Shown here: positions 1 to 64,000 of the stretch, in pieces
Position numbering within the stretch: the first letter of the stretch is position 1
How the letters are laid out: the number at the start of each line of letters is the position of its first letter
Assembly (NCBI RefSeq): GCF_032854445.1
Contig: NC_088301.1
Coordinates: 52,687,187 to 52,751,186, forward strand
Source: Liolophura sinensis
Taxonomy: Eukaryota; Mollusca; Polyplacophora; Chitonida; Chitonidae
DNA length: 64,000 nucleotides
Reading direction: 5' to 3'
Position numbers and translations under genes: made by a program
Notes under the pieces: model-generated
What the model saw: only the letters and a program-made list of their open reading frames with translations
Databases searched by the model: none
What the model was told of the DNA's origin: nothing

Positions 1-800
1 AACCACTATGGCAATAATATGGAAACAAAGTTGCTGTGGTGTTATCTTCTGCCTGGTGTGAGAACACATGGTGCGACCCATATCTGATGCCTAGCCACAG
101 ATGACACCATAATTTCAAATATTGTTGAAGTCATTCCAGCCTAAATGAAATATGTGACATCATATCTGCCTGATTCATTGTCTCCTAAGAAATCTTGTCT
201 CAACATCACCCATGGTTGTTTATTGCCATCGGCTGATTTGACGGTTAAAATATCAATACCCAGTTGCCAGAGCTGGAGACCATGTCTACACAGAGTAGAT
301 CACATTTATATCCTGCTCACCTGAATTACTGTGCAAGAATAAGCAACAAGTACGGTTGATATCATTTTTCTTGGTGACACTGCATTTCATGACACATCAT
401 TGTCTTTGCTGCGCTTTTCTTAATTAGCTCAGTGTTATATATACACAATAATGGTTTTCCATGTGATAAATACTGTAGGGACAAAATCGTTATTCGTGAA
501 ATGAGAAGGGTACATGTGGATTTACACTGTAGGTGTGGAATTAAAATTTCAAACTCAGGGTTTAAATTCCTGTAAACCTTTCTCTACACACAGATAACTT
601 ATATTATCAAGCCACTTCAAGCAAATTTTACAGAAATTGCAGAAGATTTTGTTCTTCAGGAGTAAAACACCTATCAAATAAATCAGTGAATTAAATATTA
701 ATCAAGAGCATGAAATTTTAAGAGGAGATGATTTGCACTCATGACTATTTTGTTTTGCTTTTTTAAAATAATTTTGCGATATAAAATTATTGTTTTATAG
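1..800 (+). other. Intron or upstream part of the kinesin gene, no exon recognised
   Basis: AT-rich sequence before a clear acceptor (tgttttatag, ending at 800). The first recognised exon starts inside a codon (two bases complete the previous codon), so this stretch is intron of the kinesin gene and at least one more exon lies upstream. I see no coding exon or repeat here that I can support. Confidence 0.6.
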
Positions 801-3800
801 CTGTTGCAACAACACGGAACTCATCTGATGCAAAGGTACTGAAGGAGAAGGAAGATCACATCAACTTTTTAGAGCAAAGATTCAAATTACTGGTAAGGGT
901 ATTATTATATACTGCATGAACATCGTATAAAAATGTTCCTGATATACTAATTAATTCAGTAAGTGAGATTGTGTTCAAGTGTAGTTCACAGTTGAGGGTA
1001 AAGTTCACATTATATTGATGATGTACATTTAATTCTGTGTACATGTACATCTGATATTAGGACTTATCCCACTATATCACCAATAATGAAACAGTTTTCA
1101 TTTCTGAACAATTCTGACTTCAGTTTAAAACTTTTTTTTATTCAAATCCAAAAATATTTTTTTATGCATCTGCCTTATTATTGCCACCTTATGCCCACCT
1201 ATGTTGCTACCATATCTGAAAATTTGTTATTTTATCATGAACATGAAAATATAGTTTATTTATACCTGTGCAATAGAAATTTTAGGAAAGTCTTTTAGAA
1301 GGAAGTTTGTGAGGATACTGGCAAGGTGCAGTGGTCTCAGCTTGCCCAGTTTCTTTCACCAATAAACCATAAGCCATCAAAGAAGTGATATATTTTGAGT
1401 ACCTTGTCAAACACCAAGTAACTGAAGCATCTTTGTGTTATTGTTTTCTAGCAAACTGAACTTAAGGATGAGAAAAAGGCTCGTGATGAAGCAGAAGAAA
1501 GGGTATGTGATGCAATTGCAGTATGAAATGTTGAAAATTTCATTCCAAAGTGTTACCCTCTGACATTTCTTACAAAAGTAAAGTAAATTATATCAACCAT
1601 TTACTTATGATTGTATTACAAAGGGTAAATTGTTGTTTTCAGTATTTCAGTAGTACTATTAAGAGTCTTAAATCATCCAAACTCCATAAAACCAATTAAC
1701 TCATTTAATTTCTTGTTGTTTTTCTTCCTTTTCTTTGTTTGTATGAATGTTTATGAAATATACATCCTGTTACAATAAATTAGGGAAAAGAGCTACAAGA
1801 ACGACTTTCCTTCCTGGAAGTGGAAGCTGAGAATGCAAGGACCCAGCTAGAGGCAATGCAGCAGTCCAGGCCCAAGACAGCCCGTCCTAAGACACCTGCT
1901 AGACCCAAGACACCTGCTGCACCAGTATGTTGTACTCAGTAAAACATTCGTTCATTAGTGCCCTATCAGTACCCTGGGTGAGTGGGTACTGTAGGATTGT
2001 ATATGTTTGTTAGTCAGTCCATCATTCTACCAGCCTGTAATAAGTTTGAATTTTGTTAAAACGATCCATCATAGTGTATTGAACTTGGTACCTGACGTCA
2101 TCACAAGCTACAGATTAAGCCCAAGTTTTCGACCTCTACATCCAATTTGAACAAAATTACGGAAAATTTTTAAACTTTACCAGTTTACCAAAGTGGTTCG
2201 TTGTATTGGATTGGAACTTGGTTCATGGATTCACCATAACCAGTTGTAAATCAAGTACGTGTTTAAGATCCACATGTCGAATTTTGACAAAATTATGGCT
2301 GTTTTTATTCAAATTTGTACTGGCAGTTTTCATACCCTGAACGTCGGTATCCAATAACAGGGAAAGCAATGTTAAAGAAAATGTTAGGGGTGGTATCTTA
2401 AAAAGTACTGCATCCTGGCTTCCTCTCCCGCCGTACATGGGAAAGTCTGTCAGCCACCTGCAGATGGTCGTGGGTTTCCCCTGGGCAGAGCCTGGGCAGT
2501 GTGTGCGAATTTAATGACATAAATTAATAAATTCCTGACTTAGTGTATTGTGTATTATAATCAAAGTTAAACACAATGGTAGGGGTGGTATCTCAAAAAG
2601 TACAGCATGAATCGACCTGAAGTTTTATATGCCTACAAAGCGCTATGGCACAAGGGGCATACTCCATTGCTGATGCTCTGAATGCATAGTAATTACCATA
2701 AAATAGCAAAGACACAATTTCAGTATTTAGCTGAAGTTTTACCTTCATGTGTCTCCTACAGACAAGCTCTATAGTAGCCTTACTACCAAATCTAAGTTTC
2801 ACATGGTTTACTGTTCAGAATTAAAACTTAGTACATGACTTCACCATAACATGTTACAGATCAAGATCAAGTGTCAGACCCTCATGTTCAGTTTGGAAAT
2901 TTGTGGTTGTTTTTGTTCTGTTGTGGACTTGGACATAGCTATTATTCCGATGGTTCAAATCAGTGGAGGACAGGTTTTGTTTTTTGCAATACTTCCAGAA
3001 TGCTTCGTATTTATAATAAGCCACTCATAATTCTTAATTGTCAATTTGTCACAAAGAATCAAGAGTCTACACCAGTCGTTACATTTATGACAATTACGAA
3101 CACCAATTTCTTACTGACAATCAGCTATATAAAATATTCATGATTCTGTGATGAAGATTGCGCGACTAGCATAAGCGGTATTATTGTCAACGTACCATCA
3201 CAGTTGGGGAGTTCTGAGTTTGAGCTCGTTTATCGATAAAGGTATATAACGTCCAACCTTATCATCTGCCCAGTCAAAAGCAACTATTTTTGATCACATT
3301 TACCATAAAATGGAGGACTGAAAACAAAACCAAACAAAGTTTCACAAAAAGTTATTTAGAGTTAAGGAAATTGAAGAGCTGAGCATTTGTGAACTTGAGA
3401 AGTTCCTAAAGGAGATAGGCATCCTTTATGCCTCGGAAACAGCATGAGACAGGTGACTGGTAAAATAATATCAACATATGTTTGCTGAACATTTTTCACA
3501 TGATACAGTAGGATTGTTTTTACCCCTGTTGCATGTCTAAATGTTTTATATTTCATTTTATATTTTTGCAGGAGCCAGTTGAGCCAAACGTAAGCCCAGA
3601 AGATTTGGAAGTTGTAAACCAATCAGCAAAGCTCTTGCACAAAGCTTTTATCAACTTGAAGATGGACATGGAAAGGTGGATGAAAGACACTAAAGAGTCA
3701 GTGACCGAGGTATGGAAATTTACTTTAGTTCTGTAACCTGATTTTCTTACCTTTGTTCAAATCGTTTTGGATTATGATTATTTTTAAACTCTAACATATT

Positions 3801-6800
3801 ATGTTCCCGATTCAGCTTAGTGTAACTAATGTGGTTCCTTGTTGTGTTTATAGTGTCCTCAATTTTACCACCTTATACATGGAGAGGGTTAAGCTACGTA
3901 TCATGTTTTATATTGATTATATGTGATCAGATATGGGATAAGGATACAGATTCTTATTGTTGTGATAGATCAGATGTGAGATAAAGATTTGTAGTGTTAT
4001 GATAGTGAGGATCTGATTTCATTGACATAAGGATATGGATTGTTACAATTCAGGTTTGGGATAAAAATGTGGATTCTTCCAATTGTGAAAGATCAGATAT
4101 GAGATAAGGATGTTCAGGTTTTAATATATCAGGGATGAGATAATGATATGGATTCCCACATGTATGATTGTAAGAGGTCAAGTTTGAAATACAGATATGG
4201 ATTCTTCCAATTGTAAACAGGCCTATATGTTTGTATGGGTTATGATTTGTACAGGCAAACAGGGCAGCCATCAACCTGGGTAAAATGGGGTCAGCTACAT
4301 CCGCGGAGTTGGAAGACGTAAGAGCTTTGTATCGTAGGGAGGCATTGCAAAGGAAGTTGCTGTATAATCAGGCGAGTAGTCAAGTTCAAGTTTCATGTGA
4401 TTATTATAAATGTTGTCATCATTCAGGTGAATGTGACTTAATAAACGTCAGAATATGAATTTAAAAAAAACAACTGTTGCAAAAAATTATAATAAAATAT
4501 AGTTTTGTGGGAGTAAAGTTTCAAGCCTGAATTTGTCATCATTTCTATTTATGTATAAGTTTTATCATAACTTTTATTTATTATATAAACTTTCATGAAT
4601 GCATAATCCATGAGAAGATATGCTCTGCTGGTTTGTTGTAGTTGCAAGAACTGCGTGGTAATATACGCGTGTTCTGCCGCTGTCGACGTGATGATCGAGC
4701 TAAGTGTTGCTTGACTTTCCCAACCACAGAAGATATCGTTGCACAAAACCCAGCCGGTGGGAAAAAGTACTTCTCTTTTGACAAGGTTTTCTCCCCAGAT
4801 ACAACACAAGAACAAGTAAGATTTAATACACATTGTTACCATTGTATGTACATGTCAGTTATTGAACTTAACCATTCCATGGAAAGCTACACATCAGTTT
4901 TAGTTTTTCAAACCTGTTACATCACAAAAAAGTATTTTTTTTCCTGAACACCATTTCCTGAAGTTTTAAACAATGTATGTTTTATATTACTGGGTAACTG
5001 GGTTAACATTTGCTGTACACAAAAATCAAACCAATGCAACTTTTATGGTCTGTCTGTTCATAAAAGCAAGCTTTTCTTGAGAGTGAAATTTTCTGTATAT
5101 TGTTCAGTTATTTGTGACTGAAAAATTTTCAGTCACAGATTTGTACTCTGTCAGAAGACAACGCTGTGACAACAATGGCTTGATAAACTGTAAATAAATG
5201 CTTACTTACATCTGAGGAAAGTTTTCCTCAGATGGGATAGAGCATTCACCTTGTATTGTCATCACAGGAGTCACAAATATGATTGCCAATTTTTGCTGCA
5301 CTTGTCAGTGGGCAGATCCTTTTGAGGTTGTATAACTTCTTTTGTAACACTGCCTAAAACTAAAGCAAATATGATATAAGTACATTAAGCTTGTTTGATA
5401 ATCTCTCACAAAGGCTGTCACAAGGAGTCACACCATATATATTTTGTGACTTAAGCAGGTGAACAAATGCAAAGCAGAACTCTTTAACAAGCTTGGTATT
5501 GTGTCTTTGCTTTCTTTCAATAAGGTAAAGTGTAACTAACGCAGTGCAGGATCTGTCATGGAAATGCATCATACTAGAGTGAAATTTGGTGCCACTAGTA
5601 GATGGTACTGGAGAAAGGCCTTGGCAATCAGTTATACATTAGGCCATACAATATGACCACCATGCTATGCAGCTATCAAATAGACAGATATCAATATTCA
5701 TTGGAGTGTTCAAAGGAAAGTGCAGCTGCATTTAGATCTACGTGTAGAAATGTCTTTGGCACTTAAATCTACCTGGTAGTCTCATTTTAATCTGTGAAAG
5801 ACACTTAAGTTGCTCAAGTATTAATAGGTAATGAGGAATTTTTATGAAACTTTGTGCCAGTAATATTCAATCTCAGAATGCGATTAATTTATAGAACTCG
5901 ACTTCATCTTTATAATTGCGAGGCAGAATGTTGAGCTGATTGAACATTAGCAGTTTGCACATGAATTATCTTAACAGCAGTTTGGTTGTTGGAGGATGGA
6001 GATGTATATGAAAGAGGCCCAGCGAACATATCAGTGTCACTCTGCCTTCCAGTGGTCAGTTGATAATAAACTTGGTAGACATTGAAGATATCCTCTGTAA
6101 AATGCCAAATTTTGACCTGTCAATTCCCACCTGATCAACTTTAATGATAGGATAGAAATAAAGCACTGACATTCCGTGTGATGAGAACTTTTTATATGAA
6201 CATGTAGATATCATAAATATACGACACCCTCAAAAGGTGCTACGTGTTGATAGAATTCGCTAATATACATGAAGGCATGAAGGTACATACATATATGTGT
6301 ACAGACATCAATACAGCACATGGATTTGATTAATTTGGCATTAGAATTGTATACAGATCAATACATGATTATTTCAAGGTGAAATAAATAGTGAATATGC
6401 ATTTAGTAAATGGTTTTCTGCTACTTGTCACAGGAGTCAGACTTTTCCTGTCAGGGGGTCCCACAAGATAACAGTCTGTAAAAATCCCCTTCTGTTCACT
6501 TTTTCCCTGTAATATCTTCTTGCAAAATCTTCAAACACTTGATGAGGCAAATGGCATGGAAAAATTGGTTGGTGCCTCACTAAGGTTACAATCTAGGCAG
6601 AATATACCATTAGTCAGAATGTTTTGACTTTATCTCTCACTGGAGCCATGGTTAGTCTTTTGACACTTACGATGTTTGTTAGCCAGGAAATGGCTACAAT
6701 AATGCTCCTTCATAGGCCTAGAAGAAAAGTATACTATGGATGAATCGTTTTTTATTTTTGGGCAGTAGCATAAGAAAACAACAATGGAAAGGAGTAATAA

Positions 6801-9800
6801 TGTCACGGGATAATTTGTGTTTTAGCCTCTAAATTGAGATAGTACAGATATTGTACCTTGCCTTCTGTTTAATTTAGACTTTAATGGTTGTCCTGTATGG
6901 AGCTTCAGTATGCTTAAACTTTGCATGCAATTTATGAAGTAGTTTGTCTGTTGTGTATATACATGTGTTGTCTTGATTATTTTATTAAATTTAAATGAAA
7001 GTGGCCAATAATTGTGTTCTGTCAGGTGTTTGAGGATACACTACCTGTGGTTACTTCTTGTGTAGACGGTTACAATGTTTGCATCATGGCATATGGTCAG
7101 ACAGGCTCAGGGAAAACGTTCACAATGATGGGGCCAGAAAAGAATCCAGGTGTTAACATCAGGTATCACAGCTTTTTTCTGTTTACATCCTTCTCTCCTC
7201 ATATTTGTGTAAATGTTTTGGGGAGACAGATCTGTCTATATATTAAGGTGTGTACATTGAATAAGGTTGTAGCTGGTGGCCTTTGACATTTGCCTGGATG
7301 TCAGTCGCTAAGACACAAAAAGTGCATGTTCAGTTCATGGCCTTGGACAGGGAATTTTTTTGAAACTGTTGCTCTTAATAAAAAAAAATGGAAATAACCA
7401 GTTGATGACGCTAATGTGGATGTTTGTGCTGTAGAACATTCAGTGAAGAATACTTGTTTTCCACCAGTTTTGGTCTGCACACGTGTGTCTGCATGTCATA
7501 CGCTGGAGAAGTTCATGTAGAACTTGTCAAAGCTCAGTTTAATTTCAACACTCCAGTAACCTTTGCCCCTACAACTGAATGCCTTTTTTATTAGTGAAAG
7601 TTCTGGAGTATATTTTAATGCTACAATGAAATAAATAAGTATGGAAAATAAAAGTACATTACCATAATTTCAGTACAATAACATTAACGAATCCTTTATG
7701 TGTAAATAAGATTGTATGATAATGTGTACTTATATATTTTCAGAGCTGTGAAAGAATTACTACAGATCTGTCAGAGCAGATCTGAGACTAGGACATACAC
7801 ATTAACAGTAAGCATCATTAATGTGTAATCTACGCAAACGTTTGAAAGAATATCTCTGTGATTCATCGCTAAAAGCCGCCTTAGTTTTAGTCTGTTTTGT
7901 TTTGGAGTGAATTGATCTAATATATAAAATCAGAAGAAATTCAGTGTCACTTGTAATGTTTTAATGAAACTTTATGAAACTAACTTGTAGGTTTCCATGA
8001 TTGAAATTTACAATGAATCCATCCAAGACTTGCTGTCCAAAGATGTGAAGACATTGGACCTGAAGGCTCAAGGTAACAAAATTGAGTTGCCAGGCATAAC
8101 ACTGATGGACGTGAAGAGTATAGATGATATAAAGGATGTTATGACTCTTGGGGATAAAAACAGATCTGTGGCTTCAACCAAGATGAACTCTACCAGGTAA
8201 ACCACACTGTGCTTTTACCTGTAGTCATGGAGACCTCCTTAATCAAAAATGAATGAGCGATTTTTGAAGACATATAATTCTAGTGCTGAAAGAAAAATAT
8301 TGCATTTATTTTCCAGTTTTTTTTATAGTGAAGATATGTATTTATTGTCTATTAGATGGACTAACTATATAAGGAAATAGGAACTGTATATTCCTGTTAC
8401 AATGACATTACATTGGTTGTAATGAGCAGATAAGATGTCCCAAGAATTAAAATAATTACAGTATATATAGTTAGTAATATATATCAATTCACCCAGTTTT
8501 AATGTGTCAAAATTTTTAGGTTGTGTGATGCTTTTTATTACTGAAAAATATCCCATTTTGATGCTAATTATGTAATAAATTCTAGTAATGTAACAAATTT
8601 TAATCAAAAACATTGTAAATGACCACCCATCCTAGACATTGTCTACAGGAAATATTGTAAAGATTTTTTATGGATGAAGTGTAACAGGCTATAGGTTTTC
8701 CCAGCAAAGCAATGAAAACTCCTTATTTTAAAGTATTTATGAAACATGTTTTATGATCACACGTACACAGATAGTTGTAATAATGGAAAGAACAAAAGAT
8801 TTCATGGCTTCAGACTATTTTCTTAGGCGGAAAGGACTTTTTCCAGTTCCCCATTGGCATCATAATTACAAGATAGTAAATATGCTAAAGGACACAAAAT
8901 TTTGTCCATAACTAAGTTGCACAGTTTTATATCTACTTCTGAGAGTTTTAGTGATCTTTGAAAGGTTAAAATGCATTTTTAAGCACAAAATTGTAAGAAA
9001 TTTATTATGTGCCTAAAGTTGAAACCTAACTGCATTTAACTTGTTTTTTCATTCATGTATTATTGGTTAAAATATTTAACCGTGACAATCCTTTCACAAG
9101 TACATTTCATAAATACTTTAAATCAAAGAGTCATCTTCAGTATTAACTTGCAAGGTTTTTCAGGTTTGATGTTTTGTGATTTACTTGAAGCAGTCAGGTT
9201 TCCTGCACCCAAGAGCATTATTTGAAAATTTCTGAAGGTCCTTGTTAACACCATTTAAAGAAAGAAATCATTTGACCTTTGTAATCAGAGATGTCTTGTT
9301 TGAATACTAACTTCTCACAGCCTTCTGTTATTCTAGAATTCCTCTATACATATATTTGAAAAAAAGGTACTGGATGAACTACATTTACTACTGTTCATTT
9401 GAAATTATATGCTGTTTACCTGTGTGTTTTTTCCAGTTCACGTTACCACTTGTTGCTTATGTTAAATGTTGAGGGACTGGACAGGGTGACTGGGTCAATG
9501 TCACATGGGAAGCTGACCTTGGTTGACCTTGCTGGGTCTGAGAGAATTTCTAAGACGGAGGCTGAAGGTCAGAGGCTGGTGGAAGCTGCAGCCATCAATA
9601 AGTCTTTGTCAGCTCTTGGTCAGGTAAGTCATTTGCTCAAATACTAATAACATGTTTCTTTCTTCAAGGATTCTTATAGAGTGTTTTAAAGAGAAGTGCA
9701 GAAATTCATATGCTTTCATGTGATTGTACCTGTAGCATATTGTGTTTTGAAATGTACATGCATTTAAAGCATGAACATCTACTATTTAAATGCACTAGTA

Positions 9801-10694
9801 TGCCCTCTAATATCTTATTCTCAGAAAACCTTGCAACAAGTAGGTCATGATTACAACTACAACAAACACATTTGTCTTTCCTTATAATGTGTAGCATAAA
9901 ACATGCCTCAATATACCTAAAATAAATGTTTACCTTGTTTTTAATTATTAATAAGATAGAATATCACTATCATGTACACAGAGGGTATTCATGGAATTTT
10001 CTTTGGTCAGTGGTAGTAATATAGGTGTTGGCTGTAGCCCAAGGCCTGTGGTTCAAACACCCCTTGGGTCAACCCACACTCCTGACAGTAATGATCACTG
10101 TGACTGTCATATTTTAGCAGGGTGACGGTTCGTTACTGTTATTGCCATATTGTATGCAAATGAATATCTTCTCCAATTTGCAGGTATTTTCCTCGTTGAG
10201 ATCTAAACAGCTTCATGTGCCGTACAGAAATTCTAAACTGACTCATCTTCTCCAGCCTTCCCTCAGTGGAGATGCAAAGGTGCGCCTTAAAGATGTTAAT
10301 TTATTTTGTATTTTAAACATTGTTTCAGGCCATTGGCTTTCTATATTAGTGTTGTGCCTGTAAAATGCAGTTTCCAACAAATTTCAAGATATCATAGATT
10401 TTTAAGCATTTTAACATATATCACAGATCGATTGTCAAGCTGCGTCTGATTTAAATTCATTTCACCTGCCCGATTTCCTCCCTCTATATCCTTGAGTGTG
10501 GCATAAAACACCAAATAAAACAAATACATTTTAATTATGCCATTCTTATCTGTTGCTTCCAGGCCTGCCTTTTTGTCAACATCAGCCCTGATCCACAAAA
10601 TTTTTCTGAGACTATGAGCACTTTACAGTTTGGAAGCAATGCCCGTCAAGTCCAACTAGGACAGGCGAAGCAGAACGTCAGCAAGAAATCTTGA
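801..10694 (+). CDS. Kinesin-14 family C-terminal motor protein (KIFC-type), 5'-partial
   Basis: Minus-end-directed microtubule motor, 3' part of the gene. Exons: 801-892, 1452-1502, 1784-1924, 3572-3709, 4255-4371, 4642-4815, 7026-7162, 7744-7807, 7991-8196, 9437-9623, 10184-10279, 10563-10694 (TGA). Phases agree throughout, giving about 510 codons. The first four exons encode charged coiled-coil sequence with a basic, proline-rich stretch repeating [10 protein letters not shown]. The motor starts at '[13 protein letters not shown]' (exon 4642), the neck-motor junction typical of C-terminal kinesins. It carries the P-loop GQTGSGKT (exon 7026), switch I NSTRSSRYH (exons 7991/9437), switch II DLAGSE (exon 9437) and [14 protein letters not shown] (exon 10184). 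The protein ends 20-odd residues after the motor, so the motor is C-terminal (established for kinesin-14). The last Ser of the usual SSRSH is Tyr. The intron after 4371 has a GC donor. KIFC3-like is the best guess; KIFC1/KIFC2 are not excluded. The start codon is outside the window. Confidence 0.93.
1341..1423 (+). repeat. Degenerate V-SINE tail fragment
   Basis: Weak but ordered match to the 3' half of the window's V-like SINE: 'ttgcccagtttctttcacca' followed by 'agtgatatattttgagta' and 'tcaaacaccaa', in the order seen in better copies (for example 55274-55486). Lies in a kinesin intron. Confidence 0.4.
2070..2910 (+). repeat. Cluster of diverged repeats in a kinesin intron
   Basis: Three diverged copies of one motif (about 2076-2165, 2211-2300 and 2822-2910) share the pattern 'gaacttggtacatg..tcaccataac..gttacagatcaag' followed by 'ttttgacaaaattatgg'. 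Two copies of another motif, 'ttaggggtggtatctcaaaa' plus 'agtac(t/a)gcat', lie at about 2380-2413 and 2577-2609; a third, inverted copy is at 42250-42350. A truncated SINE (2414-2500) is embedded among them. Probably old transposon remains; family not identified. Confidence 0.5.
2414..2500 (+). mobile_element. Truncated V-SINE fragment
   Basis: Contains 'ggcttcctctcccgccgtac', 'cacctgcagatggtcgtggg' and 'tttcccctgggcagagcctg', the middle of the SINE found complete at 46901-47147. The tRNA-like head and the AATAAAT tail are missing or degraded. Confidence 0.65.
5113..5137. repeat. Perfect inverted repeat, 12-bp arms
   Basis: Arms tgtgactgaaaa and ttttcagtcaca are exact reverse complements around a single central base. 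Located in a kinesin intron, 72 bp from a second perfect inverted repeat. Confidence 0.85.
5209..5234. repeat. Perfect inverted repeat, 12-bp arms
   Basis: Arms catctgaggaaa and tttcctcagatg are exact reverse complements separated by 'gt'. Located in the same kinesin intron as the repeat at 5113-5137. Confidence 0.85.
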
Positions 10695-10792
10695 TAAATT
10701 GTCCCTCATACAGTATGAAGGTGACAGGGTTGTAATATGGATAACCTAACTGTTTAGGCAACTGTAGTTTTGTATCTTGGTTGTTACTTTAA

Positions 10793-11136
10793 ATTCTGTG
10801 ATATGTAATGTACAGATTTATATTTATGTTTGCCGTGCGCATTGTCACAGGAAATTTTTTTGTTGATTTGATATTGATTTCTTTATTTTAGTGATATTTT
10901 AGCTACGTCAATATTTTTGCAAGAAGTAAATGTAGAATAGATGTTTGTCTTTCCCATAAAAATTTCTGTGATATGTACAGGTACAGATTTATATTTATGT
11001 TTGCCGTGCGCATTGTCACAGGAAATTTTTTTGTTGATTTGGTATTGATTTCTTTATTTTAGTGATATTTTAGCTACGTAAATATTTTTGCAAGAAGTAA
11101 ATGTAGAATAGATGTTTGTCTTTCCCATAAAAATTT
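10793..11136 (+). repeat. Tandem duplication, two ~172-bp copies, after the kinesin stop codon
   Basis: Copy 1 (about 10793-10963) and copy 2 (about 10964-11136) are nearly identical from 'ttctgtgatatgta' to 'gtctttcccataaaaat'. Both contain 'tttgccgtgcgcattgtcac'. Only a few substitutions and small indels separate them, so the duplication is recent or is a collapsed/expanded assembly artefact. It starts about 100 bp after the kinesin stop, probably in the 3' UTR. Confidence 0.9.
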
Positions 11137-14100
11137 ACAAGTTTATCTCTGATTTCCTTACAAGTATTGCATTATATCTAATCTGTAATGGATATGTGTC
11201 TTATTATACCAAATTTTTTATAGTTGCGATTGTGTATTATCAAGTTTATAGAGGTTTCTAGGTACCTGCTTATGCTTTTCTTTAGTAATATTAATATTAT
11301 TTAACGCATTTTACATTTTTCTGAATGATCTGAATTCATCCTGTGTGAAACACTGCTGTCCTTGAAAACTTGATATCTTCAAGAATTCAAGTATAGTAAA
11401 TTTACACATATACATATATACCGCCAATAGATTTTATTTTTATTGAATTTACAATACAATTTGTAATGATTTTATGGTTGTATGTCCATTGGTGTTAGGA
11501 GCTACTCATGTGAGAAAAATGAGATGACAAGGGTTAAGTTTTGTAGAAAATCAAAGAGACACGAAATAATCCGGTGAAACCATATCTTCCCCACTGGAGC
11601 GATGACAAAGGAATGTGATTAAATTAGGTGAAAGAATTTACTGTCATTTGAGATCCAGTCCCAGGAAGGTCGATAAAGTCAGAAGTGTTTAATAACACAA
11701 CACATTATTTGGGGACAGAACTGCATATGCGGTATATAGAATCCAGGACACATCTGAAATAGAAAATGTGAGCCTCCCATGCAAATCACTTAAGTTTACA
11801 AAAAAAAAAACAAGTAATTTCTGTTGGATCAAAGCCCAAGTAATCATTAAAAGATGTTTTTTTCTGTTTCCAGTGTTAAAAGTTCTGAAGACTGGAATTC
11901 CATGCCATTGTCTGAGCTTAATTATCACATCTGAAAGCAGTTCTGATTCAGTTCCATTCTATGCCCCTTTTTGTTGTGACAGAACAATTGCTGTTGATGC
12001 AGACTATTTCATTGGGCACAAATTCCAAAGTGATTGCCATTGATGTCTTACTGATAAGCAGAAAATGTTGTCACAAATTTTGTGAAAATGATTATTTGCT
12101 GAAATCGATAATTTTTAAAATTTTTCCACATCAGCTTTTAATTTACATCTCCCATAGAGATAGGTATGGTGAAACAAAAAAGGCTCAATTAGGAATCAAC
12201 ATTCCCTGTCCAATTCAGAGACTTGTTGCCACAGATGCATGTAAACCAGTTATAGCCATGTACATTTGCCCACTCTTTCAATGATATACTGTATTTGTTT
12301 TACAAATGTTCTCAGCATCTCAGCATTGTTATTAAGTTTTAAGTGTTACCTCTTTTGTTGACAGATATGTCCCCATTCTGCATTGTGTTGACTACACATA
12401 TTTAGGTGTCTCGTACTAGATATTGATAATCTCAACCATATTGTGTTTTACAGGAGAATACTGTATGTCAGTGTGTATGAAGTGCCAGAAGAGCACATAC
12501 TGTGTCCTAGTCATGCTATTTGCATGTACATTTAATTAATTAAAAGCACTATTCACTTTAAGGTGTACATGTAGAGTTATAGAGTATATACTTACACTCT
12601 GTTAAAAGTCTTTCTGAATGAATGTGTTCTTTTTTGTTTGTGGTTTTTTTTTTGCCACTTGGTTAAGTTTTAATACCTTCATGAAGTTTACCAGTTTTCA
12701 TGACTACATATTTAATTTTTATATCTGTATGTTATATATGTAACACATGGACTCACTGTAACCTGTTAGACACTGCAAGCAGCCAAGTTTAAATTTCCTT
12801 GACGTGACATACAACTGCGTATGTAGCATGAAAAGATAACATGAAAATGTACCGGTATATGGAAATGGCCCATTAATGTCCAACTATGCCTGATAAAAAC
12901 TCAAGGTTATATTGTGTAAAGCCGAGATTCCACACACACAAAGTAGTATTATGAGTTATGCAGAAAAAACATTGAATTTGAAAACAGTTGCAATCATGCC
13001 ATACGTTTAAATCTTAACAGAACTATCTGGCTGCACAACAACAGTGCCAAATGTAATGTTGGTTTTGTCATGGAGGCATGCATGGTTTTATGGCACATGG
13101 ACGCATTTTTAATTAGAATATAAGCTTATTACAAGCATGTACTTGTAGTAAAATTTCACTGCATTGTATGTGGCACAGTTTGGACACTCTTCTGATCAGT
13201 AATGTCCTGAGAGATGTGTCTGGAAAGGTGCCCATCTGTCTGCAGTATAAAATTACCTGTGTATAAAGGAATGTGACTGGGTAGAATGTTCATTACATGT
13301 ACAACCAGGCTACCCTTAGATCCAGAGGTAGTAGTACAAGCTGCAGTCCCAGAGTTTGTCGGTTAAACCACAATGGGTGTACTTTATCACGGAATGATTT
13401 AAGGTGCAGTAACTTCAAGGCAGTGTACTTTCATCAGATCACTCTAAATCTTTTTGTGGAGAATGGGTACCATTATTTATGATGAAGATCAAAAAGTTAT
13501 ATTTTGGTTAATTGATGTTTACTGAATTTGTGATATGGGAAAATCCCTGTCCATTCTTACATATTGCTGTTCATGTTTGCTAATCTCTTTAATGGTATAA
13601 TCTTAAAGATACTGATGAATAATTACAGACATTGTTAAACATGTATGTAATTGACTAACCTGCTGCTGCTAATAACCTGCTGAAGTTTTACTGAAAATAC
13701 CAACAAAATGGTTGTGATTTATTTTTTTGTAAATCACATGTGATATAGCATGTAAATTGTTTATGCTCAACCATTACACATGTATATATGCATTATATGT
13801 GATGCTTTTGGTTGAAATGACAATGTTTCCATAACAGTGGATAGTATGGAGCCATAAAAGTGACATGGTGAAAATAAAAATTTTTGAGAGGGAAAAAAAA
13901 ATTTTGGGGAGATAAAAAAAAAGAATGGTGAAAAAATATTTTTTTTATTTTTGTGGAAGAAAAAGCCTTTTTCACATGTCTTCTTGACAGGCATTACTAG
14001 GTCTACGCAAAAACAGTGACGTACTGAAAGAATAAAAGACTACACCGCTTTAGACCGACTTGTTTTAGGCGGGCAATTCCCAATATCAACAAGGCAGCTT

Positions 14101-15345
14101 ATTAATAAATATATTTCAGAGAGACATATATATGGACTAAATAAAACATAAAATACCGCGTGCAGGCCCCACACTTATATAGCCTAGTTCAGTTCTTTCA
14201 ATCTCAACTGCAAACAGCTATATCTGAGACACTATTCGTATATATGTACTTGATCTAGCCTAGCCAGACTGGAACAAAGGCCTCAACTTTGTCACATACA
14301 TGTCTGAGGACAGCTGTGATAAGTTTTAATATTGTCGTATTGTTTAGTTGAATGTTTACTTTATTAATAATAACTCCAGATTGTTGGATATTATAGTATA
14401 AATTGGAATTCCTCGTCGTCTTAAAAATAACATTTGGGACTGAGAAAGTATAATTTGCAAGCGACAAAAGTTAAAGCACAAAAGCTCAATGGCACTGACG
14501 ATCAGGCAGTAGCCCCCTACATATAGATGAGATCAATTGGTCAGTTATGTGGGGGCCCCGACTTGTAAAATCAGAACCCAGCTTTTAAAAGTCAAACAAA
14601 GAGATTAATGCAAAGATTCGAACAGTGTATGCAGGACATCTTTACGGTGTATACAGTTTGTAAAGCCACTTCTACCCTGCTGAAAAGCTTAATGACCCGG
14701 AAGGAAGATGAGGTGAACGGGAAAAAGCCGGTACAAGGAAACTTAGGAGAAGGAGGATGGATGGATCATCTGAACAGAAAAGGCTTAGATTATTGCATAT
14801 TACATGTTAAAGCTTTGTTTTCTTAATATTTTTTTTTAAATCAGTGTTGAACTGAAATTGTTTTTTTTATAATTCATGACATTTAAATTAACTTGGCTAC
14901 AACAGGCACTTGGATCAGAGTTATCTGACCCTTTTCCTTTGAAGTGAAGATATACCACTAGTTCAATTTATCATGAGTTGAAAGTGCAGACAACTCTTAC
15001 ATGAGTGCCTGTGATTAATTTTGTATTTGCTGAACAATCCGTCCAACAAAACTGTATCATGGAGCCATGAAAAATAAATTCTGATGATTAGGTACATATT
15101 GTTGTATTTGATTTCCTCTCATAAGTATGTCATGTTGAATATTTTAGTTAAACTCATGGGAATGATTTGGAACTAGTCAGTTTGCATGAGGATTTTATAA
15201 AGTACAGGAACTGAATGTGTTGCCCAGCGATACAGAATCTATTCTCTTCTGTATCCAATAACTGACATTGAGTTAGAGAGCAGCATGTCACTTTGGTTTT
15301 ATTTGTCACTCTCATCATTATTACGCTCACATTATTATAATATCT
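11137..15345. other. Intergenic/3' flank of kinesin, no gene recognised
   Basis: AT-rich sequence. 13860-13975 is low complexity (A-runs and T-runs that yield a Phe/Lys-rich spurious frame). 14608-14826 is an open frame of 72 codons in somewhat more GC-rich sequence; its predicted product (starting MQRFEQCMQDIFTVYTV) matches no family I know, and it has no clear splice or promoter context, so I do not call it a gene. Confidence 0.5.
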
Positions 15346-15364
15346 CCATTAGTGGACCATGATG

Positions 15365-15530
15365 GCCTCCTCTCGAGGAGCAAGTGGGAAGGTCTTCCAG
15401 CAACCTGTGGCTGGTCGTGGATTTCCCCACGGGATCTGCCTGGTTTACTCCCACCATAATGCTGGCAGCTGTCATATAAGTGAAATATTCTTGAGTATGG
15501 TGTAAAACACCAATCAAATAAATAAATATT
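15365..15530 (+). mobile_element. V-SINE copy (5'-truncated)
   Basis: Matches the SINE consensus from 'cctctcgaggagcaagtggg' through 'actcccaccataatgctggc' and 'gaaatattcttgagtatggt' to the tail 'caatcaaataaataaat'. The tRNA-like head is absent. Intergenic between kinesin and CYB561D2. Confidence 0.85.
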
Positions 15531-15989
15531 GTGGGCCAATTCTGATGTAAGCCAACATTTTGTGTGATAGTGCTGCCTTACTGAAATAGTGTGGTGACAA
15601 GACACATTGCAATGTCTTAGTAGACTAACACCAGGCCTAGCAATAATCGGTTACATCCTTACAAAGCATAATAACATTACTGTTAGTTCAGAGTATAAAA
15701 CATTTGTGGACTGAATTCCTATTTTGAAAGTAAGAGAGCTGCTGGGCAATGTCAGGCACAAGTGTTGAATTTCATGGAGCACCATATTTAATAAATGCAG
15801 GTGTTTACGCATATCCACGACCAGTGTATTGATTAATTTATTTGAATGGTGTTGGGTGTTACAGATGAACAAAACCCAGACCAACCCACTGAAACCTGTG
15901 AAATTTTGCCAGGTACCAAGGTTTATGAGGGGGCTTCTGTCATCTGGTGGTTAGAAAGCTACCATATCACAATGACCCACAAGCCTCTC

Positions 15990-16187
15990 ACCAATGTGAT
16001 TGCTGTAGATTCAGCTCAAGTTCAGCTCATGCAGGCTTCCTCTCCATTCATAGGTGGGAAGGTCTGCTAACCACCCTTGGATGGCCATGGATGCCCCCAG
16101 GTTCCTTTTTCCTCCCACCATAATGCTGGCCGCTGTCATATATGTGAAATATTCTTGAGTACATCGTAAAACTCAAATAAATAAATC
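15990..16187 (+). mobile_element. V-SINE copy, diverged
   Basis: Starts in the tRNA-derived part ('gattgctgtagattcagctc', 'cagctcatgcaggcttcctc'), continues with 'cctcccaccataatgctggc' and 'gaaatattcttgagtacatc', and ends 'aaataaataaatc'. Second copy in the same orientation within 700 bp. Confidence 0.85.
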
Positions 16188-16189
16188 AA

Positions 16190-18688
16190 GTTCACGAATC
16201 TAAAATTGTAAATGAACCACTCTTAGCTGAATTTGTACAAAGAGCTTACTTGATCAAGGGCTATGGAGCTTCAGGGAGCTTTTTTTTTCGTCTTACCTGG
16301 TCTCATTTAGTAAGAGCCAGCTTAAGCCACCCATCTCTACTGTGATTTCTTGCCGTTCTTTTCACTTGCTCTGTAAATACTAATGGGCTGATGCTTAGGT
16401 TTTCTTTGAAAAAGCGTTTCTATTATTTTTGTCCATTCTGGGTAAGGTATGTTTTATGAAGACCCAAGGCTAAACAAGCCAACAAAATGCATGTAGTGTT
16501 ACTACAGCTATTGCATCAAATGACTGGTAGGTTTCAGAAAGAGACAAAATCATAAGAGGAAATGACATGAACACATTTAAGACAGCAGATAACATTTCTG
16601 TTAATTCAGTTTTAATTTCTTTACAGAAAACTGACAATAAATGTCTGGAAATGGCAAAGATTAGTTTATGCAATTTATGCATGAATGGCCCCACTGGCAA
16701 ACTAGTAACACAAACAAGATCCTAAATATTTTTACACATTGTGATTTGTAATACACATGTAATCAAAAACTTACAGTCAATAGTCTTTGGTATTATGTAA
16801 AATGATTATGAAGTCTTTTTTTACTTTAAGAAGTAACATGTGGTAAAAATACTTTATGCCCACAGTTGCAATAGATTGTATGTACATGTTATGTCCACTG
16901 CATAATATACACTAGGGTCCATGTCCCATAGCAATTACAAATACAATGCTACTCCTAGCATATTTATCATGTTGATGAATTTCTTCAGTATATGTTGCCA
17001 TGAAAGTTACTCTTCGTGCATGTTGTGACAGAGTCCTATAGATTGCTTGCATGTGAGTATGGGGCTACAATACACACACTGGCATAAGCACTTGTTAACG
17101 GATGAAGTGCGAGAGATATTGTTATACAGTGCCCATTCAAACAAGTAAGAATGCAATACCCTAAAATGACAAGAACTAAAGGTATAATATAAAATGGTAT
17201 AGTGAATAAACATATACCAGTACATGAACATTCCGTTCATCAAAACCCTTGTGCATTTCATTGATATATTTCACAAGATAATGTTTGTCATACATTTCCA
17301 CATAAATGGTGACTAGTCAGAAGCTCTCATCTCAAAACAATTTTAAGCGTGCAAAGTAAGAATACTGCCATCATTTTACATTTACACCGAATGGGAACAA
17401 AATTCAAAAACACTTTCAGTACTGTGGAAATATTTATAGTACATGCATTTAATAGCTATACAACCGAGCCGTCTCTTACTCATACATAAACTTAACAGCT
17501 AGTTAGCTAGCATGAAAACTTTACATTCGTCTTCATCTTTGTATCAGAGATATCAACATAAAAGTTTCACATGCATAGAGATCAATTAAAATACACATGC
17601 TGATAAAAGTGAAACAAAATTCCATTTTGTACGAACTAGTAGTAACACAACTGTAGTTCATATCACTAAGGCTACAAGTGTCATTTTATTACAAAACATG
17701 TATTGGTATATTTTTGATTTACCGATACCTTGAATTCAGGGATATTCTTAAAATATTAAGTTTAGCACAAAGGAATTGTTTGGTTTAAGAATTCAACATA
17801 CATATAAGACAATGGCAAAAAGAAAACTGCTAACACACAATTTGTTCTGATACTGTAAAGCTCACATCTTTTCTAATATGAATGGTGCACATAAAACACT
17901 GTAAATTTGTTCAACATAAGAATAAAAAACAAATTTCCAAAACAGTAAAAAGTATTGCATATTATTGTTCTTGAAGCCATGTTTAATGTGTGTTTTACAC
18001 CTGTTTGATCATACAGTAGTTGTTATTCTTATAAAAATCTCTATGGCTGGCTAGAATATTCTGTCAATGTTTCTTGATCCATGAGCCAAGCACAAGAATA
18101 GACCACAATGTGTGGTATTTAGACCTCCACCATGAGGCCATGAAGAAAAATTTATTTTCCTTCCCAATTACAGCTGAGGAGCCTATACATACATTATGGT
18201 CATAACACTTCACAAAATACACCATGAATGTGTCTTGTAAATTAGCAAACAAATGACCATAAATTTCACCCACAAAAGTGCATTTTTGTATATATGACAA
18301 ACATATGTCATCAAAGTATTATTTTCACTGCTGAAACTTATAATTTTCCAGTAGAACATCATCCAACGTTCCAACCAAACCTCAAAACACCTTTCTAAAA
18401 TCAAACGAATTCTCAGAATCAGGAAAAATGGGCAAACTGGTCATGGACGAAATTTATGGTCATTTAGTAAATTCTTGATTATGTTTAATCTTTTACAACT
18501 CCAACAACGTGGACATAGTAATTCATTTATGTCATGTATTGGACTCAAAATTAATTCATGTATGATGAGATCCACCAGTCTTCTACAATGAATATCATAG
18601 ATTTAATATTTAAAATATTGAAAATGGAATTTACAAACAATAAAGGAATAGTTAACTACATCCAGCAACAAATGAAAAGTACATTTGT
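16190..18688 (-). other. Downstream of CYB561D2: probable 3' UTR and flank
   Basis: No coding sequence recognised on either strand. The minus strand follows the CYB561D2 stop at 18689, and a long 3' UTR is possible. A minus-strand AATAAA lies at 18151-18156; others cannot be ranked. No repeat identified. Confidence 0.45.
18151..18156 (-). other. Candidate poly(A) signal for CYB561D2
   Basis: AATAAA on the minus strand about 530 nt after the CYB561D2 stop codon. Chosen by position only; other AT-rich hexamers are nearby. Confidence 0.3.
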
Positions 18689-20431
18689 TCACTTTTTCCA
18701 AGATTTTGTAGCATTTTGCTTGGTAATTTGCTGTTTGGTTTGGTATGCAGTTACAATTTGATTCATAACTGCTAAAATTAATATTGCAACAACTCCCATA
18801 CAAGCATACCAAGAGGTTCCTCTGACATTACGCATAAACCAGTTGGAATACAGTCCAAGGACGAGAGTTGTACAGGCAAGGGTGTAAAGGCATAATCCTG
18901 AGGTAGCATGGTAAAGCTTTAACTGTGCCAGCTTAATGCTCTGAATCCATGCAGGATTCATGACAACAGTACCAGCAAGACATTGCACTGCAACATATAT
19001 GATTGTAATGAGGCCAAAGATTCCATGCCAGGTTACAAAGTGTTGCTTATGATTGAGGTTCTTGCTGACAAAGATCACAGCAAAACCTGCCCCTCCAAAG
19101 GCAGCTGCTAGCGTCTGGAGAATCCAGTGAACTTTGGCCTTATATGGACGGCTGGCCAGTGGTATAAATGAGCTGTGAGCCGAGAAGACAGTTATTGCTT
19201 CAAACATAAGCAGGGCAAACTGAAACAACATAACACAGCCATTAAAACATATGCGCTCTTCTAAAACATATATATTAATACAAAAATATTGGGTCATATA
19301 AATCACAGGCCCGTTATACCTATTAAGTACTGGTATGCAAAGTTACCTCATTATCCAACCGTAATCTAAGGCTTCATCTATATTGAATTGCCTCATTTAA
19401 AAAAAAAGTTCATTTTTTTTAAAATATCAAGATGATCCACATTGTTAATACTTTCATCTACAATGACTCAAAATTCTCAAGCTGCCTTCCTCTGCGGCAG
19501 TATGTGGGAAGATTTGTCAGCAACCTGCGGATGGTTGTGGGTTTCCCGTGGGCTCAGCCCAGTTTTCTCCCACCATACTGCTGACTGCCGTTGTATCAGT
19601 GAAATATTTTGGAGTACGACATAAAACACCAACAAATTAAATAAATAAATGATTCATAACTCATATACATATGTACATTTAATTAATGCTTAAGCAACTA
19701 CATGCAGTGTCAATATGTATTAATGCAACAACTGGATGACGAGATGTCATAAATGTATCACTTTCACTTACAGAAACTGTCATCAGAACTGGATGCCATG
19801 GAAACAGAGCTGAAACTGATATATATATATATGTAATGATTAATAAATCAGATAGGAAAGAAATTTTAAAAAAATTGTAAATATATAGAAGTAAATGCAT
19901 GAGCATAAGCCATAAATGGAATATGGCCCTACATGTAGTTAAGTTTTTCAGTTTTGACGTTACGCTTACAACTACATACTTTGAAATCAGATTTTTTCAC
20001 GGGCTGTCAATGAAATTCAAAAAAGAATCCGTGTTACATTACCCTGCCCAATGTCATGCAGATTCGACAAAAGGTAAAACACTTCCTATACCCCATAAGC
20101 GTGATCCGGCTTAGATTTTCGTCCAAGACCGATTTTACAGAAAATATTTGCTTGACACTTTTACCCCTGCTTTCTGTGCTTACAGTCAAGATGATCACAC
20201 ATTAAAGGAAACAGTCGTGCCAACGAAAATAGTGACTATTTGATGGTGCACTTTAGAAAACTCCATTTTAAGTTTTGATGAAATGAGAATTGCGCTTGTT
20301 TGTTCTTTCAAAAAATAAGTTCTACCTGCCCATGGCTTGGCCGTGTAGACTATATAAGCTGTGAACAACGCTGCCGTGAAGTGGACCACCATCGTGTATA
20401 CATAAGATATTAAAATAAAAGAGATAGTCAT
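18689..20431 (-). CDS. CYB561D2: Cytochrome b561 domain-containing protein 2 (101F6-type transmembrane ferric reductase)
   Basis: Ascorbate-dependent transmembrane electron carrier/ferric reductase (established for the b561 family). Exons in gene order: 20431-20326 (ATG), 19815-19772, 19219-18689 (TGA). Phases 1 and 0 agree and give 226 aa, against 222 in human. Multiple hydrophobic segments span the protein. Four heme-coordinating His sit at residues 43 (FPWHPVLM), 81 (VHWILQ), 115 (TWHGIFG) and 153 (LYHATSG). The spacing 38/34/38 nearly matches human 101F6 as I recall it. 'KLYHATSGL' and 'VMNQ' near the C-terminus are hallmarks of this subfamily rather than of CYB561 itself. The middle exon is only 44 nt and encodes the WHPVLM motif. 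The start was chosen as the first ATG upstream of the first membrane segment; Met14 is an alternative. The promoter region is shared with NPRL2. Confidence 0.93.
19475..19650 (+). mobile_element. V-SINE copy inside CYB561D2 intron 2
   Basis: 'gctgccttcctctgcggcag', 'gcaacctgcggatggttgtg', 'ttttctcccaccatactgct', 'gtgaaatattttggagtacg' and the tail 'attaaataaataaatg' follow the SINE consensus. It lies between the second and third CYB561D2 exons, antisense to the gene. Confidence 0.85.
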
Positions 20432-20583
20432 ACGGTGTCCTATGACTTTCGATGCTGCCGGGCGTTACGTGGTGGGTTGTGTGCTGTTGTGGCTAGAAGA
20501 TAAGTAGTGGCGCGCAGAGGAATTTTTCGACAGCTGATTCGAGAATCCAACGTGGTGATCTCCAATGTTTGACTCCAGCAGCC
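20432..20583. promoter_or_regulatory. Bidirectional CYB561D2/NPRL2 promoter interval
   Basis: The 152 bp between two divergent start codons is locally richer in G+C and CG dinucleotides than its surroundings (for example 'gctgccgggcgttacgtggt', 'agtggcgcgcagagg'). No TATA box in a good position was seen. Both 5' UTRs must lie in or overlap this interval unless there are upstream non-coding exons. In human the orthologous genes are also head-to-head with overlapping 5' ends (established). Confidence 0.75.
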
Positions 20584-20600
20584 ATGTTAAAGGCTCCTGA
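20565..20600 (+). other. Short upstream ORF overlapping the NPRL2 start
   Basis: ATG at 20565 opens an 11-codon frame, out of frame with NPRL2, that ends with TGA at 20598-20600, after the NPRL2 ATG (20584). If the transcript starts upstream of 20565, the ribosome meets this ATG first. Confidence 0.5.
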
Positions 20601-23600
20601 TTTCATTAAATGCATATTTTTCAGCGAGTTTCACCCAAAGAAAGGACCTAAAATAACATATCAGGTAACTCTGAGGAAGAGATATCCTTTTTCTGTGCAC
20701 CTCAAAATGTGTGACACCTCCGGCACAACAACAACACAACATAATTTTTGAAAAAAATGAGAAATAATAAAAAATAATAATAATAAAAGCATTCTTTTAT
20801 TGAGATACGTCTTTTATTTGTGCATCATGATCAGCTTCCAGTCTGGTACACTCTAGATAAATGGTGTACCTGTACATTCATCAGTTGATCAGTGTGCATT
20901 GATCATTTCCTACTCTACCGGTACTACTAGCTGCTATACTGATATAAGCCTTTTGTAGTTTTGTTTGGATCATCGAGTAACAAATTTAAGCATGTGCTAA
21001 ACTGACATCAGTACTGTTCGTTTATGTGCTATATAAAATTACGTGCAAGTCTTTCCTTGCTTTGTAGGTGCCTTCAAATTACATTAGTAAAGAAGTCTTT
21101 GATGCTGTCCATGTTTATATCATAACAAAACCTGATCTTCAGAACAGACTGATTACAATGTAAGTGTGTGTGGCTCTTCACAATCGCCTTGCATCAGTGC
21201 AAGCATTCATGTTACTTATGTAAATGTACCTATAGCTGGCATGATGGAGCACTCGGAGAGCATAAGCCTCCACCACAGCTTTACAATCCCCCACAACAGA
21301 AAACATGACAGTACTCTGCATATGTGTATCTTGCAGTGGTGAAGAATCTGGATCAAGCATACCAAAATATGCAATGGATTGGTGCTTGTGCCGCCCCCCC
21401 CCCCCCAAAAAAAATCTCTGACATCTGTTAATGACACACAGAAAGACTGACAGAAAAATAAACACCATTGGTGGAGGCATAAATGAATTGAAACATGTCA
21501 GCTCAATGTAAATATTTATTTATTTGATTTGTTTTCAATGCCCTGCTGTGGAATTTATTGCTTTAATATGGATCTGGTCAGATTTATGATTTAACGAAAT
21601 TGAAATAAACCGCCAATATTGTCATGTACCTGCCAAACCTCCTGACTTACGGGCACAAGCAGTAAGAGCTAGCTCGTAACATGCAACCTCATTGGTCTGG
21701 ATGTTACAGCGACCCAGTGCTTTAACCATCTGAGCAGGCCAGGGCCCCTCAATCCTAATTACCCATGTTTACAAAGAGATTAATTGATTAAAATGTTCAT
21801 GTACCAGTGAGTGAAACAGTTTTGATAATATTATTGAAAATTTATAGATGGTATTCAGCATATTTTGCTCAGAAAGTTTTGATAATGATATATGTCTGCA
21901 TATGATACTGGTACAACTTCAGTTATTAAGACTAGTGTCAACTTGTTCATGGTTGGCCAGAGTGAGGTCATTTTAAGATCACAACAATATTTCTGATGGT
22001 GTACAGTTCTGTTATCTTTAGTTTATTCATAGAACTTTCTGATTTGATCTTTACAGAAATGCTCTTGGCCATAAGATTGTTGGATGCCCAGTTTGCATTG
22101 ATGATCACAAATATAAACGCAATGCCCTTATATTCAACCTGTGCCTGGTCTTTGATGTCTTAACTCAAACATGCAAATATGAGATAGTGGTAAAGAAACT
22201 GGCAACTTACCTGACACAGCTAGAGGTAATGGATATAGGGAGCTACATGCCCGCACCTCTTAATAATTTATTTATTTATTTAATTGTTGCTCAAAGTCAT
22301 ACTCCATAATTTTTCATTTTGTCTATATGATGCCACCTTTTTTGCCTTTTAGTCAATATGAACATCTTTCTACTTGCTTGAGAGAAAACTTTGTGTTGTT
22401 TTTCCTAACTTTATCGACTTGTTACGCTATAATAATGATGGATAACAATCTAAGTTTTTCACAGATTGCATATAATTTTAGTGAAGTTATTATCACTGTG
22501 ACTTACACATTTGATTTTCCTTCTTTGATATATTGGTAAAAATCCTCAACTGACTTACAGTAACAATTAATCTGTAAAATTTGGATTATGAATTTACAGG
22601 AGTCACTCTCAGTACTCTTCCCTTGACATTTACATATGCATCTTCAGAGACAACAGTTCTTCTGATGGTGTTTACATATACAGCAGAAGTTTCTTCTGTA
22701 GCCTTGTAAACTATATTTGATTTGAATTTGGTTTTAATAGTGTCATATATAGTTGTCACTGTTTTTTTGTGTTTTTGTTTAAACCTGAACATATTTAGCT
22801 AAAAGCAATGCAGGCCTTTAAGAAGAACATGTTTTTTTCTCTGGTTACTGTCATACTGGTGTGAATGAATGATTATGGTTTAATGCCTGTCATACTGATA
22901 TGTTAAATGCAAATAAATGCATTATTTATACTTTACTACCTCATGATTTTTAGCTTGAGAGAGAATTTCTGTCAAATGCAGACAGTAAACAGAGGTTACC
23001 GGAAATATTGCAAGAAATTCTCACCAAGCTAAATATGTGTGGCCACTGCAGCATACCTATGAGTAAGTGATTTAAGTTCAAGACAGTGTAAAGACACCAT
23101 TAATATTTCAAATTCAAAATTGCATGCAAATTTTTGATGAGCTGCATGAATGACTGTAACCCTAAATGTGAGATGAGTATGAACATGTTACAGTTTAGAG
23201 AGAGGCATTATATGTGTCCTGTCGTTGAAGGTAAATCAAGATTATTATTCTATGAATTTGAGCTATTGAGTCAAGTTAAACTTTATATCTATAGTGGCGT
23301 CATTTGATTAATGTGATTTTTGTTTAAAGCCACATATAAGTACATGTAAGTTACACATGTGTATACATGTATATTGAAGTGATCCGTTATGCTTTACCTA
23401 TCATTTTACTTCTCAGGTGAGAGCAATACAATACACCTTAAGGTTTCCCCATGCGTGACCGATTTACCTATGATAGAAGAGCAGGATGTCCCAATATTGT
23501 TACCTGATCACTCAGGCCCTAACCTGCATCACTGGGATCTCACCACACAACAGGTCAGCTGTGTTGATCCATCACATCCAACATTCTCAAGTCGATGAGC

Positions 23601-26600
23601 AACAATTTTATGCTGTGTTTTTGATAACAATATAGTTATCACTATTAAATATATTATGAAGGTATTAAATATTGTCTTCATTTTATTCATTACGTCTCAG
23701 TTCATGTTTCTTTAAATTATTAAGTCTAGTTTAACCCAGTAATGGACAAGTTATGTAGAATATAGGAAGAGAGAAAGTAGATGTCATACAGTAGCAGTGA
23801 CTCTTTCTTGTTTTGCAGATCATTGGGTATATAGATGGCTTTAATCATGTGCTCCGGATTGCTTCAGAGGCTGATGTTGAAATAAATCTTGTCAAGGCTT
23901 GCGTACAAAACCTTTTGTGAGTAACTTTAAAGAGTTCTTAAACAAATCTTGTTTACACAATTTTGTAGCTTATATTTGATACCAAGTTAGTGTGAGTAAT
24001 TTTGTGCCTTGCAAAATTCTGCAATAAATATTTTGGACACAACTCTCACCATTAGTGAGGATGGGATATTTAGTGTATAAAATAATGCAAATAAGTATAT
24101 ATATGAAATTCATTTAAAATTTTTGAAAAAAGAGAAGAAAATACTATATCTTTGAAACTAAATATTGGTAGTCTGTTTTTTTATTTTCAGACATTACAAG
24201 GTAGTAAAAATAATCAGTATTTTTCAGGTAAGTAAATGGTTGATTTTATTTTCATTGATGTACAAATGTCTTTATTTTTACATGCACATGTATGTACAAT
24301 AAAGCTTTTAGTTGTCTAATTCAACATCAAGGCCAAAGCAAAGTATGTTAAATATGACCTAAAACACCTAAGCTCATTTCTGAGTATAAAAGATTGCTTA
24401 TTTCTGTGTATTTTAATAATGTTTTGTTGCTTTTTTTTTCTTCTTCTTCTTTTTTTGACCCAGTATTCTAATGTATACACAGCAACACCAGATGTCACAG
24501 AGTTATCTGAGAGCAAAGAATTACAAGAAGAGTGTCTCAAGTTTGTTGCTAGTCATGGTGAGATACTTCATTTGTTAGTGTTCTCATGTATACACATGAG
24601 TTCAGATAGTTCAGAATTGTCATGTCTGAAAAAAAAGGAACATCATAGTTAGGGTTTTATTGTTCTGAATTGGTACATTGACACTGAAGAATCAAGAATG
24701 ACTGCTTGATAATTTGCTTGCCTCTGTATTAGTACATTATGATTGATACGATTGATTGATTGGTGTTAACTGCCATGCTCATGAATTTTTCTCTTATACA
24801 TCATGACATCATAATGACTTTAGAATAAACCATCGGCCTTCACAAGTACCTGACAGACCGGCTTAAAATGGCAGCCAAAACATTGAGAGAAAAGAAATAG
24901 ATATGAAAATTCCACGTCTTCTGTCAGTGGCCTGATTGTTACAGCGAGCCAGTGCTTCAAGCAGTGAAGTCCCACATGCAGTATATTACTGCATGTGGGA
25001 TGAAATTATGGTGTAAAAGAGGACAATGGTATTTGGCTTAAAGTTGTATTTTTATCATTTAATTGACACTGTCATTAAACGCATTTTTAACATTCTCTGA
25101 TATTTTGTTTCAAACAGGTCGCAACTTGCCTTATTTCCGTGATGTATTTAAGCTGTACAGCAACCTCACTCCAGGGACAACAGTTAGAGATTTGTGTTCT
25201 AGGTACAACCCCCATGGCCTTAGGATTGATGAAAAGTAAGTCACATGTTTTGCAATGACTGATGCACATTACATTAACTACGTGTACAGTACTCTAATTC
25301 CTCAATCTTTCTGCATTTGAAAAAGTAACTTTCAGTGCAATTTATGTGTGTTTTTAAGTTGATTTTGTGGACAAAACAACTTTGGTTGGATTGGCCAATT
25401 TCAGTCTACACGGAATAATGTCCTTCGAATTTCCTTGGAAACGTGAAAAAGCTGAAGTATTACAGTATATACATCTGTTTCCAGAAAATCATATTTTCTC
25501 CACCCATATCTAACTATAAAGGAATGAATCTCTTTATTTACGTTCTTTACGTTTTGTCGACAGCTGTTCATCTGGTCAAGTTAATACTTGCTGAACACCC
25601 CAGGGAGTGAAGAGTCGAGTAAAATTGTGTATTACATAAGCAAATTAGTCACGATGGCATCACAAACCCTTTGCTTTTGCTATTTTGTTCTGTTACTTTG
25701 TTTTAGGAAACTTACACAGTATGGATTGATGAAAGGGTATATAAGGCGGCTAAACAAATATCCAGTAAAGCTGCTGGATTCGGATTACAAAGGGAAACAA
25801 CTCTATCAATGGTGCAATGGCTGCCATAATTATGATGAAATTTGCTGTAAGACAGGTAAGCTAGTACTAAGTAGGCTATACCCTCAACTGTTTCTACATG
25901 TATTCACGATACAGGAAATCATTATTTTTTAGCAGTAGACACATACGCTAGCACTATGCTACTTCCTTTTTCTTTTAACTTCAGTGCAGCTCGGATCAGT
26001 GATATGATCAAATCTTCCTGGTTTAAATTACCCTTACACTTGATGACCACTACTTTCGTCTGAGAAAGAGGTTGTTGGTGTTTAAGCATTTACACACACC
26101 TTGTCACCGAATTGTTTTAAAGTCTGTTTCCTGTAAGTAAAGTTTACATACTGTTCTGGTCACTGCAGGGTCCAATGGAAGATCCTGCAGTGTAGGCCTA
26201 CGTTCTGATGTTATCTTCAGTAAACAGTTGTTGTTCACACTATCAAAACTTTGTTGGATTATTCAACTCTAAAATGACAAGACCTGTACTCAGGACTGGG
26301 ATGAAGGTCCCGTTTTGTGGTGTGGGTATCTGAAAACTTCAGAACGACTCATACAAAAGTGGGTGGATTGGGACCATGGGAGTTCTGCTAGAACTTTCTC
26401 ATCTGGGAGTCTGTCTGCGTTAAGTTTTTAACAAATCTTTTCTATATATTGTGTACATATAATAGACCAGGGCATCCATTAAATCTTTAACTCCGGAAAT
26501 CCTATCTCAACTGTCCATCATTTTGTCAGCCATGATACTGTATCCCTTTGAACACTTCAAATATACAATCCCTCATTTAATCCATCACTTGTAGGGTTGA

Positions 26601-26662
26601 GTGCCCAAGAGTTAGACGAGAAACTGGAAGGAGATCCCAGTATTGTGATAATATGGAAGTGA
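20584..26662 (+). CDS. NPRL2: GATOR1 complex subunit NPRL2 (nitrogen permease regulator 2-like)
   Basis: Subunit of GATOR1, the GTPase-activating complex for Rag GTPases that turns mTORC1 off when amino acids are scarce, at the lysosome (established). Eleven exons: 20584-20664, 21068-21159, 22057-22225, 22954-23062, 23417-23553, 23819-23916, 24191-24227, 24464-24557, 25118-25235, 25707-25855, 26595-26662 (TGA). All phases agree; 383 aa against 380 in human. The N-terminal longin-type domain begins with [18 protein letters not shown]. Arg79 in [11 protein letters not shown] aligns with human Arg78, the arginine finger reported for GATOR1. Later landmarks are [30 protein letters not shown] and the C-terminal [12 protein letters not shown]...IVIIWK. 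The start is the ATG at 20584; an upstream ATG at 20565 is out of frame. Introns contain two related tRNA-SINEs and a perfect palindrome. Confidence 0.96.
21515..21745 (-). mobile_element. tRNA-derived SINE, second type, in NPRL2 intron 2
   Basis: On the minus strand the head reads 'gctcagatggttaaagcact' (A-box-like), followed by 'gggtcgctgtaacatccaga' and a body ending in 'aaataaataaat'. A diverged relative occurs at 24745-24965 in the same orientation. The head differs from the V-SINE copies, so I treat it as a separate family. Confidence 0.6.
24745..24965 (-). mobile_element. Diverged relative of the SINE at 21515-21745, in NPRL2 intron 8
   Basis: Shares 'gattgttacagcgagccagt' and 'gtacctgacagaccggc' (plus-strand reading) with the copy at 21515-21745, in the same order, and starts with 'ttgattgattggtgtt' corresponding to the tail. 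Directly followed by the palindrome at 24970-25000. Confidence 0.55.
24970..25000. repeat. Perfect palindrome, 14-bp arms with 3-nt loop
   Basis: tcccacatgcagta, loop tat, then tactgcatgtggga: the arms are exact reverse complements. It lies in NPRL2 intron 8 at the edge of a diverged SINE. Confidence 0.9.
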
Positions 26663-28795
26663 CACCTGAGGAAAACATGGGCAGGTATTCTCTGGATAAT
26701 TTAAATCTACAAGAGTAAGGCTTTAATCATCAGCCTGATGAGTTGGCTGAATGAGGATCTCTTTTTAATGAACATCAGGCTCAATGATTTTAAACCCATG
26801 AGGTAATGGGGGAAAAATACTGCATAATGAATGTATTTGCATTCATACTTTTTGACAATGTCCATCCTCGTCTTTATAATGAGCATAGACACATTTATAG
26901 AAAAAAAAATTAATGTAAATACATTTTTCTCCTTTGTGGCTCTCAAGTTTCAAGCAAAAAAACACTTTGATCATAATGCTCAAAAATGTTTTGAAAAAAA
27001 CTTATACATTTAGTAAATAATTGTTTTACACTATGTTTGTGATGTCAGGAATTTTAATATTTTACTGTAATATTAGATGTTAATATTTGTATCAGTCATA
27101 TTTGAGGGTAAACTCTTCAATTGTTTATATTATAAATGACTTGAGAAGTTCTCACCGATTTCATATAATGTTGTGTTTTGATACTGCTGTCTCATATGTC
27201 CTCATGGTATATACTTATGGCAGGGCAAGACTTGATTTACCTGTACAACAATCTTTAATTCTGGGCATAGAAGTTTCTGAGTTTGCATTTGTTATTTAAA
27301 TTAAGTAATTCTCATGATCACAATGTAGTTGTGGGATGGGGCACAGAAATGTATTCTGTACTATCAGTATATTCAACAACCAGATGTTAACCAGACCCAT
27401 TCATCTGCAAGTATTTTTTTTATGCTCACCTATAGAATCTGTGTGCATGTTTCATATGACAACAAGGTATCCATCTGTGTTAAATGTACTTTTAAATCTA
27501 GCACAAAATTGACTGTCTCTGCAGGTAACTTTGACCTTCACTAAACTTAAAAGACTTAGGTCCCAGTATGAAATTTTTGTATTTTTTCACCCCAGCCGTT
27601 ATAGTTTCTATAACATATTGTACTCATCGGCCAGTGTTTGCATGTATGTAATTTAATCAATTTTGATGTCAATTGTTCACCTCATCAATATTTTGAATTT
27701 AATTTACAAATAATGGGCATTGTAAACATGTTACATTTTTAATGGCATTGTGCCTTTCAGGAGTTCATGGATGTTGCATTTTGAGCAGAATTACTTGCCA
27801 GTAATGTTTTTATCTCCTCTGCCTGCGTGTGTAGGTTTTGATTTTAATATTAACATCTTATCCAATCATAATATACTTGTCTTTTTATATTTTGAAAAGG
27901 GAACCTTTCACGTTAAATTTAGTGTCATATTATTTTCTCCTACATTCTTTTGTTCATGGTATGATGGCATAAACTGTAAATGTAAACTGAATCAAATGCA
28001 TAATAAATAATGAAACAGGCTGAATGTTTCCATGGTTTAATGTTGCCTTTCAAGCCCAAAGTACATGCAGATGACAGCTGAGTCAGCACAACATTCGGCT
28101 ACATCTACATGAAGAAATCTTGTTGATATTAACAAGTTAAAAAAAAAATCAGAATGTGTCAAGCTGTCTTGCATTTTTCAGCAAGAAGGTTTTGAAATTG
28201 TGACCTTTGAATTGCCATTTGATATTCACTTGAACACTGAAAAATAACGTAAAATAGTTTATCCTATATTCATTGAGCTACAATACATACAATAAATCAG
28301 ACAGTTTGAATATCATAGCATTTGGTGGCAGACAGAACCATCACTTAAAAAAGAACATCAATCCTGAACAGTAATTTGCCCATTTATGAACAATACTGTT
28401 GCAAATATGATTGATAGATCGATAGATACTCAAGAATTTATCACTTCTTTACCAGTCAGCTTTACTGGTGAAGGAAACCAGGTTGATCTGAAAGGCAACC
28501 ACTACAAATGAAAATCTTTGACTTACATAAAGCAAGGCTACAGGCTCACTACCCTGTAGTAGTGAATTTACATTCCTTCCCTGTATTACCCACTCCCATT
28601 AGGGATCCAAGACTCAAAAGGAATCTAATCTGACTTGGTTCAAGTTACCACCATCTGGACAACAGGCGGTTTGTCCAATCTTGGTGGCTTTTATAGGAAG
28701 AGGTTGTCGACATTAGACAATGTGTCTGTACGGAAATTAGCAGGATCTAACCTTACATAGAAATTTTTTTGTGTTTTAAAACTCTAGTGCTATCA
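26663..28795 (+). other. NPRL2 3' UTR and flank
   Basis: No coding exon recognised. A plus-strand AATAAA at 28002-28007, about 1.3 kb after the stop, is a candidate poly(A) signal. Open frames here are short, AT-rich and unlike known proteins. Confidence 0.5.
28002..28007 (+). other. Candidate poly(A) signal for NPRL2
   Basis: AATAAA in the context 'gcataataaataatgaaac', about 1.3 kb after the NPRL2 stop. Supported by motif and position only. Confidence 0.35.
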
Positions 28796-29845
28796 AAGTC
28801 AAAATCTATCAAGAACACGCACTGCTCTTCAGGGCAGAACCCTAAACATCATGATTGATTTGCCAACACATTGGATGAAGTCAAATTCTATCAAGAACAC
28901 CCACTGCTCTTCAGGGCAGAACCCTAAACATCATTATTGATTTGGAAGAAGTCCAAATCTATCAAGAACACCCACTGCTCTTCAGGGCAGAACCCTAAAC
29001 ATCATGATTGATTTGCCAACACACTGGATGAAGTCCAAAGCTATCAAGAACACCCACAGCTCTTCAGGGCAGAACCCTAAACGTCATGATTGATTTGCCA
29101 ACACATTGGATGAAGTCAAAATCTATCAAGAACACCCAGTGCTCTTCAGGGCAGAACCCTAAACATCATGATTGATTTGCCAACACATTGGATGAAGTCA
29201 AAATCTATCAAGAACACCCACAGCTCTTCAGGGCAGAACCCTAAACATCATGATTGATTTGCCAACACACTGGATGAAGTCCAAAGCTATCAAGAACACC
29301 CACAGCTCTTCAGGGCAGAACCCTAAACATCATGATTGATTTGGAAGAAGTCCAAAGCTATCAAGAACACCCACAGCTCTTCAGGGCAGAACCCTAAACA
29401 TCATGATTGATTTGCCAACACACTGGATGAAGTCCAAAGCTATCAAGAACACCCACAGTTCTTCAGGGCAGAACCCTAAACATCATGATTGATTTGCCAA
29501 CACACTGGATGAAGTCCAAAGCTATCAAGAACACCCACAGCTCTTCAGGGCAGAACCCTAAACATCATGATTGATTTGGAAGAAGTCCAAAGCTATCAAG
29601 AACACCCACAGCTCTTCAGGGCAGAACCCTAAACATCATGATTGATTTGCCAACACACTGGATGAAGTCCAAAGCTATCAAGAACACCCACAGCTCTTCA
29701 GGGCAGAACCCTAAACATCATGATTGATTTGCCAACACACTGGATGAAGTCCAAAGCTATCAAGAACACCCACAGCTCTTCAGGGCAGAACCCTAAACAT
29801 CATGATTGATTTGGAAGAAGTCGAAATCTATCAAGAATGAAAAGC
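28796..29845. repeat. Minisatellite with 82-bp (L) and 71-bp (S) units in a higher-order pattern
   Basis: Thirteen full units plus a partial unit start at 28796. The long unit runs from 'aagtc(a/c)aaa(t/g)ctatcaag' through 'ctcttcagggcagaacccta' to 'gatttgccaacaca(t/c)tggatg' (82 bp). The short unit lacks 11 bp ('ccaacacattg' region) and ends 'gatttggaag' (71 bp). The order is L S L L L L S L L S L L S. From unit 5 on the array is a perfect LLS trimer (235 bp) repeated three times. Point variants (cactgc/cacagc, aaatc/aaagc) also mark sub-groups. Within each unit 'agggcagaaccct' can form a small stem. Intergenic between the convergent NPRL2 and POT1 genes. Confidence 0.95.
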
Positions 29846-30078
29846 TTGATATAGGCCTACATGTATTCACCTGCAGGGTCTCAATTGACAAAATAAGCTG
29901 AATATCAAATGATGAGCATGGGATCAAACTACACCTGATTTTAGGACTGTTCTGCTACCGTTGTGAGCCAATGATGGTTACTCAATATTTGTTTGAATGC
30001 TGGTACTTAACACTCCATTTTTTTATGGATGAAGAAAGTCAAAAATAATTTAATATTAATAAGGGTCATCTGGAGATG

Positions 30079-30330
30079 TCATTTATTTACTTGATGGTGT
30101 TTTATAATATACTAAACATTATTTCACTTTAATATACAGCCAGCATTATGGTGGGAGGAACCCAGAGGAAACTCACAACCATTCACAGGTTGCTCGCAGA
30201 ACTTTCCACGTCTGAACTGAGAGGAAGCCACCACAAGCTGAACTCACAGTGATCACAATGGCCTAAGGCTACTGGGTCATTGTGCTGCACTAGCACCCTA
30301 ACCACTATGTCACTGAAGCCCCTGAAGTGT
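30079..30330 (-). mobile_element. V-SINE copy, nearly full length, diverged
   Basis: On the minus strand the order is tRNA-like head (from 'cttcagtgacatagtggtta'), 'gtgagttcagcttgtggtgg', 'gggttcctcccaccataatg' and a tail ending at 'catcaagtaaataaat'. More diverged than the copies at 40808 and 46901. Confidence 0.85.
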
Positions 30331-30935
30331 CCAGGGCTGGTAATTAATATCTCTGTTACCTCATGACATGTCATCATCATCACTGTTGCTCAGACAGCAG
30401 CAGCTGCATTCATGTGTTATGGTAAGGGCACACAGACAAAGCAATGCATCCTTCTCTTGTCCTACAATTAAAGGCTTCAGACTTTTCATTAAAAGTTGGC
30501 CTATATTAAGGATAGGCAAGCATAGGTAGATTTTTTTGGTGTGCCCTCAAATGTGACTGTTCACTGTCTGCTAATTAGCACAGATTCTGTGTCCCTTTAA
30601 ATTAGACAAATCTGATGAATAAGTTTATAAGAGTTTAGAAAAACTAACAAAAGTGTTGAGGTCAACTTTTCAGATGTAAATTCAAGATGATGTCAAGATT
30701 GTGATTGCAAAAAATTCTCTGGGAGAAAAACAGGTTCACCTTGGGTAGGAGACATGTACAGTAAAATCACACTTAAGTGACATTTGAATGTTATCACATA
30801 GATAGAAGAGTTCTGTTATCCGTGCCAACATTTTCAAAAAAGTTCATGCTGACCAGTTGGATTTCACATTCCATGATCGAACCCAGTCTCTCCCCTTCCT
30901 GACAATTCTCTTGATTCAAAGTCAGAGCTGATTTT

Positions 30936-31085
30936 GAATGAATGAATGATTATGGTTTAACGCCACATCAGCAATATTTCAGCCATATCGTGGCAAGTAG
31001 CTTAATTGAACATGTGACATCATTCTTAATGGCCAATAACATGGGACAAAAAACATGAACCAGTCTGGCTTGCCATGGTCCCTCT
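30936..31085 (-). repeat. Dispersed repeat fragment with a SINE-like 3' end
   Basis: 'gaatgaatgattatggttta' followed by 'acgccacatcagcaatattt' and 'cagccatatcgtggc'. A shorter piece of the same sequence occurs near 22863. Its minus-strand end (..tgaaatattgctgatgtggcgttaaac) resembles the 3' ends of both SINE families in the window. Confidence 0.55.
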
Positions 31086-31472
31086 GTTGGAAACACATGA
31101 TGCATTTCTTAATATCAATCTTTTCTTTAAACTTAACAAATGGAACTCCAAAATAATTCTTGTGTCTTGTTCATATGCATGTCTGTGGTTGTTTGGAAGT
31201 GTAATGAGTTATTCTAAAGTTTTATTTGTTGAGTTTGAAGACAAGATTAACATTAAGACAAGCATCGAGTTTGACACTGAAATTTACTCATCCATGAAGA
31301 AAGCTGCGCTCTTTATACAAACTCAAAAATAGTCGCATATCTGTGTAAGATAAGAAAAAAATAATAATAAAACATTACTCCATTCCCAGAATGAATATAT
31401 TTTATAACACTTCAGTACATTTTTAATTAAAAAAAAAACTGGCTTTATTTATGGAGACGAGAGTGTGTGGGT

Positions 31473-31575
31473 GGAGGTGCATTGTATGTAGTAAATTAAT
31501 GAGTAATGGAGGTGCATTGTATGTGCAACTTAATGAGTAATGGAGGTGCATTGCATGTATAAATTAATAAGTAAA
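31473..31575. repeat. Short tandem repeat, three ~35-bp units
   Basis: Three successive copies of 'ggaggtgcattgtatgt' plus 'aa(c)ttaatgagtaat' start at 31473, 31508 and 31542. The third is more diverged at its end. Confidence 0.8.
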
Positions 31576-31614
31576 AAGGAGGCTTTAGTTACCTTGTAAT
31601 GAACATGATAAAGC

Positions 31615-31620
31615 TTTATT
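31615..31620 (-). other. Candidate poly(A) signal for POT1
   Basis: Minus-strand AATAAA in the context 'tgtgaataaagctttatc', about 360 nt after the POT1 stop codon at 31980-31982. Confidence 0.45.
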
Positions 31621-31979
31621 CACAATGTCATGAGCAGCTTGGTGATAAAAGGGCTTTACATCCTTTAACACTGCAAGGAGCATCTTGGTTATAATGTGGT
31701 ATTATATACATTGTAATGATCACTGAAATGGAACTTTTCCTGAAATGTTGGCAAATTTTTTTGTTGTATTATGGCCAGACATAATCAATTTAGATTATGT
31801 GAAGCTCAGGCAGCTGTTCATGAATGCTAATACCAATTTCATAAATTCATGAAACCTTCAACGAAAAACTTCATACAAGGTATCTGCCATTAAAATGCCA
31901 ACAAGAAATATGTATGTCTAGGACTAAAAAAATTAACCACTATCAACACAAACATATTTTCTTGAACAAAATATGAGAT

Positions 31980-34900
31980 TCATGCCAAAGTTGTATCAAA
32001 TATCTGGTAACAGGTTCCTGCTTGACTGCTGTAAGATTTGATGCAACATTCTAACCATGGTTTGGACTGATCTGTCCCCAACAATGCCATCAGGTCACAT
32101 CTGACTCTTTTGAAGGTTCTGGAATCTTTTAAGACATCCTCTGGCTTGGTTCCACGCAAAAATTCTGTCTAAATGGGAGGGAAAAAAAACAAGACCTTCT
32201 TGACAATTTAAAAGGATGAAAAACAGGCTCAACTTATTTACAGACATTTTATTTGAGGTACCTGTATATTGACCTTTAAGAGATAAAAACATCAATGAGT
32301 CAACACGTGTTTACTGAGATCTGTTATAACATCAATTCTTTAAAAACTATTACGTAGAAAACAATGGCCCTGGACCACAGATTTTTATTATTAAAATTCA
32401 CTTATTTTTTCATTTTCCGGCTCGACATCTACATGTAGCTTGTTCTCCTGCAGATTTTAAACTTTTCACACGCTAGTATGATTTTTGGTAATAAATATAT
32501 GTAAATCTAAATATGAGTTTAAGGTAGAGGACTGACAAAATCAAAAACTTACTGCACTGTCCCTCCATAGACGAGCTACAATAGCATCTTCACCATCATT
32601 CAGACTGAATTTCAGAATAAATGTGTACTCCATGGAAGGGGAAGCTGCTGTAAACATATGGTAGGGAGTATAAATTGCAATGTGCTGGAAAAGCCCTCGC
32701 TTAAATTTGTCATATTATTTGGGAATGATCTGAAAAATACAGGACCAAATTAAATTTTATTGGGTCACTTAACAAGAATAGGGGAGTTTCGAGTTCGAAC
32801 TCTACTGTCGTTGAAGGTAAAAACAGTCGTTTTGTATCATGTGATGTGGAAAAAATGTTAGGCAAAATTTGTACACATTAAATTATCGATCACTTGCCTC
32901 ACTGTGTTCCACAGACACAAATCACACCTCTTTCCTTTACAAACTGATACAGTAGGACTTTTATTAACTTCAGTAAGAAAACAGTTCAAAAATTGTACTT
33001 TACAATGAAATATAGCTTAATAACTATCTGCAAGAAAAAAGTCAGAAAATTGCATGTATGCACATCTATATGTATGCATGTAAATGTACTTGTAGATAAA
33101 CAACCTGATAGCTCTCAAAACACAAGTGTGTAAAATTAGAAAGGATTTTTTTGCAGAGTAAAAATTTGACAAAGCAATGAAGGTTAAAAGCTATTTATGC
33201 CACCCTACACACAGATATGTTAGCATTCAGGTGAGAAACTTACATTCTGATACTGGATTTGAAGTTTCCTTAATACACTTTATGCAATGGGGGTACTTCA
33301 GCTGTCCATCAGGTGATATATCAGGGCGCACTCTGAAATATAAATCAACCACAATGCAAGCAATGATATCTTCTAAGAAATTTATAGTATTTTATGAGCA
33401 TTAACAGCCATACTCTAGATTACTACAGTTGAACAAGAGCATTCAGCCAGTCTTATGGTTGAAGGATTCCAGTAAACCAATGGCCTTTGGTACATACAGA
33501 AAAACTTTCCGATATATGATATGCAATCTGAAAGGTGGAAGGCAAATGATCTTCAATAACTACATACAGGGGGCCTTTTCACACAACTGCATAAGTCATA
33601 TTTATCGTACCTTTTTTCGAAGCAGACGTTGTCTAGGTTATAGTGCCATAGGCAAGGTCATGTACTAGAAAAGCTATGAAAAAATGATTTTGTGAAAGAG
33701 GGCCCAGTTCTGTAAATAGCCTCACAAGCAAGGTGGAACACAGCGATCTTTAGAGCTTCCTGTTCAAAGCTGTGACTGAACCGTTACCTCATAGTCTCTT
33801 AATGATTTATAGACAAGATCTTAACTCTCACACACTACCCAGTCATAGGTGTAAGATGTGGGATAACCACACAGAACTACAAAAACTTGCAACTGCTTTG
33901 TCATTAATTGAAATGCAAGATTAGACAACATCTATTATTCACACTGTTGTAACCATCCGATGTATATCCTTACACAAAGTGGCACTGCGGGCAGTACAAC
34001 TTGACCAGATCCTCGGGATACTCTGTCTTCGGATGATAATCCACCACTTTGGCCAGAACACGGAACTTATAAGGAACGTTGTGCCGCTTCACCTCTGACA
34101 GACAACAACTTTTTATGTGTTGATGTGCTGTGAGAACTAGGAATGAAAATCAAAACAAATATATACCTGTCAGGGAACAGCGGATGGGCTGTGTAGGTCA
34201 TACATTTTTACTGGTAATCATAAAAAGAATTAAAACGGGACAAAAAAAAAAACAAAAAAAAAACACGACAGGAATTAAGAGGAATATACTGGATTTGAAC
34301 CCAAGACTGTCATTTATCGTATACAAGTACAATGGGCATACCCTATTTATCCTAAAATTTGGGACACCTGGTCTGCTCATTTTAGCCAATATATATGGAA
34401 TTCTAGCAGGAATATTGAGTTTCTTTTCTCTCACATCCTTAGACCATCTAATAAACAACAATTAAATTTCCAAAAGGCTGGTAAAGAAATGTAATATTCT
34501 ACTTTCAACATTACTAATACCTGTCCCAAATTTTGGAAGAATTAGGGTAGTCCTAATGACCAGCATAGAGCTACAAATGTACATGTAACATAACTCTGAT
34601 CTTCTGCTTATAGTCCATAACATAGGGCACAAAGAATACATTGTGGCAAGAGTGATTCTTCTGTTACACTGCAGTGATTAGTTTCATGTAGTCTTACACA
34701 AAGACCCAGTGTTAAGTATGAGAGAAAATTGTAACCATCCCGAAAAGTTTTCTCTTCATAACGTAAAAGCCACACATAATTATCACATAATTATTATTTG
34801 ATTTAAAAAAAAAATGTTAATCTCTGATCAATTTAGACAGTTTTCACAGCTCACCTATTTCTCTGTTAATTTCACCGGCCTGCCTAAACCTACTCTACAT

Positions 34901-37900
34901 TCGGAATGTCTTGGAATACTAATTGCCGGAATACGCTTATGCCAGATTGGAACTTAATTAGTGCAGTGGTCCTGGAGAAAAAAGCTTTTCTGGGGTATTT
35001 ACATAAATCCCAAATGGACGCCATATTGCGTGACAATGTTAATGCAACATAACTGACTCACAGTGTGAGTTGGAGAAAAGACTGAATAAGATAAAAAAAT
35101 TTAGCAAGGTAAAAGCTTTTCATACAGCAGTTTCAGCAAATTACTGCAATTTGAAATAACATAGGCCTGGGTGTGTTTTCGACCGGCAGTGGGAAGTCCA
35201 TTAAAAGCATATGAATACACTTTCATTAAACAATCAATCCACTTAGTCAATGGTGCCCACTCAATTGAAGTGAAGCACTCAAGGGACACTTGATACATGT
35301 AACTAGTCCCACCTGATTATGTGTTATTTTAAAATTTTGATTTTCAATGTTATACTGAATCCATCCCTGTGTTTCAAAAATCCATTGCACAGATTTCAAA
35401 TCATTTTTCTCCCACTCATGGCAATAACTTGACCTTTTTTGCTACTTTCATTTCTAAAACCATGTTCCAGGTGAATCCATAATACTGTCTTCTTAATTTA
35501 CTACCATCACAAATCAACCTTGCTGTCTTTTGTCTTAACTTTGAGACCAGTAAAGGTACTGAATCTGTCGTATCAAAAATGTAACCAAGTTCTGGCACTG
35601 AAATGAATTATATGAACTATAATATTTTCTTTGCCGTCTGTAGGCATAACTTCATAATTTAAACAAGCAGAACATAAACAAAAGTTTGGCAACAATCAAT
35701 GTGGGCCTTGTTGAAACCAGCTCCATTACAGGGATACAGAATCATCACTGATTAGTTGGTACAAGAGATAGGCAAGTCCAGTCTAAGCTTAACTTTAGTG
35801 GTGCCAGATTTACTGAAGCGTGACCAAAGCTCTATAGCTTAATCCAGAAAACCCTATCTTCACTCTGTCAGCCGATCAGCATGTATTCTATATCCTTCAT
35901 AGAGTTTGGGCATGTGCAGCCATTTGCTGGAGAGACAAGGATGGGCTTGAACAATCCAGATTACTGTGCACATACAAAATACACTCAGACAATTTGTGAT
36001 AACTACCTGTCGCAGTGTCCATCATGCACCTGTTAGCATCCAGGATTTGATCTGATTGCAAAGGAGAGACAGCTGGGTCACATGACAGCTGCAGCTCAGG
36101 TGACCCAGGTGTGATAAAATGAACCTGTCTATAACTTTCACAGTGATCAGAAAGCCTGACAACTTTTTTATTTGGTGACAACCTTTCACTCTGTGTATTT
36201 AGATGAAAAACTCCCCTTTTCTCTGGCTGCCTCGAGTTTTCTGCAGATACATTATGATTGCACAACTCTGTGGTAATTTCATCTTGTCTGTTTATGTTAG
36301 CCACATTCCCTTCTAAACAAGATAGGCCAGCCTTGTCTTTTGCTATGGAAGAATCTTGTGGCATTTCTGTCTTTTGGGGCACCCTTGTTGATGTACTAGG
36401 TGATTCAGCACTTCCATCTTGTCCACCTTTGCTACTCCTAACCTTCTCCTTGATTGCATCAAGTCTGTTTGTCAGGTTCTCTGTTTCTTGCACACCTGGT
36501 TTGGCCTTAAACACACCACGGCCATAAGAAGTCCCCCTATGTAACACCAGTTCAACAGTTTGTAAAGCATTGTACTCATCTCTTGTCTCTGCATTTTTAT
36601 ACACAGCAGCATGCAAATTTCGAAGATTAATGAGATCTCCTGGCTGTAAAAAAACATAAAAAATGTATGTTAACACTTTCATCATATAATGCAGCAAGTC
36701 TGTTGGTTCAATTTGATTACACAGTTTGCGATCAAATCAGATTTCTACGAAATAGTCAGGTTTTATACAGCTCTCTAATTACTATGTACAGTACCAAACA
36801 TTTACTTCAATGTATAGTTGAACATTAAAAATTGAACTTGATTTACCAACTCTTTCAAGGCAACATTTGCCAGATGTCAAACGAGGCAATTTTCGCTTTA
36901 AAGGACAAGGCAGCACCTGGCTAAAACATAATTAAGTAGAAAGCAGTCTACTCAAGCTATCTAACAAGTATCATACTTTATCAATTTAATCAGATTTAAT
37001 GGAGTAACAAAGTGGCAATACTGCACAGATGACTGGTGTGAATCAAGGCAGCCATCTTGGGAATTTTATATCGCCATGTAATATTACGATGCCATGACAA
37101 TATCACAAACTATGTCAGACAGCAGTAAGTACAGTATCATACCATCTCGGTTCAAACCACATTTATCTCCCCAATAGACTTGAAGCCTATTTAATCGTGC
37201 TGTTCAAATTAAACAAACACTTGTCATCATTTTAGCGTTTAGTCAGCAGCTTCTAAATAAAAAATATCAGAGACAATAATAAATTCATCACGGATGCCGA
37301 AGGTTTTTGGGAATGAGAAGACGGCATCTCACCAGACAACGCTTAAGATTAATTAAACCTTAGGCTATGATTTATGATTTTTCTGTGAATTTATTAGAAC
37401 TGAAGAATTTAAATTTTACTCCTTTGTTTTCCTCGCATACAAGGATGTTTTTTTTCTTGTTGTTTTCTTCTGTAAAATACAGTAAAATTATTAAACACTG
37501 TGTTCGCAGCTGAGTTGCTTTCTCTGACCTCTGCAAGAACTAGATCAGCACTGATCTCATTGTAGAAGACAACACTACAAAATTGAAGCACAAACTCCAG
37601 GAACAGTCAATTGCCTACATCATGTAGCCTGAGCAGTGCTTAGAATTATTTTTATTTGTTTTAGAATTGAGCATGAATCTAGTTGTACAACAATCTTATT
37701 GTAATTTTGTAAACATTTAATAGGGCTCAAAATGACCAACAAACCCCTCTGGAGGCTACAACCTGAGTCAAGACTACCATCACTGTGTGTCTGCAGGCTA
37801 TTTAAAACAGGGTCTCTGGAGTACCTTGTAAATAATATAAGCCTAGTAGGCCTACTGTATCAACAGTTCAAGCAGTGGTCCAACTTCCGAGAAAGCTATT

Positions 37901-40900
37901 TATCACTTGGGCTTTCATCGCTACAACTTATTTCTGCTATGCTCAAAACCATTTTACAGATTATACCTTCAACGTTAGACAGCTAGTGTAAACATGATGT
38001 CACCTTTCTCTTGATAATGGAGAAGTGCTGAAGCTGCGTCAAGATAAAGTTTCACTAAATATTTACTGGGTTGAAAAAAAAACTAAAAAAATATTTAACA
38101 CCTGTTTAAAATAGTTTGAATTGTAGTCTTTCAATGGACATAAACATTAGTCAGGTGCTGACTTGAATATAAATAAATTAATTTCCTGCCCAAAACATGG
38201 TTCAAATGGCTTTGTTTCAAATGACTATATATTCAGCAGATGATATCTTATTCACTGAAAAATGAAGCAACACACCTTAATAGCTCTGCCATTTGCATAA
38301 TGATCATCAAAAAGACATACATCATAGATGAAGCCTTGGGCTATCTTATCAAGTTCTGCATCAGTGTCGAGGTCACAGCTTTCACCACTTACGTCAATTG
38401 ATCTAACAGGACTAAGAGAAATGAAAAAAAAATCATGTACATCAATGACTCTGACAAGTGGATGTACCATCTTTAACAATTTTAGCTGATATACAGATTT
38501 CAAGCACGATTTGAGCTAAACTGTTAAGTTGAGTTTTGAATTTGTTAGTCTTAAAAATTAAAATGTACTGTCCTTGAAATGTGAAAGGCCAAACTTAACC
38601 GACGTATCAAATAACAAATACATCCAAACATTATTCCAAGAGTAGGGATACTAACTTTTTAATTGCAATAACCTAGAATTAGCATTTCCTTACTACAACA
38701 GTTTTGTTCCATCCCAGACTCTCAGCAATATACAGACACCTTCCTCAACAACACCAGTGGACACCACCTGAAACGATGTTACAGATGTATATTACTCTAT
38801 TTTCTCACATTTTCCCATGTGGAAGAGCAACTTATCTTGTGATTTTTGCACATTTTTAAATTGAAGACAGGTCAATATTGATTGGGATGGCCAGTCTCAG
38901 GGCTTTACAACAGGCATAACTTTATCAGACTACACTGAATATTACCCTCAAAATATACTTGAATAAACATCTTGAAAATATGCGAAATGGTTGAAGAATT
39001 ACAGTACTATACTTAGAAAAGTTCTGTTGTAAAACAATGTATTTTTACTTGAAATTTATCACTATGAAATTAGGCAAAATGTAGTGATTTTCGCATACTT
39101 TTGCATACATGTTACAGTAAGCATTTCATGCAACCATGTTTTACCTGAACGACAATATCAGAATAGCTGCCAGGTATAAAATCACCCAAGGTAAATTGCT
39201 TAACATTCTTGCTGAACTCATCCAAACCAGCAGCCCACTTTCTCAACTCCTTAACCTGTCAAAATACAGACAATACAGACAACATCACCAAGGGTTCAAC
39301 TGTGCTCTGCCACAGTAATTGGTAAAATTTTCATGAACTTCCACGGCAATTCTCTGATCTGTGGAACTCTTCTCACTGGCATCACTGACCACTTTCCAGT
39401 ATTCCACATCAGTAAACTTGAACACGAGAAACAGCCAACACAAAAAAACATACAGTGTCGTAATTTAACTACCAGCAAAAGGGAGACTTTTATTCAATCA
39501 GTTCAAAAAACAAACTTGGATTCTGTTTACAATGAAAGTCAAGACACAAATGTTGCAATGGATGCATTCTTAGCTAAATTCAAACCTGTTAATTAAAACT
39601 ACTTTCCAGCCCGAACATTAGAAATAAACAAGGGTTACCCATACGTTACACAGGCTGCAACTTAGGCACAATGACAGTGTTACTCGCAAATACAAGGTCT
39701 ACAGAAATAAATTTCATAGTATGCTATGTTTTGCCAGAAGAAAATATTTCAAAAAGAAATTCAATAAATATAATCAAGACATAACATGTGTCTAGAAAAC
39801 AATAAATGAATGAATAAACCATCTCCTTCACAACTTCACCTTTTAATATCTATAATACAGATGTAAACGACATAACTGTAATCTCCAATAAATTTAATGA
39901 ATATTTCAGTAATATTTCATCAAAACTGGACTCTGAAATTCCACAAGAACAAGCAAATTTTTCAGATTATCTGGGGAAACCTTTACTTAGCAATTTTCCT
40001 TTCCAGTTACTGCGACCTCTGACATGAAATCTGTCACTGTAGGCCTTAAATCCTCTGCCTTGCTCAGGCTAGACCGAATTCCTGTCAAAATTCTAAAACT
40101 AGTTTTGGATAATATAAATGCTCCCTTATCACATATAATAAACTGATGTTTCTCGTCAGAGTGTGTTTCAGAGTGCATAAAGGTTGGAAAAATTTCGCCA
40201 ATATACAAGACAGGAAACTCTGACAAATTCAAAAATTATAGGCTGATATAGGTGCTTACACGCTTTTGTAAAATATTTTAAAAAATCATGGTGGGCGCCA
40301 TGTATGATTTTCTGGAATCAAATAATGCTGTTTAGGAAAATATTTACATCCATCAATAGAATACCAGAGGTCGACCTTTAGATATTTATACGCTGATATA
40401 TCAAAGCTTATCTATTATTCCCTATATACATCATGCCCATAGAAAAAGAATAAATTACCAACAAACCTACGGCCAGTTCGTTCAACCTCTCTATTTAAAC
40501 CCGAGGCCAAAAAATACCTACTTGAAATTTAGTTTCTACTTGGTTGGTATGTTGCATATACGCTATTATATTATCATGACGCATTGTTTTATTTTAAGAA
40601 AAATACTACTATATATAGTCTACTATAATATATCACCTCTACTTTGTTTCAGCTATTTAACTGTTTCATTGTTTCAGGATAGAACAAGCTCACCAATTCC
40701 CACCATTAGTTTACTTAATCTTGATTGTAACATATTCCATCATGGTGAATAAAATCAAATCAAATCAAACTAAACTAAAAATACTCTCAGTGTTGACAAA
40801 GAAAAAATTTATTTATTTATTTGATTGGTGTTTTGTACTCAAGAATATTTCACTTATACGACGGCAGCCAACATTATGGTGGGTGGAAACCGGGCAGAGC

Positions 40901-43900
40901 CCGGGGAAAACCCACAACCATCCGCAGGTTGCAGACAGACCTGCCCACTTATGACCAGAGAGGAAGCCAGCATGAGCTGGACTTGAACTCACAGCAATTG
41001 CATTGGTGAGAAACTCCTGGGTCATTACGCTGCACTAGCGCGCTAACCAACTGAGGCACTGAGGCCCCACAAAGAAAAAAAAAGACAATACTGTGAGAAA
41101 GCATAATCTGTCATATTGGTAGATAATGTTTTTTAAATTTTTGGACTGTTGGATAGCTGGTATTTAGAACACTACATACTGTATTACATTACAGTAATAG
41201 TGAGGAGGGCAATAACTAGGAGTAATATTCACATCTAACATTCTCACAACAATGTGGTAATGTTTAACAAATCTCACTAAAATTGTTCTAAATCTCTTTA
41301 ATTTGAATAACCAGACTCCTGCTTTACTTCCAGACAGTATTATGATTTATTAACCCGAAGACCATGACTATGATCTAAAATCCACTTGCATATGTCCTTG
41401 TGGTGGAGATTATGTTTACCCTGTATCCAGAAAATCATTTTAAAACATGTTTGATGTGTTGACAAGCCCTCTTTACCTCATACATTATGATTTGAGTGGC
41501 AACAGAACAAATAATGGTTGTGAACTTTTTGTCCGGCACACCCTGACAAAACTCTTTTAAAATAAACCTGTAAACTCTTAGCTGTGTATGGCCATAACAG
41601 ACATGTAGTACCTGTATGTAGTTGCAACAAAATGGTTACATGCATTTGTAATCTGGCGATAACTATTCTTTCTTCGATATCTTTCGTAATTAGTATTTCC
41701 TTATGACACTCTGACAGACTTGAAAAATGAACTAAATCAAATCTATATTTCAAAAAAAGAAAGTTCACATGTGTTACTTGATGTTCTGATCATACCCGTA
41801 TAGAACAAACTGAGGACAAAGCTGGTTTACGGACGTAATGAGCGCACAATGACTCAGAATTAGTCATTGAAGTGCCCTCTGTCAACCCTCCACAGTCAAC
41901 AGTAGTCACTTTTTTATTTCATATGGACTAGCCTTCTGTATTGAAGTTTGTTCAGTACCATGTATGCCCCAATATGGAGATGCTTCTTTCATCATACCAT
42001 ACCTTTTCCTTATCACCATCAGTAAGGGTAAACTGGGAGCTAGAGGTCTTTGGCTCTAAACTCGCTCCTTCCTCACCCTCAAACACAAGCCAAGAGAACC
42101 CAGGCGAGTTATTGCCTTGTGGCTCTCCATTGTAATTAACAACCTGAAATGCAATACCCGGTAATCAAAGTACATTATTACCAATAACTTCATCTCCAGA
42201 CGCATCACTTACTGATTATGTAGACAATGGATTGAAGTTTTATGTCTTTAATAGAAACTTAAAGGTCACAACATGCAGTACTTTTTGAGATATCACCCCT
42301 AACATTTACTTTAACATTCATTCTAGTACACAATACACTAAGTCATGAATTTTGTGGTTTATGCTATAAACACTGAATCAACGATGGAATATCCCCCTCA
42401 CGTTGCTGCACTCTACATATGTAGAAAACCTACCCTGTAAAAGCAAGCTAAATACTGGATTTTTCAGTTTTTGCATCTTTACCCTCCACTAACATTGAAA
42501 AAAAAATCTTTCTGACTGTAAAACAAATGTTTAAATTTATATCTCTTCAGCTAAATATACAGAAATGAAAACATTAAAAGCAGTTGCTTTCATTTTAATA
42601 CGCATATTTTCTGTATTTTGCAAAAGCGACCTCACTGTAGCAGCAAGCCACAGTTATATACAATACAGCACTTGAAAAATGTTCTATCTACTTGACCACA
42701 ACGCGTTTCAATAAAGACGAGTTAAAAATGTCACAAATTTGATACAGAGAACAGAACACATTTCACTTCATGAATCCTTTAAAGAAATTAAGAGATATAC
42801 ACTTCATCAGCAAGATACGACAGGAAAAACTGCCACTGGATTTTCAGACATACATATACACAGAATAAATGAAAGACTACCCACTCACCTTTAATCTATG
42901 AAATCGTACAATAGAGCCTAATTTCACCGGTGGCACTTCTGCAGGTGGTCTAATGAAGAAGACGCACTTTAACTTTGTCAGACAGTCACATGTAGGATCC
43001 ACAAGACTCATAACCTGGCAAAGATCTTCATGGAGACAAAGTAATATGCCGTAATCAAAATGCAACACACACACTGTGAAAATTACACCAACCTTCACAA
43101 AGACACGAAAATGAGCTTAACCAATAGTCCCCATAAATTTTCCAGTACAAAATCAAAACCAAAAAAATTAACATAACATGAAGCGTTTACATACACAAAT
43201 AATGCAAGAATGATAATGAATGCAAGAAACATTTTTTTTTCATCATGATGCATCAGGTGGTTGCAAACATCAACCTCTGTTCACATTAGTCACTCACCTG
43301 TTCCCCTTGTGCGATATGGAGGTTTGAAAAACTTCACCACAGCGAAGAGATTTACACTAGAGGTTGCCTTGACTTTGTCGATGGTAGTGTATTCGTACTG
43401 TGGTGGGTTTCGCTGTAATACAAGACGAATGACAATCTGGAAAACACATAACCACTTCATTCACTGTCAAAACCTAAAGCAAATCAAACACAGGAAAAAG
43501 CTGTGAAGCCTTCAGTACTCTGAAATACATGCATGTCACATTTACTGCACTATTTAGCAGACATTTACTGATGCTGTCTGAAAAAATGCTGTTCTGAGGG
43601 AACTGGACTATTGTGGCAACTCAACGGACCACAATCCCTAAACAAATCAGACAATCCACCCCAACCAGGCAGGGATCGCTGACACTTGGACTAACCCCCT
43701 CACACTGGTTTTCATTTCAGTGGGGTATCAACTTGGCCAAAATTCCTAAGTACAAATACAGCTGAACTTGAACTCTTACAGTCACAAGGGGAATGCCGTA
43801 ATTATTTTGAGTGAAAATGCTGTTTCCTCACTTCCACAGGAGCCAGAACTGTCTTTATGCTTTGAAATATCTGTATAAATTACCTTTTTGGTGGGGACGT

Positions 43901-46900
43901 CAGAAGTTGCATTTCGAGGTGGGCGTGCGACTATGTCAGAAACTACCTTGACTTTTCCTCGGATGTCTACAATCTTAAAGATACCAGGGATGTTAAAAGA
44001 ATTTTAGCAATGTGTTAAAATGCATTAAAGGAGAAGACGACAAAAGTATAATCATTTTATCTCTCATCCTACAGCTGTTTTTTACTCATACATTACAGTA
44101 GTGCAATAAACTGTCAACTGACCTTCACACTAACTAACCTCGGCCCAGTATATTTTCAACCATGTTCAGGAATAAAACACTGTTCAAATTAAATAGCTGT
44201 ACTTATCCCTATAATTCATACATCCACAGGTAAGTGGTTCTAGATAGTTGATCCAGCAGGACCTACCCAGATTTTTACATCTCCCTTATCATCATTCACA
44301 CACACTTGACACGTATGACCTGCCGTTGATCGATTAGACTGCTCAACAGTAAACCCTGATATGATCACAAAATTCTGAAATCACAAAAATTTGGAATGTT
44401 CTCTGATATACAGCGATATGAATGTTTTCTTTCTGAGAATTCTTACAGAATGGTTTTCCCTACACTTCATATACAACTTCAACACTGAGCATAATTAGGG
44501 CAAGAGTCATGAAAAAGACATATAAATGAAAAAGAAACACAATATAACAGAAAAGAAGAACTATGATATAAGGAACCATCCCCAATTATCGTTACTTTCT
44601 TTATACGTTTTAAACGAATGAAAATGAATGTAAAATACGAGTTAAAAGCGATTTGGTTATCTGTCATTCGTTTGAAACGACTGAAAAACGTAGTAAAAAG
44701 ACCTGTGTTGAGAAAAACGACTTTGTGTGCTGTTAAAAATATCCAATACTGAATCATATACTACAGGTAGTTGTAATAATGAAGTGAAATCTTTGCCACA
44801 GAGCCGAGAGTTGAGCTATGAAAGCCCAATGGGCCAGCTAAATTTTTTTAACAGCAGAGAAGGGAAGTTATGGTTAAATTATATACAAACTGTGATGCTA
44901 AGGCTTGGTGGGTATAAAACAAAGTGGGAGTACGTTCGTCTTTAGTTTGATCAAACTTCGCAATGCCCGTAAAGTGAAAGGAAAGTAGATACCAGCACAT
45001 GCTGGCATCTGATGAATGTCACTCTGATACACGATATCCAATTGGCTGTGCCTCCATTGTGGTCCAATGAGTGAGCATGTCCCAAACTGTGAAGAGTGTG
45101 TAACAACACAATGGCTGTTAGACAGCTACGGCAATGTTTGAGGTTTCTGACCTGCTACAGAGGACGACTAAAACTGAAAACAATGCAAAACTTACCATGT
45201 TACTTAATAAAGAATGAGTGACTAGTGCCCATAATGGTGAATTCATGTTTTGCGTTGAACTGCTCAAAAGGTGACAGGCCAGGTGTTTAAAAGTAGGGGG
45301 CCAACTCATCAATGATTCGGAAAGAAGTGATCCCTGTTTGAGTACTGCTCACGGTAGGTGCAAAAGTAATCTAAGTAGTAGTGATAATCCATCCCCCATT
45401 TTTTAATCTCTGATTCACATCACAAGGATTAGCGACACCGCAGGATAAGGACATAAGGATTAAAGCCATCCATGATGATACCTGTTTGACGTGCTTGAAT
45501 AATTTCTACCACATTACATCTTGGAAAATTAATTCCCGAGATCATATTTTTGGAGACAATCCGCAAAAATAAATTCCAGCGAATTATAAGTATTTTACAG
45601 TACCTTTCTGTTTGACTTCAGCTTACCACAATCTGCCACATTACTCGAGCCGAGATCCAAGTGGAAATTAATCGCTGGCCATGTATGTAAAGTCAGGGTA
45701 TGATACTGCCATTTAATATTTGCAATTTCTAGGAGAATATCACAGCATTTAATCTATCCATATTTCTTCAATCTCTGTTACACTTTCTGCTTTATATCGG
45801 TCCCGTGTTGTATCTTGCACATAACAAATGACCTGATTGGCTCTCATAAGCATACTGACCAATGGGCTTCGTCGTGACAAACTTCTGTACTGATGTGTAA
45901 ATAAAGTGAGCGTTTCAGCCTCTGCAACTTACTTGTTCGGTAGTTCATGTTGTTTAGGACATCACTATTAGTACAGCTGTTAGAAAGGGTGTCGTGAAGT
46001 GGGATGGTCTGGACTGCATGTATTTATTTGTTAATTTGGGCCGGTTGAATGTTAACATTGTTTTTCTGCAAAATCTTTATTTATGTCGTCTATGAAATAA
46101 TGACTGATTTCCAGGTGTACAAATATTCATGTGGTCAGCTCTTAATTACTTACCGGTCATGACACTGACATCAGTGGTATAAATAAATACTCTGTCAGCC
46201 AAGAAGAATCCCCCCCAGCCTCCCGCAAAAAAATCGCTGGGGGGAGGGTTAAAGTTTTGTTTTACCTGGACTATTTGGAATATGTATTCATTCAAACACT
46301 GATTACATATACCGTTAGACTCCAAAGCCATACACTTGTCAGTTACCCATGTATCAAAGCTTTTGAAATTCGTGTCTGAAGATGAGAACTTGCATGTACA
46401 CAAGTATTATTTGGCTTCTGTTTCGTGAGTGAGTGAGTGAGTGCTTGGGGTTTAACGTCGTACTCAACAATTTTTCAGTCATATGACGACGAAGGAATCA
46501 TTAGGGTGCATGTACGTGTAATGTGCCTCCTTGTTGCAGAACAGATTTCCATTGCTCTTTTATTTAGTGCTGCTTCACTGAGACGACTTACCAAAGGCAA
46601 GTAAGCCGCACCGCCCGAGCCATTATACTGATACGGGCCAACCAGTCGTTGCACTATCCCCTTCATGCTGAACGCCAAGCGAGGAAGTTACAACTTCCTC
46701 TTTTAAAGTCTTAGGTGTGACTCGATCAAGGATTGATCCTGGATCTACCGGTCCCGAAGCGGACGCTCTACCAACTGTGCTATCCGGGCCGGTCGCTTCT
46801 GTTTCGTATAACAGTGTTTAACTAGTTTGAGATTTATATTATATATTAATATTCTAATATCATAAATAGCCGATTCTAACTTCTTTATCTTGCATCTTAT

Positions 46901-49704
46901 TATTATTTGATTAGTGTTTTACGCCGTACTCAAGAATATTTCACTTATACGACGGCGACCAGCATTATGGTGGGTGGAAACAGGGCACAGCCCGGGGGAA
47001 ACCCACGACCATCCGCAGGTTGCTGACAGAACTTCCCACTTAAGGCCGGGGAGGAAGCCAGCATGAGCTGGACTTGAACTCACAGTGACCGCATTGGTGA
47101 GAGACTCCTGGGTCATTACGCTGCGCTAGCGCGCTAACCGACTGAGCTCTTGCATCTTATGCTATTTTGGTTATTTATTTATTTATAAGTGAACGTCAGT
47201 GTGTCAGTCAGGACCGATTTGCACAAATATGCCTTTGTGTTAGTCTTCAGAATAAGCTTAGCAATTAAAGTACGTTATCAATTATAACACATACAGAAGC
47301 CTGGGATAAAACTGTTGTGTATTTTGTCCTGTTTTCTCTAAAAATTCACGGTCTGAGAAACTGTTGTATATAGCAGTTATGTTCCTAATACTCTTTGCTC
47401 TGTTTCCACCTTAAAACTTCACTTATGTAGTTAATTTTCTATACATATATCAGATATATATCCACGCATTCATCTGGCTAATCTATATCTTTAAAAATCA
47501 GTGTTTCAATATACTATAACATTTCTTTTTGCATTTACTGAAAAATTGGGGTAAAAATAGTCAAAATAATCACAAAAATGACATCGAGAATTGCGCTTTT
47601 TTATATTAATACAGAAATTAACAAAGTCATATTTTGTGGTAGTATATACAGTTTAATAGTCTTTACACTGTATATACTGTATAACAATAAAGTCTTTCGT
47701 GTCTCAGACAAAACAGTAGGCCTTACCTGAGCAGCATTTGGCTGAACATGCACAGCCTATTGTTTTCTAATTACCCACTGCATGTGTCTGGTGGACAACA
47801 TAAATCCTGTACTTGAAATGAACTCAGAAATCAAGGCACCTACTGCGCGGTAATCCCGGATTACTCACGCATAATCCCATGTGTGACTGAGTGTCTAACA
47901 TATAACTCAAATTTCCAGATTACTAATGCTAACCTAAAAGTCAGCAAGTGCGGTAATAATACTGGCTCTTCATAATTTGACAAGTACATGTACACACCTA
48001 AGTATTGCGATTCATTTTTACTCGATAACCTTGCGACATCCGTAGCCTACACCGGTCGCATGGCGTGCTGTTGTTGTAATCAAGCAGTTTGAAAAACAAA
48101 ACAATGACTGCTGGCAATATTTGCCAATTTAGGCAGTAGGATACCAGTGTACTTATGTCTCTGTTACACATCACAATACACTCTTGGTGTATTAATACGC
48201 TAACGATATGGTGTTCTGTTCGTATTTTGAGGCAGGTCTAACTTGTGCAATGATGCGTGCAACTCGAGCGAAAAGCGCAAAATAAACAAATTGGTTAAAT
48301 CACATTCATTTTATCTAATTTGTGTTTAACAAGTAGATACAAAACGATAACTGGGGGAGGTTCCTAATCTTAATTAACTTGCTTTTTAACCTGAACGCTT
48401 TAGGCTCATTCTGGATGCAAACTGCAAAATATCTTTCAAGTGTACTGTTTAGTTTCACACATAATGAATGAGTGAATGTAAAATATTTTAGTCTTCGACT
48501 AAGATTTAGTGCATGATGTTACCCCCTTGAGTATCTGTTCCACTTCCTTGGCCAAGTCACCAAAACAGAACACACTGATGGAACTGGTATTGGAAGCTGG
48601 ACCAGTGGTAGACACATTACCTGCCAAACAGTTGAACCAGACAATTTAAGTACAAAGCATGTTTCCCTTTCAATAATATACACATTTGCATCATCATTTG
48701 ATTACTTTTCATTAATACACAATAGCTACATGAACATTGTCCTTATCCTTTATATAAGGTTTTGTGGAGCAGGCCGTTGCCAGTTCATTTAATTAAGTTT
48801 CTGTTTAACCTGCTGCATAATCGTAGTAAAGCATAACCATATCTTCCTTGATGATCATAATAACAAAGCAAACATATTAACTAAATTATGTGAGTTAATC
48901 AGAACAGATGTCTCACTTTCGTCAATAACAAGTTTCAACAGGTAAGGCTTTTTCTTCTTGTACTGTAAATCCCATTTAGAGGACACAAAACCCTGAAACC
49001 AAGATACCATAAAACAGTACATGTACTTGTAATCATATTGTTAAAACTACGATTATATAGTAAGAGCCACATGATTTCGAGCATGCCCATAGGGGTGACA
49101 GATGGTGTGAACTTCAAACTCGATAAGCATGCTTTACATTTGGACCCTTTTAATCAATTACTTGCATCAAATTAAGAACTCCAGAACAGCGAATGGCCTT
49201 CTTTGAATCTGTAATCTCCAGTCACAAAATCCTGACATATTTGAAGTTCTGCTTAAGGTGAATATCACTTATCTCTGATGAATACTAATGAGCAATGAAA
49301 TAACAGCAAATTTTATATCATACACACAAAATATGTACAAGTAATAATTTTTTGTTTCCTGAAACTTCAATATCTTACATAAATTTTTAGAATTTCAAGA
49401 AGTGGTACACCTGAATGAGAGAGCCAGTCTGCTAAAAACTTTCATCCATAATGCTGTGACTTTTAGTTAGTATTACATAAAGAAATATTTGCAACAGTTA
49501 TGCAAAATATATTCACATGCTTTAAGTAACTGTTGTATACTTGATAACTACGTTTACAAAAGATTGAGTCTTTCTCACCTGTATATATTTCTTGGAGTAA
49601 ATGCCATCTGTTTTAAGGTCAGCAATAGGCTGTCTGGTATAGTCATCTGGGAGCTTAATAGTAACAGCCTCTTTTTTAGAACAGGTCAGTTTTGTCACCG
49701 TCAT
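31980..49704 (-). CDS. POT1: Protection of telomeres protein 1 (shelterin), with N-terminal extension
   Basis: Binds single-stranded telomeric DNA in shelterin (established). Seventeen exons in gene order: 49704-49579, 48992-48917, 48620-48523, 44374-44267, 43973-43884, 43436-43298, 43025-42889, 42143-42003, 39255-39145, 38767-38694, 38411-38276, 36643-36007, 35597-35502, 34094-33974, 33332-33244, 32647-32553, 32168-31980 (TGA). Phases agree; about 820 aa against 634 in human. Residues 167-258 carry the canonical first OB fold (AVVKFFKPPYRTRGTDLCQV, GSIVRFHRLK). OB2 spans about 306-450 (LLRVWDGTK, HRGTSYGRGVF). A Ser/Pro-rich linker of roughly 170 residues follows. The C-terminal OB has CPQC (691-694), CIKC (713-716) and ends PWLECCIKSY...CYQIFDTTLA. 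Residues 1-166 are extra and OB-like. The donor of exon 13 (35502 or 35505) is uncertain. Confidence 0.9.
39310..40800 (+). mobile_element. Degenerate non-LTR retrotransposon (LINE) relic in a POT1 intron
   Basis: Plus-strand frames, broken by stops and frameshifts, resemble a LINE ORF2. The end of the endonuclease domain reads SLICGTLLTGITDHFPVFHIS (39350-39415). The N-terminal part of reverse transcriptase follows (39855-40000: NKFNEYFSNISSKLDSEIPQ, then FSDYLGKPLLSNF). Further pieces are RIPVKILKLVLDNI (about 40070-40125) and FKNYRLI-like sequence (about 40228). It ends in an A-rich 'aatcaaatcaaatcaaac' tail. Most of the RT catalytic core is missing, so it is dead. It is antisense to POT1, and a SINE in the opposite orientation follows immediately. 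A jockey/CR1/L2-type element is the likely group; the clade is not resolved. Confidence 0.75.
40808..41068 (-). mobile_element. V-SINE, full length with target-site duplication
   Basis: Complete on the minus strand: head 'ggggcctcagtgcctcagtt' and 'ggttagcgcgctagtgcagc' (A box), 'gtgagttcaagtccagctca' (B box), V-like core 'ggtttccacccaccataatg' and a tail ending in repeated AAAT. The 12-bp direct repeat ACAAAGAAAAAA at 40796-40807 and 41069-41080 is the apparent target-site duplication. It sits at the 3' end of the LINE relic, in the opposite orientation. Confidence 0.93.
42250..42350 (-). repeat. Dispersed repeat, inverted copy of the 2530-2650 sequence
   Basis: The minus strand reads 'gacttagtgtattgtgtact', 'gttaggggtgatatctcaaa' and 'aagtactgcatg', colinear with plus-strand 2536-2612. 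Located in the POT1 intron between exons 7 and 8. Confidence 0.7.
46427..46794 (-). mobile_element. Second tRNA-derived SINE family, full length with 13-bp target-site duplication
   Basis: The minus-strand head 'cggatagcacagttggtaga' (A box) and 'gatccaggatcaatccttga' (B-box region) show a tRNA origin. The body (about 368 bp) ends 'ttgttgagtacgacgttaaa' and a GAGT-type simple repeat. It is flanked by the perfect direct repeat GCTTCTGTTTCGT at 46414-46426 and 46795-46807. The intact duplication indicates a fairly recent insertion. In POT1 intron 3. Confidence 0.92.
46901..47147 (-). mobile_element. V-SINE, full length with 13-bp target-site duplication
   Basis: The minus-strand head contains 'cagtcggttagcgcgctagc' and 'gtgagttcaagtccagctca'. 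The core has 'gtcgtgggtttcccccgggc' and 'cacccaccataatgctggtc'. The end is 'gaaatattcttgagtacggc' plus an AAATAATAATAA tail. The direct repeat TCTTGCATCTTAT flanks it at 46888-46900 and 47148-47160. It is only 106 bp from the other SINE, in the same orientation, in POT1 intron 3. Confidence 0.94.
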
Positions 49705-51393
49705 TGTCAGTTGATTTCTACCATTCGTCTTCTGCCTAAGTCATCTCCTGTTGTATACTTAAAAAGTTTAAAACATATTTTATTACCTACTGGCATTATT
49801 TGATGTATACGCTACAGCAAAGATCAGCCAAATCGAAGTAATATGTGGCATTCCAATAAGAAGTAAAGCAGAGTCTTAACTTAAATTTAAAGCTAAAAAT
49901 CAATTTGCCAGTTCATACCTCGCTGATGCTTGATACTTGACATTTTATTCACCTCTCCGCACAATTTCAAAACAATGAAATTAGAAAGGATAATTTGTCA
50001 CTTGTCTAATTCAATACCTAACACTGTAAGGGGATGTGCAACCATGGCTTACTATGATGTTAGATTACCTTCGTGATTTGAACTGCAGTTCATGCTAATA
50101 AGACATCCCATTTTCAATGCCATTGTACTGAGAAATTTTTATTGCTTAATTGCATCCACATTCTAATGTCATGCATTTTGATCACTTCTATTCTTTTTTT
50201 GCATAAAGTAAAAACATTATAAAACATTATGCAGTTCACCATGACATCAGTGAAGACCATTGCTCCAGAACCATTATCATGTTTCATAATGTTCTATAAC
50301 AATGTAGGCCAAAAATATCGTCTATCAAACGCTGACGATCTGTATAAGCCTACACTTCACACAAATTTAACTGCGCATTTTGCATCAGAGGAAATGTTTC
50401 CAGTTAACCTTTAATGATTAGAAACGATACTAGAATTTTATGTTCTGCACGTTTACCAAGACTGGCAACATAAGGGAACCTTAGCAGAATTTCTGATATA
50501 ATTTATTTTATTTATCTGACTGGAGTTTTACACTGCACCTTGTACTCAAAAATATTTCTCTTATACAACGCTGATGAGCATTATGCTTGGAGGTATCCGG
50601 GCAGAGCCCAGAGGAAACCCACAACCATCAGCAGTTTGCTGGCAGACCTTTCCACGTTGGACCGGATAGGAAGCCTGCTTGAACTAGACTTGAACTCACA
50701 GTGATCACACTGGTGGCAATCTCCAGTGCTAACCCCTTGGCCTTTGATATAAAAGCAAGGTCAGGGCTTCAACATCCCTAATTTAGTGGTATAAATTGAC
50801 TAACATTAATCCTACTACTACAACCACAAAACGTCTATACTATATCAAATTAACTCATTGCTTCACAGTCTCACTTTTAACAGTATCACATTTTGTAACA
50901 TTAAGGGTAATGTATGTATTTAAACAACTACCATGTACAGGTAGGCAAGGCTACCTTCATGGGGCATGTTCAACTGCATTTGAATACTGCAGTTAATATT
51001 CGCGGGGTTGTCTTTCACACACGCACTTTCTCACCTGTCACTCTTACAGCACACAAACGACATGCACGAAGTACGTTAAGATTTAGGTTCGGTTGCTATG
51101 TAAAATTACTATCTCTTGGTCTGCTCCACAGGGGAGGTGTAAACCATCAGCCATCATGAAAATATGGCGGGAGTTTTAACTTACTCTCTAAAAAAAGTCG
51201 TATATCAAGTATTTTATAATTCAATAGTTAAATAACATTTGAGACCCATACCGACAATGTTTTGTAATTCAATTTTACATAAAAAACCACTAAACAGCAA
51301 AACACATATGCATTCAGGAGACATATATTTTGGTTTGGAGAATATTTTACTTTACACTAGTACCTTGTGCACAGTTCAGCAGGCATAGACGAA
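49705..51393. other. Divergent POT1/METAP2 intergenic region (1.7 kb)
   Basis: Lies between the POT1 ATG (minus) and the METAP2 ATG (plus). It holds a V-SINE at 50500-50750. A very short minus-strand uORF (49724-49707, five codons) ends two bases before the proposed POT1 ATG. Non-coding first exons and the promoters must be here but cannot be placed. Short open frames around 50229-51159 match nothing I know. Confidence 0.5.
50500..50750 (-). mobile_element. V-SINE copy between POT1 and METAP2
   Basis: On the minus strand it shows 'gtgagttcaagtctagttca', 'aacctgcgg'-like sequence, 'gggtttcctctgggctctgc' and 'gagtacaaggtgcagtgtaa' with an A/T-rich tail at the left. Diverged; no target-site duplication recognised. 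Confidence 0.8.
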
Positions 51394-61694
<10,301 letters not shown>

Positions 61695-64000
61695 ACGTAT
61701 TCTGGACATTTCCCATACCAGTCAGTGAGAGAACATTTGGCATGTCTGGACTACCTGTAAAACTTTCTCCTGTTGTAGATCGTTACTTCTTATGCTCTCC
61801 TTACTAATTGAAATTTTACCTAGGCTGGTATTTTTCAAACTGGAAGTTTGAAAGGCAAAATTTTTTGTTTTCTTTAGAAAAAGTTCAGTTGGGAGCAATT
61901 CTGAGCAATTTGGACTGTACATGGAAAAACTTTTGCAGCTCTTAGTTTTGTAGCAGTAACACAGGATTCCTACTGTTCCTTAAAATTCTTGATATCCAGG
62001 AATATTGTTGCAATTTTGTCTAGACCTGAAATGTCCTTTAATTTTAGGACAAGTCCTTGAAAATACTTGATATTTCAATGGTGAATGTCATATTGCATTA
62101 TGTTTGAAATGGAAAGATAAATAAGCTTGCCAATGTATCATCATTAACCTCTCCCCATGGTGTGTACTTATTATTAATGGTCTCTGAAAGTGCTGGTAAA
62201 AGTTGTGTAAAAATTTCCTTGTGATCTTTTTTTTTTTTTTTTCTCTCTTTCTCTTGACGGCATTGTTGTTTATAGTGCTATCTTTTGGCTCATTGTGTTC
62301 CTTAGCCTGCAACCACAGGCCTGTGTATCTATTCAGAAGATCAATTGTCTGCATGCCATGGCATACCCTTTACCAACACTATGAGAAAAGTAAAGGTTAG
62401 TCTACCCCCTCCTCTTCTTCTGTTGTACATTTCAATTAAATGGTCAGATGCCATATATTACATTGCTGATCTACAGGTCCTCTGTTAAAATTGGGTCATG
62501 TATACAGCCGATGCCCGCTAAGGCGAATTCTGGGATTGTAATCCATATGATTTGCAAAGGAAGATGTCTAATACCCAGGATTGCCAAGAAATATGACTAT
62601 TTTTTGTTTTTAAGGATGTGTTGAACAGCATACACGCATCAAAGTTGGTGACACTATTTAGAAGGTACATGTAGGTACAGGGTATAACATGGTATAAACG
62701 CAAACATTCTACAAATTTGATACTAAGTCTGTATTTGCGACACCTTAGTGCATGTCAAAGTTAGACAAGAAAGACCATTTATACATCAATAAAGGCCTTC
62801 AACTTCAAGCAAAATTTTAGTTTTTCATGCGTTGCATTTATTATACATGTAAGAAGGTTCAGAATGTTGGAGTCCTTTGTGCGGTTTGCTCATCTCCTTT
62901 TTCGTTCATTTCTTGAAGTTGTATGACGTGGGCAGTGGTCTAGTTGTTGAAGGTGCATGGTTGCCTTTCAATTGATGTGACACACCAGGTGCAAGTTCAA
63001 AACTGCCATTGAGCATGGGACATAGATTACCCCAATAACTGTCTAATGTTAAGATCGCGTGTCTTCCACCAGCCACTCAATGTGATGAGCATATCTGTAG
63101 GTGAGATGCAGAAGAGTTTGTTATTAACTTGCCCAGCGCACTCTGGTTTCCTCCACCCATAACATAGACCACCACAGTCTTCTTGGTTATGGAATTGAAC
63201 GACAATAAAGTCATATTGTACAGAAATCATCTGGTTTCCACAGTACTGTCATTGAAATCTGGCAGGAGTGTGCACCATATTACAAATATTGCACAACTAA
63301 ATAATTTCATAAAGTAATGTAAAACATCCAATACTAGCATGTATTCAGTAAGCATTGCCATCAAAAAGGTTATGTTGTTGGATAGGTGATTAAATATGAT
63401 TTCATTCATATGTGCATGTTTATGACAAGAGCCAGGAAATGGGTGAAAACAGCGAGCTGTTATATATAATGTTATATTTTCTGCTGAAATGTGGAGTAGG
63501 ACCACAGCGATCTTGTGTATGATGAGAAGCAGGTAAAGCCAAAAAAAAAAATAAAACAACGAAAGGAAAGAGGGAGAAATATATGTACATTTAAGGGTAC
63601 TTGTATATGTCGTATGTAACAGGTCACATTTATTAGTTGCATACATGTTACATTAATCCTATTAATATGATAGATCACTTGCTAGACTAAAACCATATGA
63701 TATACAGAAAGCTGTTCAAGTACCAAGTATGTTAAGGTGTGTAAAAAATAAATGGAGTTTTGATGTTGCAAACAGTAATAAAACTGATGATGAATGAAGA
63801 CAGAGTGTGCACTTTTTGGGGAAGATCAAATTTTTTAGTTTTTTTTTGAAAGCTTTATATTGTTGTTTTGTGAAGGACAGTGTTTTATCTAGGTTGACAA
63901 ACATTTATACTTTCGAAACATTCAAGTGCCGTCCTTCTGCTTAAAATGTGTATGTACATACATAATATTTTATGGTAGTTTAAATCTTGCATAACACTAC
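61695..64000 (+). other. METAP2 3' UTR and flank
   Basis: No further gene recognised. AATAAA at 62788-62793 ('atcaataaaggcc') is a candidate poly(A) signal about 1.1 kb after the stop. A 139-codon minus-strand open frame at 63227-63646 is AT-rich, hydrophobic and unlike any protein I know; I treat it as chance. A degraded SINE occupies 62930-63212. Confidence 0.5.
62930..63212 (+). mobile_element. Degraded tRNA-derived SINE
   Basis: The head-like sequence 'gtggtctagttgttgaaggt' and 'caggtgcaagttcaaaactg' (A- and B-box-like) is followed by a diverged core 'ctctggtttcctccacccat' and a degraded end. Orientation and order fit the window's V-SINE, but divergence is high. Confidence 0.45.

What the first reader, a model, noticed from the sequence alone, without database searches (positions are those of the whole stretch)
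43884..49704. POT1 carries an extra N-terminal OB-fold-like domain (about residues 1-166)
Seen: five exons (49704-49579, 48992-48917, 48620-48523, 44374-44267, 43973-43884) precede the exon that holds the canonical start of the first POT1 OB fold (TTIDKVKATSSVNLFAVVKF). They join it in phase with no stop. Their product reads like an OB fold laid out as in POT1 OB1: a basic strand pair (KKYIQGFVSSKWDLQYKKKK, PYLLKLVIDE), a strand-helix segment (SISVFCFGDLAKEVEQILKG) and a closing strand (NFVIISGFTVEQS). A further strand-rich piece (DIRGKVKVVSDI, IVIRLVLQ) follows. Known: human POT1 begins directly with OB1 at its N-terminus. Inference: this lineage has a POT1 with an additional DNA- or protein-binding OB domain, possibly an OB1 duplication. 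An unrelated domain fused at the 5' end is the alternative.
Basis: partly seen in the sequence, partly recalled or inferred. Interest (0 to 1): 0.75.

Follow-up and report, generated by a model that had tools for sequence, protein, structure and literature searches.

The report
POT1 with known N-terminal OB domain
This animal's telomere-capping gene POT1 has an extra front domain that human POT1 lacks, but a paper already reports that most animals' POT1 proteins carry this domain, so the finding is real and ordinary.

Summary
The five named exons exist at the stated coordinates, with GT donors and (exons 2-5) AG acceptors, and join POT1 OB1 in phase. I extended the model to 16 exons and 802 residues (49704..31980, minus strand), ending in a conserved POT1 C-terminus. 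All 16 whole-assembly matches fall in this one locus. The joined extension has coding-like codon use in its own frame.

The extension's core (residues 36-138) shows a weak OB-fold signal: its 3 Pfam hits are all OB or SSB families, below cut-off. Shuffles gave 0 hits (9 of residues 1-182) or one stray non-OB hit in 3 of 9 (core).

It is not a novelty of this lineage. PMC9119445 states that most metazoan POT1s (citing Myler et al. 2021) and most basidiomycete Pot1s carry an extra N-terminal OB fold, OB-N. It reports that Ustilago OB-N binds Rad51, shows no appreciable DNA binding, and does not group with OB1. So this is most likely another instance of a described domain; the OB1-duplication idea is unsupported. 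Already known; low interest.

The parts
49579..49704 (-). POT1 exon 1, residues 1-42, with start ATG at 49704
   Evidence: GT donor, first in-frame ATG after a stop, coding-like codon use
48917..48992 (-). POT1 exon 2, residues 43-67: first strands of OB-N (GFVSSKWDLQY..., PYLLKLVIDE)
   Evidence: AG/GT sites, in phase; inside the SSB profile match, residues 41-109
48523..48620 (-). POT1 exon 3, residues 68-100: strand-helix (SISVFCFGDLAKEVEQILKG)
   Evidence: AG/GT sites; inside SSB, SSB_1, tRNA_anti-codon and PriB matches, all below cut-off
44267..44374 (-). POT1 exon 4, residues 101-136: later strands of OB-N (NFVIISGFTVEQS..., CQVCVND)
   Evidence: AG/GT sites; codon score flat; profile matches reach residue 117
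43884..43973 (-). POT1 exon 5, residues 137-166: linker between OB-N and OB1
   Evidence: AG/GT sites, best codon score in true frame
43298..43436 (-). POT1 exon 6, residues 167-212: end of linker (IVIRLVLQ) and start of OB1
   Evidence: homology to solved POT1 chains from residue 179
42889..43025 (-). POT1 exon 7, OB1
42003..42143 (-). POT1 exon 8, OB1
39145..39255 (-). POT1 exon 9, OB1/OB2 junction
38694..38767 (-). POT1 exon 10, OB2
38276..38411 (-). POT1 exon 11, OB2
36007..36643 (-). POT1 exon 12, end of OB2, long linker, start of the OB3 region
33974..34136 (-). POT1 exon 13, OB3 first half with CPQC at residue 673
33244..33332 (-). POT1 exon 14, short OB3 insert with CIKC at residue 695
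   Evidence: GT-AG and frame; not covered by the PDB alignment
32553..32647 (-). POT1 exon 15, OB3 second half
   Evidence: a NAGNAG acceptor leaves one codon open
31980..32168 (-). POT1 exon 16, C-terminus (CYQIFDTTLA) and stop codon

Best explanation
It is an ordinary four-OB-fold animal POT1 (OB-N, OB1, OB2, OB3). Exons 1-5 encode the OB-N domain already described for most animals. OB1 and OB2 bind the TTAGGG-strand overhang, OB3 docks TPP1, and OB-N most likely acts as a protein-docking module, Rad51 being the one partner I saw reported, in a fungus. Shown here: gene structure, POT1 identity, continuous frame, weak OB-type signal. From the literature: OB-N in most animals and in basidiomycetes; no appreciable DNA binding and Rad51 binding (shared with OB1-OB2) by Ustilago OB-N. 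Inferred: that this extension folds as OB-N and works the same way.
For: 16-exon in-frame POT1; Pfam POT1 182-313 E 4.9e-34, POT1PC 330-476 E 7.1e-24; solved POT1 chains match in three stretches from residue 179 to 802. Extension: the 103-residue core (36-138) hits SSB_1 (0.011), SSB (0.011) and tRNA_anti-codon (0.079), 3 of 3 hits OB/SSB type; 9 of 9 shuffles of residues 1-182 hit nothing; of 9 shuffles of the core, 3 had one hit each, 0 OB type, and a same-length piece of the POT1 linker had one non-OB hit. tRNA_anti-codon reaches E 0.007 with the full protein; the only NCBIfam hit is PriB, 0.1, residues 78-117. All 16 assembly matches in one locus; TTAGGG arrays near the starts of contigs C10 and C13. 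Literature: PMC9119445, passages and section 6; OB3-TPP1: abstract of PMC5394241 as shown in a search listing.
Against: All OB-type matches are below curated cut-offs. With residues 1-182 as query two of four Pfam hits were not OB families (RNAseD_HRDC_C 0.15, Csm4_C 0.18), and core shuffles reach E 0.045 by chance, so no single hit counts for much; only their agreement does. The extension has no PDB sequence match of value (one row, a sulfatase, E 0.63) and no PHROGs hit. No structure prediction, no RNA evidence, and no other animal's OB-N sequence for direct alignment.
Confidence: 0.88

Rival explanations
1. OB-N is a recent, lineage-specific duplication of POT1 OB1.
For: Both appear to be OB-type domains in one protein.
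Against: No OB-N/OB1 similarity above shuffles (Z -0.4; 326 of 500 shuffles reach the score), though OB1/OB2 also gives none. The published comparison does not group basidiomycete OB1 with OB-N, and OB-N is reported in most metazoans.
Confidence: 0.03
2. An unrelated, non-OB domain fused at the 5' end of POT1.
For: No Pfam match above cut-off and no useful PDB sequence match.
Against: The core's three profile hits are all OB/SSB type, while 18 shuffles gave no OB-type hit; position and rough size agree with the published OB-N.
Confidence: 0.06
3. Exons 1-5 belong to a separate or alternative transcript and the main POT1 starts near exon 6, for example at an ATG in intron 5 that reads MKWLCVFQ into exon 6.
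For: An in-frame ATG, right after a stop, lies 8 codons before exon 6.
Against: Exon 5 ends at a donor with no stop, and exons 1-5 are in phase with OB1; an N-terminal OB is reported as usual in animal POT1.
Confidence: 0.03

Closest known systems
Metazoan POT1 with OB-N (Myler et al. 2021, Genes Dev; not held, known here from its citation in PMC9119445 and from recall of its abstract)
   Same: N-terminal OB-type domain ahead of OB1-OB2-OB3.
   Different: No difference found; direct alignment with published OB-N sequences could not be made.
Ustilago maydis Pot1 OB-N (PMC9119445)
   Same: Extra N-terminal OB fold before OB1.
   Different: Fungal; the paper gives about 350 residues before OB1, here about 178.
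Human POT1 (species of the PDB chains recalled; the table names only the molecule)
   Same: OB1, OB2 and the outer parts of OB3 align.
   Different: Its chain starts at OB1 and has 147 residues between the two OB3 stretches where this protein has 32, so no room for a human-size HJRL domain.
RPA70 (RPA1)
   Same: Four OB folds in series is the published parallel.
   Different: No pairwise similarity of OB-N to the OB-A of this genome's probable RPA1 above shuffles (Z 0.14 to 1.04 over three settings).

Membership tests
POT1 | OB1 of the POT1 family (PF02765) | tested here: met
   182-313, E 4.9e-34, 117.6 bits over cut-off 29
POT1 | OB2 (PF16686 POT1PC) | tested here: met
   330-476, E 7.1e-24, 84.9 bits over cut-off 27.2
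POT1 | C-terminal OB3 | tested here: met
   613-680 and 713-802 match C-terminal POT1 structures; Pfam OB_POT1A is just under its cut-off, 24.3 against 27
POT1 | binding to TPP1 and to the telomeric G strand | not testable with these tools
   needs protein
Metazoan POT1 OB-N | in-frame domain before OB1 (about 120 residues in basidiomycetes) | tested here: met
   exons 1-5 in phase, 166 residues
Metazoan POT1 OB-N | five-stranded barrel with intervening helix | tested here: inconclusive
   OB/SSB profile hits below cut-off; 0 OB-type hits in 18 shuffles; no structure made
Metazoan POT1 OB-N | sequence kinship with other animals' OB-N | not testable with these tools
   apart from PDB, which gave no match, I found no collection of animal sequences on offer beyond this one genome
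POT1 OB1 duplicate | closer to OB1 than to other OB folds | tested here: inconclusive
   no signal, but the test has no power

The most novel reading that the evidence does not exclude
The gene makes two forms: a four-OB POT1 from the 49704 start and a three-OB, human-like POT1 from an intron-5 start (MKWLCVFQ-IVIRLVLQ...). Docking through OB-N, for example to Rad51, would then be switched by promoter or start-site choice.
Probability: 0.04. Interest if true: 0.45.

Novelty: already known. Interest (0 to 1): 0.15.

Why it matters
It adds one more animal to the published picture that a four-OB POT1 is the usual animal state and that human POT1 is a reduced form. It gives an exon map in an animal with TTAGGG arrays, usable for testing what OB-N does, but it opens no new question.

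Tried and rejected
Pfam family search for POT1 in the own genome gave nothing although the gene is there: that search is insensitive exon by exon, so absence there means nothing. Search of the OB-N core in the own genome found three of its own exons and two weak places (C11, E 0.149; C7, E 6.14). For the C11 place I only looked at the list of open frames of 70 residues or more; none reads like an OB fold to me, it was not scanned against profiles, and I take it as chance. Pairwise OB-N against OB1, OB2, OB3 and the probable RPA1 OB-A: no signal, and no power; OB2 against RPA1 OB-A scored higher (Z 1.15 to 2.04) than OB-N did. PHROGs: no hit. Two paper searches with mollusc or invertebrate wording found no paper; four others gave listings.

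Full report
What is in the sequence. Each has a GT donor, exons 2-5 have AG acceptors, and they concatenate to 498 nt without a stop. Reading on, I built a 16-exon gene from 49704 to 31980, 802 residues, with GT-AG at all 15 introns and a terminal stop. Edges of exons 6-16 were chosen by eye and then borne out by homology. Intron 3, between exons 3 and 4, is 4148 bases long.

It is POT1. Pfam gives POT1 OB1 at 182-313 (E 4.9e-34) and POT1PC at 330-476 (E 7.1e-24), with a sub-threshold OB_POT1A match at 706-788. Solved POT1 chains (12 distinct sequences at E up to 1; the best two are full-length human protein, species recalled) match from residue 179 to residue 802 in three stretches. Searched against the whole 609-Mb assembly, 16 of 19 scored candidates pass E 0.1 and all 16 fall in this locus, one per exon, so the gene looks single-copy; stretches withheld from that tool cannot be excluded. 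A TTAGGG 30-mer has 170 forward and 120 reverse matches against 0 for the reversed control; the listed rows (capped) are near the start of contigs C10 and C13, about 16 kb into C10, and one inside C6.

Is the extension coding? In the joined frame its codon score, trained on exons 6-16 against POT1's introns and with stops left out, is 12.4, against -9.0 and -4.9 in the other frames; 5000 intron pieces gave mean -17.6 and maximum 12.3. Four of five extension exons score best in their own frame; in exon 4 another frame is marginally ahead, -0.1 against -0.4. The null is not matched in GC. The ATG at 49704 is the first in-frame ATG after an upstream stop. Upstream, on the other strand, lies a gene whose exons at 54.6-56.2 kb match methionine aminopeptidase 2; its probable first ATG is at 51394 (sequence, read by eye), so the two genes seem to stand head to head.

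Is it an OB fold? The 103-residue core (residues 36-138) hits three Pfam models, SSB_1 (E 0.011), SSB (0.011) and tRNA_anti-codon (0.079), all OB or SSB families (tRNA_anti-codon by its own description; that SSB is an OB fold is recalled). Controls: nine of nine shuffles of residues 1-182 hit nothing; of nine shuffles of the core, three had one hit each (E 0.045, 0.15, 0.19), none OB type, and a same-length linker piece of POT1 had one non-OB hit at 0.081. The real residues 1-182 gave four hits, two SSB (0.032, 0.042) and two non-OB (0.15, 0.18), and the full protein gave tRNA_anti-codon at 0.007. The only NCBIfam hit is PriB (E 0.1) over 78-117. Nothing reaches a curated cut-off, and PDB sequences give no useful match. 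Single hits at this level arise by chance; it is their agreement on one fold class over one stretch that speaks for an OB fold. The OB reading is therefore probable, not proven.

Where does it come from? Pairwise tests of OB-N against OB1, OB2, OB3 and against the OB-A of this genome's probable RPA1 (found with PF16900; OB-A supported by Pfam) show nothing above shuffles, but OB1/OB2 also shows nothing, so these tests cannot decide.

Literature. [quoted passage not shown] 2021 (Genes Dev), and is present in most basidiomycetes. Its text says basidiomycete OB-N is nearer to metazoan OB-N than to basidiomycete OB1, and that the two OB-N groups are nearer to each other than to RPA70 OB-N; the authors do not rule out convergence. 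In Ustilago OB-N shows no appreciable DNA-binding activity; OB-N and OB1-OB2 each bind Rad51; deleting OB-N shortens telomeres. Myler et al. itself is not held; I recall from its abstract that metazoan POT1s other than primate and rodent ones are predicted to have this fourth OB fold.

Conclusion. This is a further instance of a described kind. The most likely role, by analogy with the fungus, is protein docking at telomeres; in this animal that is inference only. The late control did not change my odds.

Noticed in passing
window 33244-34136 (minus strand): OB3 has a compact pair, CPQC at residue 673 and CIKC at residue 695, with only 32 residues between the two alignable OB3 stretches where the best PDB chain has 147; this looks like OB3 without the HJRL insert of human POT1 (insert's identity and vertebrate distribution recalled).
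   Followed up: partly
window 51394-56210 (plus strand): METAP2-like gene divergent from POT1, about 1.7 kb between the two probable start codons.
   Followed up: partly
window 15473, 16137, 40835, 46926, 50542, 55426, 58090: Seven copies of a 26-base repeat end (up to 3 mismatches; 0 expected), probably part of a SINE-like element; two lie inside POT1, in introns 8 and 3.
   Followed up: partly
window 43437-43460 (minus strand): In-frame ATG right after a stop in intron 5 reads 8 codons (MKWLCVFQ) into exon 6: a possible start for a three-OB isoform.
   Followed up: no
window 18689-19342 (minus strand): Open frame with a cytochrome b561 domain (Pfam PF03188, E 6.5e-25).
   Followed up: no
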